DNA of 64,000 bases from Anaerolineales bacterium (GTDB taxonomy: Bacteria > Chloroflexota > Anaerolineae > Anaerolineales > E44-bin32). The notes beneath the pieces are model-generated. The model ran no database searches. It had not been told where the DNA came from and saw nothing but the letters and a program-made list of their open reading frames with translations. Positions 1-64,000 of the stretch are shown one piece after another. Location of the stretch: assembly GCA_016927115.1 (NCBI GenBank), contig JAFGNH010000137.1:1-64000 (forward strand). The letters run 5' to 3'. How positions within the stretch are numbered: the stretch's first letter is position 1; each line of letters opens with the position of its first letter. A program made the position numbers and the translations under genes.

Positions 1-79
1 CGATGTTGGCAGCATCGATCATGCCGTTCACAAAGGCCAGCGCCAGTGCAAGTATGATAATAATGGTAAGTAAATTCAT
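1..79 (-). CDS. PiT-family (phosphate/anion) permease, N-terminal fragment
   Basis: Only the first 26 codons lie in the window; the gene continues past base 1. The visible peptide begins MNLLTIIIILALAFVNG and continues MIDAANI. A hydrophobic first helix followed by NGxxDxAN matches the start of PiT-type inorganic phosphate transporters (typically NGFHDxAN). The ATG overlaps the stop of the upstream ABC permease as ATGA, so the two are translationally coupled and in one operon. Finding a PiT-like permease as the next gene of a peptide/nickel ABC importer is unusual; the transported ion may be a divalent metal or phosphate. The family call rests on a short motif only. Confidence 0.5.
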   Translation of the reverse strand, partial: MNLLTIIIILALALAFVNGMIDAANI

Positions 80-918
80 ATAGTCTCATCCTGATCTGTC
101 TTTTCTTCAGATCGGAGAGTTTTGTAAAGTGGCAATCTTGCACTGGAAAACCACTCTCCGAGTGAGAAAAAAGACAGGATCGTCAGACTGATCAATACTC
201 CCGGAAGCAGCACCAGTTGCGGCGCCTGGATCAGGAACGCTCGTCCTGTGTTCAACAGCACACCCCATTCCGGTATGGATGGATCTCCGGCAAGTCCAAG
301 GAAATTCAAGGTAGTTATACCTGTGAATGTCCAGGCCAGATAGGTTGTACCAAAGGAAAGCAGCTCGATGCGCAGGTTCGGCAGGATATGAAAGGTGTAG
401 ATCCACAATTTTCCTGCCCCCAGTGCCGTTGCTGCTTCGATAAAAGGCCGGCTTCGGACAGCGCCAGCCTGGCTGTGAATCAATCGGGCAAATCCGGGGA
501 TCCCGCTGAGTCCGGCAGCAAGGATGACCGAAGGGAACCCGGGCCCCATACTGGCAACAAACAGCATAGCCAGCAGCAGGCCAGGCACAGCCATGGTGGC
601 ATTGAACAACAAAAGCAGAAGGCGCTCAAACCATCCTCCGAGAAATGATGCCCCCAGCCCCAGCAGGAGTCCCCCGCTAATTGTAATTGCGGCTGCAAGT
701 AGTGAGGCACTCATTGTAGCCCGGCCGCCGTACACAAGACGGGCCCAGAGATCCCGGCCCAGCTGGTCGCTTCCCAATAGCAGGTTCTTTTTTGGCTGGT
801 CCAGCGGTACAGCTACCGGCTGGATGGGGTCGTGGGCCGTAAGGAGCGGCGCGGCCACGCTGGAAGCAATAACAAGCACAAGCCACAGCAATGAAAGCCA
901 GGGGGTCCTTCTGGTCAT
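76..918 (-). CDS. ABC transporter permease, DppC/NikC type
   Basis: Inner-membrane permease of a peptide/nickel/opine-type ABC importer, 280 residues with several membrane helices. The N-terminal region (MTRRTPWLSLLWL, then LGSDQLGRDLWARLVYGGR) is the typical DppC entry, and FIEAATALGAGKLWIYTFHI is the EAA loop that docks on the ATPase. I chose the ATG at 918, not the far upstream in-frame start, because the preceding 87 residues are Cys/Pro-rich and antisense to DppB coding sequence. This ATG also overlaps the DppB stop as ATGA. No ATPase gene is visible here; it must lie beyond base 1 or elsewhere. Confidence 0.88.
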   Translation of the reverse strand: MTRRTPWLSLLWLVLVIASSVAAPLLTAHDPIQPVAVPLDQPKKNLLLGSDQLGRDLWARLVYGGRATMSASLLAAAITISGGLLLGLGASFLGGWFERLLLLLFNATMAVPGLLLAMLFVASMGPGFPSVILAAGLSGIPGFARLIHSQAGAVRSRPFIEAATALGAGKLWIYTFHILPNLRIELLSFGTTYLAWTFTGITTLNFLGLAGDPSIPEWGVLLNTGRAFLIQAPQLVLLPGVLISLTILSFFSLGEWFSSARLPLYKTLRSEEKTDQDETI

Positions 919-1871
919 TGGATTCCTCGCAGGCGGGGATCTATCAGCAAGCTGAGGGTCTGGGCGAAGAAGTGGGTGAGGGTGTAAAACAGCGCAGCCA
1001 GGGTGATCACCCCCTGGGCAACCGGGAAATCTCCCTGGAGGATGGAGGATACCAGCAGCCGTCCCAGCCCGGGACGGCTGAAAATATTCTCGGTTACAAC
1101 AGTGCCGCTGAACAGATACGCTATTTCCAGTGCACTGAGTGACACTGCCGGCGGCAAAGCCGGGCGCAATGCAAACCACAACAGGCGACCGTTTTTTCTG
1201 AGGCCGCGGGCACGCGCAGCCAGAATATACGGCTCTTGCAGCACATCCAGCAAGGAGGATTTCAAAATACGGGCAACCGCTCCTGACATTGAGAGCCCGA
1301 GTACGAAAGCCGGCAGTGCCAGCGTATAGAACACCGAAGATCCGGTTCCATAGTGCTGCCGGATCGATGCGAAAAGGTATAGAAACAGCAGACCCACCAG
1401 CGCGACAGGCAATGTAGTGAGCATGTCTGCCAACCAGGACGCAGCACGCCCCGCTGGTTTGTTATGCTGCCAGGCCGCGGTGATACCGAGCAGGGCAGCA
1501 AAAACAAGCAAGAACAGGACGCTTAAAGCGCCCAGTTCCAATGTCGGGCGCAGCTGCTCCGCCAGTGTGAGGGTGACGGAACGGTGGGTATAGAACGAGA
1601 TGCCGAGGTCGCCATTCAGCAGGCCTAGCAGGAAATGTCCATACTGGGTGAGCAAGGGCTGGTCGAGAAAGAGGGAAGCATTGAGACGCGCTACCTGTTC
1701 AGGAGAAGCCAGCCCCTGGGCCAGCAGATTGACAGTGGGATCGCTTGTAGTAGCCCGTAGTGCAAAAAAGGTGAGGGTGACTGCTGTCCAGGCGGTCAGC
1801 AGTGCTTCTCCGCTTTTTCTGATCAGAAGGATCAGGATTCGATGCTCAGCTCGATTAATAGTGGAAACCAT
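915..1871 (-). CDS. ABC transporter permease, DppB/NikB type
   Basis: First permease of the importer, 318 residues. It has an N-terminal helix, a periplasmic segment (LASPEQVARLNASLFLDQPL) typical of DppB, and the cytoplasmic EAA loop PYILAARARGLRKNGRLLW. The ATG at 1871 lies inside the end of the binding-protein gene (about 40 bp overlap) and has an SD-like GAAGG directly against it, so the exact start is uncertain; a start a few codons downstream at a non-ATG codon is possible. Its stop overlaps the DppC start by ATGA, indicating a tight operon. Substrate class (peptide, nickel or other) cannot be decided from the permeases. Confidence 0.88.
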   Translation of the reverse strand: MVSTINRAEHRILILLIRKSGEALLTAWTAVTLTFFALRATTSDPTVNLLAQGLASPEQVARLNASLFLDQPLLTQYGHFLLGLLNGDLGISFYTHRSVTLTLAEQLRPTLELGALSVLFLLVFAALLGITAAWQHNKPAGRAASWLADMLTTLPVALVGLLFLYLFASIRQHYGTGSSVFYTLALPAFVLGLSMSGAVARILKSSLLDVLQEPYILAARARGLRKNGRLLWFALRPALPPAVSLSALEIAYLFSGTVVTENIFSRPGLGRLLVSSILQGDFPVAQGVITLAALFYTLTHFFAQTLSLLIDPRLRGIQ

Positions 1872-3415
1872 CCTTCAGCGCTGTAGCGCAGCCCGTGGAC
1901 AGATTGCCTTTTCAGCACCAGATTCACATAGTCACGCACGGGCAGGATTAATACCTGGTCCCTGATGCTGTTTGCAGCAGCAGAATATATCTCTGCACGC
2001 TCCGGCAGTTCGGGCTGCAGGCTGGCTGCGGTCTGCAGCCAGCTGTCGAGTTCGGGATTCTTTACATTTGACCAATTATACAACCCATCGCTGCTGTAGA
2101 AGGAAGAAAGAAAGGCCGGATCTGTACCGAAAAAATTGATCCCGATCAGCTGGTACTCATGAGCGTCGTGTGCTTCTTTGAGCTGGCCAAACCCCGGCAT
2201 TACATGGATCTCTACCTGAATTCCGAGGCGCTCCCAATCTGCACGCATTAGCTGGCATACTTCCGGATTCATGCCCCAGGTAGGTGCAGCTATTCTTATG
2301 AATATTGGTACGCCGTCTTTTTTCCGCACACCACTCTCTTCATCCAGAAGCCAACCGGCCTGATCGAGCAGTTCCTGCGCGATACCCGAGTCCGTTTCCC
2401 CGAATCGCGTTGCTGTCGGGAAAGTTTGCATGCTGGCGGAAACTACATCACCGGCCGGCGGTGATGAGGAGCCGAAGATTGTTTCCACTATGGCAGCGCG
2501 GTCGATACCCTGGAAAAGTGCTTCCCGTACAAGCGGGTCATCCGTTGGTGACAGGGTAGTGTTGAAAAAATACTGCAGCGGTTGGCCGGGAATCGGGACT
2601 GCCAGCAGGTCAAAGCTATCGGTTGCAGAAAGTCGTCTGGCATCATGCATGGGAATCTCGCCCATAATATCCACTTCGCCCGATTCGAGTGCCAGAGCAC
2701 GAGTGGCCGGATCAGCATAAAAGCGGAATTCGATCCTCTGCGGTGGATGATCGGAAACATTGATAAAAGATGGTGCCCAGGCGTACGCCTCATTGCGTTC
2801 CAGGAGGATGTGGTTTTCAGGAATGTACTCCACAAAGCGGTACGGCCCGGTACCAACCTGGTGGAACTGGTATTCTGTTCCCCATTCTTCCAGTGCTGAC
2901 GGAGATGCCATGCCCAGATAGACCTGGCTCAGGGCGTCAAGCAAAGCACCATATGGCGTCCGAAGATGCAGTGCGATCGTGTACTCATCTTCCACGGTCG
3001 CTGACTCCAGCGGTCCGAGCAGTGAGAAGGCTTTCTGTGAGTGATTGTCGGGATTGAGGATACGGTCCAGGTTGGTTCTGACTGCTGAGGCGTTGAACTG
3101 AGTGCCGTCATGAAAGCTGACGTCAGTTCGCAGCGAGAAAGTGTATGTCAGTTCATCGCTGCTGATAAGCCATGATTCCGCCAGGCCAGGAACAAAATTC
3201 CCGTTGGCAGGATCACGGAAGATCAGGGTGTCATACACAGACTGCAGAGGGATACCCAGCTCGGAGGAAGCATTCAGATGGGGGTCGATGCCGGTTGGTG
3301 AGAGAGTCAATCCATATACCAGGTCGGGCTCAGAGCTCGGTTTCTGGCATCCACTGAGGACAAGCAGGAAGATAATAAAAATCGGATAAATCAGACGTTT
3401 ATACATTGTGCACAT
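1832..3415 (-). CDS. ABC transporter substrate-binding lipoprotein (SBP_bac_5)
   Basis: Extracytoplasmic solute-binding lipoprotein of the DppA/OppA/NikA family, 527 residues, first gene of the importer operon. It has a short hydrophobic signal and lipobox LLVLSGC near residue 22, followed by a family-5 body (LVYGLTLSPTGIDPHLNAS, then FVPGLAESW and TYTFSLRTDVSFHDGTQF). The start could be the first Met or the Met four residues in (3406); both keep the signal peptide and neither has a strong SD. It is transcribed divergently from mutS. Ligand is unknown: the family binds oligopeptides, nickel-chelates, sugars and others. Confidence 0.9.
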   Translation of the reverse strand: MCTMYKRLIYPIFIIFLLVLSGCQKPSSEPDLVYGLTLSPTGIDPHLNASSELGIPLQSVYDTLIFRDPANGNFVPGLAESWLISSDELTYTFSLRTDVSFHDGTQFNASAVRTNLDRILNPDNHSQKAFSLLGPLESATVEDEYTIALHLRTPYGALLDALSQVYLGMASPSALEEWGTEYQFHQVGTGPYRFVEYIPENHILLERNEAYAWAPSFINVSDHPPQRIEFRFYADPATRALALESGEVDIMGEIPMHDARRLSATDSFDLLAVPIPGQPLQYFFNTTLSPTDDPLVREALFQGIDRAAIVETIFGSSSPPAGDVVSASMQTFPTATRFGETDSGIAQELLDQAGWLLDEESGVRKKDGVPIFIRIAAPTWGMNPEVCQLMRADWERLGIQVEIHVMPGFGQLKEAHDAHEYQLIGINFFGTDPAFLSSFYSSDGLYNWSNVKNPELDSWLQTAASLQPELPERAEIYSAAANSIRDQVLILPVRDYVNLVLKRQSVHGLRYSAEGWFPLLIELSIES

Positions 3416-3557
3416 TCTGCAAGATTGAGGTTATTGTGTATGGTTCTGCGTGCCACAGCCAGGCTGTTAAAAAAAAACTTTGCAGGACGGTGGTTTTGCC
3501 GTGGTGCTCTACTGGACGGCACAGCAGTTTGTTCCGAGCGCAGTATATCACAAGTGC

Positions 3558-3586
3558 TTGAAGTTTTTTGAGCAAGACCTTAGAAT
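3558..3586 (+). promoter_or_regulatory. Promoter of mutS, positioned for leaderless mRNA
   Basis: TTGAAG (3558-3563), a 17-nt spacer, then TAGAAT (3581-3586). The predicted transcription start, about 7 nt after the -10, falls on the mutS ATG at 3593. The bases before the ATG contain no Shine-Dalgarno sequence, which agrees with a leaderless message. Confidence 0.6.
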
Positions 3587-3592
3587 GCGTTC

Positions 3593-6169
3593 ATGAGTAA
3601 TAAAACCAGCCCCGTACGTAAACAATATCTGGATATCAAACGTCGCCATCCGGAAGCGATTGTTTTTTTCCGGTTGGGAGATTTTTATGAAACATTTGAC
3701 GGAGATGCAGAAATCACTGCGCGGGTACTTGATATTGTTCTGACTTCACGCACTGTCGGGAATAACACGCGGGTTCCGATGGCCGGTATTCCCCACCATG
3801 CAGCTGAGAACTATATCTCCCGCTTGATTGATGCGGGCTATCATGTCGCAATATGTGAACAGGTAGGGGATGAGCCGGTAAAAGGGTTGTTCCCGCGTGA
3901 GGTTGTGCGGGTGATCACTCCCGGTACCGTTCTTGAGCAGGGTTTGCTCCCGGGTGATGCCAATAATTACCTTGCCTCGGTATTGGTTGAAGGTAATGCA
4001 ATGGCTGTAGCTTATACCGATGTCAGCACCGGGGAGTTTGCAGCTATGCAGCTGGTAACGGAAACACCCGGGGAAGTGATTGCCCATGAAATCGAGCGGC
4101 TTCGGCCGGCGGAAGTGCTAATTCCGGAAGAGATGGAACTGCCTGATGGTATTGAGTGCCATCAAACCAGCTTGCCGCGCTGGCATTTTGAATGGAGTCG
4201 TGCTGAAACCGCACTGAAAGAACATTTTGGTACGTTGACACTCGATGGTTTTGGTATGGCAAATCAGGCACTGGCTGTTCAGGCTGCCGGTGCAATTATT
4301 GAGTACCTTTCACGCACGCAGCCGGCTGTGCTTCCTCTCCTGAACAGGCTTTCAACTTACTCGATCGAGGAATTTATGATCCTCGACCGGGCTACGCGCA
4401 GGAATCTTGAGCTTACCGAGACGATTCGCGGCGGGAGTACGAAGGGATCTCTACTCGGTGTACTGGATCAGACCATCACTCCCATGGGGCGCAGGCTGCT
4501 GCGCCAGTGGCTGAATAAACCACTTCTGGATGCAGACCAAATCAACCAACGCCTGGATCGGGTGGAAGCTTTCTTTGACGATGGAATGTGGCGCAGTGAG
4601 GTCCGGGCAGCGCTAAAACCGATTGGCGACCTGGAACGTCTGACCAACAGGGTGCTGGTCGGGGTTGCCACACCGGCTGATCTTACAGCACTGCGAGCTC
4701 TGCTTGAGAAGCTTGGACCGCTGCATGCTGCTGCCAGTCGGGCTGAACAATCTGCACTGACACAGATTCTGGAGAAACTTGATTCCTGTGAGGATGTTCT
4801 CACTCTGCTTCACCAGGCAATCCAGGATGAACCTCCTGCGACTCTGGGGAACACAGGCATTATCAGGAGTGGCTACTCTGCAGAGCTGGACAAGGTGATA
4901 GAGGAATCGCGCGAGGCACGCGAGTGGATATCGAACCTGGAGGCTTTGGAACGCAAACGCACAGGGATAAAGAGCCTGAAGGTGGGCTACAACAAGGTTT
5001 TTGGATACTACATCGAGGTGACAAAGGCTAACAGCGATCAGGTTCCGGAAGACTATATCCGTAAGCAGACACTGGTCGGTGCTGAGCGTTATATCACACC
5101 CGAGATGAAGGATGTGGAATCCCGGGTTCTTTCGGCGGAAGAGGAGATCAAAGAAATCGAAACCCGGGTATTTCGTGAGGTTTGTATGCAGGTTTCCAGC
5201 GAGGCAGTGCGCCTGTTGACAAGCGCACAACAGATCGCATTGCTCGATACTGCCACCGGCCTGGCGGAAACTGCGGCAGTTCGCGGATACAACAGGCCAG
5301 AACTGCTTGATGATGCCACGCTGGATATCCGTGAAGGACGGCATCCCGTAGTGGAGGATTTTATTCCCGGCCGGCGGTTTGTTTCCAATGACACTCATTT
5401 TGAAGAGGATGAGCGCATCCGCATCATTACCGGTCCCAATATGAGCGGCAAATCGACCTACCTGCGCCAGGTGGCACTGATTGTATTAATGGCACAGATG
5501 GGCAGTTATGTGCCTGCCAGACTGGCACGGCTGGGGATAACAGACCGAATTTTCACCCGCATTGGAGCACAGGATGAGATTCATGCCGGGCAGTCCACTT
5601 TCATGGTGGAAATGGTGGAAGCGGCGAATATCCTCAATCATGCATCCTCCAGCAGTTTACTGATTCTGGATGAGATCGGCCGGGGTACGAGTACGTATGA
5701 TGGATTGTCGATCGCATGGGCGATTGTCGAGTATATTCACAGCTATCCACAACTGCGCTCCCGCACACTGTTTGCTACGCACTACCACGAGTTGACCACC
5801 CTGGCGCAGAGGTTCCCTGGTGTGCGGAATTACAATGTGGCAGTTTCAGAAGAGGGCGGCGAGGTTGTATTCCTGCATACGATTATCCCCGGCAAAGCGG
5901 ATAAATCATATGGGATTCACGTTGCCGAGCTGGCCGGATTGCCTCGTCCGGTGATAAACCGGGCGCAGGAAATCCTGTCTCGCCTGGAAGCGGAAAGCCG
6001 GTCAAATGAAGTGGAGGACAGCCTGGCTCCCAGACAGCTGGCCTTTTTCCCGAAAACAAACCCGCTAGTTGATGAACTCAGGGGGTTGAATGTGGAGACT
6101 CTGACTCCGCTTGAAGCGTTGAATAAGATCTATGAATGGCAGCGCAGGTTCGGAACGGGGGAGGACTGA
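3593..6169 (+). CDS. mutS: DNA mismatch repair protein MutS
   Basis: Mismatch-recognition ATPase that starts methyl-independent or MutL-dependent mismatch repair; 858 residues, normal for MutS1. The N-terminal mismatch-binding domain shows PVRKQYLDIKRRHPEAIVFF and FRLGDFYETFDGDA, containing the conserved Phe-x-Glu wedge type motif. The C-terminal ABC ATPase has Walker A GPNMSGKSTYLRQ, the signature region STFMVEM and Walker B LLILDEIGRGTSTYDG. The end (residues 800-858) matches the usual MutS dimerisation tail. The gene stands alone; no mutL is next to it. No SD precedes the ATG and a promoter sits directly upstream. Confidence 0.98.
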   Translation: MSNKTSPVRKQYLDIKRRHPEAIVFFRLGDFYETFDGDAEITARVLDIVLTSRTVGNNTRVPMAGIPHHAAENYISRLIDAGYHVAICEQVGDEPVKGLFPREVVRVITPGTVLEQGLLPGDANNYLASVLVEGNAMAVAYTDVSTGEFAAMQLVTETPGEVIAHEIERLRPAEVLIPEEMELPDGIECHQTSLPRWHFEWSRAETALKEHFGTLTLDGFGMANQALAVQAAGAIIEYLSRTQPAVLPLLNRLSTYSIEEFMILDRATRRNLELTETIRGGSTKGSLLGVLDQTITPMGRRLLRQWLNKPLLDADQINQRLDRVEAFFDDGMWRSEVRAALKPIGDLERLTNRVLVGVATPADLTALRALLEKLGPLHAAASRAEQSALTQILEKLDSCEDVLTLLHQAIQDEPPATLGNTGIIRSGYSAELDKVIEESREAREWISNLEALERKRTGIKSLKVGYNKVFGYYIEVTKANSDQVPEDYIRKQTLVGAERYITPEMKDVESRVLSAEEEIKEIETRVFREVCMQVSSEAVRLLTSAQQIALLDTATGLAETAAVRGYNRPELLDDATLDIREGRHPVVEDFIPGRRFVSNDTHFEEDERIRIITGPNMSGKSTYLRQVALIVLMAQMGSYVPARLARLGITDRIFTRIGAQDEIHAGQSTFMVEMVEAANILNHASSSSLLILDEIGRGTSTYDGLSIAWAIVEYIHSYPQLRSRTLFATHYHELTTLAQRFPGVRNYNVAVSEEGGEVVFLHTIIPGKADKSYGIHVAELAGLPRPVINRAQEILSRLEAESRSNEVEDSLAPRQLAFFPKTNPLVDELRGLNVETLTPLEALNKIYEWQRRFGTGED

Positions 6170-6374
6170 GCGAAACGGCCGCAGCCATCTGAGCTGCCTA
6201 TAGATCGTTTCATCACTCATCCATAGCTGATTGGCACTCCAATGGGTATCGACGTATCGTAACGCAGAAGTCCTGCCATTACGAGGAGCCCTCTTGTGGT
6301 TGCTGGTGTCTCATATCATGAGGGAAGCGAACGAAACAAATCTCCTCCAAAGCTGCTTCAGCCTGATAAATGGA

Positions 6375-6406
6375 AACCGGCACCCAGGAAAAGATGGATG
6401 CCGGTT
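6375..6406 (-). terminator. Terminator between mutS and the deaminase gene
   Basis: Inverted repeat AACCGGCA / TGCCGGTT (6375-6382 and 6399-6406). On the minus strand it follows the deaminase stop at 6428 and is followed by TTTCCATTTAT, so it best serves that gene. The rest of 6170-6427, between two convergent genes, shows no other feature I can support. Confidence 0.55.
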
Positions 6407-6427
6407 GAATTTGTTTCTGCAGGCTGC

Positions 6428-8416
6428 CTACTTCTGCAGCAGCTGGTAATAATCACTTAACCCGGAGACTGTGTCGGATACACCCAGATCGCCGAGAAGT
6501 ATGGTGATCAGCCTTGCTTTCTCCTCTGCATCACGCCGTGACCAGGTGCGGCTTTTAATTTCCAGGAAATTACCCTCATGGCCTGGTTTTGAAATCTGAT
6601 CGATGTTAATGAAGAATTCCTTATCCTCATAGGAAATCAGCCAGCGCAGCCGGTCTTTATTGATTTCGAATTCTCCTTCAGGCTGGAAGTATTCCCGGTA
6701 GAAACGCAGACTGTGGTTTGCGGGTGCGATAAACCGGGAGCGGGAAAGCAGAATGGAGTTGGGGTATTCATACTCTGCAGCAGGGCCTGTAAGGGTCAAC
6801 CGATAGCGGACATTGTAGATTTCCCCCTGATCATTGATGAATTCATCTTCGCGGTAGCGCAAGCGCCCCTGATCGGCTGTGTCAAAGGTGAAATATGTAT
6901 CGTACTCGCGGTAGTGTGCCTTACGGATAATCGTAAATTTACTATCGTCCAGCAGCTTGAGGACTGGTTCGGGATCAGGCAGGCGCACCTTGATCTGGAT
7001 TTCATAGCTCTCTTCACGCTCTGCACCACCGATCGCGATCAGTTTGGAAAGCACTGAGCCCTCTCTGTCGGAGAGGAATGCATCAATTTGCGTTGAATAC
7101 TTCGATGCTGCAGGGAACAGTTTCTCCTCATTTACTGTCAGCAGCTTTTTATCCCGCATGAGCCATTTCCCATTAACCATAACATCCGTTACATCGCTGG
7201 ATTTGGTTGCGTATATGATCCGGGAGTAGATTGCATTGGGATCATGGTTGAAGTGAGGGATATTATGCAGGCGATCGAGGTCAATCAGGATCAAGTCTGC
7301 TTTTTTACCAGCTTCAAGAGAACCGATCAGATGATCCATGTGCAGTGCCCGGGCACCTTCGATTGTGGCCATGGTGAGCGTATCGATAGCTGGGAGGGCC
7401 GTGGGATCACCGGAGTATCCTTTTGCGATAAAGTTGGCGAGTCGGATTTCCTCCAGCATATCCAGATCATTGTTGGATGCGGTGCCGTCTGTGCCGATAC
7501 CGACATTCAATCCGATCCGGCGCATCTGTTCTACGGGTGCGAAACCGGATGCGAGCTTCATGTTGCTGGAAGGGTTGTGCGCGATACCAACATTCCCATG
7601 CTGCAAGGTGTGCATTTCGCCTTCATCGATGTGCACACAATGAGCGGCAGTTACTTTTGCTTCAAAGATACCTTGTTTCTTTACCCATGGGACCACGGGC
7701 ATGCCGTAGTCTTTTCGGAATTGTTCAACTTCCTGGGCAGTCTCTGCGATGTGGATCTGGATCGGGATGTCGTACTCAAGCGCTATTTCTGTACAGCTTT
7801 GAATAATTTCAGGAGTGCTGGAGTAAGGAGCATGAGGTGCCACTGAGGGGATGATCAACTCGTGGCCTTTCCATTTTGCTGCAAAGTCCCTCATATAAGC
7901 CAGTGCATCTTCATAGGATGGGGCATCCGGTGTGGGGTACTTGAGGATGGTTTCTCCGCAAATGCCGCGCAAGCCGATTTCTGCTGTGACATCTGCAACT
8001 GAATCCTCAAAGTAATACATATCTGCAAAGGTGGTCACGCCACTGCGGATCAGTTCAGCACAGGCGATCTGTGTGCCCAGACGGCAGAATTCCGGGGATA
8101 CAAATTCTCGCTCTACAGGCATCATGTACCCCAGGAGCCATACATCAAGTCTGCGATCATCCGTAAGACCGCGCAGCAGCGTCATAGGTACATGTGTATG
8201 GGTATTTACCAGACCCGGCATCAATATTTTTCCCCCACAATCGTGCAGATCGCTGCTGCTGTACTCAACCAGAAGTTCCTTCTCCGGACCAACAGCCAGA
8301 ATTTCACCATGTCGGATAGCTGCTGCTCCTTTTTTGAAAACCTCGAAAGCACCGTTCATTGTGAGAATTGTTGCATTGGTGAGGATCAGGTCAGCTTGCT
8401 GTTTGCTTGGATTCAT
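6428..8416 (-). CDS. MTA/SAH deaminase-type amidohydrolase fused to a CYTH domain
   Basis: Residues 1-455 are a cytosolic amidohydrolase of the MtaD/TrzA group, which hydrolytically deaminates adenosine-like substrates such as 5'-methylthioadenosine or S-adenosylhomocysteine. Metal ligands are visible: NTHTH (H73, H75), IHIAE (H222), AAHC (H259) and GTDG (D310). Residues 470-662 form a second domain beginning YEIQIKVRLPD and containing RLRYRED, RLTLTGP and FLEIKSR, the pattern of a CYTH (triphosphate tunnel) fold. The diagnostic ExExK reads E-I-Q-I-K, so its second acidic residue is a Gln. Normal MtaD is about 430-450 residues, so the extra domain is real and in one frame. A nucleoside phosphorylase of the MTAP family lies 7 kb away, consistent with MTA salvage. 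Substrate is inferred. Confidence 0.82.
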   Translation of the reverse strand: MNPSKQQADLILTNATILTMNGAFEVFKKGAAAIRHGEILAVGPEKELLVEYSSSDLHDCGGKILMPGLVNTHTHVPMTLLRGLTDDRRLDVWLLGYMMPVEREFVSPEFCRLGTQIACAELIRSGVTTFADMYYFEDSVADVTAEIGLRGICGETILKYPTPDAPSYEDALAYMRDFAAKWKGHELIIPSVAPHAPYSSTPEIIQSCTEIALEYDIPIQIHIAETAQEVEQFRKDYGMPVVPWVKKQGIFEAKVTAAHCVHIDEGEMHTLQHGNVGIAHNPSSNMKLASGFAPVEQMRRIGLNVGIGTDGTASNNDLDMLEEIRLANFIAKGYSGDPTALPAIDTLTMATIEGARALHMDHLIGSLEAGKKADLILIDLDRLHNIPHFNHDPNAIYSRIIYATKSSDVTDVMVNGKWLMRDKKLLTVNEEKLFPAASKYSTQIDAFLSDREGSVLSKLIAIGGAEREESYEIQIKVRLPDPEPVLKLLDDSKFTIIRKAHYREYDTYFTFDTADQGRLRYREDEFINDQGEIYNVRYRLTLTGPAAEYEYPNSILLSRSRFIAPANHSLRFYREYFQPEGEFEINKDRLRWLISYEDKEFFINIDQISKPGHEGNFLEIKSRTWSRRDAEEKARLITILLGDLGVSDTVSGLSDYYQLLQK

Positions 8417-8472
8417 GATTCTCCCTTATTGATGGTATCGGGTAAAACAATCTGGAACAGCGAGTATGTCAG

Positions 8473-8495
8473 ATCATACACTGAAGTGGTATGAT
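8473..8495. promoter_or_regulatory. Inverted repeat in the divergent promoter region
   Basis: ATCATAC (8473-8479), 9-nt centre, GTATGAT (8489-8495): a perfect 7-bp inverted repeat between the deaminase gene and the pyrimidine phosphorylase gene. Each arm contains TATGAT reading outwards, so it could be a pair of divergent -10 elements or an operator. No good -35 accompanies either. Confidence 0.35.
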
Positions 8496-8700
8496 AACTT
8501 CATCTGCTACAGGTGGAAACAGATCGACATGTTGAATCTGCAACACACTGAGCGCAACAATACAGTGCATTTTGTTCATTATAGCAGGCTAGTCAAGCAG
8601 TTTGATGGCAGGACTGCTTAATCCAGGGGAACCCAGCCGCATGGAGAGCACTGGAGTTGGCTCTGCCAGGGGAGCGGCCAGAATCTGACAGGAGGAGAAG

Positions 8701-10008
8701 ATGCGGGCTGTCGATATCATCATCAAGAAACGGGATGGGCTGGTGCTATCTCGTGAGGAAATTAGTTCCTTTGTTCAGGGTTTCGTAAATAACACGATCC
8801 CGGATTACCAGGTATCTGCCTGGGCGATGGCTGTGCTGCTGAATGGGATGACGCCACAGGAAACAGCGGATCTCACAATGGCGATGATCGAATCAGGAGA
8901 CCAGCTGGATCTTTCTGATGTTGTTGATATTGCAGTGGATAAACACTCCACCGGTGGAGTTGGTGATAAAACAACACTGGTGGTGGGGCCTGTCGTTGCT
9001 GCCTGTGGCGTGCCGGTGGGGAAAATGTCGGGGCGCGGTTTAAGTTTTACTGGTGGTACGCTTGATAAGATGGAATCAATTCCTGGTTTCCGGTCGGATC
9101 TCAGTGAGCAGGAGTTCAAGGACCAGTTAAAATCCATAGGCCTGGTGCTGGCTGGGCAGACCGCGGATCTGGCTCCGGCTGATGGGAAAATGTATGCCCT
9201 GCGTGATGTCACTGGAACCGTTCCATCGATTCCATTGATCGCTTCATCGGTAATGAGTAAGAAGCTGGCCGCGGGAACCACAGCGATTGTGCTGGATGTT
9301 AAAACCGGCAATGGTGCTTTTATGCAATCGGTTTCGGAGGCCGAGCAGCTGGCAGCAGAAATGCTCTCAATTGCCAGACTGGCTGGCCGAAAGGCCGTTG
9401 CATTGATTTCAGATATGAACCAGCCGCTTGGCACTGCCGTAGGTAACGCGCTGGAAGTGAAAGAGGCAATTGAAACACTGAAGGGTGATGGGCCTCAGGA
9501 TTTCCGAGACCACTGCATTGAGGTGGCTGGCCATATGCTTTTGCTGGCAGGCAGGACTGATTCAATCGACTCAGCCAGGGCACTTGTCGTGGATTCTCTC
9601 GCCAGCGGCACTGCACTGGAAAAATTCCGCCAGCTGGTAAAAATACAGGGGGGTGATGTTTTGGTGATTGATAACCCTGATCTTCTGCCGTTTGCTCCTA
9701 TAATGCGGGAAGTGCCTGCACCGATTTCCGGGTACGTGGAACAGGTACATGCGCGCGAGGTTGGATTAGCTGCCCTCGAGCTGGGAGCAGGCAGGGAGAA
9801 AAAGGGAGATCCGGTTGATCCAAGGGTAGGGATTCTCATCCATCGTAAAGTTGGGGATGCAGTCCAGCAGGGAGATCTACTATTTACTGTACATGCAGGC
9901 AGTGAGGAATCATGTGATGCTGCTGTAGAGCGACTGCTGGCAGCTCACCGCATCGTTCCGGAACCAGTAAAGCGCCTGCCTCTCTTTTATCAAACCATGG
10001 AACAGTAA
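8701..10008 (+). CDS. pdp: Pyrimidine (thymidine) nucleoside phosphorylase
   Basis: Cleaves thymidine, deoxyuridine or uridine with phosphate to the base and (deoxy)ribose-1-phosphate; 435 residues, usual for the DeoA/Pdp family. Conserved elements are [13 protein letters not shown] at the start, the phosphate-binding [15 protein letters not shown] (about 80-94), [17 protein letters not shown] and the substrate loop [14 protein letters not shown]. The C-terminal domain [16 protein letters not shown] is also typical. An excellent SD, AGGAGGAG, precedes the ATG. The gene is divergent from the deaminase fusion and convergent with rimM, only 10 bases away. DeoA versus Pdp specificity cannot be settled by eye. 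Confidence 0.94.
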
Positions 10009-10018
10009 GCATTATATA

Positions 10019-10585
10019 TCAGAGTTTGTCCGGGTCGGGAAGAAGACCGGGCAGAATATCGATCTGGATCAAACCCTGGTCCAGATCAATTTTCTTAATC
10101 ACATCCTTGATCGCCGGAATCAGGATTTCGCTGCCCGAGGATGATTCAAGGATGTAGACATCATTGGCGCCGGTTTCCAGGATTTCCTTCAAGGTTCCCA
10201 GTGTGCGGTTTTGTGTATCTTCCACGCGCAGGCCGATCAACTGCCAGTAGTAGTATTCATCTTCCGCAAGATCCGGCAGTTCACTCATATCCAGAAAAAC
10301 GGCTTTATTTCGCAGCGTTTCTGCTTCTTCTCTGGTTGTTATTGATTGCAGTAAAAGGAGATACCTGTCCTGGTGGCGGCGGATGGTTTCAACAATAAGC
10401 GGTTCGAAATCGGATCCCACGTAGATGGTGGTTCCTGGCGGGAGTGAAGTGAGGAACTGCGAGTCGGATGCGAGAATAACCTGCCCGCGGATACCGTGGG
10501 GGCGAACAATGCGCCCAACTTCCAGATAGGGATCTGGAAATTGGGCGTGTGCTGTTGTTTTATTCCTCTGCTTACGGTCTTTCAT
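10019..10585 (-). CDS. rimM: 16S rRNA processing protein RimM
   Basis: Assists maturation of the 30S head around S19; 188 residues. The N-terminal RimM domain reads LEVGRIVRPHGIRGQVIL, and the PRC-barrel half has EYYYWQLIGLRVED and ANDVYILESS followed by LIPAIKDVI. It is the last gene of the rpsP-KH-rimM set and its ATG directly follows the KH gene's TGA. The usual downstream partner trmD is absent here, replaced by the convergent pdp gene. Confidence 0.95.
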   Translation of the reverse strand: MKDRKQRNKTTAHAQFPDPYLEVGRIVRPHGIRGQVILASDSQFLTSLPPGTTIYVGSDFEPLIVETIRRHQDRYLLLLQSITTREEAETLRNKAVFLDMSELPDLAEDEYYYWQLIGLRVEDTQNRTLGTLKEILETGANDVYILESSSGSEILIPAIKDVIKKIDLDQGLIQIDILPGLLPDPDKL

Positions 10586-10813
10586 TCAGACAATGTCAAG
10601 TGTTGCACGGCTACCGCGACGTGAAGCAGCTACCCGCAGCAGATTGCGCATTGCATTTGCTACACGGCCGCCGCGACCGATCACCCGACCCATGTCTTCT
10701 TCAGCAACGGTCAGTTCAATATGGGTTTCACCGTGCTGCTGCCGGACGGAAACGTCTACTGCTGCCGGGTCATCAACCAGAGATGTAGCAATGTATTTAA
10801 TTAAATCCTTCAT
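10586..10813 (-). CDS. KH-domain RNA-binding protein (KhpA/YlqC family)
   Basis: Small RNA-binding protein of 75 residues made of one KH domain: MKDLIKYIATSLVDDPAAV, then the GxxG-type loop GRVIGRGGRVANAMRNLL. It sits between rpsP and rimM, the standard position of this family in Gram-positive-like genomes. Family members bind many transcripts with KhpB and affect cell size; here that role is inferred from family only. Confidence 0.92.
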   Translation of the reverse strand: MKDLIKYIATSLVDDPAAVDVSVRQQHGETHIELTVAEEDMGRVIGRGGRVANAMRNLLRVAASRRGSRATLDIV

Positions 10814-10900
10814 TGTTCCCTCGGTTTCTACCAGGTGAAAAAGATTTCAAACGCCTGCTGGTTCAGAAAGCCCGTCTTATGAAGCTGCTTCTGCTTCCGC

Positions 10901-11500
10901 CTATTCTTCGGCTTCAGCTTCAGGTTCTTCTTCTGCTTTTTCTTCCGCTGCCGGTTCTACCTCAGGAGCAGGTTTTTCTTCTGCTTTTTCTTCCGCTGCC
11001 GGTTCTTCCTCAGGAGCAGGTTTTTCTTCTGCTTTTTCTTCCGCTGCCGGTTCTTCCTTGGGGGCGGGTTTTTCCTTTGGCGCCGGTTCTTCCTTAGGAG
11101 CGGGTTCTTCTTTTTGAGCGGGTTCGCTCTTCGCTTTCTGAGTGTGCCGTTTTTCAATCAGATCATCACGGCGGGTGCGGGGATCCACATCCACCTTGCT
11201 CTGCTCGGCTTCTTCAAGAAGCTTCTGGCGGTCTTCGCCCTGTTTCAGGCGAAGCCAGCGATCCCAGCTGCCGTGTGACCTCAGGACCTGGAGCATCGAG
11301 TCGGATGGCTGTGCGCCATTGCCGAGCCATGTAAACAGCCGGTCCTCATCTACAACAATGGTTGCCGGCTCAGTGCGTGGATTGTAGTGTCCGATAATTT
11401 CCAGAAAGCGTCCATCACGCGGGCTTTCCTTTTCAGCTACTACAATGCGATAACTTGGCTGGTTTTTTGCGCCAACCCGTCGCAGTCGAATTCGTACCAT
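10901..11500 (-). CDS. rpsP: 30S ribosomal protein S16 with long acidic C-terminal tail
   Basis: Residues 1-80 are a standard S16 (MVRIRLRRVGAKNQPSYRIV, GRFLEIIGHYNPR, DRLFTWLGNGAQPS). The family is normally 80-100 residues; this one has 199. The extra 110 residues are low-complexity Ala/Glu/Pro/Lys built from 16-residue units such as EEKPAPEEEPAAEEKA. The tail is encoded by a 48-bp tandem repeat (see repeat entry). It lies downstream of ffh and upstream of the KH gene and rimM. The tail is in frame with the core and ends with a normal stop, so it is not a frameshift product. Confidence 0.95.
   Translation of the reverse strand: MVRIRLRRVGAKNQPSYRIVVAEKESPRDGRFLEIIGHYNPRTEPATIVVDEDRLFTWLGNGAQPSDSMLQVLRSHGSWDRWLRLKQGEDRQKLLEEAEQSKVDVDPRTRRDDLIEKRHTQKAKSEPAQKEEPAPKEEPAPKEKPAPKEEPAAEEKAEEKPAPEEEPAAEEKAEEKPAPEVEPAAEEKAEEEPEAEAEE
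10931..11074 (-). repeat. 48-bp tandem repeat inside rpsP
   Basis: Three consecutive 48-bp units start at 10931, 10979 and 11027; the first two are nearly identical and the third diverges at its end. Further degenerate units run to about 11115. The unit length is a multiple of three, so each copy adds 16 residues to the S16 tail and copy-number change would preserve the frame. Confidence 0.85.
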
Positions 11501-11619
11501 AGTGTTTCTCTCTCTCTATATATGTTTTCGTTGGGCACTGGCAAGGCAAGCTCATCGGGAGGTTGTGCCGGAAGGAGTGGCACACCGGTGAGCCGCTGTT
11601 TACACGGGCCCAGCTGTTT

Positions 11620-12942
11620 TTATCGAAGCCCGGGTATGGATAACCCCGTTCCTCGTTTACCGATTGTACCAAGAAGTTTCTTCATTTGGCGATATTGGTT
11701 GATCAATTGATTCACCTGTTGTACCGATGTGCCGGAACCGGCTGCGATACGGCGTTTACGACCGCCGTTAAGGATACGCGGATTCCTTCGTTCTTTCAAT
11801 GTCATTGATTGAATAATTGCCAGCGTGTGAACCATTTGTTTTTCCGCTGCTTCGCTGTCTATCTGCTCTCTTGCCGGGGCCATACCACCGGGCAGCATGT
11901 CCAGTATCTTGCTGAACGGACCCATTTTACGTACCTGTTGGAGCTGCTGGGCGAAATCCTCAAGGGTGAATTCCCCTTTGAGCATTCGTTCCGCGCTTTC
12001 GGCTGCAGCCTCCTGATCGATAGTTGCCTCAGCTTTTTCAATAAGGCTGAGGACATCTCCCATCCCAAGTATTCGGGAGGCGAGGCGATCCGGTGCAAAC
12101 AGTTCAAGCGCATCGCGTGCTTCACCGGTACCAATATATTTGATCGGAACACCCGTGACAGAACGCATGGATATCGCTGCGCCGCCGCGTGCGTCGCCGT
12201 CCATCTTGGTCAGGATTAACCCTGTCAGTGGGATTCTTTCCTTAAAACCTGCTGCAATATTTACGGCTTCCTGACCGGTCATTGCATCGGCCACCAGCAG
12301 GATCTCTACCGGCTGGATTCTCGTATGGATTGCAGCCAGCTCTTCCATCATGGCAGGATCGATTTGTGAGCGACCTGCCGTGTCCATCAATACTACCGAT
12401 GCGCCACCTCTGGCAGCGGATTCAAACCCTTTCTCGCAGACCTTTACAGGATTTTCGTTATCCTGTGAGAAAAAGGGCACATCAATTTCCTCGGCCAGAA
12501 TTTTCAACTGCTGGATTGCAGCCGGCCGGTAGGTGTCTGCTGCGACCATCCATACCCGTTCCCCTTTTGCCCGGAGTATACGGGCGAGCTTGGCAGTGGT
12601 TGTCGTTTTTCCGGATCCCTGCAAACCGACCATCAAGATGGCTCGCGGCAGCTGGCCGGTAAGGTTCAGTTTACCCGGCTCTCCGAGTTCCCGGATTAAC
12701 TCTTCATGGATGATCTTGACCATCTGCTGGGATGGGTTCAGTGCCTTTGATACTTCCGCTCCAATCGCACGCTCGCGGACACGGGCCAGAAATTCCTTGA
12801 CCACCTGGTAGTTTACATCTGCTTCCAGTAATGCAAGCCGGACTTCACGCAGACTCGCATCGACATCTGCCTCGCTTAACTTTGCCTGTCTGCTGAGGTT
12901 TTTAAATACCTGCTGCAGTCTATTGGTAAGTGATTCAAACAT
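11620..12942 (-). CDS. ffh: Signal recognition particle protein Ffh
   Basis: GTPase of the signal recognition particle that binds 4.5S/6S RNA and signal peptides; 440 residues from the chosen start. The N domain begins MFESLTNRLQQVFKNLSRQ, and the G domain has GLQGSGKTTTTAKLA, VAADTYRPAA, DTAGR and TKMDGDARGG. The M domain has LEDFAQQLQQVRKMGPFSKI and the methionine-rich MTLKERRNP region. I moved the start to 12942 because the seven residues before it (MCWSIPL) are not part of the family. No SRP RNA gene was recognised in the window. Confidence 0.96.
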   Translation of the reverse strand: MFESLTNRLQQVFKNLSRQAKLSEADVDASLREVRLALLEADVNYQVVKEFLARVRERAIGAEVSKALNPSQQMVKIIHEELIRELGEPGKLNLTGQLPRAILMVGLQGSGKTTTTAKLARILRAKGERVWMVAADTYRPAAIQQLKILAEEIDVPFFSQDNENPVKVCEKGFESAARGGASVVLMDTAGRSQIDPAMMEELAAIHTRIQPVEILLVADAMTGQEAVNIAAGFKERIPLTGLILTKMDGDARGGAAISMRSVTGVPIKYIGTGEARDALELFAPDRLASRILGMGDVLSLIEKAEATIDQEAAAESAERMLKGEFTLEDFAQQLQQVRKMGPFSKILDMLPGGMAPAREQIDSEAAEKQMVHTLAIIQSMTLKERRNPRILNGGRKRRIAAGSGTSVQQVNQLINQYRQMKKLLGTIGKRGTGLSIPGLR

Positions 12943-13062
12943 GAGCGGAATACTCCAACACACAACCCGCCGAGCAAAGTTCAGGAGTTCTGACCCTGCC
13001 GGCGGTAAACAAAGCAGTACCTGTGTACAACGACCAAATTGTAGCCGTGTTCAAATTGATGG

Positions 13063-15720
13063 TCAAGGGGATGCAAATGCCGGAAGATCGAGAAGCTGAT
13101 CAGCTGATACAGCTGCTTCGGCCGGCAGTGTGTTTTCAAGGACAAGGGTAAAAACAGCTGGCCCCTCATACTGTATGAGGCAGGTAACCCATGAGAGCGA
13201 TTCGTAGTCTGTACCGGTAAAAGCCTGACCGGTGAAGCAGGGGATATGGCCTGTGCCTGGATTGAATCCGTTTTGCAGTTTAGTGACGGTGTCTGCATCG
13301 AAGATATTAACAGTTCCATCCTGCAGCTGCAGCTGCTGAAAGGAACCGTCGGGCAGATGAACCGAGTCAATCAGATGGAGAGGTGGGAGAGATCCTGTTT
13401 GCAGGGAAACCATGGCTCGGGCCATTTGCAGCGGACTGACCAGAAGATTTCCCTGGCCGGTCGATTCTTTTTCAAGCTGTTGAAGTTCGGTTGGAATAGC
13501 TGGTTCAGGAAGCTGATTTTGCTGAAGCGGCAGGGTTGAAGTTCCGGTTAATGCGAACGTAGTGAACATGGTTTTAATTGCCTCGGAACCCAACGTCCCA
13601 CCGATGGACAGCGCGGCAGCCGGGCAACCGTTCCGGGCGGCACTATAGATAGTATCAGATCCACCCTGCAGGGCGCATGTTAGTTCCATGCCGTTGATCC
13701 GGACCGGTTTTGCATAATTCATATCAGTTTGGCTGGATGCGGACCCCATCGTTTTTATCTGCCACGCAAGCAGAAGTGGCGTGAGTGAGCTGCCGGGTTG
13801 ATAGGCACCCTGAACAGCACGGTTCAGCAGTGGCGCGTCCTCACGTTGCGCAATGATCTCCCAGTCTTCCTCGAGTGTGTTGGAATCAAACGAGGGGGAG
13901 GAGACCAGTGCGAGGATAGAACCTGTTTCACTGTCCAGCACCACAGCTGCACCATGCTGATCCCGGATCTCGGCGTATATTTGTTCCTGCAGAGAGAGAT
14001 CAATCGTCAGCTTGACATCAAGGCCACCGGGAGAGGTACCGTCCAGCATATAGGACCACAGCAGCTCGCTTTCCGGGTAGCCGTATAACCCGCGCAGGTA
14101 CGGATCCAGCGCTTCTTCCAATCCGCTCTGCCCAAGCAGGTTCGAATCATAGCCGATGAGTGATGCGAAGGAGGGGTAGGGAGCATTACGTTCCAGAGAT
14201 CCCGGTTCGCCTGTGCTTGAGACCAGCACGCGGCCGGTCCGATCGAGAATTGAGCCGCGGGCCTGGAAGCGGCTCTCAACGTATCTCCGGTAGTTGTCGG
14301 CCCGGGAAAGAAGGGAAGGGCCTTGCAGGACACTCCACCAGCAGGTAAACAGGCTGAGCATACAGAAAGCAGCCATGAATCCCAGCTGTACAATCGTGAA
14401 GGATCTATCTGATCGAGGTTTGCCTTTTACATCGGATAACGAAACCAGCAGCCCAAATCCCAGGAAGCTGGTGAGGAGTGAGGATCCGCCGTAGGATACA
14501 AAAGGCAGGGTAACACCGGTGAGAGGCAGGAGGCGGACATTACCGCCCATAATCAACAGTGCCTGGAGGGCTGTAGTGATGGTGATGCCTGATGCGAGCA
14601 TTCTGGGGAATGGCTCTCTGTGTGAAAGAGCAATTTTCAACCCGCGGCTGATCAAAACCAGGTAGAGGGAAATCAGGATGAAAGTACCAAGAAAACCAAA
14701 CTCCTCTCCGATGGTTGTGTAGATATAGTCTGTGTGAGCAGCCGGGACGAAGCCTGGTGATCCGAGGCCGGGCCCTGTTCCGAATATGCCCCCGGAAGCA
14801 AAGGCGATTAAGGCTTGAACGATCTGATAAGAGTTGTTATATGGGTCCAGCCAGGGAGTCAGCCAGGCTGACATGCGTACCTGAACCACGTCATACAGCA
14901 TGGTTCCAAGCAGGGCTGCCAGAACGAGGACAACACCGGCCGCAATAAAAATCTGCCAGCGCCGGGTAGCCAGATAGAGCATCAGAGTCAGTACACCAGC
15001 AAAGAGGAATGCTGTACCAAGATCGCGCTGCAGGATCAGCAGAGTGATGGATAACCCATAAATCAGGATGATTGGTGTGATTGAACCTGAATTCTTAATT
15101 GACGGCATCGATAAGAAATCAAGCCTTTTGGTGTAGAAGGCCGCCAGATAGATCACCAGAACAAGTCTGAGTGGTTCGGAAGGCTGCACATAGACGCCAA
15201 AAAAGTTAAACCAGAGGTTTGGTGCTGCACCGGAAGGGTTGGTGCCAAACAACAACGTAAGACCGGTCAGGAACAGTCCTGCGCTGAGCCAGACAAGTCT
15301 GAATTCCTGGAGGCGGTGAATAGAAGAAGCAAATCTGATCAGCAATCCTGCAGCTGCCGCAGCCACAATCAGCCAGATTGCTTGCCGGATACCGGCGGAG
15401 GGAGTAAGGCGCCAGATCTCTAGCAGCCCCCAACCACTGAGCAGCATGATGATCGGCAGAAGCAGCGGATCGTGGCGAGGCAGGCGCCGTTTTATCCATA
15501 GATGCAGACTTGCAGCTGTTATCCCCCATATGAACAGTGGAAAGAGGAAAACAGGTTTCAGACCAGTCAGCCAGTTTCCTGAACGTACTGCAGGTGCCAG
15601 CATGAGTGCAAGCGATGTACACAAGAGTGCCAGGAAGCTCACGATCAGCAGGCGTCGTTCAGGTCCTGAATGGTTCTTCTGGTGGAGGATGACGGAATCG
15701 TCCTCGATCAGGTCAGTCAA
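13063..15720 (-). CDS. FtsW/RodA glycan polymerase fused to a degenerate PBP transpeptidase domain
   Basis: One 885-residue protein. Residues 1-475 are a SEDS peptidoglycan polymerase with about ten membrane helices and intact family motifs: FGVYVQPSEPLRLVLVIY, LQRDLGTAF, HTDYIYTTIGEEFGFLG (from H329) and PFVSYGGSSLL. Residues 480-885 resemble a class B PBP (SRFQARGSILDRTGRVL; LTIDLSLQEQIYAEI; AAVVLDSETGSILALVSSPSFD). The catalytic motifs are lost: PGS-SLT at 642-647 has Thr where SxxK needs Lys, the SxN region reads RNGCPAA, and KTG reads FTG (829-831). The PBP half is therefore probably a non-catalytic activator or scaffold for the polymerase. It lies in one operon between the MTA/MTI phosphorylase gene (32-nt gap) and ffh. 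Confidence 0.9.
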   Translation of the reverse strand: MTDLIEDDSVILHQKNHSGPERRLLIVSFLALLCTSLALMLAPAVRSGNWLTGLKPVFLFPLFIWGITAASLHLWIKRRLPRHDPLLLPIIMLLSGWGLLEIWRLTPSAGIRQAIWLIVAAAAAGLLIRFASSIHRLQEFRLVWLSAGLFLTGLTLLFGTNPSGAAPNLWFNFFGVYVQPSEPLRLVLVIYLAAFYTKRLDFLSMPSIKNSGSITPIILIYGLSITLLILQRDLGTAFLFAGVLTLMLYLATRRWQIFIAAGVVLVLAALLGTMLYDVVQVRMSAWLTPWLDPYNNSYQIVQALIAFASGGIFGTGPGLGSPGFVPAAHTDYIYTTIGEEFGFLGTFILISLYLVLISRGLKIALSHREPFPRMLASGITITTALQALLIMGGNVRLLPLTGVTLPFVSYGGSSLLTSFLGFGLLVSLSDVKGKPRSDRSFTIVQLGFMAAFCMLSLFTCWWSVLQGPSLLSRADNYRRYVESRFQARGSILDRTGRVLVSSTGEPGSLERNAPYPSFASLIGYDSNLLGQSGLEEALDPYLRGLYGYPESELLWSYMLDGTSPGGLDVKLTIDLSLQEQIYAEIRDQHGAAVVLDSETGSILALVSSPSFDSNTLEEDWEIIAQREDAPLLNRAVQGAYQPGSSLTPLLLAWQIKTMGSASSQTDMNYAKPVRINGMELTCALQGGSDTIYSAARNGCPAAALSIGGTLGSEAIKTMFTTFALTGTSTLPLQQNQLPEPAIPTELQQLEKESTGQGNLLVSPLQMARAMVSLQTGSLPPLHLIDSVHLPDGSFQQLQLQDGTVNIFDADTVTKLQNGFNPGTGHIPCFTGQAFTGTDYESLSWVTCLIQYEGPAVFTLVLENTLPAEAAVSADQLLDLPAFASP

Positions 15721-15752
15721 AGGTTCTTTCTCCGGATATTGCTGCAGGGTTC

Positions 15753-16622
15753 TCAGTTTTTCTGTAGGACACGATCGAGCAGCGGTGCAAACCGCTCTCG
15801 AGTTTCAACGGAAATTGATGCCAGATCTGTCATGAAAGCATCATCCAGGGCACAGCCGCAGTGACAGGATGTTCCTTCCGGCAGATTTGCACAAACACGA
15901 TTGATCACGGATACAATTGCGCTGCTGGTCGCATGGACACTGGAAAGTACTTTTGATGCAGAAACGGGTTCTTCATTCAGGTGCCATACATCGTAATTAG
16001 TAACGTAAGCCAGAACTGAATAGCACATTTCCGCTTCGCGGGCGAGGAAGGCTTCTGGGGCAACTGTCATACCTATAACCGACATTCCCCAGGCACGATA
16101 CGTGTTTGATTCTGCTCGTGTTGAAAAACGGCTGCCTTCAATAGTAATATATGTGCCGGTTCGGTGAGGTGGAAAACCTGCTTCCTCGGCACTCTGTACC
16201 AGTGTTTCCGACAGATCCTTGCAGAACGGATCGGCAACATTAACATGGGTAACAATCCCGTTTCCGAAGAATGTTTTTTCACGGCTGTTTGTATAGTCGA
16301 ACAGCTGGTCGGGCACAACCAGGTCACCTAATTTATAGTCGTCACGAAGGGAACCACAGGCAGTGACTGCAATAATTCGCTTTACACCAAGACTCTTGAG
16401 CGCGTAGATATTAGCCCGGTAGTTGATTTCATTGGGTGTAAGCGTATGGCCCTTCCCATGCCTGTTGAGAAAAGCGATGGATGTGTCTCTAAAGGAGCCG
16501 GTCATAATTGGCCCACTGGGTTTGCCGAAAGGTGTATCCATTTCGATACACTTACCCTGAAGTATTCCCTTGAGCTCTGGCAACCCGGATCCGGAAAGAA
16601 TGCCCAGTTGTATCTCTGACAT
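15753..16622 (-). CDS. 5'-methylthioadenosine/methylthioinosine phosphorylase (MTAP family)
   Basis: Phosphorolytic cleavage of methylthio-nucleosides to a purine and methylthioribose-1-phosphate; 289 residues. Family motifs: LGILSGSGLPEL, FLNRHGKGHTLTPNEINYRA, TACGSLRDDYKLGDLVVPD, ITIEGSRFSTRAES and MTVAPEAFLAREAEMCY. The purine-contacting segment reads TNYDVWHLNEEPVS; human MTAP has TDYDCW there, so the Asp that recognises the adenine amino group is an Asn. Asn suits a 6-oxopurine, as in methylthioinosine phosphorylases and PNPs. This matches the MtaD-type deaminase encoded 7 kb away, which would make methylthioinosine. Substrate preference is an inference. A GGAGG SD precedes the ATG. Confidence 0.88.
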   Translation of the reverse strand: MSEIQLGILSGSGLPELKGILQGKCIEMDTPFGKPSGPIMTGSFRDTSIAFLNRHGKGHTLTPNEINYRANIYALKSLGVKRIIAVTACGSLRDDYKLGDLVVPDQLFDYTNSREKTFFGNGIVTHVNVADPFCKDLSETLVQSAEEAGFPPHRTGTYITIEGSRFSTRAESNTYRAWGMSVIGMTVAPEAFLAREAEMCYSVLAYVTNYDVWHLNEEPVSASKVLSSVHATSSAIVSVINRVCANLPEGTSCHCGCALDDAFMTDLASISVETRERFAPLLDRVLQKN

Positions 16623-16640
16623 TTGCCCTCCAAAGGTTTT

Positions 16641-16676
16641 CTGTGCTATCTTAGCACAGGCTGTAATCCTTGTCAG
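16641..16676 (-). promoter_or_regulatory. Promoter with overlapping inverted repeat, phosphorylase/ftsW/ffh operon
   Basis: On the minus strand: CTGACA (16676-16671), 17-nt spacer, TAAGAT (16653-16648). A perfect inverted repeat, CTGTGCTA-TCT-TAGCACAG (16641-16659), covers the -10 and the expected transcription start. This is the geometry of a repressor operator, though a transcribed hairpin at the mRNA 5' end is also possible. Confidence 0.55.
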
Positions 16677-16741
16677 GAACAGACCCTATTCGTGAGCATA
16701 CCTGAAAACCTTGTTGAATGTGAAATCTAAAGGAGTAGGAA

Positions 16742-17806
16742 ATGAGTGAGACTGCCCGTACGCCGGAACAGGAATTGGCTTCACAGTTGCAAAGCCTTGA
16801 GAGCACCTATCAATCACTTCAATCGGATATCATGCTTGTCTCTGTAAAGGATAGTATCGAAGATATGCAGACGAAAGCGATACACCTTTCCCAATCTGTA
16901 AAATCGATTCGTGATAAGGGGTATGTCTTTGAAAATGACTTGGAAAAGCGATGTAACAGTCTTCGTAAACAGTGGATCAGCCTGAAACCCTCCATTCAAC
17001 GCGAATTAACCCAGCAGGTCAATACACTGGCGGCCGATGTAAAAAGGCTGGATGCCCAGATGCTGCGGACACGCTCAAGCAGCCGCAATACACAGCTGGG
17101 TCTTAAGCTGGTAAAGGAAACAGAGGCTGCCGTAAAAGGGTTGGAAGGCAAAGCCGAAGCGGCAAGTTCTTCGGTACGGGGTATGTATGATAGCCTTGAG
17201 AATCAGATCTCGAAACTCGAATCCCATCTTAACCAGATTGATTGGGGATTGAATGAAGCCGCTGAATCGAGTTTTGATTGGCTGGCGCTGGAAGGGCTTG
17301 TCCGCGCGGTCAAGGCTGAATGGGTGCGAGGTAAGAAAGACAAGGTTGAAGGTGTCCTGTATTTAACGGATCAGCGACTGATGTATGAACGCAAGGAAGA
17401 AGTGGCTACCAAGAAGGTTCTCTTTATCGCCACTGAGAAAGAACTTGTTCAACAGGCTGAGCTTGAGATCGCGGTTAAGCAGGTGGATAAGGCATCGGCG
17501 AAAAAGGAAGGTTTTATGAAACATGAGGATCACCTGTATCTTGATCTGGCAGCAGGTGCTCCAACAGATGCCGTTCACTTTCATATCGATGGCCAGGATT
17601 GTGAAGAATGGGCGCATCTCATTCGTCGCGCATCCGAGGGAGAACTTGATTGCCAGCGAATCACACCGATTTCAGATGAGGAGGTCGATCGACTGCGTAA
17701 CGCGCCGACAAAATGTCCCAGCTGTGGCGCAACGATCACAGCCCCTATCCTTCGGGGCCAGATAGAATTTTCCTGTGACTACTGTGGGGCGGTTTCCCGC
17801 TTCTGA
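16742..17806 (+). CDS. Coiled-coil, PH/GRAM-like, zinc-ribbon protein of unknown function
   Basis: Predicted soluble protein of 354 residues; no signal or membrane helix. Residues 1-190 are strongly helical with heptad-like spacing (QLQSLESTYQSLQSDIM; ISKLESHLNQIDWGL). Residues 200-305 look like a bacterial PH/GRAM domain: KDKVEGVLYLTDQRLMYERK, then KVLFIA and a C-terminal helix CEEWAHLIRRA. Residues 325-352 form a zinc ribbon, CPSCG and CDYCG. A good SD (AAAGGAG) precedes the ATG. It stands alone, divergent from the phosphorylase operon, with its own terminator. I do not recognise a named family; a membrane- or RNA-associated adaptor is one possibility. Confidence 0.8.
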   Translation: MSETARTPEQELASQLQSLESTYQSLQSDIMLVSVKDSIEDMQTKAIHLSQSVKSIRDKGYVFENDLEKRCNSLRKQWISLKPSIQRELTQQVNTLAADVKRLDAQMLRTRSSSRNTQLGLKLVKETEAAVKGLEGKAEAASSSVRGMYDSLENQISKLESHLNQIDWGLNEAAESSFDWLALEGLVRAVKAEWVRGKKDKVEGVLYLTDQRLMYERKEEVATKKVLFIATEKELVQQAELEIAVKQVDKASAKKEGFMKHEDHLYLDLAAGAPTDAVHFHIDGQDCEEWAHLIRRASEGELDCQRITPISDEEVDRLRNAPTKCPSCGATITAPILRGQIEFSCDYCGAVSRF

Positions 17807-17820
17807 GCGGGTACTGGTAT

Positions 17821-17905
17821 CACAGGCGGGGAAATCAGCCTGTGGTTTGAGCCCAATCCAGAGATAGTGGAACCGGCGGCAGAGAGTTAATCCGCCGGTT
17901 TTCTT
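17821..17905 (+). terminator. Terminator after the coiled-coil/PH/zinc-ribbon gene
   Basis: Two hairpins follow the stop: CACAGGC/GCCTGTG (17821-17827, 17838-17844) and the stronger AACCGGCGG/CCGCCGGTT (17871-17879, 17892-17900), followed by TTCTTA. The second is a good rho-independent terminator facing glnS, which converges. Confidence 0.8.
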
Positions 17906-17930
17906 ATGGTAGATATTCCAGGCTGAGACT

Positions 17931-19601
17931 TCAGCGCTGCTTTTTCTGAATTTTAGCCCAGCTGTCCCGCAAAGGCACTGTACGGTTGAAAACAAGGTTG
18001 TCGGCAGTTGAATCCTGATCCACACTGAAATACCCCAGTCGTTCAAACTGCAGCCGGAAGCCGGGTTCAGCTTGAGCCAGACCTGGTTCAACGAATGCAT
18101 GTGCGATCTCCAGCGAATTCGGGTTGAGATAATCCTTGAAACTTTCACTGTCGGGATTTTCAATGGTGAACAACCGATCATACAGGCGTACTTCGGCAGG
18201 TACAGCGTGCCTGGCGGAAACCCAGTGGATGGTGGATTTAATCCGACGCCCGTCCGGTGCATCTCCGCCGCGAGTTTCCGGATCATAGGTGCAGTGTACT
18301 TCGAGGATCTCACCCGTTTCCGGATCCTTGACCACACCGGTACATGTTACCAGATAGGCATAACGCAAGCGGACTTCATTGCCGGGAAATAACCGGTAAA
18401 ACTTCTTCTGGGGCTCTTCCTGGAAATCACTGCGTTCAATATACAGTTCGCGGCAGAATGGGACTTTGCGACTTCCTGCACCCGGGTCCCCTGGATTATT
18501 ATCTGCCTCCAGATCAACTTTCTGGTCTTCCGGGAAGTTATCAATAATCAATTTGATTGGTTCAAGCACACCCATGCGCCGCGGTGCACGCACATTAAGG
18601 TCGTCGCGGATGCAGGCTTCGAGCAGTGCGATATCAATCACACTGTCGGATTTTGCCACCCCGACACGCTGGATAAAATCTCTGATCGCTTCCCTGGTGT
18701 AACCTCGCCGTCTGAGGGCTCGAAGTGTTGGCATCCTGGGATCGTCCCATCCACAAACAAGGCCTTCGTCCACAAGCTGCCTGAGGTAGCGCTTGCTGAG
18801 AATTGTGTAATTCAGCACCAGGCGGGAAAATTCCATCTGGCGAGGCTTGAATACCTCCAGCTCTTCCAGAAACCACTCGTACAGTGGGCGGTGATTTTCA
18901 TATTCGAGCGAGCACAGCGAATGCGTGATACCTTCCATGGAATCATTCTGGCCATGCGCCCAATCGTACATGGGATAGATCTTCCAGGTGTATTCGGTTC
19001 GGTGGTGAGCAGGTTCATGGATGATCCGATACATTACCGGGTCACGCATGTTCAGATTGGGATGAGCCATGTCAATTTTAGCACGCAGCGTGCATAAGCC
19101 ATCCGGGAATTCGCCGTTTTTCATTCGCTCAAGGAGGCTCAGGTTTTCTTCCACAGAACGGTTGCGGTAAGGGCTCTCTGTTCCAGGCTCGGTAAGAGTT
19201 CCCCGGGTACTGCTGACTTCTTCAGGGGTCTGGTCATCGACATAGGCCTTGCCTTTCTTGACCAGTTTGACTGCCCATTCATATAACGCTCCAAAATAAT
19301 CAGAGGCATATGTTTCTTTAACCCATTCAATCCCCAGCCAGCGGGCATCTTCCTTGATCGCTTCCACATATTCCAGGTCTTCCTTGACCGGATTTGTATC
19401 ATCAAAACGCAGGTAGAGTTCTCCGTTCTGTTCATGCGCGACAAGATAATCGATAAGAAACGCTTTGGCATGGCCGATATGGAGGTATCCGTTCGGTTCA
19501 GGCGGCAGACGAGTACGAACATAATTAAACCGACCGTCTTCGAGGTCTTCAGTTACAGTTTCACGGATGAAATCAGTGGGTCTGGTTTCTTCTGATGTCA
19601 T
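17931..19601 (-). CDS. glnS: Glutaminyl-tRNA synthetase
   Basis: Class I synthetase charging tRNA-Gln; 556 residues, full length. The N-terminal catalytic fold shows RFPPEPNG-type [17 protein letters not shown] with the HIGH motif, [11 protein letters not shown] and [30 protein letters not shown] replaces KMSKS as usual for GlnS. The C-terminal anticodon-binding barrels include [12 protein letters not shown] and [19 protein letters not shown] GlnS (rather than the GatCAB route alone) tells that direct glutaminylation exists here. The gene has its own promoter just upstream. Confidence 0.97.
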
Positions 19602-19634
19602 GGCATCCTGCCTTTACTGCGTAAAAGTTGCTCT

Positions 19635-19662
19635 ATTATAACAAAGCGTCCAATACTTACAA
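19635..19662 (-). promoter_or_regulatory. Promoter of glnS
   Basis: Minus strand TTGTAA (19662-19657), 16-nt spacer, TATAAT (19640-19635), about 30 bases before the glnS ATG. Confidence 0.6.
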
Positions 19663-19711
19663 TAATGATAAGAAGCGGTTGGAAGGATATGAGACATTTG
19701 AATTCTGTCGA

Positions 19712-20179
19712 TCAGTCAGCCGGGAGAGTGTTCTCTGGCTGTGTGGGGGGGTCGATACGTGCAGTTAGTACAACCATTACGCTGCCGAACCGGATTCTGT
19801 CACCGTAGGCCAGCGGCATCGGTTCTTCGACCGGGATGTCATTAATATAGGTGCCATTGCGGGAGCCCAGGTCCTCCAGCAGCCATTGGGTATTGGCGTA
19901 GGTTAGTCGAGCATGGACAGCGGAGATGGTGGGCTCATTGATCTGAATGGTGCAGGTCTGCGCTCTGCCAATCAGATTTGTTTCAGCAAGCTGGAACACC
20001 TGCCCGACTTCAGGCCCTTCAGCAAGAAAGAAGTGTGCTGGTGGAACAAGCAGGACTTCCTCCTGATGTGCCATATCCCGGCGCAGCAGGGAAATTATGT
20101 ATCCCAGGAAAGCAAACAGAAGAGAGACGATCAGAATACGCAAAACAAGGACGATAATCGAAGGCTCCATGGAGTTCAA
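19712..20179 (-). CDS. Membrane-anchored FHA-domain protein (FhaB-like)
   Basis: 155 residues: one N-terminal membrane helix (about 8-30, VLRILIVSLLFAFLGYIISLL region) followed by a cytoplasmic FHA domain that binds phosphothreonine. FHA landmarks are NLIGRAQTCTIQINEP, SAVHARL and LGSRNGTYINDIPV. Layout matches actinobacterial FhaB, which links Ser/Thr kinase signalling to cell-wall growth. It is the third gene of an FHA operon and overlaps the stop of the preceding gene by 4 bp. No kinase gene is in the window. Confidence 0.88.
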   Translation of the reverse strand: MNSMEPSIIVLVLRILIVSLLFAFLGYIISLLRRDMAHQEEVLLVPPAHFFLAEGPEVGQVFQLAETNLIGRAQTCTIQINEPTISAVHARLTYANTQWLLEDLGSRNGTYINDIPVEEPMPLAYGDRIRFGSVMVVLTARIDPPTQPENTLPAD

Positions 20180-20949
20180 TCTATCCTTTCAATACCGGCT
20201 TCGGGTGTGGATCTTCTGAACGCTGAAGTTTCATCGGAGTAGCTGGGATCTTCCTCAAAATAGATCAGTCTCTGACCGCCAATCGTGATCACATCACCAG
20301 AATGAAGAATTGCCTGGTGGATCTGGTTTCCGTTAATAAAGGTTCCTGTCGTGGAACCCAGATCAATCACGAGGAAATGATGGTCCCGGGCGCGGATCTG
20401 TGCATGGGTTCTGGAGACACTGCGCTCGTTTAAAACAATCTGATTATCCCGCCTGCGGCCGATATTCAGGATCGGCTTGTTTACAGGTATGTGGGTATCA
20501 TTGAGGATCAGATATGCTCCCTCCGGGAAGGAGAGTGTTGGAGGGGATGAAGCGAGTGAATGAGTGGTGTCCAGGATATGGCTGTGGCTGGCAGCAATGA
20601 CAATGGTATCTCCGCTCAGGGTTGGGTCGGCTTCAAACAGAATGACTATATTATCAGGTGCATAATAATTCCGTCGCTGAGCGTTCTCAAGGACCCAGTC
20701 GGAAAGACTGGATCGAATCTCCTCTTCATGTACAGAAAACAAGGTGAATGTATCCGGAGAAAGGAACAGATTGTAGTGATCCGGTATGGATGGCGGCTGA
20801 TCCTTGCCTTCATGCAGGTTTGCTTCAAGAGCGTCCAGAATCGAATCGGCAAGCGCGGCTGGTTTTATCCTTGAATCAAGCAGGTTTGATATTGGATCTT
20901 CCAGGATCTGTTCCAGCTTCTTTTCGAAGTTCTTTAATATTTCCTGCAT
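20176..20949 (-). CDS. DUF3662/FHA-domain protein (FhaA-like), copy 2
   Basis: 257 residues. The first ~125 residues (MQEILKNFEKKLEQILEDPI; PDHYNLFLSPDTFTLFS) match the DUF3662 domain of FhaA proteins; the C-terminal FHA domain has ILNIGRRRDNQIVLNERSVS, RTHAQI and LGSTTGTFINGNQI. It is the middle gene of three FHA genes on this strand. A 136-nt gap separates it from the upstream copy, so it may also have its own promoter. Function by analogy is phosphothreonine-dependent control of envelope assembly. Confidence 0.87.
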   Translation of the reverse strand: MQEILKNFEKKLEQILEDPISNLLDSRIKPAALADSILDALEANLHEGKDQPPSIPDHYNLFLSPDTFTLFSVHEEEIRSSLSDWVLENAQRRNYYAPDNIVILFEADPTLSGDTIVIAASHSHILDTTHSLASSPPTLSFPEGAYLILNDTHIPVNKPILNIGRRRDNQIVLNERSVSRTHAQIRARDHHFLVIDLGSTTGTFINGNQIHQAILHSGDVITIGGQRLIYFEEDPSYSDETSAFRRSTPEAGIERID

Positions 20950-21085
20950 GGTTTATGCCTTCTTATTGTGCTAATAAAGGTAAAAATCTGAATCCAGGGT
21001 AAAACCAGGGTATTACTAATTCTATCAGGATGTATTGGTTCAGAGGACGAGAAAGGCTGCTATCGGGTGGAACGCTCGACCACCA

Positions 21086-22027
21086 TCAATCAGCCCTGTT
21101 TGGTTCGGAGGCGTCCGTTGGTTTGGCGTCGTCAGCCTCTTTTATCGAGGTGGGATGTGTAATCTGATTATTAGCATGGAAACCATCAAGCTCCATGGGG
21201 CGTGTTCTATCCATCAGTCTGTCCGCTGCACTGCGAGCTGCAGGGGTATCAAGTGCTGTTTTCTCCCTTTCAGCGGCTTTGTGAGGAGAAGGCTGCAGAT
21301 CCGGTGCGCCGCTGCCTTCTCCATAAATCAGCTGAGAGTCAGCGATCCTGACCAGATCACCAGGATGAAGTCGGTGCCGATTTATTTGCCGGTTGTTGAC
21401 ATAGGTTCCTGCAGTTGAACCACAATCAATAATGTAGTAATGGCCGTCATTGAGTTCAAGACGGGCATGACGTCTCGAAACATGAAGGTCTTCCAGAATG
21501 AGATGGTTGTCCAGCCTTCGGCCGATGGTAAAAATCTCTCTATCCAGGACAAATTGGTGTTTGCCATCCACAATCAGGAATGCGTTTTCTGGCGGCTGAC
21601 GATGATCGACCATGTGCACAGGCGCGTCACCGGGCATGAATTGTAGTGGATTACTGCTGTGCCAGCCAATGACGCGCTGCTCCCAGCGGTCGAGCGTGGG
21701 ATCAGTTGCCACGGTGATATGTGGCTCTCGAGCCAGAGTAAAACCGTTTTTTTCAAGAGCTGTCTGAAGCTGCTTTGAGAGGATGGTCTGTGTATGGGAG
21801 ACATCAGGAATCAGCAGCTGGATATCATCCGGATGGATGCTGAGTGTATACTGGTCAGGTGCGAAAAACTGCTGAGGGTCTTTTCTTTTCAGTGTTGTAG
21901 CTGAGATCTCGTTCACGAGTTGGTCAGCCAGAGACCGCGCGGAAAACAACGAACCCTCCGTTTTGGCGAAGGTTTCTAGAATAAGTGTTTCGAGATCGTT
22001 TTCCAGCCGCGAATTTGGATCTTCCAT
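21086..22027 (-). CDS. DUF3662/FHA-domain protein (FhaA-like), copy 1
   Basis: 313 residues, same architecture as its downstream neighbour: N-terminal DUF3662-like domain (QFFAPDQYTLSIHPDDIQLL), then FHA with IFTIGRRLDNHLILEDL, VSRRHARL and CGSTAGTYVNNRQI. A disordered charged tail of about 55 residues follows. The two proteins clearly arose by duplication; this one has a Cys in place of the usual Leu/Asp just before GSTAGT. It diverges from the archease gene across an 80-nt intergenic region. Confidence 0.87.
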   Translation of the reverse strand: MEDPNSRLENDLETLILETFAKTEGSLFSARSLADQLVNEISATTLKRKDPQQFFAPDQYTLSIHPDDIQLLIPDVSHTQTILSKQLQTALEKNGFTLAREPHITVATDPTLDRWEQRVIGWHSSNPLQFMPGDAPVHMVDHRQPPENAFLIVDGKHQFVLDREIFTIGRRLDNHLILEDLHVSRRHARLELNDGHYYIIDCGSTAGTYVNNRQINRHRLHPGDLVRIADSQLIYGEGSGAPDLQPSPHKAAEREKTALDTPAARSAADRLMDRTRPMELDGFHANNQITHPTSIKEADDAKPTDASEPNRAD

Positions 22028-22110
22028 CTTCAGTTTCTCAACTCCGGATAGAAAATCAAAGAACGAATCGATACGGTTACAACTATACTTTATGTAGGAA
22101 GGAAAAGAAA

Positions 22111-22506
22111 GTGTATACAGAAGTTGAGCATACGGCTGATTACTCAGTGCAGCTATCTGCAGAAAACCTGCCAGGTTTGTTTATTCAGGCTGTCCAGGCT
22201 GTTCAGGTATTGAGTGGGGTTGAGGCTGGTGATACAAAGCCGTGTCAGAGAAAGATTACCCTTAAAGCTTCCGATCTGGAGACTCTCCTGGTCGTATGGC
22301 TTGAGGAACTTCTCTATTCGCTTGAAATCGATCGCCTGGCCTGGCAGCCGGAGGATGTGACGGTTGACGGCTGCGTGCTGCAGGCAGATGTGCAGGTTTT
22401 TCCGGTAAAACGGATCCAGCGTTTTATTAAGGCTGTAACCTTTCATCGCCTGGAGGTGTCCCGGAAAGCAGATCGATGGGAAGCAGCAGTTGTGTTTGAT
22501 GTCTGA
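22111..22506 (+). CDS. Archease, RtcB cofactor
   Basis: Small activator that lets RtcB complete multiple RNA-ligation turnovers; 131 residues. The start is a GTG at 22111, giving [20 protein letters not shown], exactly the archease N-terminus, with SD AGGAAGG 8 bases upstream. The longer in-frame ATG version would add 42 non-family residues antisense to the FHA gene. Other family features are LFIQAVQAV and the central [18 protein letters not shown]. It is followed by rtcB 90 bases later, the typical pairing. Confidence 0.92.
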
Positions 22507-22595
22507 AAAGCACGGCTGGTTTCCATATGGATCGGTTTGGGCAGGAAAGGCGAAGCGTGCTATACATATCGGCACGACACGAAAGGAGGACAAAT

Positions 22596-24047
22596 ATGAT
22601 CAGAAAACAGGATTTCACCAGGATAACTGATTACCTGTGGGAACTGCCAGTTTCATTTAAACCGGAAATGAATGTCCCTGTCAGGGTTTTTGCTGACAGC
22701 AGAATTCTGGAAGATGCACTCAAGGATGATTCGATTGTTCAGGCAGTCAATGCTGCAGGGCTGCCTGGCCTGGTCAGTCATATGACGGTTATGCCGGATG
22801 TACATCAGGGGTATGGATTTCCTATCGGGGGAGTGGCGGCCAGCCGTTTTCCTGATGGTGTCATTTCTCCTGGCGGCATAGGCTATGACATCAATTGTGG
22901 TGTACGTTTGTTAGCGAGCCGGATACCCTCTGACGCACTCGCACCGGTTGTCGAAGATCTGAAATACGGGTTATACGCTGCCTGTCCCAGTGGTGTTGGG
23001 AAGGGGGGCAGGCTGCAGCTGCGTGACAAGGAATTGACTGCAGTGTGCCGTGATGGAGCTGAGTGGACGCGGCACAAAGGATTTGCTACCGATGCTGATC
23101 TTGCGGCGACAGAGGATAGCGGCAAATTGGCAGGAGCGGATCCAGCTGATCTAAGCCCTCGCGCCCGGAAACGCGGTCTGCCTCAATTGGGCACACTGGG
23201 TGGAGGGAACCATTTCATTGAGGTGGAACGGGTTGAGGAAATCTATGATGAGCAGGCTGCGGCTGTAATGGGGCTGGTAAAGGGCTGTCTGACTCTGCAG
23301 ATCCATTGTGGTTCGCGCGGGCTGGGTCACCAGGTCTGCTCTGACACTGTGCGCGCGTACCAGGATGTCCCCCGGCGGTATGGGTATACACTGCCGGATC
23401 GTGAGCTGGCGTGTGCGCCTTTGGATTCCCCCGAAGGGAAGCTGTATCTATCAGCGATGGCATGTGCAGCAAATTATGCTTTTGCAAACCGCCAGATTCT
23501 GGCTTCGTATGCCCGTGAGGTATTCGACCTTGTTTTTGCCGGCCGGGTTCAGGATCGGGAGTTGATCCAGGTGTATGACCTGGCGCATAATATTGGAAAA
23601 ATGGAAACACATGAAGTAGCCGGAAAATCTGTCCGGGTTTGTGTGCATCGGAAGGGGGCTACCCGGGCATTTGGCCCGCGAAATAAAGTGCTGCCGGCCA
23701 GGTACCAGGGTGTAGGGCAGCCGGTGCTCGTTCCTGGCAGCATGGGGACTGCCTCCTGGGTGCTTGTGGGGCAGCAGGATAGTATGGAGCTTTCGTTCGG
23801 GTCGAGCTGCCATGGCTCCGGACGGGTGAAAAGCAGAAAAGAGGCGAAGCGCAGTATCAGAGGTGATCAACTATTAAAAAATCTGCAGGCTAAGGGGATC
23901 GCTGTTCAGGCTGGTTCGATGCCTGGCCTGGCAGAAGAAGCACCGGATGCATACAAGGATGTTGATGCAGTTGTCAATGTAGTGCATCAGGCAGGTATTG
24001 CGAGAAAGGTGGCAAGGCTCAGGCCGCTTGTGGTTATTAAAGGCTGA
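22596..24047 (+). CDS. rtcB: RNA-splicing ligase RtcB
   Basis: GTP- and Mn-dependent ligase joining 2',3'-cyclic phosphate (or 3'-phosphate) to 5'-OH RNA ends; 483 residues. Active-site motifs are complete: [27 protein letters not shown] with the metal-binding Cys, [48 protein letters not shown] and the guanylated His in [12 protein letters not shown]. The start at 22596 has AGGAGG 7 bases upstream; earlier in-frame Met codons lack family sequence. Operonic with archease. In bacteria the pair repairs cleaved tRNA or rRNA. Confidence 0.97.
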
Positions 24048-24091
24048 ATGCAGCACACGCGAATGGACCTGAACGAAGAATATAATACGAC

Positions 24092-24170
24092 AGGCGGGGA
24101 AGACTGCTGTCTTGCCCGCCTTATATTTTCAGTACCGTTTGATAGCCCGGAAAATGCTTCGCACTCCGGG
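24092..24170 (+). terminator. Hairpins between rtcB and tyrS
   Basis: AGGCGGG...CCCGCCT (24092-24098, 24115-24121), with an inner AAGAC/GTCTT stem, followed by TATATTTTC: a strong terminator for rtcB. A second stem CCCGGA/TCCGGG (24146-24151, 24165-24170) lies just past the end of the convergent tyrS and may end that transcript. Confidence 0.75.
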
Positions 24171-24176
24171 GTTTTC

Positions 24177-25406
24177 TCAGGGCTCAAGGCGCAGGAAGCG
24201 GCGTTTCCCTACCCGCAGGACAACGGTACTCTCCAGCTCCAGAGCATAGGTGGGGTCTGTGATCGCTTCATCATCGAGGCGAACACCATTCTGTTTCATT
24301 AGCCGGCGGGCTTCGCTCTTGCTGGGGGCAAGTCCGTTATCCACAATGATATCCAGGAGAGAACTACCAGGGCTGACTGTAACGCGGTCCATTACTGAAG
24401 GATCTTCGCGCTGCTGGAAAATCTGCTGGAACTGCTGTTCAGCAGTCTCTACAGTATGCTCCCCATGGTAAATGGCGACAATTTCCCTTGCCAGTGCCAT
24501 CTTTACATCGCGCGGATGTTTTTTTCCGGATACAATCTCGTCCTCTATTTGATCAATTTCTGCAGGAGACCAGCGTGTAACCAGACGGAAAAAGGAAGGC
24601 ATGGCGCTGTCAGGGATGCTCATCACTTTGCCGTACATGTCCTCCGGTGTTGTATTGAGGGCGATGTGATTGCCGAGTGATTTGCTCATCTTGACCACGC
24701 CGTCTGTTCCCGGCAGGATCCCGAGAATAATACCTATATTGGGTTTTTCTCCCAGTGATTCCATCAATTTCCGGCTCGCAGTGATGATATTAAACAGCTG
24801 ATCTGTACCGCCGATCTGAACATCAGCCCGCAGATGGTAGGCGTCATAACCCTGCATGATGGCATAGAAAAACTCATGCAGGTATACGGCATCATTCTGA
24901 TCCCAGCGTTTGCGGAAATTCTCCCTGGTCAGGAACTGCTGAAGGGTGAAGTTAGCTGAAAGTTCGATCAGATCCTTGAAAGAGAGTTTGGAAAGCCATG
25001 TGTCGTTATAGGCAATCTCGGTCCTGTCCTTATCAAGGATATTAAACGCCTGGTTTGCGTAGGTTTCTGCGTTTTTTGCAGCCTGGTCGGATGTAAGCTG
25101 GGCGCGGACTTTATCCTTGTCAGAAGGATCGCCGATCAGGGAAGTGAATCGGCCGACAACAAAAGTGACATCATGCCCGAGTTCCTGGAACTGACGCATT
25201 TTGCGCATGGGCACTGTATGACCGATATGCAGGTCAGACGTACGCGGATCGAAACCACAGTATACGCGCAGCGGGCGGTTTTCTTTCTCGGCAAGGATTA
25301 ATCGTTCCCGCAACTCCCGGGCCATCGCTTTAGTGAGATTTTCATCACCATATTCGGTTCCCTGCATCAGCAGTGCAACCTGTTCGTCTATAGTATATCT
25401 GGCCAT
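24177..25406 (-). CDS. tyrS: Tyrosyl-tRNA synthetase
   Basis: Charges tRNA-Tyr; 409 residues. Motifs: YCGFDPRTSDLHIGHTVP with HIGH, VTFVVGRFTSLIGDPS, ADVQIGGTDQLFN, and KMSKS in VVKMSKSLGNH. The C-terminal S4 RNA-binding domain reads LLDIIVDNGLAPSKSEARRL. I start it at 25406 (MARYTIDEQ), 10 bases after a GGAGG; the longer version adds 11 unrelated residues. I looked for a T-box leader upstream and saw none. Confidence 0.97.
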   Translation of the reverse strand: MARYTIDEQVALLMQGTEYGDENLTKAMARELRERLILAEKENRPLRVYCGFDPRTSDLHIGHTVPMRKMRQFQELGHDVTFVVGRFTSLIGDPSDKDKVRAQLTSDQAAKNAETYANQAFNILDKDRTEIAYNDTWLSKLSFKDLIELSANFTLQQFLTRENFRKRWDQNDAVYLHEFFYAIMQGYDAYHLRADVQIGGTDQLFNIITASRKLMESLGEKPNIGIILGILPGTDGVVKMSKSLGNHIALNTTPEDMYGKVMSIPDSAMPSFFRLVTRWSPAEIDQIEDEIVSGKKHPRDVKMALAREIVAIYHGEHTVETAEQQFQQIFQQREDPSVMDRVTVSPGSSLLDIIVDNGLAPSKSEARRLMKQNGVRLDDEAITDPTYALELESTVVLRVGKRRFLRLEP

Positions 25407-25579
25407 TCTGTTACTTCCTCCTGAAACAGCAGGGTTCATTGTATCTCCGGAGTGGAAACCGGCGAAGTGTATATTGTGTCTGGCTGCCGGATCTCAGTTG
25501 TGTAAACTGGTTATCGGTCAGGCAGTTCCTCCAGCAAGTGAAAACTCTTGAGGATTTGTGAATAATACCATAACGGGCT

Positions 25580-26164
25580 TTATGTTTCCCCGGACGCACT
25601 GCTATTGGCCTGTTCCGGTTTCGCAGCTCTGTATTCCCAGTAGCCATCCTGCCAGATCGGGAAGGAGAAACAACCTTGCTCAAGGATCTGTGCGGTAAGA
25701 AGGTCTCCATCCAGGATTATTCCCGGTTGATCCGGTTCTGATTTTGAAACACCCGGCGAGATAGTGCGGTAGGTGAAATGGTCTTTCCCGGATTGTACAA
25801 AAATCCGAAACCCCCGATTGAACGTGAGAATCCGGACAATTTCCACAGACTGCCAGGCCATTGTGCAGTGGCGCAGGGGGCTGGAGTATTCAATACCCTG
25901 TTCCGATGACGTGATCGAGGTTTCCCGATCCAGCCAGTTAGCCAGAGAGATGGCGGCTGAGGCTGTCAGGAAGATTCCAAGAAAGAGGCTGTGGAGCCAG
26001 GGCAACCTGCCCGTGCGGTATATTGTGTAGTAACCTGAGACTGCCAGGGCAGCAGCGCTTATCCAGCTCAGCAACTCATTCCTGCGGGAAGTCGAAACAG
26101 GGCGGTAGATGGCGGCAGGATTATTCCGGTCTGCTTGGGGAAAAACAGGTGGTTTTGGGTTCAT
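25580..26164 (-). CDS. Membrane protein with bacterial PH-like domain
   Basis: 194 residues from the ATG at 26164, which has AGGAG 9 bases upstream; a longer GTG version is possible. Two membrane helices (about residues 29-48 and 57-75) are followed by a soluble region, SITSSEQGIEYSSPLRHCTM and AWQSVEIVRILTFNRG, which has the turn and Trp pattern of bacterial PH domains (DUF304-like). The function is unknown. It lies upstream of tyrS on the same strand, with a 173-nt gap, and diverges from alaS. Confidence 0.7.
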   Translation of the reverse strand: MNPKPPVFPQADRNNPAAIYRPVSTSRRNELLSWISAAALAVSGYYTIYRTGRLPWLHSLFLGIFLTASAAISLANWLDRETSITSSEQGIEYSSPLRHCTMAWQSVEIVRILTFNRGFRIFVQSGKDHFTYRTISPGVSKSEPDQPGIILDGDLLTAQILEQGCFSFPIWQDGYWEYRAAKPEQANSSASGET

Positions 26165-26293
26165 ACCAGTGGTCTCCTGGATTCGATCCGCGTGTTGCAT
26201 CAAGTATACCGTCACATAAGTTTTGATCACAGGCTTTCTAATTACGTAGGTGGATCTTGCTTTGAGGCTGGTTCAATGGTTGGTTTGGTGTAG

Positions 26294-26322
26294 TTGAAAG
26301 CAGTATATGGATGACGTATAAT
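26294..26322 (+). promoter_or_regulatory. Promoter of alaS
   Basis: TTGAAA (26294-26299), 17-nt spacer, TATAAT (26317-26322): near-consensus sigma70 promoter 25 bases before the alaS ATG. Confidence 0.85.
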
Positions 26323-26346
26323 CATCATTCAACAAATGGAGGAGAA

Positions 26347-29112
26347 ATGGTTTCTGAAAAGAATACAACCCCCGGTAAAAAAATAAAAACAAGCGCGGAG
26401 ATACGCCAGTCTTTTCTGGACTACTTTGCTGAGAGAGGTCATACTATTGTTCCCTCAGCATCCCTCGTTCCTGGCGATGATCCATCGCTGCTTTTTACCA
26501 ATGCCGGTATGGTGCAGTTCAAGGATGTTTTCCTGGATATCGGTTCTCGGAAATATACGCGAGCTGTTGATTCCCAGAAATGTATGCGGGTTGCCGGCAA
26601 GCACAATGACCTGGAAGATGTCGGGCGGGATGATATCCACCATACATTTTTTGAAATGCTTGGAAACTGGTCTTTCGGGGATTATTACAAGAAGGAAACC
26701 ATCAGCTGGGCCTGGGATCTGCTTAACCGTGTGTGGGGGCTTTCACGCGAACGCCTGTATGCAACCGTTTTCGAGGATGAACTGGGCGAAATTCCGCGGG
26801 ATGATGAAGCTGCCGCAATATGGTTGGAGCAGGAAGGGTTCCTGAAAGACCATCTTCTGTTCTTTGGCCGTAAGGAAAATTTCTGGGAGATGGCGGATAC
26901 AGGTCCCTGCGGCCCTGACACGGAAATTCACTATGACCGTGGCCCGGAATTCTGTGACAAACAGGATGAGCCCGGGCACGTTTGTGGGGTGAATGGAGAC
27001 TGTCAGCGGTATCTCGAGCTTTGGAATCTGGTCTTTATCCAGTACAACCGCACCAGCCCGACCACACTTGAGTCACTGCCGAAAAAGCATGTTGACACCG
27101 GCATGGGATTTGACCGTGTTGTTTCTGTGATACAGGATAAGGACTCGAATTATAAAACTGACCTCTTCGAACCGATTATGGCACGCATTCAGGAACTGGC
27201 AGACCACACTTTTGAACAACGTATGCAGAACTACACTCCCTACAGAGTGATTGCTGATCATGTTCGAGCGTCTTCCTTTCTTATCGCTGACGGTGTTGTA
27301 CCCGGCAATCTCAGCCGTAATTACGTATGCCGGATGATTGTACGCCGGGCAAGCCGGTTTGGCGCAAAGATCGGCTTTGACGAACCATTTCTGGCGAAGG
27401 TTGCAACTGTTGTGATCGAGGAATATGGCGATGCATATCCGGAACTGAAGCGCAACAGAAAGACGATTCTCGATACGCTGACTGATGAAGAGGAGCGCTT
27501 CCACCATACGGTTGACACCGGTGTTTCAAGACTGATGTCTCTGTTCACCGAAGTTGAAAAACAGAATCTGCCAGCACTTCCTGGAAAAGAAGCGTTTGAT
27601 CTCTACGCAACGTATGGGCTTCCCTTTGAGATTACACGTGATATTGCTGATGAACATGGATACGCTGTTGATGAAGCTGGTTTCAAAGAAGCGATGGAAG
27701 AACATCGTCTGGCATCTGGGGCTGGCCAGACTTTCGGTGGCGTACAGGACATACCGGTTGAAGCTTATCAAAAAGTGTACGATGCTTTAAAGGCAGAAGG
27801 AGCGCTTTCTGCTGAGGGTGTTACCTATGATCCCTATGCTTCCCTGGCAGCAGAGGGCAAGGTTCTGGCACTCATGAAGCATGGAGTACCTGTCGAGCAG
27901 GCTGATGAAGGGGAAACCGTTGAGGTTATCCTGCCGGTGACCGGGTTTTACGTGGAATCCGGCGGTCAGGCTGCGGACAAGGGATCTTTGCTCGCCCTGC
28001 AGGAACCGAAATGGGAAATTGAGATTGATGAAATCCGAAGGCCTGCTGAAGGGTTGATCGTTCATGTTGGAAAAGTGACTTCAGGAACACCTCACCAGGG
28101 TGATCCTGCGGTAGCACTGGTGGACACCACTCGCCGGCATGACATCATGCGCAATCATACAGCGACGCATCTGCTGCATGCCAGTTTACATGAGGTGCTG
28201 GGAGATCACGCCCGCCAGGCTGGTTCTCTGGTAGCACCGGATCGGCTTCGTTTCGATTTCACCCATTCCAAAGCGATGACCGTGGAAGAGGTCAGAACTG
28301 TTGAAAAGCTGGTAAATAATGCGATTCTGGAGAATTATCCACTCCATATCAGATCCATGGAGCGCGAGGAAGCAATCAGCCAGGGTGCAATGGCGCTTTT
28401 TGGTGAAAAATACGACGATGTCGTCCGGACTGTCACGATCGGTAAGGAAGACCGTTTCTCATTTGAATTATGCGGTGGTACGCATGTAGAGGAAACAGGT
28501 GAGATTGGATTGTTCGAGATTGTCAGCGAAGGAAGTGCTGCAGCCGGCATCCGCCGTATCGAAGCGATTACCGGCCGCGAGGCGCTGCGTAAAGTGTTTG
28601 ATCGCCGCCAGATACTGCGGAACATGGCACAGGCCCTAGGAGGTCGCACTGAGGATCTTGAAGAGCGCGTAAACCAGCTGCTTGAAGATAAGAAGCAGCT
28701 TTTAGCCCAGGTTGAAATGCTTCAGCAGGAACAGGCTCAACAGGCATTTGAACACCAGGAGCCGGTGTTTGTAGAGGACATTCCGGTTCTGACAGCTCTG
28801 ATCGAAAATGCAGATGTGGATACACTCCGGGGACTGACGGATAAATTTCGGGAAAAGTATCCATCCGGTATCGCTGTTCTGGGAACCATCCAGAATGAGA
28901 AACCAATTCTGGTGGCTGCTGTCAGCAAGGATCTTGTTCAGCGGGGGTTCCATGCAGGTAATCTGGTAAGGGCGATTGCACCCATTATGGGAGGCGGCGG
29001 CGGTGGAAAACCCGGCCTCGCTCAGGCAGGAGGAAGCGATCCATCACAGCTGGGTGAGGCACTGGCAGCAGTGCCTGTGTGGATCAGGGAGCAGTCAAAT
29101 CAGGTTTCGTAA
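26347..29112 (+). CDS. alaS: Alanyl-tRNA synthetase
   Basis: Class II synthetase for tRNA-Ala with editing; 921 residues. The catalytic domain starts TSAEIRQSFLDYFAERGHT and contains VPSASLVPGDDPSLLFTNAG, CMRVAGKHNDLEDVG and FFEMLGNWSFGDYYK. The editing domain carries HTATHLLHASL and CGGTHVEETGEIG, and a coiled coil plus DHHA1 domain (GGGGGGKPGLAQAGG) closes the protein. I use the ATG at 26347 because GGAGGAG lies directly before it; an upstream ATG at 26311 has no SD and would start inside the expected leader. It heads a plus-strand operon with the next three genes. Confidence 0.97.
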   Translation: MVSEKNTTPGKKIKTSAEIRQSFLDYFAERGHTIVPSASLVPGDDPSLLFTNAGMVQFKDVFLDIGSRKYTRAVDSQKCMRVAGKHNDLEDVGRDDIHHTFFEMLGNWSFGDYYKKETISWAWDLLNRVWGLSRERLYATVFEDELGEIPRDDEAAAIWLEQEGFLKDHLLFFGRKENFWEMADTGPCGPDTEIHYDRGPEFCDKQDEPGHVCGVNGDCQRYLELWNLVFIQYNRTSPTTLESLPKKHVDTGMGFDRVVSVIQDKDSNYKTDLFEPIMARIQELADHTFEQRMQNYTPYRVIADHVRASSFLIADGVVPGNLSRNYVCRMIVRRASRFGAKIGFDEPFLAKVATVVIEEYGDAYPELKRNRKTILDTLTDEEERFHHTVDTGVSRLMSLFTEVEKQNLPALPGKEAFDLYATYGLPFEITRDIADEHGYAVDEAGFKEAMEEHRLASGAGQTFGGVQDIPVEAYQKVYDALKAEGALSAEGVTYDPYASLAAEGKVLALMKHGVPVEQADEGETVEVILPVTGFYVESGGQAADKGSLLALQEPKWEIEIDEIRRPAEGLIVHVGKVTSGTPHQGDPAVALVDTTRRHDIMRNHTATHLLHASLHEVLGDHARQAGSLVAPDRLRFDFTHSKAMTVEEVRTVEKLVNNAILENYPLHIRSMEREEAISQGAMALFGEKYDDVVRTVTIGKEDRFSFELCGGTHVEETGEIGLFEIVSEGSAAAGIRRIEAITGREALRKVFDRRQILRNMAQALGGRTEDLEERVNQLLEDKKQLLAQVEMLQQEQAQQAFEHQEPVFVEDIPVLTALIENADVDTLRGLTDKFREKYPSGIAVLGTIQNEKPILVAAVSKDLVQRGFHAGNLVRAIAPIMGGGGGGKPGLAQAGGSDPSQLGEALAAVPVWIREQSNQVS

Positions 29113-29133
29113 CCAGCAGGGGCTGGATATCTT

Positions 29134-30828
29134 GTGAAAGAACATGTGATTTACCTGGACTCAGGCGACGATGTCCCCTCAACACTGGATAAGTTGAGTT
29201 GGGTAAAGTCTGCCCGAGTGCTTCTAGTATGGCCTGATAAGGGTAATCCACTCTGTACACGTTACGAACTGGTCCGGATTTCCCGCTATGCCCGTCAGCG
29301 CGGATTACAGTTGGGGCTGGTCTCATTCCATCCCGAAGTGCGAGGGAATGCCCGGGAACTTGGCCTCCCTCTATTTTCGTCCCTCGAACATCTTCCTGCA
29401 GATCGTTGGGAAAAGCACCGCTTCACTGATCTGGCGCAATCGCCGGCCAGCAGGATTGTCCCGGAGCGGGACATAATTAACGGCTGGCGGCAAGAACCTG
29501 CAGCTGATACTTCCAGCAGCAGGGATGTTGTTGGCCTTCAGAGTGAATATGGTATTGACGCAGATTCCGATCAGGCGATCTTCACGGAGAAAGACCAGGT
29601 CGCGTCTCACATCTTGGGAAAGTCAGAGCCTGTAAATGGGCATTTCCTTGAAGCACGGTTAATTAATACTGCGTTGGACTCTGACAAGTCCAATCGGGCT
29701 GGCAGCCGTTGGTATTCTTCTACTGGTCTGCGCGTTCTCAGTGTGGTGCTTGCAGCATGTTCGCTGCTGGCGCTCCTGGGGGTATCCGTTCCATCTGCAA
29801 AACTCTATATTATCCCGGAAGTAAGCTATGAGGAAACTGAGATCCCGATCGGGTTTGATCAGGTTGGGGCGAGGTTGATCCCGGGTGAGATTCCTGTGGA
29901 AGAACGGAAGGAGGCGTTCACCGTCACACAGTATTTCCTGACCACAGGCAGGGCTGAGGTGGGGGATATACATGCACAGGGTTTCGTTGTGTTTGAGAAT
30001 CCCGGCTTAACTGAAGTTACTGTGCCTTCAGGAACCGGGGTGCGGACAGAAAGGGCTGTTCGTTTTGAGACGCTTGAAGCTGTCAGTCTGGAGGCTGGAG
30101 AAGTATCCGAAGAGGTGCCTGTCAGGGCGATTCTGGCTGGAGAGAGCGGGAATGTGGCAAAAGAGGAAATTCAATGGCTGGATGGTTCCCCCGGGTTATT
30201 TCTGACCGTTGTTAACCCGGAGGCATTAACGGGGGGAAGAACTGTCCGTGTCCATGCAGTCAGTTCTTACGATCTCCGATCCGCTGAGAAAAAAATGATG
30301 GAAATTATCGGGCAGGAGATGGAATTGTCTGCTTCCCAACTGACTGAAGAAAACGAAATGCTGCTTCCCGGAAGTGTTGAATTACTTGATGTAGATGAAG
30401 GTGAAGCTGGTGTGCAGGCAGGGGATGTAGCAGAAGGATTTCAACTCAGCTGGACTGCTCTAATCCGTATGGCGGTTGTACAGAAGAGCCTGGTAAACAG
30501 AGCTGGCGCTGATTTGCTGGCAAGCGAAATGAGCAGCGAATCGTTCCTGATCTCGGGTTCTCTGGATTCAGAGTTTGTCTCTCCAATGGACGAAGACAGT
30601 GAAACCTGGAACCTGCTGCTGCAGTATCAGTCCGCAGAAAGCGTCGATTTCCGGGAGATCAGTACGTGGTTGGCAGCCAAACCGGTCCGAGAGTCGGTGC
30701 CTGTTCTTGTTGAAAGATATTCACTGGCAGTATCCCCGTATGTATACCGATTCCCTTCATGGCTGCCTGTGTTTCCTTTAATCCCTTCGCGTATCCAGGT
30801 TTTTTGGGCCTGGGAGGTGGAGTCATGA
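29134..30828 (+). CDS. Membrane protein with baseplate-J-like domain
   Basis: 564 residues with a GTG start. Residues 1-120 form a cytoplasmic domain (VKSARVLLVWPDKGNPLCTR; RISRYARQRGLQLGLVSFHP) like the N-terminal region of related membrane proteins. One membrane helix follows at about 192-214. The outside portion contains TEVTVPSGTGVRTERAVRF and VPVRAILAGESGNVAKEEI, the pattern of the Baseplate_J/gp47 fold. No phage genes surround it; it lies between alaS and ruvX and its stop overlaps ruvX by 4 bp. The cellular role is unknown; a cell-surface or envelope role is a guess. Confidence 0.72.
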   Translation: MKEHVIYLDSGDDVPSTLDKLSWVKSARVLLVWPDKGNPLCTRYELVRISRYARQRGLQLGLVSFHPEVRGNARELGLPLFSSLEHLPADRWEKHRFTDLAQSPASRIVPERDIINGWRQEPAADTSSSRDVVGLQSEYGIDADSDQAIFTEKDQVASHILGKSEPVNGHFLEARLINTALDSDKSNRAGSRWYSSTGLRVLSVVLAACSLLALLGVSVPSAKLYIIPEVSYEETEIPIGFDQVGARLIPGEIPVEERKEAFTVTQYFLTTGRAEVGDIHAQGFVVFENPGLTEVTVPSGTGVRTERAVRFETLEAVSLEAGEVSEEVPVRAILAGESGNVAKEEIQWLDGSPGLFLTVVNPEALTGGRTVRVHAVSSYDLRSAEKKMMEIIGQEMELSASQLTEENEMLLPGSVELLDVDEGEAGVQAGDVAEGFQLSWTALIRMAVVQKSLVNRAGADLLASEMSSESFLISGSLDSEFVSPMDEDSETWNLLLQYQSAESVDFREISTWLAAKPVRESVPVLVERYSLAVSPYVYRFPSWLPVFPLIPSRIQVFWAWEVES

Positions 30829-31217
30829 GCGTTATCCTGGCAGTGGATCCCGGGGATGTTCGGATTGGCCTGGCTGTATCGGATCCAACTGGTTTGATAG
30901 CGAGGCCGCTGCAGGTTTTTGGGCACACAGCACGTGCTGAGGACGCAGCACATATTGTCCAGGTGGCTGAGGAACACCAGGCGGTGGCAATCGTCATAGG
31001 CCTGGCTCTGGATGCTGAAGGCAATGTTGGTTATCAGGCGCGTAAAGGCCTGCGACTGGCTGCTGCTATCGAGGCAGTGACCACAATTACGGTACTGACG
31101 TATGATGAAAGCGGAACAACCCTGGCAGCGTTGAAGGGCAGAAAGAAGGACTCTGCGCTGGATGCACGGGCTGCAGCACATCTTCTACAGGAGTATCTTA
31201 ATGCCCGCGAAACGTAA
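30825..31217 (+). CDS. ruvX: Putative pre-16S rRNA nuclease / Holliday junction resolvase-like RuvX (YqgF)
   Basis: RNase-H-fold protein, 130 residues. It begins MSVILAVDPGDVRIGLAVSD (catalytic Asp in VDPG) and has VAIVIGLALDAEGNVG and the C-terminal acidic KKDSALDARAAAHLLQEYL. The start at 30825 overlaps the previous stop as ATGA. YqgF matures the 5' end of 16S rRNA in E. coli. Usual glycine-rich PLNMDG-type loop is reduced here to LALDAEG. It is followed by mltG, as in many bacteria, with a 17-bp overlap. Confidence 0.9.
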   Translation: MSVILAVDPGDVRIGLAVSDPTGLIARPLQVFGHTARAEDAAHIVQVAEEHQAVAIVIGLALDAEGNVGYQARKGLRLAAAIEAVTTITVLTYDESGTTLAALKGRKKDSALDARAAAHLLQEYLNARET

Positions 31218-32340
31218 TCGAGTATCAATCCTGCTGGTTCTGATCCTGAGCAGTCTGGTTTGTCTGTGTATTGTCTGGTTGACTTCCGGCTTCATTCTTG
31301 GCTGGCCATCTATGATCCGTCAGCTGGGAGAACCTTCAACCGGACTTGGAACAACAGAAAGGGTGTATCTGACCGTCTATCTGGCTCTGCACCAGAAGGA
31401 CCTCGATTCATCGGCAGGGGATCCTGCACAGGAAATAGAAATCCTTGTTGAAGAGGGTGAATCTGCTTCTGTGGTTGTTGAACGTCTGCAAGCGGTGGGG
31501 CTTGTGCATAATGCTGAGCTGCTTCGCAATTACCTCCGCTACCGTGGAATCGATCGCGAAATTGAGATTGGGCGATATCCGTTGTCCGGGTCAATGTCGA
31601 TTCGCCAGCTGGCTGAGCAGCTGCGAGCAGCTGAAACACTGGAAATCCGGGTGACCATTCCTGAAGGTTGGCGAAAAGAGCAGATTGCGTCTCAAATCGC
31701 GGCGGATTTTCCCGATCTCACTGAGGAAGCTTTGCTGGCTGTAATGGCTTCACGACCGATGGGATATTTCTTCTCCGATTTCGTTCCTGAAAATGCTTCA
31801 TGTGAGGGCTTTCTCTTTCCTGATACCTACAGCTTCGACCCCGAAAGTTCGGCGGAAGAGGTTGTGGCCGCGATGCTTACCAATTTCGATGCCCGACTGA
31901 CGGAAGAACTCGTGATTGGTTTTCTTGCCCAGGAGATTTCTATTTATGATGCCGTAACCCTCGCCTCTATTGTTGAACGGGAGGCTGTGCTTAACGATGA
32001 GAGGCCGCTGATAGCTGCAGTGTTTCTCAATCGTCTGGAACTGGGGATGAAGCTGGAGACAGATCCAACGGTGCAATATGCTCTCGGTCAGCAGGAAGAT
32101 GGAACGTGGTGGAAACAGGCTCTCAGCTATGACGACCTGGCGTTTGTTTCACCGTATAACACCTATGAAATCACCGGGCTTCCACCAGGCCCTATCTCGA
32201 ATCCGGGATTGGAATCGCTTCAGGCCGTTGCGAATCCTGAAGAGACACCCTTTCTTTATTTCCGTGCCCGCTGCGATGGATCGGGAAGACATTCATTTGC
32301 TACAACATATGAGGAACACCTGCAGAATGCTTGCCCCTGA
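31201..32340 (+). CDS. mltG: Endolytic transglycosylase MltG
   Basis: Membrane-anchored murein lytic transglycosylase that ends glycan strands; 379 residues. An N-terminal membrane helix (about 8-30), then a LysM-like part (IEILVEEGESASVVVERLQ), then the catalytic YceG domain: VTIPEGWRKEQIASQIA, LEGFLFPDTY-type CEGFLFPDTYSFDPES, ASIVEREAVLNDERPLIAAV with the catalytic Glu, LETDPTVQYALG, and SPYNTYEITGLPPGPISNPG. The ATG at 31201 has CAGGAG upstream. Last gene of the alaS operon. Confidence 0.95.
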   Translation: MPAKRNRVSILLVLILSSLVCLCIVWLTSGFILGWPSMIRQLGEPSTGLGTTERVYLTVYLALHQKDLDSSAGDPAQEIEILVEEGESASVVVERLQAVGLVHNAELLRNYLRYRGIDREIEIGRYPLSGSMSIRQLAEQLRAAETLEIRVTIPEGWRKEQIASQIAADFPDLTEEALLAVMASRPMGYFFSDFVPENASCEGFLFPDTYSFDPESSAEEVVAAMLTNFDARLTEELVIGFLAQEISIYDAVTLASIVEREAVLNDERPLIAAVFLNRLELGMKLETDPTVQYALGQQEDGTWWKQALSYDDLAFVSPYNTYEITGLPPGPISNPGLESLQAVANPEETPFLYFRARCDGSGRHSFATTYEEHLQNACP

Positions 32341-32384
32341 GAAGTACAGGATGTGTCTATTCCTTTTTTTTAAATTATAAAAAA

Positions 32385-32412
32385 AGGGGCTAATGTTGGA
32401 ATCAGCCCCTTC
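32385..32412 (-). terminator. Terminator of sigA
   Basis: AAGGGGCT/AGCCCCTT inverted repeat between mltG and sigA. On the minus strand it is followed by TTTTTATAATTT and a second T-rich run, making it a strong terminator for sigA; it could also stop mltG transcripts. Confidence 0.85.
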
Positions 32413-32420
32413 AGTTGTTC

Positions 32421-33638
32421 TTATGCTTCCAGATAGTCTTCCAACTCACGCCGGATACGAGGCATCCGCAGGCGGCGCAGCGCTTGATTCTCAATCTGGC
32501 GCACACGTTCACGCGTGATCCCTAATCTCTGGCCAACCTCACCGAGAGTAAGTGGCTTTACGTCATTAAATCCATAACGCAGTTCAAGAACCTGAGCTTC
32601 GCGCGGCGGCAGCGATCGGATGATCTCTTTGAGATGGTGATGCATCAGGCCGTCGGTCACTTCGTCATCAGGGGCAGGATTGTGATTGTCGGGTGTGAAA
32701 TCAGCCACGACTGCATCATCTTCGTCATCAGTGGGCGAATCGAGTGAGATGGGCTGGCGTGCCACCTGGATAATGGTCTCTACCTGTTTTGCCGGCAGCT
32801 GCATTATTTCAGCCAGTTCCTCAATATCTGGTTCGTGTCCAAGCTCCTGTGTCATCTGATGAGACATGCGGACAAGTTTATTTATTTGATCACCCATATG
32901 AACCGGAATTCGTATGGTTCGCCCGTTATCTGCGATGGACCGGGTAATTGCCTGGCGGATCCACCAGGTGGCGTAGGTAGAGAACTTATAACCACGTTTA
33001 TGGTCGAATTTTTTTGTAGCCCGCATCAATCCGATATTACCTTCCTGGATGAGGTCGATAAATGGAACTCCTCTGCCGATGTATTTCTTGGCCACACTGA
33101 CCACCAGGCGCGAATTGGCAAGCAGAAGGTGTTCTCGTGCTGCCCAGCCTTCTTCGACGGCGAGAGCCAGTTCTCTGCGGGCTTCCCTGGTCAGATTGTC
33201 GGAGAGTAATTTTTTACTGGCTTTGCGCCCGCGTTCAATCCGTTTGGCGATATCCACTTCTTCCTCTGCAGAGAGGAGCGGGATAGAGCCAACTTCTTTA
33301 AGGTACATTGAAATCATATCGGTGTTGTCGATGATTGTGTTGTCAAAATATGCTGAAGTTGGCATAATTTCTTCAGGCTCTTCTTTTTCTTCAACTGATG
33401 AATCTGGTTGAATATCCACACCGGCGATTTCCAGTGCATGATAGGCATCTTCCAGCAGTTCTTCATTTTCTTCTGCGAGCGGAAAATATGTCAGGACATC
33501 TTCGAATGTGACATATCCGCGATTCTGACCAAATTCGATCAGGTTGTCGAAGCGGTTAAGGTGCCGGGTTGTATCCTGATTTACATCATCATGTAGAAGT
33601 TTCATGTCAGGGTTGATGACCGCATTTTGTTTACTCAT
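32421..33638 (-). CDS. sigA: RNA polymerase primary sigma factor
   Basis: Group 1 sigma70, 405 residues. Region 1.2 includes [21 protein letters not shown], region 2 has [20 protein letters not shown] and [17 protein letters not shown], and region 4.2 has [20 protein letters not shown]. The ~100-residue N-terminal part ([20 protein letters not shown]) is a short region 1.1. It is the likely reader of the TTGACA/TATAAT promoters seen in this window. Its own promoter contains an inverted repeat (see entry). Confidence 0.96.
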
Positions 33639-33721
33639 AGTCTCCTGCTTTCTGGACCAAACAACTGTGAACCCAAAGCGGCTGCAGTTGATCTAAAGAT
33701 ACTTTATGATTTACCCGATTT

Positions 33722-33756
33722 CGACATAATATTACCAAATATGTCGTAAATGTCAA
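33722..33756 (-). promoter_or_regulatory. sigA promoter with embedded inverted repeat
   Basis: Minus-strand TTGACA at 33756-33751. A perfect inverted repeat, CGACATA and TATGTCG (33722-33728 and 33740-33746, 11-nt centre), lies between this -35 and the candidate -10 (TAATAT or TATTAT around 33731-33736). An operator inside the promoter would make sigA itself regulated; LexA-like or other repressor is possible. Confidence 0.5.
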
Positions 33757-34010
33757 ATTAACATATGATGAGAAAAATACATCTGCCCCATTTCTATTAA
33801 TTAGATGGTGCAACAGGCTGAAAAGTTACGTTGGAGTGCATGGCTTTTCTATCATATCTGTGCCTGGCGCGGGTGTTTGTTCTCTGATCTGATTTCTAAA
33901 CACGGGAACGGGAAGAGAAACGTGGAAGGTGCATAGGGGAATACAGAAGGGACAGGGTTCAAGTCAGGCAGCAGCGCTCGGAGAATCCTTGGCGTGGGCA
34001 TGTTTGAGAC

Positions 34011-34040
34011 TTGTGTGCATTCAACAGGATATGGTAGACT
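34011..34040 (+). promoter_or_regulatory. Promoter of the Roadblock gene
   Basis: TTGTGT (34011-34016), 18-nt spacer, TAGACT (34035-34040), followed by SD GGGGAAGG at 34062-34069. Confidence 0.5.
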
Positions 34041-34073
34041 GAACGCTGATTAACCAGTAACGGGGAAGGTATA

Positions 34074-34448
34074 ATGGAAGCGAATCGTAACGAATCCATG
34101 GTAAAACGTTTGCGGGATCTGCAGGCGAATACACCTGATGTCGAGGCATCTGCGGTAGTCAGTGTAGATGGTTTGATCATAGCATCTGCTCTTCCGGCAG
34201 AAGTGGAAGAAGACCGGGTCTCAGCGATGTCCGCTGCAATGCTCAGCCTGGGCGAACGTATCGCGAGCGAGCTGGGAAGGGGGGCATTGGATCAGGTCTA
34301 TATCCATGGTGATAGTGGATTTGTTATTCTGATGGCTGTGGGGCAGGATGCAGTCCTGACAGTACTGGCTCGCGAACAGGCAAAACTCGGGTTAATATTT
34401 CTGGAGATGAGGCGTGCAGCTGAGGATCTTACCAATTTGGTTTCCTGA
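34074..34448 (+). CDS. Roadblock/LC7-domain protein
   Basis: 124 residues, one Roadblock/LC7 domain: LRDLQANTPDVEASAVVSVD, GLIIASALP, the central helix VSAMSAAMLSLGERIASELG and the terminal VLTVLAREQAKLGLIFLEM. Bacterial members regulate small Ras-like (MglA-type) GTPases or act as dimeric scaffolds. No GTPase gene adjoins it here, and it is monocistronic with its own promoter and terminator, so its partner is elsewhere. Strong SD GGGGAAGG. Confidence 0.88.
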   Translation: MEANRNESMVKRLRDLQANTPDVEASAVVSVDGLIIASALPAEVEEDRVSAMSAAMLSLGERIASELGRGALDQVYIHGDSGFVILMAVGQDAVLTVLAREQAKLGLIFLEMRRAAEDLTNLVS

Positions 34449-34480
34449 ATCGGACTCCAATTCTACTCAATTGTTGGAAG

Positions 34481-34521
34481 GTGGGGAGTGTGCCTGAGAG
34501 TGCCCTCCCCACTTCTTATTT
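34481..34521 (+). terminator. Terminator of the Roadblock gene
   Basis: GTGGGGAG/CTCCCCAC stem (34481-34488 and 34505-34512) followed by TTCTTATTTAAT. Confidence 0.75.
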
Positions 34522-34523
34522 AA

Positions 34524-36167
<1,644 letters not shown>

Positions 36168-36190
36168 ATTGGAAGGTGGGGGATAAGAAA

Positions 36191-36212
36191 AAACGGCGCA
36201 GAAGCGCCGTTT
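36191..36212. terminator. Bidirectional terminator, pyrG and coaD operon
   Basis: AAACGGCGC-AGAA-GCGCCGTTT, a 9-bp stem with a 4-base loop. On the minus strand it is followed by a run of six T; on the plus strand by TTGTGTGT. It separates convergent transcripts. Confidence 0.85.
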
Positions 36213-36244
36213 GTGTGTGGTTTCCATAGGATCAGGGGTATATA

Positions 36245-36769
36245 TTACCCCTGCATCGATTCATCCTGGGGGTCTTCGATGGAGTATGAATCAAGTTGTA
36301 CAGCCCTGTCCTGCATTCGGTTATCGCGGTCGATTCCGAGCGCTGCGATGCCGTTTCGTGTCTGGTTGAGCAGCCGGCTCAGTTCAGCCTCGATTGTCCC
36401 CAGTGCATCCAATACGTATTCATCGGCATCTGTTCTGATATTTTCCGCTTCGATACGTGATTGGGCGATGATCTGCTCTGCACGTGACTGGGCAGCTTCA
36501 ACAATCGCATCGCGGCCGGCAAATTCTTCCGCTTTTTGTTTGGCAAGCTGGATGGTCCGGTTCGCCTCTTCCTGGGCCTGAGCGAGGACGCGATCGCGTT
36601 GAGCAAGAAGCTGCTGTGCTTTTTTAATTTCATCGGGGATAGAGATGCGCATTTGATCGATGATCTCGATAAAACGATCTTCATCGATCAGAACATTCCG
36701 CGTAAGTGGAATCGCGCGGCTGTTATTGATCATGTCTTCCAGTCGGTCTACCAGATGCAGTATATCCAT
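36245..36769 (-). CDS. Coiled-coil protein of unknown function (AtpF/DivIVA-like)
   Basis: 174 residues, mostly one long charged helix: IDEDRFIEIIDQMRISIPDE, then repeated Ala/Glu/Gln-rich segments (LAQRDRVLAQAQEEANRTIQ; AEQIIAQSRIEAENIRTDAD). No membrane helix or catalytic motif. It resembles proteins annotated as ATP-synthase-B-like that lie beside coaD in Gram-positive-type genomes, but this is not a proton-ATPase subunit. It is the last gene of the asp23-fakA-recG-coaD strand, 96 nt after coaD. Function unknown. Confidence 0.72.
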   Translation of the reverse strand: MDILHLVDRLEDMINNSRAIPLTRNVLIDEDRFIEIIDQMRISIPDEIKKAQQLLAQRDRVLAQAQEEANRTIQLAKQKAEEFAGRDAIVEAAQSRAEQIIAQSRIEAENIRTDADEYVLDALGTIEAELSRLLNQTRNGIAALGIDRDNRMQDRAVQLDSYSIEDPQDESMQG

Positions 36770-36865
36770 TATCGCCTCGGGTACTGTACAGGTTGCGTGC
36801 TCTGGTGTATTGGTTGCAAGCTTTAGACCAAAACCCTCAATCCATCTGATTGTCGGTCAATTTGT

Positions 36866-37393
36866 TCAATCGCGCAAGGACACATTGATGTCTTCGGCAC
36901 TGCCGTTCGCTTCAGCTTCACGAAAATGTTCATACAGCGCCATAGCGACATGTTCCGGTACCATACTGCTGACATCGCCGCCCAGTGATGCGATTTCTTT
37001 CACACTCGAACCACTGATAAAACTGTGGTCTTCGTTGGTGATCAACGCGATAACCTCAATATCTGGGGCAAGCCTGTGGTTTGCCAGGGCCATTCGGAAC
37101 TCCAATTCGAAATCAGAGAAGACCCGTAACCCGCGCACAATCACTTCTGCGCCGATTTCTTTACAGTAGTCTACAGTAAGCCCATGAAAGAGAGTAACTT
37201 TGATATTATTCTGACCTGAAAATGCTTTTTTCGCCAGTTCAAGACGTTCCAACGGGGAGAAGAGCAGATTCTTCAACGGGCGGTCATAGACAGCAACTAT
37301 CATTTCATCAAACAGACGTGCTGCCCGCTTGGCAATATCAATATGACCGTTATGGATAGGATCAAACGTACCGGGAAAGATGACTCTTTTCAA
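36866..37393 (-). CDS. coaD: Phosphopantetheine adenylyltransferase
   Basis: Fourth step of coenzyme A synthesis, adenylating 4'-phosphopantetheine; 175 residues (slightly long at the C terminus). Motifs: MKRVIFPGTFDPIHNGHIDI with HxGH, VIVRGLRVFSDFELEFRMA, and the C-terminal SSVKEIASLGGDVSSMVP. The ATG overlaps the recG stop as ATGA. Confidence 0.96.
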   Translation of the reverse strand: MKRVIFPGTFDPIHNGHIDIAKRAARLFDEMIVAVYDRPLKNLLFSPLERLELAKKAFSGQNNIKVTLFHGLTVDYCKEIGAEVIVRGLRVFSDFELEFRMALANHRLAPDIEVIALITNEDHSFISGSSVKEIASLGGDVSSMVPEHVAMALYEHFREAEANGSAEDINVSLRD

Positions 37394-39915
37394 CTGATTT
37401 CTCCTCTTCCATTTGACCAGAGCTGCTGGACTTTTTCTGCGAGCAGCTTATGCTCCGGTTGTTTTAAATCCGGATCCTGCTCGAATATTCCTCTGGCCTG
37501 TCGCCTCGCTTTTTCGATTAAATGGATGTCTGTGATATCTGCAAGCAGCAGTTCAGCGAAACCGGATTGGCGTGTGCCGAGAAAATCTCCAGGCCCGCGC
37601 TGTTTCAGATCGAGTTCTGCAAGCTCAAAACCATCGTTGGTTGATTCAAGTGCTTTCAGGCGCTCGTTTGAAACATCATCCTCAGAATCAGGTATCAGCA
37701 GACAATAGGATTTAGCATTGCCACGACCAACTCTGCCGCGAAATTGGTGAAGCTGGGAGAGGCCAAAATGGTTGGCGCCTTCGATGACCATAACTGTTGC
37801 ATTCGGAATATCCACGCCGACCTCGATAACGGACGTTGAGACAAGAATGTGATACTCTCCTTCACGGAATTTGCGCATTACACTCTCTTTTTCATCCGGC
37901 TTCATTCTTCCATGCAGCAAGCCGAGTTCCAGTGAGGGGAAGATCTTGTCCCGCAGGGTTTCGAACTGATCGACTGCAGCTTTGGATACCATTTTCTCTG
38001 ATTCTTCGACCAGAGGATAAATGATGAATGCCTGGTGGCCAAGTTCGACCTGGCCGCTTATAAAGTTGTAAGCCCTGCCACTCTCGCGCGGGGAAAGCAC
38101 ACGGGTTTCAATTTCCTGCCGACCAGGAGGCATTTCATCAATGATGCTCAGATCCAGGTCTCCATAGATGGTGAGTGATAAGGAGCGTGGAATAGGCGTA
38201 GCAGTCATTACCAATAGATTGGGGTTGTTCCCTTTTGACCGCAGCAAAGCCCGCTGATGGACCCCGAAGCGGTGTTGTTCATCAATAACCACCAGTGATA
38301 ACTGTTGGAAAGTGACAGGTGCTTCGATCAACGCATGGGTACCTATGAGTACCCTGACACTGCCGTTTGTCAGACCTTCGTGGATCTCTCTGCGTTCACT
38401 TTCCGGTGTGGCACCTGTAAGCACTTTGATACTGTCGGATTCAATACCTGTCTGAGGCAGGGTCTTCTGCAGTGTTTTGTAGTGTTGTTCTGCCAGGATA
38501 CTTGTGGGAGCCATAAAGGCTGCCTGAGCCCCTGATGCCGCGGTTATGGCGATTGCAGCGGCAGCAATTGTCGTTTTTCCGGAACCAACGTCTCCCTGCA
38601 GCAGGCGGTTCATAGGCTTGGAAGATGCCAGATCCTGCAGAACATCCTGCAGCGCAGCAGATTGAGCATTCGTAAGGGTGTATGGCAGTTGAGAAATAAA
38701 ATGGTCTGCCCATTCTTCTGGTACGGGAATTGGTATGGTTTCCAACTGTTCCCATGCAGATTTTTGTTGAAGCACACCGAGCTGCAGGAAAAACATCTCA
38801 TCAAAAGCCAGTCTGTGCTGGGCTTCTTTGAGCATTTCTGCACTATCTGGGAAATGGATCTGCTGTAATGCGACATTCAGTGGGATCAGATCAGCAGAAT
38901 CCAGTACAGATGAAGGGACTGGATCCAGAACGCGTGGTGCTAAATGGGTTGCGACAGTATGGACAGTGCGGCGCAGCCATTTACCGGTTATACCGGAGGT
39001 CAGCGGATAAACGGGGACAATCCGGTTGGTATGCAAATTTTTCTGCTCAAGCAGTTCCCATTCCGGGTTATTCATAACCAGCTTGCCGAGGTACTGGTCT
39101 ATTTTTCCTGAGAGAACTACACCCCGACCCGGCTGGACACGATTCGGTATCCAGATCTGATTAAACCATGTGACCTTGAGCGAACCGGTGCCGTCACTGA
39201 TGGAGGCTTCAATCAATTTAACTTTCCCGTTGCGGATGGAGCGGACTGATATCGTATCCACAATCCCGATCACAGTGACTTCTTCACCAAACCACAATCG
39301 GTTAATAGGTTTCAGCTGGGAATAATCATCGTAACGGCGAGGAAAATGGTAAAGCATGTCACCGAGAGTAAAAAGGTCAAGTTTTTCGAGGGTCTTTGCC
39401 GTTTTTGGCCCTACACCGCTGAGAGTGGTGAGAGAAGCGGACAGAGCGATTGGATTTGAAGGAGGGGCAGAAGCTTTCGTTACAGCGGCTCCGGCTGCAG
39501 GTTCTTTTTGCTGCTCGAATCCCAGCTTGAATTCCTGCTCAGCCTCTTCACCTGCCTCAATTCCATCCTGCAGCTCTTGAGACGAAGCCTGCTCCTTTGG
39601 AGGGGATGCTTCAATCTTCTTTACCCCAGGCCGTTTTTCAGTTCCGGGAAAGGGAGGGGTCTCTGGATAAGAAGCCCGGATCCGGTTCCAGACGCCCTGA
39701 AGAACTTCCTCACGTGATAAGGCAGATAGTTTGGGATAATCTCTCAAGCGTGAAGTTACAACCTCAATCAATTCATCATTGATACCACTTGTGCTGGCGT
39801 CTTTTTCCCACGGACCAAGCATCTGGTCAAGCCCGCCGAGGACCGCTCGGTTATCAAAATCCCGTTCAATTTCCAGGGTAAAAAATTTTAAAAGTCGTTC
39901 AATGGTTGGATTCAT
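37390..39915 (-). CDS. recG: ATP-dependent DNA helicase RecG, N-terminally extended
   Basis: Branch-migrating helicase that regresses stalled forks; 841 residues versus about 690 in Gram-positive models. Residues 1-165 are an extra helical and low-complexity region (NRAVLGGLDQMLGPWEKD; KEQASSQELQDGIEAGEEAE). The wedge starts near LTTLSGVGPKTAKTLEKLDL, followed by the OB fold. Helicase motifs are LLQGDVGSGKTTIAAAA, VIDEQHRFGV (DEQH box), TATPIPRSL, STSVIEVGVDIPNA and QFRGRVGRG. Such N-terminal extensions are known for RecG of Chloroflexota and some others. It lies between a degV gene and coaD. Confidence 0.95.
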   Translation of the reverse strand: MNPTIERLLKFFTLEIERDFDNRAVLGGLDQMLGPWEKDASTSGINDELIEVVTSRLRDYPKLSALSREEVLQGVWNRIRASYPETPPFPGTEKRPGVKKIEASPPKEQASSQELQDGIEAGEEAEQEFKLGFEQQKEPAAGAAVTKASAPPSNPIALSASLTTLSGVGPKTAKTLEKLDLFTLGDMLYHFPRRYDDYSQLKPINRLWFGEEVTVIGIVDTISVRSIRNGKVKLIEASISDGTGSLKVTWFNQIWIPNRVQPGRGVVLSGKIDQYLGKLVMNNPEWELLEQKNLHTNRIVPVYPLTSGITGKWLRRTVHTVATHLAPRVLDPVPSSVLDSADLIPLNVALQQIHFPDSAEMLKEAQHRLAFDEMFFLQLGVLQQKSAWEQLETIPIPVPEEWADHFISQLPYTLTNAQSAALQDVLQDLASSKPMNRLLQGDVGSGKTTIAAAAIAITAASGAQAAFMAPTSILAEQHYKTLQKTLPQTGIESDSIKVLTGATPESERREIHEGLTNGSVRVLIGTHALIEAPVTFQQLSLVVIDEQHRFGVHQRALLRSKGNNPNLLVMTATPIPRSLSLTIYGDLDLSIIDEMPPGRQEIETRVLSPRESGRAYNFISGQVELGHQAFIIYPLVEESEKMVSKAAVDQFETLRDKIFPSLELGLLHGRMKPDEKESVMRKFREGEYHILVSTSVIEVGVDIPNATVMVIEGANHFGLSQLHQFRGRVGRGNAKSYCLLIPDSEDDVSNERLKALESTNDGFELAELDLKQRGPGDFLGTRQSGFAELLLADITDIHLIEKARRQARGIFEQDPDLKQPEHKLLAEKVQQLWSNGRGEIS

Positions 39916-39975
39916 ACGGTTCTAATTTTTACTTTCTCAAAGATATCAGCTGCTGCATAATCGATCAGCTGTGTA

Positions 39976-40815
39976 TCAGGCTGTAAGTGCTGCAATGCCA
40001 ATGGACCCTTCACCAACATGTGTGCCGATCACTGTGGTTGCCTCGATGATGATGGGTGAATTCTCACACAACGGTTCAAGCATGCGGGCAAACTGACTGG
40101 CTTCATCTGGAATACCGGTGTGCATAACTCCGAGCCGCCGGAGAGATCCCCAGTCTTTTACCAGCTCATGGATTTCGCCCAGTGCCCTGTTTCTTGTACG
40201 CACTGCCCGGATCCGGTGAACCATCCCATCAGTCAATCCTACCACCATTTTAACATGCAACCAGGCGCCGATACCGGCAGTCAACCAATGGACACGGCCA
40301 CTGCGCCTCAGATAATCTAATTTATTGACCATAGCAATCACGCGTGATTGCTGTTTTGCCTTTGACAGCTTATCCAGGATTGTGGTCAGATCAGCCCCGG
40401 CACGAGCAGCAGCCGCAGCTTCCATTACTTGAAATCCGATGCCGAGTGAAAGTTGTCCACTGTCAAAGACAGAGACTCTATCGTTGAAAGCCTGAGCAGA
40501 CTGGCAGGCCATGTTGTAGATGGCACTTAATTTTCCGGATACGTGAATGGAAATTATCTTATCAAATCCTTCATTAAACAAGGATGTGTATGCATCGGTA
40601 AATAAGGCGGGGGGAGGAGATGCGGTTGTTGGGGGGGATTTGTACTCCGGAAGGCGGTGGTAGAATTCCGCTCGATCGAAATTTTCTCCATCCAGAAAGG
40701 ATTCTCCATCGATAGTGATTAATGCGGGGACCACCTTGATGCCGGGTTTTGCAGCTTCATTGGAAGGAATGTCAGCTGTTGAGTCGGTGACGATGGCAAT
40801 GCGGGGAGATGTCAT
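39976..40815 (-). CDS. DegV-family fatty-acid-binding protein, copy 2
   Basis: FakB-type subunit that presents a fatty acid for phosphorylation by FakA; 279 residues. Starts RIAIVTDSTADIPSNEA, with the acyl-binding FYHRLPEYKSPPTTASPPP and IHVSGKLSAIYNMA, and VFDSGQLSLGIGFQVMEAA. It overlaps the first degV by a TGATG junction. Two FakB paralogues often differ in preference for saturated and unsaturated acids; which is which cannot be read here. Confidence 0.9.
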   Translation of the reverse strand: MTSPRIAIVTDSTADIPSNEAAKPGIKVVPALITIDGESFLDGENFDRAEFYHRLPEYKSPPTTASPPPALFTDAYTSLFNEGFDKIISIHVSGKLSAIYNMACQSAQAFNDRVSVFDSGQLSLGIGFQVMEAAAAARAGADLTTILDKLSKAKQQSRVIAMVNKLDYLRRSGRVHWLTAGIGAWLHVKMVVGLTDGMVHRIRAVRTRNRALGEIHELVKDWGSLRRLGVMHTGIPDEASQFARMLEPLCENSPIIIEATTVIGTHVGEGSIGIAALTA

Positions 40816-41684
40816 CAGGAAAAATCTTCCTCGGCTTCCAGTACGATAACTCCCAGGCTGCGGGGACCGATGCAGGTAGCAGTAGAAGGGCCGTAAGTAT
40901 GCAGGGTCAGCGGGGTGGTTGGGTGTAGTGACTGCAGTCGATCAGAAAGTTGAGTTACTTCATCTCTGGAAGCCGCTCCATTCTTGAGGATGGCAATATG
41001 CTGAACTGTGGAAAATTCGGATACAAATTCAACCATCTTCTCGATAGCGCGTGGGCGCGAGCGTACTTTTTCCATCGGAATAATCTGGCCATCTTCCATA
41101 GTGAGGAATGCAATAATCCCCAACATATTGCCCAGGATGGCCTGGGATCTTGTGATCATCCCATTTTGATCGAGATAGGAAAGATCTTCCAGAAAGAAAA
41201 CAGCATATACACGCGGGATCATACCTCGAACTATCCGGACACAATCTTCGAGGTTGCGATTCCGTTCAGCTGCTTCAACAGCTGCCTGAACGATCAACCC
41301 CAGACCGATCGAAAGTGTTTTTGAGTCAATAACCTGGATACTGGACCGGCCCAGGTAATGCTGACTGGCTTTTTCTGCCTCTGCGACAATGCTGCACATG
41401 GCTCCTGAGGAATGTATGGACAGGATCTGATCTGTTTCCTGGCGCAAATTCTCATAGATTCTACGGAACGTCTCCGCTGAAGGCGGGTTTGCAGAGGGAA
41501 ACGTATCACAGCTGTCAAAAAACGCTGCCAGTTCTGCAGGCGGGAGATCCGAATCATCTTCAATCGTCTGAAGGTCCCCGCTGATCCGGATCGGTGCGAT
41601 TGTAACCGGGAAGCGGTAGGCAGGATGTCGGGTAGGCAGGCAGATGCTGCTGTCAGTTACGATATGGACTTTGCTCATGGTCAC
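40815..41684 (-). CDS. DegV-family fatty-acid-binding protein, copy 1
   Basis: 289 residues, same family: VHIVTDSSICLPTRHPAYRF, the TFPSANPPSAETFRRIYENL loop, ILSIHSSGAMCSIVAEAEKA and VIDSKTLSIGLGLIVQAAVE. It is poorly conserved relative to its neighbour, consistent with a different lipid preference. Its ATG overlaps the fakA stop as ATGA, so synthesis is coupled to the kinase. Confidence 0.9.
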   Translation of the reverse strand: MTMSKVHIVTDSSICLPTRHPAYRFPVTIAPIRISGDLQTIEDDSDLPPAELAAFFDSCDTFPSANPPSAETFRRIYENLRQETDQILSIHSSGAMCSIVAEAEKASQHYLGRSSIQVIDSKTLSIGLGLIVQAAVEAAERNRNLEDCVRIVRGMIPRVYAVFFLEDLSYLDQNGMITRSQAILGNMLGIIAFLTMEDGQIIPMEKVRSRPRAIEKMVEFVSEFSTVQHIAILKNGAASRDEVTQLSDRLQSLHPTTPLTLHTYGPSTATCIGPRSLGVIVLEAEEDFS

Positions 41685-43375
41685 TCGATAGAAAGGATTA
41701 ATTGATAGTGGGGTTGTCCACCTTCAACTACTTCAATTTCCTGCTGAGGGTATTTCTCCTGGATTTTTTCTGCCAACGCATTCGCTTGTTTCATAGAATA
41801 CTCACAGCCGGCATAAAGTGTTATCAATTCGGCTTGAGCGGTTCCTGCATCTTCGAGGATTTTGAACACAACCTGTTCGACGTTATCTCCGGCCACCACG
41901 AGCTTCTCGTTGAGCAGCCCGATAACCTGGTCTTTTTGAACCTGGACTCCATCGATTTCTACATCCCGCGTCGATGTGGTAACTTCCCCGCTTTGAACTT
42001 CGGAGATGAGTCCTTCCATTGTGCTGGCTAGTTCATCAAGATCACCATCCGGCTCCAGCGACAGCATTGCAGATACACCCTGTGGGACCGAAACGGTTGG
42101 TATAACACGAACTGATTTTACTGTCATTTCGGCGGCCTGCCTTGCTGCCAGCAAGATATTTTTATTATTTGGCAGAATCAGGATTTTATCGGTGGGCAGG
42201 TCTTCGAAAGCAGACAGAATTTCCTGTGTGCTGGGATTCATGGTTTGTCCACCTTCAATAATGGCAGCAGCACCCAGACTGGCGAAAACATTCCCCAGGC
42301 CTTTACCTGGTGCTACAACGATGGTGGCGATGCTGCCCGGAGAAACGGCAGCCAGTTCGTATTTCCCTGAACCTGAACTGCCGGAATTCTGAGCTTGCTG
42401 GTCCATCAGGTTTTCGATGGCCACACGCGTAACCGTTCCCAGGCTGTGGATGTAGTCGATGGGTGCATATTCTGTATGATCCGGAACATGGATATGCATT
42501 CTGTACAATCCTTCACCTTCACCAAGCTGAATGGAGGTCCCCAGGGTTTCAAGGTGTGTGTAGAAGTTGTTCAGATCAAGTGATTCTGAGGGGCGAAAAT
42601 CCACCACAACTTCCCAATCCTGCCCATCTTCAATGCTTTCATGTGTTTCATCAAGCGAAAAAGTAGCCAACTGTTGTACCTCCACCTGAGATTCATCCAC
42701 AGGCAGGTTGTACAGGTAGCGGAGCATGCCCTCAAAGATAAAATAGAGGCCTTTTCCACCAGAATCAACCACGCCTGCTTCTTTCAGAATAGGCAGCAGC
42801 TCTGGCGTGCCCTGGACAGAAATATCAGCAGCTTCGACCACATTCTCGAGCAGTTCGACGAGTGAGGTGACCCCGGAGGATATGGCATCATTGGCTGCTG
42901 CGGCAACGTCAGTTGATACTGTCAGAATGGTACCTTCAACAGGGCGTACAACGCCTTTATATGCTGTTTCGCGAGCTTCCTGAAGCGCGCGGGCAAAATC
43001 TGCTGTGGTCATTACCGGTAGATCGTCCAGAGCGCGGGCAATGCCGCGCCACAACTGGGAAAGAATTACGCCGGAGTTGCCTCGCGCCCCCATCAGGGCT
43101 CCGTGAGCCAGCTTCTTTGCAAGCCCCCCGACCGTGAGATTCGTTTCTCCACCAGTCTCGTCCACGGCAGATTGCATTGTCAGCAGCATATTCGTGCCTG
43201 TATCCCCATCCGGTACTGGAAATACATTCAGTGAGTTAACCAGCTGCTGGTTGGCGCGCAGCCACTGCAAACCGGTTTCCGTTAAGGACAGAAATGTCTC
43301 TGCGTTGATGGAGACGTATTTTTCCATTATTTCGGAACGTTGTTCCGTGCTTATTTGTGATAGAACCTGGCTCAT
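41681..43375 (-). CDS. fakA: Fatty acid kinase, DAK2-domain subunit (FakA/YloV)
   Basis: Phosphorylates fatty acids bound to FakB/DegV proteins to acyl-phosphates for PlsX/PlsY; 564 residues. The N-terminal DhaL (DAK2) domain has NSLNVFPVPDGDTGTNMLLT with the Mg-binding Asp residues and GALMGARGNSGVILSQLWRG. The middle and C-terminal parts (DSGGKGLYFIFEGMLRYL; ILILPNNKNILLAARQAA) match FakA. The first Met has GAGG 6 bases upstream, so I keep it, although family similarity starts 16 residues later. Upstream is asp23, as in Firmicutes. Confidence 0.93.
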   Translation of the reverse strand: MSQVLSQISTEQRSEIMEKYVSINAETFLSLTETGLQWLRANQQLVNSLNVFPVPDGDTGTNMLLTMQSAVDETGGETNLTVGGLAKKLAHGALMGARGNSGVILSQLWRGIARALDDLPVMTTADFARALQEARETAYKGVVRPVEGTILTVSTDVAAAANDAISSGVTSLVELLENVVEAADISVQGTPELLPILKEAGVVDSGGKGLYFIFEGMLRYLYNLPVDESQVEVQQLATFSLDETHESIEDGQDWEVVVDFRPSESLDLNNFYTHLETLGTSIQLGEGEGLYRMHIHVPDHTEYAPIDYIHSLGTVTRVAIENLMDQQAQNSGSSGSGKYELAAVSPGSIATIVVAPGKGLGNVFASLGAAAIIEGGQTMNPSTQEILSAFEDLPTDKILILPNNKNILLAARQAAEMTVKSVRVIPTVSVPQGVSAMLSLEPDGDLDELASTMEGLISEVQSGEVTTSTRDVEIDGVQVQKDQVIGLLNEKLVVAGDNVEQVVFKILEDAGTAQAELITLYAGCEYSMKQANALAEKIQEKYPQQEIEVVEGGQPHYQLILSIE

Positions 43376-43387
43376 CTAATACCTCGA

Positions 43388-43744
43388 TTAATCTGTATTG
43401 CTTACCCGTAAATCCTGAACATGCACATTCACTGCTGAAACAGGCATCCCGATAGCGTTTTCAACATGATAACGCACGGTATTTGCAACACTCTTGGCTA
43501 CAGATGAGATGCGGGTTCCATACTCGATAACGATGAATAAGTTGATTTGAATTGTATCCCCGATTTGTTTTACTTCTACACCGTGGTGGGGATCCAGATC
43601 CAGTTGGATTGCCAATTCATCAAATATATTGTCGGACGTCATTCCTACAACACCATAAGATTCAAGAGCAGATTGCGCCGCAATGGTGGCAATCGCTTTA
43701 GGAGAAATTAGAATTTGACCTTGAACTTCAGATCCTGGGGTCAT
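43388..43744 (-). CDS. Asp23/Gls24 family envelope stress protein (YloU-like)
   Basis: 118 residues: GQILISPKAIATIAAQSALE, VVGMTSDNIFDELA, INLFIVIEYGTRISSVAKSV and VSAVNVHVQDLRV, the full Asp23/DUF322 pattern. Family members sit at the cell membrane through partners and counter envelope stress. First gene of the asp23-fakA-degV-degV-recG-coaD operon, divergent from rpmB. A GGAGG lies 8 bases before the ATG. Confidence 0.93.
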   Translation of the reverse strand: MTPGSEVQGQILISPKAIATIAAQSALESYGVVGMTSDNIFDELAIQLDLDPHHGVEVKQIGDTIQINLFIVIEYGTRISSVAKSVANTVRYHVENAIGMPVSAVNVHVQDLRVSNTD

Positions 43745-43774
43745 TGCCCGGTCCTCCAGTGAAAATGAAAGTAA

Positions 43775-43803
43775 TTGAACATGGCCAGAACATGTGGTAT
43801 TAT
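43775..43803 (+). promoter_or_regulatory. Promoter of rpmB
   Basis: TTGAAC (43775-43780), 17-nt spacer, TATTAT (43798-43803). The spacer contains a small inverted repeat ACATG-7-CATGT. Confidence 0.75.
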
Positions 43804-43858
43804 TGCCTCCGCTGATCCCTGATTAGAAAATCTTACCTTTGCAAAGGATAATGCTCCA

Positions 43859-44038
43859 ATGGCCAAGTGTGAATATTGCGGTAAAACAACGACCTTCGGT
43901 CAAAACAGAAGTTTTTCAATGAAGGCAACAAAAAGAACGTTCAAGCCGAATCTTCAACGTGTGCGAGTGATGGAAGATGGAAAGCTGATTCAACGAACAC
44001 TCTGTACCAAATGCATCAAGCGGCTTGGTCAGCCCTGA
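43859..44038 (+). CDS. rpmB: 50S ribosomal protein L28, zinc-binding form
   Basis: 59 residues, too short for many gene finders. The sequence begins MAKCEYCGKTTTFGQNRS and includes MKATKRTFKPNLQRVRV and LCTKCIKRLG, a complete L28. The Cys pairs CEYC and CTKC mark the zinc-containing (C+) form. SD AAAGGAT precedes the ATG. Monocistronic with its own promoter and a perfect terminator; divergent from asp23, the same neighbourhood as in Bacillus. Confidence 0.96.
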   Translation: MAKCEYCGKTTTFGQNRSFSMKATKRTFKPNLQRVRVMEDGKLIQRTLCTKCIKRLGQP

Positions 44039-44069
44039 ACCTTTATTGACAGAACTTCCTCTCTACAAT

Positions 44070-44094
44070 GACCGTCCATGGACGGTCTTTTTTT
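44070..44094 (+). terminator. Terminator of rpmB
   Basis: GACCGTCCATGGACGGTC (44070-44087), a perfect 18-base palindrome, followed by seven T. The T run touches the end of the convergent rpe gene. Confidence 0.9.
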
Positions 44095-44770
44095 ATTGTA
44101 CTTCAATTGCGGATAATTTCTGTCTCAGTTGATCGATTCCTGCCTGAATTCCAGCAGGGTAGGCGAAAATTGAACTGCCAGCTACAAATACATCAGCTCC
44201 AGCCAGCGCTACTTTTTGAATGCTGGATGCGTCAATGCCACCATCCACCTCAATTAACGCTTTTGTAAGCCCTTCGTTGCGCCAGTTGGATAAAGTCTTA
44301 ATTCTCTGCAGACTTGATTCCAGAAATGACTGGCCGCCAAAACCGGGGTCTACACTCATCACAAGGATAGTATCTACCATTTGAATGACTTCACGGATGG
44401 CTTCAACAGGTGTGCCCGGATTTAATGTAATCCCTGGATCGGCACCCAGTTCTCTGATTGATTGAAGTGTTCGGTGAATATGAGGGCAGGTTTCAATGTG
44501 TACAGTCAAACGATTTGCACCCGCATTGATATAGCTCTCGAGCATCTTTTCGGGTTCAAGCACCATCAGGTGTACATCCAGAGGAAGACCAGTCACCTTT
44601 TTACAGGCGCGTACAATCATCGGCCCCATGGCCAGATTGGGGACAAAATGACCGTCCATGACATCGATATGGATCCAGTCCGCTCCGGCTTCTTCTGCAT
44701 TACGGATCTGGTCTCCGAGTCGGGTGAAATCCGCTGCTAATATGGATGGAGCAATCAAGTGCTGTTTCAT
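44093..44770 (-). CDS. rpe: Ribulose-phosphate 3-epimerase
   Basis: Interconverts ribulose-5-P and xylulose-5-P in the pentose phosphate pathway; 225 residues from MKQHLIAPSILAADFTRLGD. Motifs: WIHIDVMDGHFVPNLAMGP with metal ligands, VHLMVLEPEKML, VMSVDPGFGGQSFL and VDGGIDASSIQKVALAGAD. Start is uncertain between 44770, an ATG at 44782 and a TTG at 44806; AAAGG lies between, and family alignment favours 44770. Confidence 0.95.
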   Translation of the reverse strand: MKQHLIAPSILAADFTRLGDQIRNAEEAGADWIHIDVMDGHFVPNLAMGPMIVRACKKVTGLPLDVHLMVLEPEKMLESYINAGANRLTVHIETCPHIHRTLQSIRELGADPGITLNPGTPVEAIREVIQMVDTILVMSVDPGFGGQSFLESSLQRIKTLSNWRNEGLTKALIEVDGGIDASSIQKVALAGADVFVAGSSIFAYPAGIQAGIDQLRQKLSAIEVQ

Positions 44771-44912
44771 GCGGTCAATCATACCTTTGCCAAAGGTTAA
44801 TATCAAGGAGGACTTACCCGGGTATTGGAAATACCGGTTATATGAGCATATGGGGCTTTAGCCTGAAGCTGTTTAACAGGAACTCAGTACCATTAATTCC
44901 ATTATGAAGGAT

Positions 44913-44941
44913 TTGTCGATTGTCTGCGGTTCGTTTAGAAT
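44913..44941 (+). promoter_or_regulatory. Promoter of the SH3 lipoprotein gene
   Basis: TTGTCG (44913-44918), 17-nt spacer, TAGAAT (44936-44941), about 107 bases before the start codon, in the rpe/SH3 divergent region. Confidence 0.5.
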
Positions 44942-45048
44942 ACAGTAGGGGTTTCTGCATAATGCTGCAGGAAGCCCTGCAATGGGCTGAGGGTAACCTT
45001 TGAGGTGCAGAAGCCTGCTTCATGGTCAGACCGGAGGGTGGAGAAGGT

Positions 45049-45531
45049 ATGAAAAGCAAACGGATTATTGTGCTGTTTGTACTCATCGCCCAGGTGTTTC
45101 TGGGAGGATGTGCAACGGGTGGAACTGACTTCGGACAGCAGCCTTCCTCGACACCCTCCGCAATCCGTCTTCCACCTCAATGGACAGCTACACCATGGCC
45201 AGACCCAAATTCTGAAGTCTTACAGGAGTCAGTCGGTGAGTGGGCTGCATGTCCGGATGACCCTTCAATTCCACTTTCACTCCTCAAAGCAGGCCAGAGT
45301 GCTGTGGTCACATCCGACATCGTTCGGACTATTCAACTGCGGGATATCGCAGGGTGGTCTGGAAGTCAGGTGGTGGCCTCGTTGCAACCTGGCGAACAGG
45401 TGGAAATCCTTGAAGGGCCGGTTTGCCTGGACCAATTCATCTGGTGGCGCGTCCACTCCGTTGTCTATGCGGTGGACGGGTGGACAATTGAGGGCAACCA
45501 GTATGAGAGCTGGCTCCTTCCAAAGAAGTAG
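45049..45531 (+). CDS. Lipoprotein with SH3-like domain
   Basis: 160 residues. Signal peptide and lipobox VLFVLIAQVFLGGC, then a Ser/Thr/Pro-rich linker (QQPSSTPSAIRLPPQWTATP) and a bacterial SH3-like region: IQLRDIAGWSGSQVVASLQP, GEQVEILEGPVCLDQFIWWR and GWTIEGNQYESWLLP. Probably anchored on the outer face of the membrane and binding cell wall or protein partners. The ATG at 45049 has GGAGAAGGT upstream. Monocistronic; specific role unknown. Confidence 0.8.
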   Translation: MKSKRIIVLFVLIAQVFLGGCATGGTDFGQQPSSTPSAIRLPPQWTATPWPDPNSEVLQESVGEWAACPDDPSIPLSLLKAGQSAVVTSDIVRTIQLRDIAGWSGSQVVASLQPGEQVEILEGPVCLDQFIWWRVHSVVYAVDGWTIEGNQYESWLLPKK

Positions 45532-45604
45532 GGCTTTCCTTTACCACGCGATCTATGGTCATTAACCAGATTCAGGAAGGATTGAATGTTATGGGGGATT
45601 CTGA

Positions 45605-46651
45605 TCAGGAGTATTTATTTTCCACAGCCAGCTGACCGCAGCCTGCATGAATATCCAGACCGCGTCGCAGCCTTACACTGCAGGAGATATTATTCTCTGT
45701 AAGAGCCTTTTCAAATTGATCCACCCGTGAGCTGGATGTGCGGTGATAGGAACTTTGCGGTGACGAGTTCAGCGGTATCAGGTTGATATGGCACAGCATG
45801 TCTCCGGCAAATGCAATCAATCGTTCCAGCTGCTCTTCGGTATCATTCACATTCTCAATCAGCGCCCATTCAAATGTTATTCGTCTTCCGGATTGATCCA
45901 CATAGTTCCGGCAGGCCGTCAGGAGATCCTTCAAGGGATACTTCCTGTTGATGGGGAGAAGCCGGGTGCGAAGCTCTTCTGTGGCTGCATGAAGTGAGAT
46001 GGCAAGCCGGTAGGGGTGTTTTTCCTCTGTGTAGCGGAGAATCTGGGGAACCAGTCCGACGGTAGAGACTGTGATCCGGCGAGCCCCCAGATTCAAACCA
46101 TCAGCGTGATTGAGGAGTTCCATCGCCTGGATACTCTCTTCGTAATTATGGAATGGCTCTCCCATTCCCATCAAGACAACATTGGAGAGTTTATCCCCGG
46201 ATTGTTCCAGTTCTCGTGCGTAATGGTAGACCTGAGCCGCAATTTCCCCTCTCGAGAGGTTTCGCTGGAAACCCATCTGGCCGGTTGCACAAAAAGCACA
46301 TCCCATAGCACAACCAACCTGCGTGGATATACAGACCGTACGGCGCTTGTGATACAACATGAACACTGATTCGACAGCCTGGCCATCAGGCAGGTTGAAC
46401 AGGGCTTTTCGGGTTGAACCATCACTGGAGTGCAGTTCCTTTAATACCTTTAAAGGTTGAAACTCGAAATCCTGGTCGAGGCGGGCGCGGAGATTCCTGG
46501 AAAGTGTTGAGATTTGTTCGACGCTGCTGACGTGATTTCTATGCAGCGCAGTCCATAGCTGTTGTGCGCGATACGAGGGTTCACCCATCTTTTTAATCAG
46601 GGCTGCCAGATCTTCATAGGAGTAATCGAGCAGCAGTGGTTTCTGGGTCAG
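45605..46651 (-). CDS. rlmN: 23S rRNA (A2503-C2) / tRNA (A37-C2) methyltransferase RlmN, CTG start
   Basis: Radical SAM enzyme methylating C2 of A2503 in 23S rRNA and A37 of some tRNAs. Motifs: radical SAM CAMGCAFCATG, GMGEPFHNY, LNSSPQSSYHRTS and the resolving Cys near the end in DIHAGCGQLAVE. The first ATG in the frame (46588) would begin at GEPSYRAQQLW and cut off the family's N-terminal helix. The frame stays open upstream, encoding TQKPLLLDYSYEDLAALIKK, which matches RlmN, but contains no ATG, GTG or TTG and is closed by a TGA around 46673. The best start is CTG at 46651, six bases after GGGAGG and overlapping the stop of the HAD gene by 2 nt. Length is then 348 residues, normal. Confidence 0.9.
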   Translation of the reverse strand: MTQKPLLLDYSYEDLAALIKKMGEPSYRAQQLWTALHRNHVSSVEQISTLSRNLRARLDQDFEFQPLKVLKELHSSDGSTRKALFNLPDGQAVESVFMLYHKRRTVCISTQVGCAMGCAFCATGQMGFQRNLSRGEIAAQVYHYARELEQSGDKLSNVVLMGMGEPFHNYEESIQAMELLNHADGLNLGARRITVSTVGLVPQILRYTEEKHPYRLAISLHAATEELRTRLLPINRKYPLKDLLTACRNYVDQSGRRITFEWALIENVNDTEEQLERLIAFAGDMLCHINLIPLNSSPQSSYHRTSSSRVDQFEKALTENNISCSVRLRRGLDIHAGCGQLAVENKYS

Positions 46652-47451
46652 TGCCGGCCTCCCGTCAGGAATTCAATAACCTCGAAAAGATCTTCGAAAA
46701 TCAGATCGGGTTGAATGGAAGATGTCTCCAACATTTCTCTGCTGGTAACACCGGTAAGCAGCAGGCCTGTTTTCATACCGGCTCGGATCGCACCGAGGAT
46801 ATCGGTTTCCAGCCGGTCTCCCAACACCAGGATCGACTGGGGCTTCGCCTGCAGCCGTTTCATGACGATCTCATACATTCTTGGTTCGGGTTTTCCGATC
46901 GTTAAAGCCTTCACATCGGAAGCTTTTTCCAGTGCAGCCATAATTCCGCCTGAGCCGACACCATAACCGTTTTCCAGCGGGAAGGAACCGTCTCCGTTTG
47001 TAGCTATATAAGGAATACCGCGCCGGATGGCGTTCACCATTTTATTGAGTTTTTTCCATGTAAGTTCCCTATCCATAGCACTCACGGCGATTTCTGCCTC
47101 TTCAGGGTCTTCTACAAGGGTTAAGCCTGCATCAAGCATGGCCTGCATCAGGCCATTTTCCCCCAGCATAATGACTTTCGTGCCGGGAGGGTATTCGCCT
47201 TTGAGATATTCTGCAGTTGCTACGGCTGAAGTTGTAATCTCTTCTACCGAAACAGGAACCCCGATATCTTCCATACGCTGCTTAAACTCTTCACGGGAAG
47301 CAGTAGCATTGTTGGTAGCGAGTGCAAAGGGAATATTATTCTCGCGCAGGTATGTGAATATATCCTGTGCTCCCGGAAGCGGTGTATTGCCGCGCCAAAC
47401 AACACCATCAAGATCAAAAATTACCGCTCTGATTGAATTTTCCTGTTGCAT
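46648..47451 (-). CDS. HAD-superfamily IIA phosphatase (NagD-like)
   Basis: 267 residues. HAD motif I IRAVIFDLDGVVWRGNTPLP, motif II LATNNATAS, cap type C2, then IGKPEPRMYEIVMKRL (motif III Lys) and LVLGDRLETDILGAIRAGMK (motif IV). NagD-family enzymes dephosphorylate nucleotides, sugar phosphates or glycolate phosphate; the natural substrate cannot be told from sequence. It is directly upstream of, and overlapping, rlmN. Confidence 0.9.
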   Translation of the reverse strand: MQQENSIRAVIFDLDGVVWRGNTPLPGAQDIFTYLRENNIPFALATNNATASREEFKQRMEDIGVPVSVEEITTSAVATAEYLKGEYPPGTKVIMLGENGLMQAMLDAGLTLVEDPEEAEIAVSAMDRELTWKKLNKMVNAIRRGIPYIATNGDGSFPLENGYGVGSGGIMAALEKASDVKALTIGKPEPRMYEIVMKRLQAKPQSILVLGDRLETDILGAIRAGMKTGLLLTGVTSREMLETSSIQPDLIFEDLFEVIEFLTGGRH

Positions 47452-47597
47452 ACCTTATCCTTGAAATAGTATTGGCATCCATAAAGGCCCTCTGAGCAGC
47501 AAAAAGGCTCAAAATGCGGAATTTTCGCAGGAGCCGATTTTTGCTTCAGGTTAAGTATTATAACGGCTATCGCTTTGTCAGGGAAAATAGGACGGAG

Positions 47598-48509
47598 TCA
47601 GTCTTTCAGAAAGGTTTCCTGAAGGAAAATGTAGACCGGTCTATCGATCCAGCCTTCTTCGAAGTCTATACGTTCCTCGAAATTCTCACTACCAATAAAG
47701 CTGCGCAGTGCCTGGAGAGCGGGGGGATGAAGAGGTTCCTCCGGGATCTGTTCCAGCTGACCATGTGCTACCAGGATGGCATAGAGGCCTGGAAGGGCAT
47801 TTTCCAGACTCATTCGATCGGATGGTTCACTCTGTTCGAAATACAACCGGTGCAGGCGAAGAAGGTGCTGCAGCCGCGGAACCGGGTCTGTGTGGTCATC
47901 CACCCTGTAATCGATCCAGCGGTCATTAAAGCCGCCATAGCCGGCATCTGCTCTGGCGATGTAAATAGCAGCACTCTGGCGGCCGCGGCGGTCACCGCCG
48001 GCGCGATCGCCTGCGAGCAGAGCGGCCAGAAGACGCTCCGGAAATGCTTCAGTGGAAGACTCAAATGTCGATCGCATAGCATCGATGGTCTCAGGGCCTG
48101 TGAGGATATTTCCCTGAACAGCGTATTGGCGCCCGGTATATCCACCCGCCCAGGGCTGGCATTCAGCTCCGGTGTACGTTGCAGCTTCGCCATGGAAATC
48201 TACAATGCCGACCTGCCTCAGGGATGCCTGCTCGTCAGCCTGAAGCAGAATGTCCAGGGTTTTTTTGGCTGATTTTCCATCTGTGACCAGCTTGAAGGCC
48301 TCCGGGCCGAAGCTGGTATTAGCGTAGGATTGAGTTGCTACTGCACAGCATTCTGCCTTCACCCAGGGCACAACTGCCCCTGCTGCGGGGAATTTGGATG
48401 CAACTGCAACCCCGAGGCTGCGGGTGTCCGGATCAAAGGCAACAATGGAGAATGTGGCAACAGGGTGGAAGGGAATGGGCTTTCCTGGCGAGGAAGGTTC
48501 AAGCCGCAT
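47598..48509 (-). CDS. DUF1028 (Ntn-hydrolase-like) protein
   Basis: 303 residues. The DUF1028 signature is clear: [78 protein letters not shown] and [13 protein letters not shown]. Family members resemble Ntn-hydrolases with unknown reaction. The extra C-terminal ~70 residues ([16 protein letters not shown]) may be a peptidoglycan-binding-like or accessory part. I start at the ATG at 48509, overlapping the clpX end by 11 bases; upstream residues are not family-like. SD is weak. Confidence 0.82.
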
Positions 48510-49800
48510 CAGGGAAGGATTCCGTAGTATCCCGGGAGAGGTCATTGCCAAAGGAATCTTGCAGGCGCGGTTTTTCTTTCTTGACGAAAACATCAGCGTC
48601 TACAAGGATTTTCCGTACATCGGAGCGGGAAGGGATTTCATACATGACATCCAGCAGTGCATGTTCGATAATGGAACGCAGGCCGCGTGCACCGGTTTCG
48701 CGTTCCAGAGCAAGCTGAGCGGCAGAGGAAAGGGCTTCTTCAGTGAAAACCAGCTCAACTTTATCGATTTCAAGCAGACGCTGATACTGTTTTACCAGTG
48801 CATTGCGGGGTCTGGTGAGAATGGCTCGCAGGGCATCCAGGTCGAGCGGTTCAACATACGTCGAAACCGGCAGGCGCCCAACCAGCTCAGGAATCAACCC
48901 AAACCGCATTAAATCATCAGGGATCAGGGATTGCAGAAGATTTGCTTCGCTGGAGAGCTCGCCCTCTGAATCAAGGCGGCCTGGAAAGCCCATCCGGCCG
49001 CGGGAGCCAATCCGTTTACCGACGATTTCAGTTAATCCATCGAAGGTACCACCACAAATGAAGAGTACATTTTTGGTGTTCAACTGGATGAAATCCTGCT
49101 GCGGGTGCTTTCGGCCACCCTGAGGAGGAACATTGACAACCGCGCCTTCGATAATCTTCAGCAGTGCCTGCTGCACGCCCTCCCCGGAAACATCACGAGT
49201 AATGCTGGGATTATCCCCGGATTTTCGGGCAATCTTGTCTATTTCATCAATATACACGATGCCCTTTTCTGCTCTGGCTATATTAAAATCCGAAGCTTGC
49301 AACAGCCGAAGAAGTATGTTTTCAACATCTTCTCCAACATATCCGGCTTCCGTAAGGGCAGTGGCGTCGGTTATGCAGAAAGGAACGTCGAGGGTCCTGG
49401 CCAGTGTCTGGGCAAGCAGGGTTTTCCCACAGCCAGTAGGGCCAATCAACAGAATGTTGCTCTTCTCGAGTTCCACGCCACTATTCCTCTGCGAGGATAT
49501 TCTTTTGTAATGGTTGTATACAGCGACAGAGAGCACGCGCTTGGCGTGCTCCTGACCGACAACATAATCTTCAAGATGAGCAAAAATCTCTTTGGGCGAT
49601 AGATTCGGACGCCCACTTGATAACAAACCGGAATATGTGGGGGCTTGCTCACTGTCCAGAATATCCCGGCATAAATCTACACATTCATTGCAAATATAGA
49701 CCCCTTCGGGGCCAGCGATTAAACGGTGGACTTCAGTTTCTGTCCGGGAACAAAAGGAACAACGCCTTTCCGGATCTTCCTTGCTGCCACCGTGAGACAT
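48499..49800 (-). CDS. clpX: ATP-dependent Clp protease ATP-binding subunit ClpX
   Basis: Unfoldase of ClpXP, 433 residues. N-terminal zinc-binding domain [18 protein letters not shown] with [11 protein letters not shown]+ Walker [17 protein letters not shown], Walker [15 protein letters not shown], pore loop [10 protein letters not shown], sensor [14 protein letters not shown], and the ClpP-binding IGF-type loop, here GRMGFPG. It follows clpP after 2 bases. Confidence 0.97.
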
Positions 49801-49802
49801 AG

Positions 49803-50420
49803 CTAGCTGCTCTCTTTCTCGTCCGTATCCTCATGGGAGGTGAGAACATGGTCAATAAGGCCGTATTCTTTTGCACTGTAGCCGTTCATATAAAAGTCAC
49901 GTTCTGTATCCCGTTCGATGACTTCCAAACTCTGACCGGTATGCTTAATCAATATATTATTGATTTCTTCCCTCAAGCGCAAGATTTCTTTGGCCTGGAT
50001 TTCAATGTCGCTGGCCTGGCCCTGGGCTCCACCAAGAGGCTGATGAATATGAATGGTGGCATGCGGAAGTGCGTAGCGCAACCCCTTTGAGCCTGCAGTG
50101 AGCAGTACTGTGCCAAATGACGCAGTAAGGCCTACTGCAACTGTCGAGATGGGTGCTCGAACCTGCTGCATGGTATCGTAGATCGCCAGTCCGGCATAAA
50201 TATGGCCACCGGGTGAGTTGATATACATCTGAATCTGGCGGTCCGGATCGTCGTTGTCCAGGTAAAGCAGCTGGGCAACTATAAGATTGGCTACCTGGTC
50301 ATTAATCGCTGATCCGAGAATGACGATTCGCTCGCGCAGGAGCAAGGAGTAGATATCGTAAGCTCGTTCTCCTCGGCTGGAGGATTCAATAACCATCGGG
50401 ATCATCATACGTGGGTCCAT
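49803..50420 (-). CDS. clpP: ATP-dependent Clp protease proteolytic subunit ClpP
   Basis: Serine protease core, 205 residues. [40 protein letters not shown] and [19 protein letters not shown] are typical. The catalytic Ser is in [14 protein letters not shown], where most ClpP have QAASMGA; His is in [11 protein letters not shown] and Asp in [10 protein letters not shown]. So the triad is complete but the Ser region is divergent. Order tig-clpP-clpX is the standard proteostasis operon. Confidence 0.96.
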
Positions 50421-50488
50421 TTTTATTATTCCTTTTAGATCAGACCGGTGTGTAGAAGACAGCTGGCAGCCGGATAAATATTCTGGAG

Positions 50489-52132
50489 CTAGCTGGCTTC
50501 ATCCGAAGATTTATCTTCTTCAATGCGGTCTTCACCGGGGTCTGAAGAAGCTTCTTCAGCTGGCTTAACTGATTCTTCTTTATCGGTATTTTTTTCTTCA
50601 GTAGTTTTTGTTTCTTTTACTGATTTCTTTTTTGCTGGTGCTTTCTTTTTTGGAGCTGGTATTTTTTCAGCAGCAGCGGTTGTTTTCTGTTCTTTGGTTT
50701 CTTCTTCAGCAGTTTTCGTTTCTTTTACTGATTTCTTTTTTGCTGGTGCTTTCTTTTTTGGAGTTGGTTTCTTCTCAGCGGCAGAAGTTCCTTCCAGTTC
50801 TTTGGTTTCTTCTTCAGGAGAATACTTGTCGCGGGCGATCAAGGAGAGCCGGTCTATGGTCTTCCGCGTGAGAAGGTCCATAAGAATTCTCTGGCGCTGC
50901 ACCGGGTGATTCAGCAGTTTTTCGATTTCTGCGTTGCTCTGAGGGAACTGGGCACGCAGGTTGCTGATTTCTGCCTCGATTTCGTCATTTTCCACGCGGA
51001 TCTTCTGCAGATCGAGGGCTTTCCCCAGTACCAGGGAACGTTTCAGTCGGAATTCTGCATCAGGCTCGATGTCTTTTCGGAAATCCTGGATGGTTTTATT
51101 TTCCAATTTGAGCTGCTCTGCGAGACTGAATTTTCGCTGCCTGAGGTTTTGATCGACTTCCTGCAGCATTTCGTCGATTTCTTCTTCGAGAAGAATGGGC
51201 GGATAGTCTATTTCTGCACCTTCGACGATTTTCGAAATAAGTTCCCGGTTATATTCTTCGAGAGCCTGTCGCTTCTCTGTTTCAAGAATATCAGCCCGAA
51301 TTTTCCCCTTCATATCCTCAAGATTCTCAAAATCGCCGAGTTCCGAAACAAGCTCATCGGTGAGTTCCGGCAGCTCGCGTGATTTTACATCGAGGCACTT
51401 GATGGTGAACATTGCTGTGCGGTTCCGCAGCTGCTCGTCCTCATAATCGCCGGGGAAAGTGTATTCGATCTCTTTTTCCAGTTCACTTTCCAGGCCGATC
51501 AGGTGTTCATAGATGCCCTTGAACGGATAGTTCCCTTCCTCGGATACAAGCAGTGTAATACCGTGCTCCTCAGCAAGGTGACGGTCCTCTTCGGTTTCAT
51601 CGATGCCTTCTTTCGGCAGCAGCTCTCCATGAACATCCACCACAACCAGATCCGAAAGCTGGGCAGGGCGTTCTACCGGTTCGATTACAGCACGTGATTG
51701 CTGCAGCATTGTAAGGACTTCCTGTTCCCGTTCTTCATTTATTTCTGGATCGGTAAAATCGATCCGGATGTCTTCATAGCTGCCAAGTTCAACGATCGGC
51801 TGGAGCGGGACCGTGTATTTAAGTACCAGCGGCTCACGGCTGACAATGTCGTTAAAGCTGCCTATGCTGGAGGGATTGATATCTGCTTCCTCCAGCGCTT
51901 TGCTGTAGACTTCCTGGCCAAGTGATTCCAGGGCTTCTTCAAAAACTGTGTCCTCACCAAGGCGGTGCAGGAGAATATCGTAGGGTGCTTTTCCTGGACG
52001 GAATCCCGGTACCTTTACCTGGCTGCTGAGTTTCCGGGCAGTCTTCTTCATCGCAGCAGTAACCATTTCTTCGGGCACTTCTATGGTAAGTTCGACCTGG
52101 CGATTTTCAAGTTCGTTCTGTTCGATTTTCAA
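50489..52132 (-). CDS. tig: Trigger factor with repetitive Lys/Glu-rich C-terminal tail
   Basis: Ribosome-bound chaperone and prolyl isomerase. Ribosome-binding signature [20 protein letters not shown] near residue 38, PPIase domain [20 protein letters not shown], and the C-terminal chaperone domain ending near [18 protein letters not shown]-like sequence. I start at TTG 52132 ([20 protein letters not shown]), with SD AGGAAGG 9 bases upstream; the upstream ATG adds 15 non-family residues. Trigger factors are about 430 residues; this one has 547 because of a ~110-residue tail rich in Lys, Glu, Ala and Thr, made of two 36-residue units ([16 protein letters not shown]) followed by an acidic end. 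The tail is positive then negative, unlike the S16 tail. Confidence 0.94.
50591..50790 (-). repeat. 108-bp direct repeat inside tig
   Basis: A 51-base block at 50610-50660 recurs at 50718-50768 with one mismatch; with its flanks the unit is 108 bp (36 codons). It encodes the Lys-rich tail of trigger factor. Confidence 0.85.
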
Positions 52133-52251
52133 GAGATTAATCCTTCCTGGCAGTTCCTTAAAAGAATGGGCATGCATAAATTGGCTCGGGTATTCTCTGG
52201 TTCACCAGAATCCCGAGCACAAGTATTGTAAAGGGAGTCATGTCGAAACGT

Positions 52252-52280
52252 ATTATGTGTTTATACCATTTTGTTGTCAG
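52252..52280 (-). promoter_or_regulatory. Promoter of tig-clpP-clpX
   Basis: Minus-strand CTGACA (52280-52275), 17-nt spacer, CATAAT (52257-52252), roughly 115 bases before the TTG start of tig. Confidence 0.55.
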
Positions 52281-52396
52281 CACACAAGGTTTCTGTATCC
52301 GTATTACAGTAACCTATGGGGTGCTGTCGATACCGATTAATTGTAACTCATATATGCTCTGTAGGAACCGTAAAATGCCAACGAATCCGGATCTGG

Positions 52397-53347
52397 TCAG
52401 ATCTCAAGGAGTCTTTGCGCAACCAGGTCGTCGGTCACGAGAACGTTAACAAGTTTACTTTCAAGCGCAATACGGATTGCCTCGACCTTGTATTCGCCTC
52501 CGGCAACTCCAATGACACGACGGATGCTCCTGATTTGATCCAGTGTCAGGCCAATTGTACGGTTATCGAGATCATCATCAGCTGGAAGCCCCTCGCCATT
52601 ATAGAAACGCAGGCAGATGTCTCCTGCTGCATCGTTGTTCTGGAGGCACGCTATCTCTTTTTCATTCAGGATTGGTTGTTTCCCCAGGATGCCTTCCAGG
52701 GTCGGAACACCAATTCCTACAACAGCGATGTCGCATGCTGCAGCCAGGGATAACGCCTCTTTGATAGTTGCATTCTCGAGCAGGGCATCATGCAGAGATT
52801 TGCTGGTTACCAGACCTGGAGCAGGAAGAATCAGCGGTTTGGCACCCAGTTTTTCTGCCATCCGGCGAGTCACATCGATTGTATTAGTGGGCGAATCCAG
52901 GGAGGCCATCCCACCCAGACACTGGACGATGGTGACGTCAGGCCAGTGTTCAATCGGGAGTGCATCCACAATTGCTGCCATCGTGCTTCCCCAACTAACG
53001 CCAACAGAATCCGTTTTCTCAAGATTGCGAAGCAGGCATTCTGCAGCGGCAGGAGCAAGGGTATGCTTGATGATTTCGTCCGAATCATAGCCGCCAGGTT
53101 TAACAACAATAGCCTCATCTAACTGGTACTTTTTCTCCAGGGCTTGTTCCATTTCAGAGTGATGAAAGATAGGTGGATAAAGGGTAATCTGTACGACCCT
53201 TAAATCACGCGCTTGCTGAAGCAGCCTCGATACTTTAATACGTGACAGTCCTAATCGCTCACCAATCTCTTTCTGAGTCAAGCCTTCTTCGTAATATTCT
53301 TGACATATCTTATACAACAGCCGATTCAGACCAGGCTCAATTTGCAT
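52397..53347 (-). CDS. SorC-family sugar-responsive transcriptional regulator
   Basis: 316 residues. N-terminal winged HTH, EEGLTQKEIGERLGLSRIKV followed by SRLLQQARDL, then the SorC effector domain (LEKKYQLDEAIVVKPGGYD; VGVSWGSTMAAIVDALP; VTIVQCLGGM; APGLVTSKSLHDALL; VVGIGVPTL; GDICLRFYNGEG; VIGVAGGEYKVEAIRIAL). Such regulators bind phosphorylated sugars and often use tandem operators. I start at 53347, 8 bases after GGGAG. It is divergent from the dehydrogenase gene, and paired operator-like sites lie before its own start, before the dehydrogenase and before the E1-E2 genes. Confidence 0.92.
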   Translation of the reverse strand: MQIEPGLNRLLYKICQEYYEEGLTQKEIGERLGLSRIKVSRLLQQARDLRVVQITLYPPIFHHSEMEQALEKKYQLDEAIVVKPGGYDSDEIIKHTLAPAAAECLLRNLEKTDSVGVSWGSTMAAIVDALPIEHWPDVTIVQCLGGMASLDSPTNTIDVTRRMAEKLGAKPLILPAPGLVTSKSLHDALLENATIKEALSLAAACDIAVVGIGVPTLEGILGKQPILNEKEIACLQNNDAAGDICLRFYNGEGLPADDDLDNRTIGLTLDQIRSIRRVIGVAGGEYKVEAIRIALESKLVNVLVTDDLVAQRLLEI

Positions 53348-53383
53348 TGATCCGCTCCCGTTTCTCTTCTCCTGTAAAACGAC

Positions 53384-53415
53384 TGAACATCGGAACACAT
53401 CTTATCACCTGTTCA
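53384..53415 (-). promoter_or_regulatory. Tandem operator pair upstream of the SorC-family gene
   Basis: TGAACATCGGAACA (53384-53397) and TTATCACCTGTTCA (53402-53415), 18 bp apart, each one mismatch from TGWWCANNTGWWCA. A weak promoter (TTGACT at 53447-53442 on the minus strand, poor -10 at 53424-53419) ends three bases upstream of the pair. Suggests autoregulation. Confidence 0.55.
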
Positions 53416-53519
53416 TTCTGACACTCAAATTGCAGTTAACTAGTCAACCCCAACCCTGGAATTGCTGCTAAATGAACCTGTCTAGACGACCTTCTCTTTC
53501 AGATACATAACCACTTTGC

Positions 53520-53548
53520 TTGACAAGCGAATTATTAGATACTACGAT
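53520..53548 (+). promoter_or_regulatory. Promoter of the dehydrogenase gene
   Basis: TTGACA (53520-53525), 17-nt spacer, TACGAT (53543-53548). The predicted transcription start falls inside the first operator site. Confidence 0.7.
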
Positions 53549-53553
53549 ATTAA

Positions 53554-53585
53554 TGTACACGTGAACAGAAATGATCATATGAACA
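53554..53585 (+). promoter_or_regulatory. Tandem operator pair of the dehydrogenase promoter
   Basis: TGTACACGTGAACA (53554-53567) and TGATCATATGAACA (53572-53585), 18-bp pitch, both perfect fits to TGWWCANNTGWWCA. Seventeen bases ending the second site (53569-53585) recur exactly at 59206-59222 before the E1 gene. Confidence 0.75.
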
Positions 53586-53859
53586 CTTAAGTATTATACC
53601 CCATCAATTAATAGAGATGATACAGCTTGAATCATGCAAAATATGGACAATTAGTAGACTTGATTGGCTTGAAATACTTGATTTGGTCGCCGGTTGTTTT
53701 TTAGTGCAGTGTTTAGGGTTGGTCCATGGATATTTTGTTTGAATTGCCGTTTAACGGGAAAGAGCGATTGAGATAAGGGCATAACTCAAGATAAAGAAAT
53801 GATCGTGTGAATTTTTATGTAAGGCGACAAAGACTGTTCAGGACCGGAAGGGAGCAAAT

Positions 53860-55572
53860 ATGGTTGATAAACTGACTGAGTTCAAGAGTGCAAATACCGA
53901 CTTGCCAGAAACAAATAAGCTGTGGCCATTGTATGGAGCAGGGTATGAAAACCTGGGAAGATCTGATCAACCGATAGAAGTCGAAATGCCTGTTCCGGGG
54001 CCGGATGAATTATTGGTTCGGCACGATGCAGTTAGTCTATGTTTTTCGGATATCAAGATTATTCGGAAAGGGGAAGAGCATCCACGCATCTATCGTACTA
54101 TGAACGAAGTCCCGGTTGTTCAGGGGCATGAAGTAGCCATGACGGTTGTTGTTGTCGGTGAAAATCTGAAAGACAAATATACTGTTGGTGATCGTTTGAC
54201 GGTGCAGCCGGATATATATATGGATGGTATTGGCTATGCCTATGGTTATGAAATTCAGGGGGGCTTGTCTCTGTACAATATTATCGACCAGCGCGTACTG
54301 AACGGCGATGGTGGTAGCTATTTACTGCCGGTTCAGCCAACGACGGGCTATGCTGAAAGTGCACTTTCCGAACCCTGGGCATGCGTTATTGCTGCATATG
54401 CACAATCGTATCGAACGGGTATCAAACATGGTGGAAAAACATGGATCATAGGCCAACCCGGGTTTTCCGGTGACTTCACCATTTCTGCAGGCTTTGATTC
54501 CCAATCGCATCCAGACACACTTCTCCTAACCGAGGTTCCGCGCAAGTTTAATGTGTGGCTAAATGAACGCGCTGCTGAGTTGGACATCCAGGTCATAGAC
54601 GTGCCGGGTAGATCAGCACCGCCTGTGACTGAAATAGATGACATTATCCTTCTGGGCGGCAATCCCGACAGCGTAGAGAGAGTCGGTCCATTCTTAAACA
54701 GGCATGGTGTGTTGGCCATCCTCGACAACACACCCTTATCGCGTAAGGTGGCAATTGATATCGGCCGAGTACATTACAATGGGTGGTTGTATATCGGTGG
54801 GACGTCTGCGGATATAGCAAGCGTTTACCAGGAAGTCCCTGTACGAACAGAACTTAAGAGTGGGGGAAAAGCATGGTTTGTTGGAGCAGGCGGGCCTATG
54901 GGGCGTATGCATGTACAACGAGCCATTCAGATGAACCATGGCCCTGCAGGTATCCTTTGTACTGATATCAGTGACAGCCGGCTGACTGATTTGTCTGAGT
55001 CGTTTGGGCCTGAAGCTGATTCCAAAGGGATTGAGCTTATCTGCTTGAATCCTGTGAATACCCAGGCGTATGAGGACGGCATTCGGCAATATTTCCCAGA
55101 CGGATTTGACGACATCGTGGTGTTGGCGCCAGTTGTTACTGTTATCGAAGATGCGGCCGCGCATCTGACAAACAATGGTGTGATGAATGTGTTCGCAGGG
55201 TTGGCGCCAGGGACGTTGGCAGATCTGGATTTAAGTGACAGCTATCTTAGAAATACCCGAATTTTCGGTCACACAGGATCGACCACTGAAGATATGAAGC
55301 GCATGCTGGACCAGGTTGAGTGTGGTCTGCTTTCATCCAATCAATCAGTCGCGGCGGTTGGTTCGCTCAATGCTGCAAAAGCAGGGTTTATCAGAATGGA
55401 AAAAGGGGATTTGCCGGGGAAAATTGTTATCTATCCACATATAAAAGAATTACCCCTGACTCCGCTTGCGGACCTTAAGAAATGTCTTCCTTCTGTCCAT
55501 GCACTCCTGAAAAAGAGCCGTGAGTGGACGGTTGAAGCGGAGCAGGAGTTTTTGAGGTTGATGCTCCCATGA
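53860..55572 (+). CDS. Zinc-type alcohol dehydrogenase-like protein with two Rossmann units
   Basis: 570 residues, against about 350-410 for medium-chain dehydrogenases. Residues 20-185 are a GroES-like catalytic domain with Cys61 in AVSLCFSDIK and GHE at 89-91, and the segment GYAYGYEIQGGLSLY resembles L-sorbose-1-phosphate reductases; the structural-zinc Cys cluster is absent. Two nucleotide-fold units follow: GGKTWIIGQPGFSG (from about 191, lacking the normal GxGxxG) and GGKAWFVGAGGPMGRMHVQR (from about 335, intact). So one extra Rossmann-like module appears inserted before the real cofactor domain. SD GGAAGGGAG precedes the ATG. Probably oxidises a sugar phosphate or polyol; substrate unknown. 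Confidence 0.75.
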   Translation: MVDKLTEFKSANTDLPETNKLWPLYGAGYENLGRSDQPIEVEMPVPGPDELLVRHDAVSLCFSDIKIIRKGEEHPRIYRTMNEVPVVQGHEVAMTVVVVGENLKDKYTVGDRLTVQPDIYMDGIGYAYGYEIQGGLSLYNIIDQRVLNGDGGSYLLPVQPTTGYAESALSEPWACVIAAYAQSYRTGIKHGGKTWIIGQPGFSGDFTISAGFDSQSHPDTLLLTEVPRKFNVWLNERAAELDIQVIDVPGRSAPPVTEIDDIILLGGNPDSVERVGPFLNRHGVLAILDNTPLSRKVAIDIGRVHYNGWLYIGGTSADIASVYQEVPVRTELKSGGKAWFVGAGGPMGRMHVQRAIQMNHGPAGILCTDISDSRLTDLSESFGPEADSKGIELICLNPVNTQAYEDGIRQYFPDGFDDIVVLAPVVTVIEDAAAHLTNNGVMNVFAGLAPGTLADLDLSDSYLRNTRIFGHTGSTTEDMKRMLDQVECGLLSSNQSVAAVGSLNAAKAGFIRMEKGDLPGKIVIYPHIKELPLTPLADLKKCLPSVHALLKKSREWTVEAEQEFLRLMLP

Positions 55573-55607
55573 TCATGGGCTGAAAAATTTGGTCCCATTT
55601 CTTGTTT
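55565..55607 (+). terminator. Weak hairpins after the dehydrogenase gene
   Basis: CCCATGATCATGGG palindrome (55565-55578) overlaps the stop codon, and ATGGG/CCCAT (about 55574-55598) is followed by TTCTTGTTT. Either could end transcription; both are weak. Confidence 0.35.
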
Positions 55608-55662
55608 GGTTATTCTGGAAACAAATTTACTCTGGTTCGAAAACGATCTTACCTTGCCGCTG

Positions 55663-57036
55663 TTAACTACCAGTTAGCCAGAGGTAAGGCTCCTCGATCA
55701 TGTCTTTGATAAATTGCAGGAAACGAGCTGCCGGGGCTCCATCGACTATTCGGTGATCGAATACCAGCGACAATTCAGTTATATAGCGCAAGGCAATCTC
55801 GTCCTGGTAGGCTGCCGGGCGTTGTACGATGGCTCCAACACCCAGGATTGCGGCTTCGGGGAGATTAATCACAGGTGTGAAGGCGGTAACATCGTATATT
55901 CCCAGGTTGGTGATGGTAAAAGTGCCCCCGCTCAGATGATCGGGGGAGATACGCCCGGAACGGGCTTGCTCCACCAGGCTTCGGAATTCCTCACCAAATT
56001 CTCGCAGGCTTTTCTGATCGGCGTTCCTGATCACTGGCACGACCAACCCGCGCTCTGTATCGACAGCCATCCCGATATTCACAGGGACGAGAAGCTCGAT
56101 GGCTTCGGGAGTAAACCGGGCATTCATATAGGGAAACTCACGCAGCGCGCGGGCGGCGATCAAGGCCAGAAAATCATTGTAGCCTGGGGAAAACCCCCAT
56201 TCATCTGCAGCGCGCTCCTTCAGGCGGTTTCGCATAACGACCAGTTCTGTAGCATCTGTTTCCATAAAAAGTGTTACCCGCGAGGTTGTTTGAGCGCTCA
56301 TACTCATTCGCTGTACGATTTTGCCGCGAATACCTGTAAGCGGGATTTGATCTCTGACCGGCATGTCCGGGAGATCGATTATCGGGGTGGATGATGTGCC
56401 TGTTTCGAAAGGACCGGACAGATGGCGAAGCACGTCACTTTTAGTGACTTTCCCAGATGCTCCGGTGCCTGTCACCTGATGTAAATCCAGGTGTCCGGCG
56501 GCTGCCATGTTCCGAGCGACGGGAGTTGCCTTTGGTGCGGCTTCCAGGAAGGCAGCGATATCGCGTTCAACGATACGTATACCACCATATCCAGTGGGGG
56601 TGATATTGCCGAGATCGAGGTTGTTGTGGGCGGCCAATTTGCGGGCTCGCGGTGAGGCAAAGACCTTGTATGGAGTTTCGGAAGGGGAGGGGGAGGGAGG
56701 TGCTTGGGACCCGGAAGGTGCGGCTTTAGGTTGGGCTTTTGGTGCTTTCTCTCCCGCTGCTTCCGTTGTTTCAACAGCAGCATCTTCGAATGTATCATTC
56801 TTTTTTCCAATAATTGCCACAACTTGAAGAACAGGTATCGTATCGCCAACGTTGTATGGGCCGATATGGATGGTTCCTTTCCCCATCGCTTCGATGGGGA
56901 AAACAGCCTTGTCTGTTTCAACTTCGAGAATTTCCTGCCCTTGCTCAACTTGATCACCATCCTTGACGAGCCAGTTGACAATGACAACCTCTTCAACGGT
57001 TTGTCCCAGTTTTGGGATAAAGACGTCAGCTGCCAT
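55663..57036 (-). CDS. 2-oxoacid dehydrogenase E2 (dihydrolipoyl acyltransferase)
   Basis: 457 residues. Lipoyl domain with the lipoylated Lys in ILEVETDKAVFPIEA, then a Pro/Ala linker, two peripheral-subunit-binding domains (FASPRARKLAAHNNLDLGNI and VARNMAAAGHLDLHQVTGTG), and the catalytic CAT domain with LVFDHRIVDGAPAARFLQ (His and Asp of the active site). Two PSBDs are more than the usual one; the second would allow binding of E1 and E3 at separate places. The ATG at 57036 overlaps the E1 stop as TGATG, after GGTGAG. No E3 gene is here. Confidence 0.92.
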   Translation of the reverse strand: MAADVFIPKLGQTVEEVVIVNWLVKDGDQVEQGQEILEVETDKAVFPIEAMGKGTIHIGPYNVGDTIPVLQVVAIIGKKNDTFEDAAVETTEAAGEKAPKAQPKAAPSGSQAPPSPSPSETPYKVFASPRARKLAAHNNLDLGNITPTGYGGIRIVERDIAAFLEAAPKATPVARNMAAAGHLDLHQVTGTGASGKVTKSDVLRHLSGPFETGTSSTPIIDLPDMPVRDQIPLTGIRGKIVQRMSMSAQTTSRVTLFMETDATELVVMRNRLKERAADEWGFSPGYNDFLALIAARALREFPYMNARFTPEAIELLVPVNIGMAVDTERGLVVPVIRNADQKSLREFGEEFRSLVEQARSGRISPDHLSGGTFTITNLGIYDVTAFTPVINLPEAAILGVGAIVQRPAAYQDEIALRYITELSLVFDHRIVDGAPAARFLQFIKDMIEEPYLWLTGS

Positions 57037-59132
57037 CAGCTCACCGCCTTCCGGCATGCCTCGACGATACGAGAAACGTTAGGAATGCACAGGTCTTCAA
57101 GAACTTCCGCGCGGGGAACCGGGACATTTGCTGCTGCCACACGGATCATTGGAGCGTCCAGCCAGTCGAAAGCCTCCTCATTTATCCGGATCATCACTTC
57201 ATTGATGAAACTTGTGTTTTCATACGCTTCGGTCAATCCTACTAACCGACCAGTCTTTCGGATTGACTCGACGATGGTGTCAATATCGAGCGGTTTCAGG
57301 GTTCGCAGGTCGATAACTTCAACGTCGATACCTTCCTCGGCCAGCAGATCTGCAGCTTCGAGGGCACGCAGAACCATACGCGAATAGGTAACGATTGTGA
57401 CATTCTGGCCTTCTCGTTTGATATCAGCGACCCCAAAGGGTATGACGTAATCCTCTTTTGGTACAGGGCCTCTGGTTTTATAGAGCATTTTGTGCTCAAT
57501 AAACATAACCGGGTTGTCATCCTGTACAGCCGCTTTGAGCAGTCCTTTGGCGTCGTATGGGGTGGCGGGCATGGCGACGTATATGCCGGGAAAATGTGTC
57601 CAAAGTGATTCGAGGCTCTGTGAATGGTGGGCGGCGATTGCCCGACCGGCACCGCCCTCTGTCCGGCATACCAGCGGGATACGGGTTCGACCACCAAACA
57701 TATACCTGTTTTTCGCACCCTGGTTGGCAAGCTGATCCATTGCCAGTGGCGTGAAGTCGACATACATGATTTCTGAAACAGGGCGCATCCCCGCCATTGC
57801 AGCACCGACGGCAGCACCGGCAATCGTTGCTTCGGATATCGGTGTATCGATTACTCGCCATTCTCCGAACTCTTCCAATAAGCCGCGGGTGGCACCGTAG
57901 GCACCACCGTATAACCCAATATCTTCACCCATGAGGAACACACGCTCGTCCTTTTGCATCTCTTCACGCATGGCCTGGGTTAGTGCCTGGGAATACATTA
58001 TCTCCGGGAACTGCTCCGGATTTTCCCTGATCATCGCCCGCAATCGGCGGTCATTGGCAAAATCTTCATCCGACCATTTAGCCGGTGCGTAGACATCGGT
58101 GTTGAGTTCTTCACCCTCCGGGACTGGTGATGCCTCGCTGAACGCCATTGCCTTGTCAAGTTTCTGGCTCACGGCCTTGTCCATTTCTTCAAACTCTTCT
58201 TCGCCGATCAGCCTGGCAGCGATTAATTCATGGCCCAGGGTTTTAATCGGGTCACGGCTTCGCCATTCCGCCTCTTCTTCTTTGGTGCGATAGGCGCGAG
58301 GATCGGAGTGTGAGTGACCAAACCAGCGATAGGTTTTTGCCTCAATAAGGGTGGGGCCTTCCCCGCGTCGCGCCCGATCAGCTGCTTTCAATACACTGGC
58401 TCGCACTGCGAGTGGATCCATGCCGTCGACAACGACACCAGGGATGCCATAGGCAGCAGCCCTGTCGGCAACATCCGGCAATTTGCTCGATTTTTTCCAT
58501 GGAACGGACATTGCGTACAGGTTGTTTTCGACGATAAAAACGACCGGCAAGTCCCAGAGACTGGCCATGTTCAGCGCTTCATGGAAGTTGCCTGTATTGC
58601 TGGCGCCATCTCCGAAGAAGCAAAGAACTACACGATCTTCTCCTCTTATTTTTTGTGCCAGGGCAGCCCCAACTGCTACCGGGATATTGCCGCCTACGAT
58701 GCCGGTCGCGCCCAGGTTGCCATGTTCGACATCGGCAATATGCATCGATCCGCCTTTGCCCCGACAGTATCCGCCCGATTTTCCAAGCACTTCGGCCATC
58801 ATCCTGTTGTAGTGGTCCTGCCTGGCTTCAGGTGTTTTGGCGGCTGAGTCACCATGCGCGTGCGCATGACCGTGCCCGCGATGGGTGCTTGTTATCAGAT
58901 CATCATCACGTAAAGCGGACACAGCACCAACTGCCACAGCCTCCTGGCCTGCATACAGGTGTGATGCTCCTTTCAGCACCGCACGGCTCAGGAGGTTGGA
59001 GATATTGTTTTCAAGTGCTCGGATTTCCATCATCTGTCGCAAGATATTGACCACCTGCTCTTTGGTAAGTCCTTGTTCTTCTACTATGCCGGCGATATCG
59101 CTCAATGCTTTTTTTTCTGATTTTTTTACCAT
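57036..59132 (-). CDS. 2-oxoacid/acetoin dehydrogenase E1, alpha and beta subunits fused
   Basis: 698 residues joining E1 alpha (1-~345) and E1 beta (~370-698), normally two genes. Alpha part: SHLYAGQEAVAVGAVSAL, STHRGHGHAHAHGD, GKGGSMHIADVEHGNLGATG and the thiamine diphosphate motif GDGASNTGNFHEALN ending VENN. Beta part: GEDIGLYGGAYGATRGL, DTPISEATIAGAAVGAA with the activating Glu, and VIDLRTLKPLDIDTIVESI. Details such as GGSMHIAD and MMAE lean to acetoin dehydrogenase or pyruvate dehydrogenase of that branch. I start at 59132, 10 bases after GGAGG; the longer start has no SD and begins in the operator zone. Confidence 0.93.
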   Translation of the reverse strand: MVKKSEKKALSDIAGIVEEQGLTKEQVVNILRQMMEIRALENNISNLLSRAVLKGASHLYAGQEAVAVGAVSALRDDDLITSTHRGHGHAHAHGDSAAKTPEARQDHYNRMMAEVLGKSGGYCRGKGGSMHIADVEHGNLGATGIVGGNIPVAVGAALAQKIRGEDRVVLCFFGDGASNTGNFHEALNMASLWDLPVVFIVENNLYAMSVPWKKSSKLPDVADRAAAYGIPGVVVDGMDPLAVRASVLKAADRARRGEGPTLIEAKTYRWFGHSHSDPRAYRTKEEEAEWRSRDPIKTLGHELIAARLIGEEEFEEMDKAVSQKLDKAMAFSEASPVPEGEELNTDVYAPAKWSDEDFANDRRLRAMIRENPEQFPEIMYSQALTQAMREEMQKDERVFLMGEDIGLYGGAYGATRGLLEEFGEWRVIDTPISEATIAGAAVGAAMAGMRPVSEIMYVDFTPLAMDQLANQGAKNRYMFGGRTRIPLVCRTEGGAGRAIAAHHSQSLESLWTHFPGIYVAMPATPYDAKGLLKAAVQDDNPVMFIEHKMLYKTRGPVPKEDYVIPFGVADIKREGQNVTIVTYSRMVLRALEAADLLAEEGIDVEVIDLRTLKPLDIDTIVESIRKTGRLVGLTEAYENTSFINEVMIRINEEAFDWLDAPMIRVAAANVPVPRAEVLEDLCIPNVSRIVEACRKAVS

Positions 59133-59208
59133 TGAAAAAAAACCTCCAGAGAGTTTGAAATTGGATATCTGTATTCCCGAAAACAGGTTATCTTCCATCT
59201 CAGTCAAA

Positions 59209-59240
59209 TGATCATATGAACATAGGCGTACAAGTGATCA
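59209..59240 (-). promoter_or_regulatory. Tandem operator pair upstream of E1-E2
   Basis: TGATCATATGAACA (59209-59222) and CGTACAAGTGATCA (59227-59240), again with 18-bp pitch; the second has one mismatch. The pair starts two bases after the -10 of the E1 promoter. Confidence 0.75.
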
Positions 59241-59242
59241 CA

Positions 59243-59272
59243 ATAGTAGCACTGTTGCTTTGATTTCGTCAA
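59243..59272 (-). promoter_or_regulatory. Promoter of the E1-E2 operon
   Basis: Minus-strand TTGACG (59272-59267), 18-nt spacer, TACTAT (59248-59243). Confidence 0.7.
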
Positions 59273-59308
59273 GGAAAACTTATTCAACACCAGGCGGTGA
59301 TACGTGGA

Positions 59309-59337
59309 TTGACATTGTAAAAAGGGCATGCTATAGT
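59309..59337 (+). promoter_or_regulatory. Promoter of the GntR-family operon
   Basis: TTGACA (59309-59314), 17-nt spacer, TATAGT (59332-59337), close to consensus. Confidence 0.88.
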
Positions 59338-59342
59338 GTAAC

Positions 59343-59370
59343 TGGTACGTACCACCGGACAACCGTACCA
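59343..59370 (+). promoter_or_regulatory. Palindromic operator, likely GntR autoregulation
   Basis: TGGTACGTACCA (59343-59354), a perfect 12-bp palindrome over the expected transcription start, with a further half site CGTACCA at about 59364-59370. TGGT...ACCA ends are typical of HutC-type GntR operators. Confidence 0.65.
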
Positions 59371-59394
59371 ATATTTTTATGAGGATAATAAACG

Positions 59395-60165
59395 ATGAAA
59401 TCAGCCAGGCATCAGTTCGATATCGAAGAAGTAGTTGATCTGCATAAGAATTCCAGCAGTCTTTACCACAGTGTCGGGCATATCATTCGGACGAAAATTC
59501 AAAGCGGTGAGTATAAAGTCGGTGAAAAAATACCCTCCGAACGTGTCCTCTCCGAATCTCTCAATGTAAGCAGAGCAACTGTTCGACAGGGAATCGATAA
59601 TCTGGTCAAAGAAGGTATTCTCCGAAAGGAACAAGGACGGGGTACCTTTGTTGCGCCTGCTAAAGTGAAACAGGGCGTTTTACGTTTGCTTGAGTTCTCT
59701 GATGTTATTCGTGATAACGGTTTAAAACCCGGTTTCGAATATCTTGGCCGGAAAGTTATTGATCCAACCCCTGATATTGCGGCAAGGCTGAATTTATCAC
59801 CGGGTGGAAAACTGATCTGGATTCAACGCTTGATGCAGGTAAACAAATCCCCTATGTTGATCGAAACTTCCTACATATCAAGTAAAGCCTGCCCCAATTT
59901 GCTTCAGATCGATGACAGCACAAGAGGGCTGCGCGAGCTGCTCCTGAGCGTCTGTAATATTCAGATTGTTCGTGCCCATGAGTCCTTTGAGCCAGTCATT
60001 TTGGAAAACGAAGAGGCCATACAGCTCGGTGTAGAGGGTGGAACGCCAGCTCTATGGGTGGAGCATCTTGCATTTGATCTCCAGGATGCGCCTGTCGCTT
60101 ACATTACAGCCTTGATCCGTGGTGACCGCTGCCGATTCTATACAGACATTTCTTTTGGAAGCTGA
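59395..60165 (+). CDS. GntR-family transcriptional regulator (HutC/UTRA type)
   Basis: 256 residues. N-terminal winged HTH, LYHSVGHIIRTKIQSGEYKV, GEKIPSERVLSESLNVSRAT and VRQGIDNLVKEGILRKEQGR, then a UTRA ligand domain (LLEFSDVIRDNGLKPGFEYL; LIWIQRLMQVNKSPMLIETS; AYITALIRGDRCRFYTDI). UTRA regulators usually sense sugars or sugar phosphates of the adjacent pathway. It is the first gene of the aldolase-kinase-isomerase operon and diverges from the E1-E2 genes. The HTH is preceded by an unusual ~20-residue extension. Confidence 0.93.
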   Translation: MKSARHQFDIEEVVDLHKNSSSLYHSVGHIIRTKIQSGEYKVGEKIPSERVLSESLNVSRATVRQGIDNLVKEGILRKEQGRGTFVAPAKVKQGVLRLLEFSDVIRDNGLKPGFEYLGRKVIDPTPDIAARLNLSPGGKLIWIQRLMQVNKSPMLIETSYISSKACPNLLQIDDSTRGLRELLLSVCNIQIVRAHESFEPVILENEEAIQLGVEGGTPALWVEHLAFDLQDAPVAYITALIRGDRCRFYTDISFGS

Positions 60166-60219
60166 CTGCTGAGGCTGGTTTATATTCCGTGCCGGCAGAG
60201 GATAAGCGAGAGGTAATTG

Positions 60220-61149
60220 ATGACGAATACAAACCATATCGTAACGTCCGCATTCAAACAAGGCCTCGTTGTTCCTGCATTCAATATCCCGTATTTGCCC
60301 ATGATGGAGCCTGTTATTCAGGCTGTGGTTGAAAATGATGCCTTTGCGCTGATCGAAACTGCCCGACTTGAGTGGATCAAGTTTGAAGCCGGTGGGCTGA
60401 AAGATGTAATGCGGGAATTTGAACGCTGGCAGCATCCCGACTTTGTAAGGCTGCATCTGGATCATGTCCCCGTACTTGATGAGGATAATCAATCAGTTGA
60501 CTTTATGAAAATCATCCAGGAATCCCTGGATCTGGGATACGGTTCCGTAATGATCGATGGCTCTCGGTTAAGGCTGGAAGAGAATATCATCGCAACCCGG
60601 CATGTAGTCGAGTTGGCCCATAGAGCCGGAGTGCCTTGTGAAGCTGAATTGGGCGCGGTTCTCGGACATGAGGCGGGCCCTCTTCCTCCTTATGAAGAAT
60701 TGTTTGAATCAGGCTGCGGTTTCACGAATGAAAAGGATGCCGCTCTTTTTGCCAAAGAAACAGGCTGCGATTGGTTGTCTGTTGCTGTGGGCAATATTCA
60801 CGGTGCAATTTCGGGGGTAGCAAAAGAAAAAAAGAAGGTCGAAGCCCGTCTGAACCTTGAGCATCTGGAAAAAATCCGAAAAGCTATCGACATTCCATTG
60901 GTGTTGCATGGTGGTTCCAGCGTCAGCAGAGACCATCTGTTGAGGGCGGTAAGAGGTGGGATAGCCAAGGTCAATATTGGGACTGAAATAAGACAGGCAT
61001 TTGAGTCTGAAATGAATAGAACGGACGGCATGGCCGCCGCAATGAAGGCTGTATATGAACGCACAGCATGGCTCATTCAGGATTATTTTGACATCGGGGG
61101 AACCCGCGGTACGTTATTTGCCGGAATAGAAGAGGGTGGAGCAGCATAA
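60220..61149 (+). CDS. Class II fructose/tagatose-bisphosphate-type aldolase
   Basis: 309 residues; cleaves a ketose-(bis)phosphate to DHAP and an aldehyde with a zinc ion. Family features: LVVPAFNIPYLPMMEPVIQA, the zinc/catalytic LHLDHVPVLDED, YGSVMIDGSRL, CEAELGAVLGHE, WLSVAVGNIHGAISG with a zinc His, VLHGGSSVSRDHLL and KVNIGTEIRQAFES. The metal ligands are intact. Residues at the aldehyde end differ from GatY, KbaY and FbaA, so the substrate is not the standard one with certainty. SD GAGAGG; the ATG at 60220 is preferred to an adjacent TTG. Its stop overlaps the kinase start as TAATG. Confidence 0.9.
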   Translation: MTNTNHIVTSAFKQGLVVPAFNIPYLPMMEPVIQAVVENDAFALIETARLEWIKFEAGGLKDVMREFERWQHPDFVRLHLDHVPVLDEDNQSVDFMKIIQESLDLGYGSVMIDGSRLRLEENIIATRHVVELAHRAGVPCEAELGAVLGHEAGPLPPYEELFESGCGFTNEKDAALFAKETGCDWLSVAVGNIHGAISGVAKEKKKVEARLNLEHLEKIRKAIDIPLVLHGGSSVSRDHLLRAVRGGIAKVNIGTEIRQAFESEMNRTDGMAAAMKAVYERTAWLIQDYFDIGGTRGTLFAGIEEGGAA

Positions 61150-62660
61150 TGAATTTTCTGGGCATAGATGTCGGCACTTCGGGCTGCAAGACTACTGCTT
61201 TTTCACATGAAGGGGAAGCCCTTTCTTTTGCCTATGAAGAGTATGATATTCAACGGACAAAACCTGGTTGGGCGGAGCTTGATGCGTCGGCTGTGTGGAG
61301 ATCCGTAAAGAGAACGATTGCCGGTACAATCAACCGGCATCCGGATCCGGCATCAATCCGGGCACTATCGGTATCATCGATGGCAGAGGCTGTTGTTCCT
61401 GTAAGCCGGGATCGAGAGATACTGGCACCTTCAATCCTGAATTTTGATTCAAGGGGGGAAGAATATCTCCCGGAAATACACAATCTGATTGATGACAAGG
61501 ATCTGTTCACAATCAATGGCAATCCTTCCGGAAACATCTATACACTCACAAAACTACTCTGGCTTCGTGACAAATCTCCTGATATCTACGAGCGAGCTGA
61601 TTACTTCCTGCACTGGAGCGGTTTTGTATTGTTTATGCTCGGAGGAGAAGCGAAAACAGATTTCTCACTGGCAAATCGCACATTGCTCTTTGACCTTTCT
61701 GAAGAGGATTGGTCCGAATCGCTGATCAATACATTCAAGATCGAACGCAGCAAGCTGCCTGCAATTACACCTTCGGCAAAACCAGTTGGAACGATTTCTC
61801 CTCATATTGCCTCTGAACTTGGCCTTTCAAAAGATATGGTGCTTGTTTCCGGAGCACATGACCAGTGCGCGAATGCGGTTGGCTGCGGGGTAGTAGAGGA
61901 CGGGCAGGCTGCATACGGTATGGGAACCTATCACTGTATTACGCCGGTATACAGCGAGCTCCAGCCTGCCGGAATCATGCTGGAGCGTGGTTTGAACATT
62001 GAACATCATGCTGTTCCCGGAAAGTATGTCAGTTTTATTTATAACCCGGGAGGGGCTCTCGTTAAATGGTATCGGGACACTTTTGCTCATGAAGAACACC
62101 AACAGGCATTAAAGGCCGGGTCGGGTATCTATGAAACACTTATAGGTGAAATCACGGATGATGCCAAACCTGTTCTTGTACTACCTCATTTTGCACCTAC
62201 CGGCCCGCCGGATTTTGTTGCTGACAGCAGCGGTGTGATAGTCGGGCTGAGGTTGCAAACCACCCGGGCTGATGTGCTCCAGGGAATACTGGAAGGGACC
62301 GCATTCTATTTGAAAGAGTGTATGGATTCGCTGCCTCCAGCCAGTTTTCACGTCGAAAATTATCGTGTTGCCGGTGGAGGAAGCCGGTCTGACAGGTGGG
62401 TTCAGGTTTGTGCAGATATCTTCGAGCGTCCATTTATTCGGCTGAAGGTAACGGAAGCCGGGACGCTTGGTGCTGCAATGATGGCGGGAGTTGGTATTGG
62501 TTTCTTCAGCTCTATTCAGGAAAGTGCCGGGGCAATGGTTCAGACTGAAAGGACCTTTGAGCCTGATAAACAAAGGACTGGTCAGTATAAACGCCGCTAT
62601 GAAGCCTATAAAAAGTTGTGGCCAATGATGAGCCAGTATCTCAGGTCTTTATCGAATTAA
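61149..62660 (+). CDS. FGGY-family carbohydrate kinase
   Basis: 503 residues. Two actin-like ATPase domains: MNFLGIDVGTSGCKTTAFSH with phosphate 1, YDIQRTKPGWAELDASAVWR, the central LVSGAHDQCANAVGCGVV (catalytic Asp in AHDQC) and ENYRVAGGGSRSDRWVQVCA with GAAMMAGVGIG. The family phosphorylates xylulose, fuculose, rhamnulose, erythritol, glycerol and others. Here an isomerase gene follows and an aldolase gene precedes, which suggests a ketose. Specificity is not readable. Confidence 0.93.
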   Translation: MNFLGIDVGTSGCKTTAFSHEGEALSFAYEEYDIQRTKPGWAELDASAVWRSVKRTIAGTINRHPDPASIRALSVSSMAEAVVPVSRDREILAPSILNFDSRGEEYLPEIHNLIDDKDLFTINGNPSGNIYTLTKLLWLRDKSPDIYERADYFLHWSGFVLFMLGGEAKTDFSLANRTLLFDLSEEDWSESLINTFKIERSKLPAITPSAKPVGTISPHIASELGLSKDMVLVSGAHDQCANAVGCGVVEDGQAAYGMGTYHCITPVYSELQPAGIMLERGLNIEHHAVPGKYVSFIYNPGGALVKWYRDTFAHEEHQQALKAGSGIYETLIGEITDDAKPVLVLPHFAPTGPPDFVADSSGVIVGLRLQTTRADVLQGILEGTAFYLKECMDSLPPASFHVENYRVAGGGSRSDRWVQVCADIFERPFIRLKVTEAGTLGAAMMAGVGIGFFSSIQESAGAMVQTERTFEPDKQRTGQYKRRYEAYKKLWPMMSQYLRSLSN

Positions 62661-62694
62661 TAATATAAAAAAATTTTCTATGGGAGAGTCCATA

Positions 62695-64000
62695 ATGAGT
62701 TCAGGTGTAACCCCCAGGGTTGGTTTCATTGTATATGGTGTTCATAAGGATGGGTTGAAAGACCCTATGGGTACACCTTTTATTGACGATGTGCTCATCG
62801 CAAATGCCAAACAGGAATTGGCCGATGCTGGCCTCGATTTGATAGAGCACGACACGATTCTTGCGACAAAGCAGGAAGCGCGGGAAGCCTTTGCCAGATA
62901 CAAGAAGATGGACGAGGTTGATGCAGTAGTGCTCTTCTCCGGCACCTGGGTTTGGGCTTCTCATATGGTTGGTGCCATTCGTGATTTTTCCTTCAGTGGT
63001 AAAGGGATAGTGATATGGACTCATCCCGGCTCCCAGGGTTGGCGTCCGGTAGGCGGTCTAGTACTTCATGGTGGTATCAAGGAAATTGGAATACAACACC
63101 GGATGGTATATGGGGCATATGATAACCCGGCGGTGATTGACAGAATACTTGCATACTGCAGAGCCAGTCATATGAAAAACAAGCTTAATCAGAGCACGCT
63201 GGGCGCTTTTGGCGGACGAGGTATGGGGCAGACGGTCGGCGTTGCAGACCCCTCGCAATGGATGCGCATGTTTGGAATTGACATCGATACCCGGGATACC
63301 AGCGAACTGATTGACTGTGCAAGAAGCCTGTCCACTGAGGAAGTACAACAGGCAAAAGAAAAAATTCAACCGCTCTTTTCCACTCCAATTCCGGATGATG
63401 AAGTATCGGATCGATCGATTCGACTTTATCTGGCCATCCGGAAAACTGTAGAAAAGGAAGGCTGGGAAATGTACACCATTCAGTCCTTCCCCGGCCTGGC
63501 TGATACGTACAGTGCCACCTGTTTTGCCCAGAGTATGATGCTCGAGAACCGTGTGGGGACTTCCACGCTAAGCGATTTCAACACCGCGTTGACGGTAAAA
63601 CTTCTCACGGACCTGAGTGTGGAGCCCGTGTATTACGGCGATCTCCAACACTTCGATAAGGCGACAAACGAAATCAAAATCATCGGTGATGGTGCCTGTC
63701 CTCCCTCCCTGGCTGGAGAGATTGGACCGGCGAAATTTGCGGAACATGGAATTCCTACTGAGGGAGATGCTGGAGGACTTTCCATTGACCTGGTATGCAA
63801 ATCGGGGCAAGGGGTATTAGCAAGGCTGGGACGAAATAATGGGGAGTTCCAGATGATATTGGCTCGCTGTACCGTTGTTGAGCCGGCAGAGGATGAGATC
63901 AGCGATCGGCGGATGGAGTGCGGGATTCCCTTCTGGCCGCATGCATTTGTGATCGTAGATGCCGATATGGATGAGCTCATCGAAGCTTGGAACAACGAAT
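62695..64000 (+). CDS. L-fucose/L-arabinose isomerase-like protein, partial
   Basis: At least 435 residues, cut by the window end and without stop in the window. The start ATG has GGGAGAG upstream. Recognisable pieces: RVGFIVYGVHKDGLKDPMGT, a central AVVLFSGTWVWASHMVGAIR, LGAFGGRGMGQTVGVADPSQ and WMRMFGIDIDTRDTSEL, then YTIQSFPGLADTYSATCFAQ and MLENRVGTSTLSDFNTALTV with an acidic metal-binding pattern similar to FucI/AraA N- and C-terminal halves. It would interconvert an aldose and a ketose for the kinase. Operon: GntR, aldolase, kinase, then this gene. Confidence 0.8.
   Translation, partial: MSSGVTPRVGFIVYGVHKDGLKDPMGTPFIDDVLIANAKQELADAGLDLIEHDTILATKQEAREAFARYKKMDEVDAVVLFSGTWVWASHMVGAIRDFSFSGKGIVIWTHPGSQGWRPVGGLVLHGGIKEIGIQHRMVYGAYDNPAVIDRILAYCRASHMKNKLNQSTLGAFGGRGMGQTVGVADPSQWMRMFGIDIDTRDTSELIDCARSLSTEEVQQAKEKIQPLFSTPIPDDEVSDRSIRLYLAIRKTVEKEGWEMYTIQSFPGLADTYSATCFAQSMMLENRVGTSTLSDFNTALTVKLLTDLSVEPVYYGDLQHFDKATNEIKIIGDGACPPSLAGEIGPAKFAEHGIPTEGDAGGLSIDLVCKSGQGVLARLGRNNGEFQMILARCTVVEPAEDEISDRRMECGIPFWPHAFVIVDADMDELIEAWNNE

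Follow-up and report, generated by a model that had tools for sequence, protein, structure and literature searches.

A probable third SEDS synthase in Anaerolineales with a putative pseudo-transpeptidase as its fused partner

Introduction

The genome of an Anaerolineales bacterium encodes a protein in which a SEDS polymerase is joined to a class B penicillin-binding protein (PBP) that has lost all three of its active-site motifs. The protein is probably a third SEDS synthase, one of the FhaA/RodA/PbpA type, whose PBP is kept as a pseudo-transpeptidase with an activator or scaffold role, with other enzymes cross-linking the new strands in trans. Engineered mutants have so far been the basis for arguing over whether the PBP is required by a SEDS polymerase for catalysis or just for switching, and evolution appears to have run this PBP-activation experiment across a bacterial order. 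Our literature search was confined to open-licence PMC papers, and its failure to find a natural catalytically dead SEDS partner there is for that reason weak evidence of novelty.

The gene lies in a stretch of 64,000 nucleotides, hereafter called the window. The original prediction, made from this DNA alone, described the protein as FtsW fused to a dead PBP domain. Here, we examine this description against relatives from the order, class, and phylum.

Results

One polypeptide with an intact polymerase half

The fusion gene (13063..15720, minus strand, as are all features marked (-) below) is a single open reading frame of 885 residues with a TTG start. It carries both Pfam domains, PF01098 at residues 110–430 (E 1e-71, 241.9 bits against a cut-off of 26.4) and PF00905 at residues 590–819 (E 4e-18, 65.9 bits against a cut-off of 22.1), with weak pedestal/dimerisation matches between them, and polymerase and partner are thus one protein, as predicted. 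In the PDB, the solved chains closest to the SEDS part are RodA and FtsW, and those closest to the PBP part are class B PBPs. Structure prediction from four sequences (window, L039, L040, and L188) gave an unusable model (pLDDT 41, pTM 0.38).

The SEDS domain spans residues about 20–436 (14413..15663 (-)) and, judged by its residues, is an intact polymerase. Trp170, Asp331, Tyr410, and Gly411, which are invariant in alignment A1, are the equivalents of FtsW Trp138, RodA Asp262/FtsW Asp297, Tyr379, and Gly380, and mutagenesis in E. coli shows the corresponding residues to be essential (PMC10449877, PMC8765783). The residue at Asp331 (14728..14730 (-)) is aspartate in 76/76 dead and 39/39 active relatives, Gly411 is likewise invariant in them, and the QPSE, Glu-Glu, and Ser-Tyr-Gly-Gly stretches of the domain are invariant or nearly so, which agrees with the earlier claim that the polymerase motifs are intact.

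A hydrophobic stretch, FTIVQLGFMAAFCMLSLFTCWW, forms the PBP transmembrane helix that links the SEDS domain to the pedestal (residues about 440–465, 14326..14403 (-)), and its Trp462 has a conservation of 0.94. The pedestal with its RGxIxDRxG motif follows (residues about 466–588, 13957..14325 (-)), and then the pseudo-transpeptidase domain (residues 589–885, 13066..13956 (-)).

Loss of the transpeptidase motifs

At the aligned position of SxxK, residues 644–647 (13780..13791 (-)) read SSLT, so that the nucleophile Ser644 is still there and the lysine is gone, and at the position of KTG, residues 829–831 (13228..13236 (-)) read FTG; both are as originally read. For SxN, which had been read as RNGC, the loss stands, but the aligned position is the adjoining GCP at residues 698–700 (13621..13629 (-)). 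All three motifs are therefore lost, and this loss is general among relatives rather than special to the window copy. The prediction had named two grounds on which it should be abandoned, an intact SxxK elsewhere in the domain and sequencing errors at the motifs. A search of the window transpeptidase domain found no intact SxxK, SxN, or KTG elsewhere, and sequencing error is excluded because the motifs are missing in 114 genomes. The check that had been proposed, aligning the protein to class B PBPs and to further fusions, left the dead-PBP reading standing: all 114 dead copies counted, the window protein included, lack the SxxK, SxN, and KTG of an active class B PBP. The PBP half is predicted not to bind penicillin.

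In G394, a pattern match to PGSxxK was discarded: the matched letters, PGSDIK, lie at position 140 of the extracted segment and not in the active site.

Distribution and origin of the dead state

We first sought the protein in 61 genomes of the genus, family, and order, and then ran a 16-row profile on sets drawn from the class (150 genomes), the phylum (151), and the order (151); "active" denotes motifs intact by sequence, not measured activity. The PBP part was readable and alignable in 126 genomes of this main survey, comprising 59 fused dead, 21 split dead, 44 split active, and one fused active copy, as well as one doubtful metagenome-assembled genome (MAG), G065. A second copy in G413 was masked and left out of these calls. 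The three motifs travel together, being all present or all absent in every genome read except G065 (L146 628-1767), which keeps KTG and has lost SxxK. We do not take this copy as an intermediate: it is otherwise an active-type PBP whose mid-domain is replaced by a Glu/Leu-rich low-complexity stretch, reflecting either an assembly fault or a recent event.

In the window's order, 88/88 readable copies lack all three motifs, including 34 copies found beyond the main survey, all of them dead. Other families of the class hold 25 dead and 13 active copies (G065 left out), and in other classes of the phylum, where the PBP almost invariably has a gene of its own, the motifs are intact in 32/33 copies and lost in one. 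Throughout the phylum, the same SEDS gene is accompanied by a PbpA-type class B PBP. In a tree of 74 rows built from the SEDS domain only, the dead rows without G217 form one side of a branch with a support of 96, a pattern that points to one ancient main loss of the motifs and a separate loss in G217. The contig search for relatives gave two named ones, and one among viral contigs; L039, a named relative inside the dead clade, is a Chloroflexi MAG, which supports the phylum that the original prediction had assumed.

Fusion was considered as the cause of inactivation and rejected, because 22 dead PBPs are separate genes (compared with 92 fused dead copies, the window copy included) and because one PBP retains its motifs despite being fused. 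This protein, from G334 in another class (L114 1477-4377), is the only natural fusion with three intact motifs in the main survey and offers an active-type comparator. A distant 925-residue SEDS–PBP fusion with an intact SxxK (L057 958-3732) occurs in bin G059 alongside a split dead pair, and may be contamination because its contig is short. In a few relatives, the PBP is reduced further: the protein ends soon after the PBP helix in G388, only the SEDS domain and the last hydrophobic helix are retained in G037 and G050, and G348 and G362 end without that helix, with nothing of the PBP left.

Selection on the pseudo-transpeptidase domain

Among the residues that are invariant in active copies but that dead copies have lost are S644, K647, S698, N700, K829, and most other KTG positions. 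From active to dead copies, mean conservation of the transpeptidase region falls from 0.555 to 0.393, whereas that of the pedestal is 0.538 in dead and 0.520 in active copies. Position 644 in dead copies is occupied by M, A, T, S, L, G, P, D, N, and others, position 647 is likewise variable, and the SxN region is missing in 27/80. Between close pairs, dN/dS of the dead domain is 0.12–0.50 (11/12 pairs, the twelfth being saturated), that of the helix and pedestal 0.09–0.23, and that of the SEDS domain 0.06–0.19. The median dN of the transpeptidase domain relative to the pedestal is about 1.3 in dead and about 0.9 in active copies. This range and the faster relative rate indicate that purifying selection still acts on the dead domain, though in relaxed form. 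Of the 53 dead copies that retain the loop, 50 have both Cys682 and Cys699, a pair that also occurs in 12/45 active PBPs, which suggests a disulfide.

A probable third synthase of the PbpA/FhaA type

The label FtsW does not hold. The genome carries two canonical SEDS/PBP pairs with intact PBP motifs: a SEDS gene together with a class B PBP gene on contig C88, presumably FtsW/FtsI, as well as the cluster MreB-MreC-MreD-PBP2-MinC-MinD-RodA on contig C190. Given these two pairs, the window protein is assigned from sequence as a third SEDS synthase, of the PbpA/FhaA type, and not the cell's only FtsW. The profile of the dead PBP half has as its best PDB match M. tuberculosis PbpA (positions 33–436 of 446, E 3e-57). 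Against PBP_dimer_2 (PF21922, cut-off 27), the window protein scores 20.8 bits and the active orthologue in L118 35.5 bits.

Upstream lies a purine nucleoside phosphorylase family gene (PNP_UDP_1, 15753..16622 (-)), the usual upstream neighbor in the order, and farther upstream, genes for an FhaB-like FHA-domain protein (19712..20179 (-)) and, by domain matches (FhaA_N and FHA), two FhaA-like proteins (20176..20949 (-) and 21086..22027 (-)). Such genes are also found near the SEDS gene in relatives, where the FhaB-like gene directly adjoins the upstream neighbor of the fusion gene. In the window, GlnRS and a 354-residue protein with a zinc-ribbon-like CxxC...CxxC end and no Pfam family (16742-17806) separate the FHA genes from the fusion, an arrangement not seen there in relatives. 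The window also encodes, at 10901-11500, ribosomal protein S16 (rpsP) with a long, repeat-built, low-complexity Pro/Ala/Lys/Glu tail; the rpsP frames of relatives are likewise long, at about 224–398 residues.

Candidate cross-linking enzymes

In the same genome, one class B PBP is an orphan; it has a MecA_N domain, and its motifs are intact. There are also at least one class A PBP and six L,D-transpeptidases. In addition, L190 (G000 contig C84 10296-10544) gives a partial class A PBP glycosyltransferase match; it belongs to a frame of 977 residues in which the PF00905 transpeptidase was not found. PBP3 of B. subtilis is of the MecA_N type, and the MecA_N Pfam model matches in the B. subtilis control genome. 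MecA_N PBPs occur in 40/40 dead versus 17/40 active genomes. The mean number of L,D-transpeptidases per genome is 5.25 versus 1.95, and both comparisons are confounded by phylogeny. In the class outside the window's order, the difference is smaller, the figures being 13/13 dead versus 7/10 active (p 0.07) and 4.2 versus 2.1 per genome, respectively. Because of the confounding, we regard the co-occurrence as a lead, not a result.

Discussion

The explanation that we favor, and consider probable, is that, in an ancestor shared by the order and several sister families, the class B partner of a FhaA/RodA/PbpA-type synthase turned into a pseudo-transpeptidase, which was fused to the polymerase in most lineages. 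Its helix and pedestal would still switch the polymerase on allosterically, as they do for SEDS proteins in model systems (PMC6207328, PMC10257715, PMC10449877), the dead domain would be retained as a structural or docking piece, and cross-linking of the new strands would fall to transpeptidases acting in trans, the most plausible being the orphan MecA_N-type PBP and/or the L,D-transpeptidases. As the loss is common to all 88 copies read in the order, switching on the polymerase is most likely all that the partner does. The proposal that the PBP serves as activator or scaffold thus gains support as an inference from sequence: the order shows a fixed dead state, residues known to be essential in SEDS proteins do not vary, and the pedestal has been conserved where the catalytic residues have not. 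Beyond that proposal, the loss is not tied to fusion, and candidate trans-acting active transpeptidases exist in the same genome. In our analysis, activation by helix and pedestal would be the best-supported function and trans cross-linking the likeliest consequence. RodA is stimulated by the PBP2 helix alone (PMC10449877), which the helix-only and PBP-less relatives match; activation alone does not explain why the pseudo-domain is retained in most lineages and dispensed with in a few.

Three other readings were weighed against this one. The PBP half could be a decaying passenger, with only the polymerase mattering, as its raised substitution rate relative to the pedestal and its shortening or loss in some lineages would allow; we consider this unlikely, since every unsaturated pair has a dN/dS well below 1, the frames are open in 114 genomes, the pedestal keeps the level of conservation seen in active PBPs, and the paired cysteines are kept. 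We judge it very unlikely that the SEDS protein has moved from peptidoglycan to polymerising a different lipid-linked glycan, with the pseudo-PBP acting as chaperone. With two other SEDS/PBP pairs in the cell, one of them within an mreBCD-minCD cluster, a third synthase would be free to diverge, but the residues essential for Lipid II polymerisation are unchanged, orthologues with active-motif PBPs occur across the phylum, and FhaA/FhaB-like genes lie nearby, as in the actinobacterial peptidoglycan rodA-pbpA locus (PMC6554272).

Finally, the transpeptidase domain might still be catalytic through non-canonical residues, for which Ser644 in the window copy and Cys699, invariant wherever the loop is retained, could be candidates. 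This we hold to be highly improbable: both 644 and 647 are too variable in dead copies, no conserved nucleophile–base pair has replaced them, the SxN region is often gone altogether, and the pairing of Cys699 with Cys682, as in some active PBPs, fits a disulfide.

The relatives can be placed in a series that starts with the active split pair, passes through dead proteins that are first split and then fused, and ends with helix-only remnants. If the pseudo-transpeptidase reading is right, the dead fusions would be ready-made proteins for measuring activation apart from cross-linking. The polymerase is predicted to be beyond the reach of β-lactams via its partner; they should not directly inhibit the window synthase, because its PBP half is without the acylation machinery. 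Annotation by domain matches will mislabel such dead PBPs as transpeptidases. More tentatively, and with the balance of our judgment somewhat against it, the whole order may possess a synthase in which polymerisation is permanently split from its own cross-linking, with a β-lactam-blind pseudo-PBP and with MecA_N PBPs or L,D-transpeptidases (3-3 links) acting in trans.

Among known systems, one of the closest is actinobacterial RodA-PbpA (pknB-pknA-pbpA-rodA-pstP-fhaB-fhaA), whose locus includes fhaA/fhaB genes (PMC6554272): PbpA is the best and near end-to-end match, and FhaA_N/FHA genes are nearby. There, however, PbpA is separate with intact motifs, whereas the PBP here is both dead and part of a fusion, and the neighbors checked included no kinase or phosphatase gene. 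RodA-PBP2 and FtsW-FtsI similarly pair a SEDS polymerase with a PBP that has the helix, the pedestal, and the transpeptidase fold, but as separate genes with an active transpeptidase, and such pairs are also present in this genome. The engineered RodA-PBP2 fusion, reported together with a mention of natural SEDS–PBP open reading frames, is likewise a single polypeptide with SEDS first; it binds Bocillin (PMC10449877), which the window fusion, its PBP motifs lost, is predicted not to do. With respect to function, a precedent is B. subtilis PBP 2B S309A, a catalytically dead PBP that supports division provided that PBP3 gives transpeptidation (PMC5656894), a case to which C. difficile SpoVD is partly similar (PMC12713402). 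In both B. subtilis and our model, a dead class B PBP is structural and a second one supplies transpeptidation, but PBP 2B S309A is a laboratory mutant of a divisome PBP, whereas the dead state in the window is natural and fixed in its lineage.
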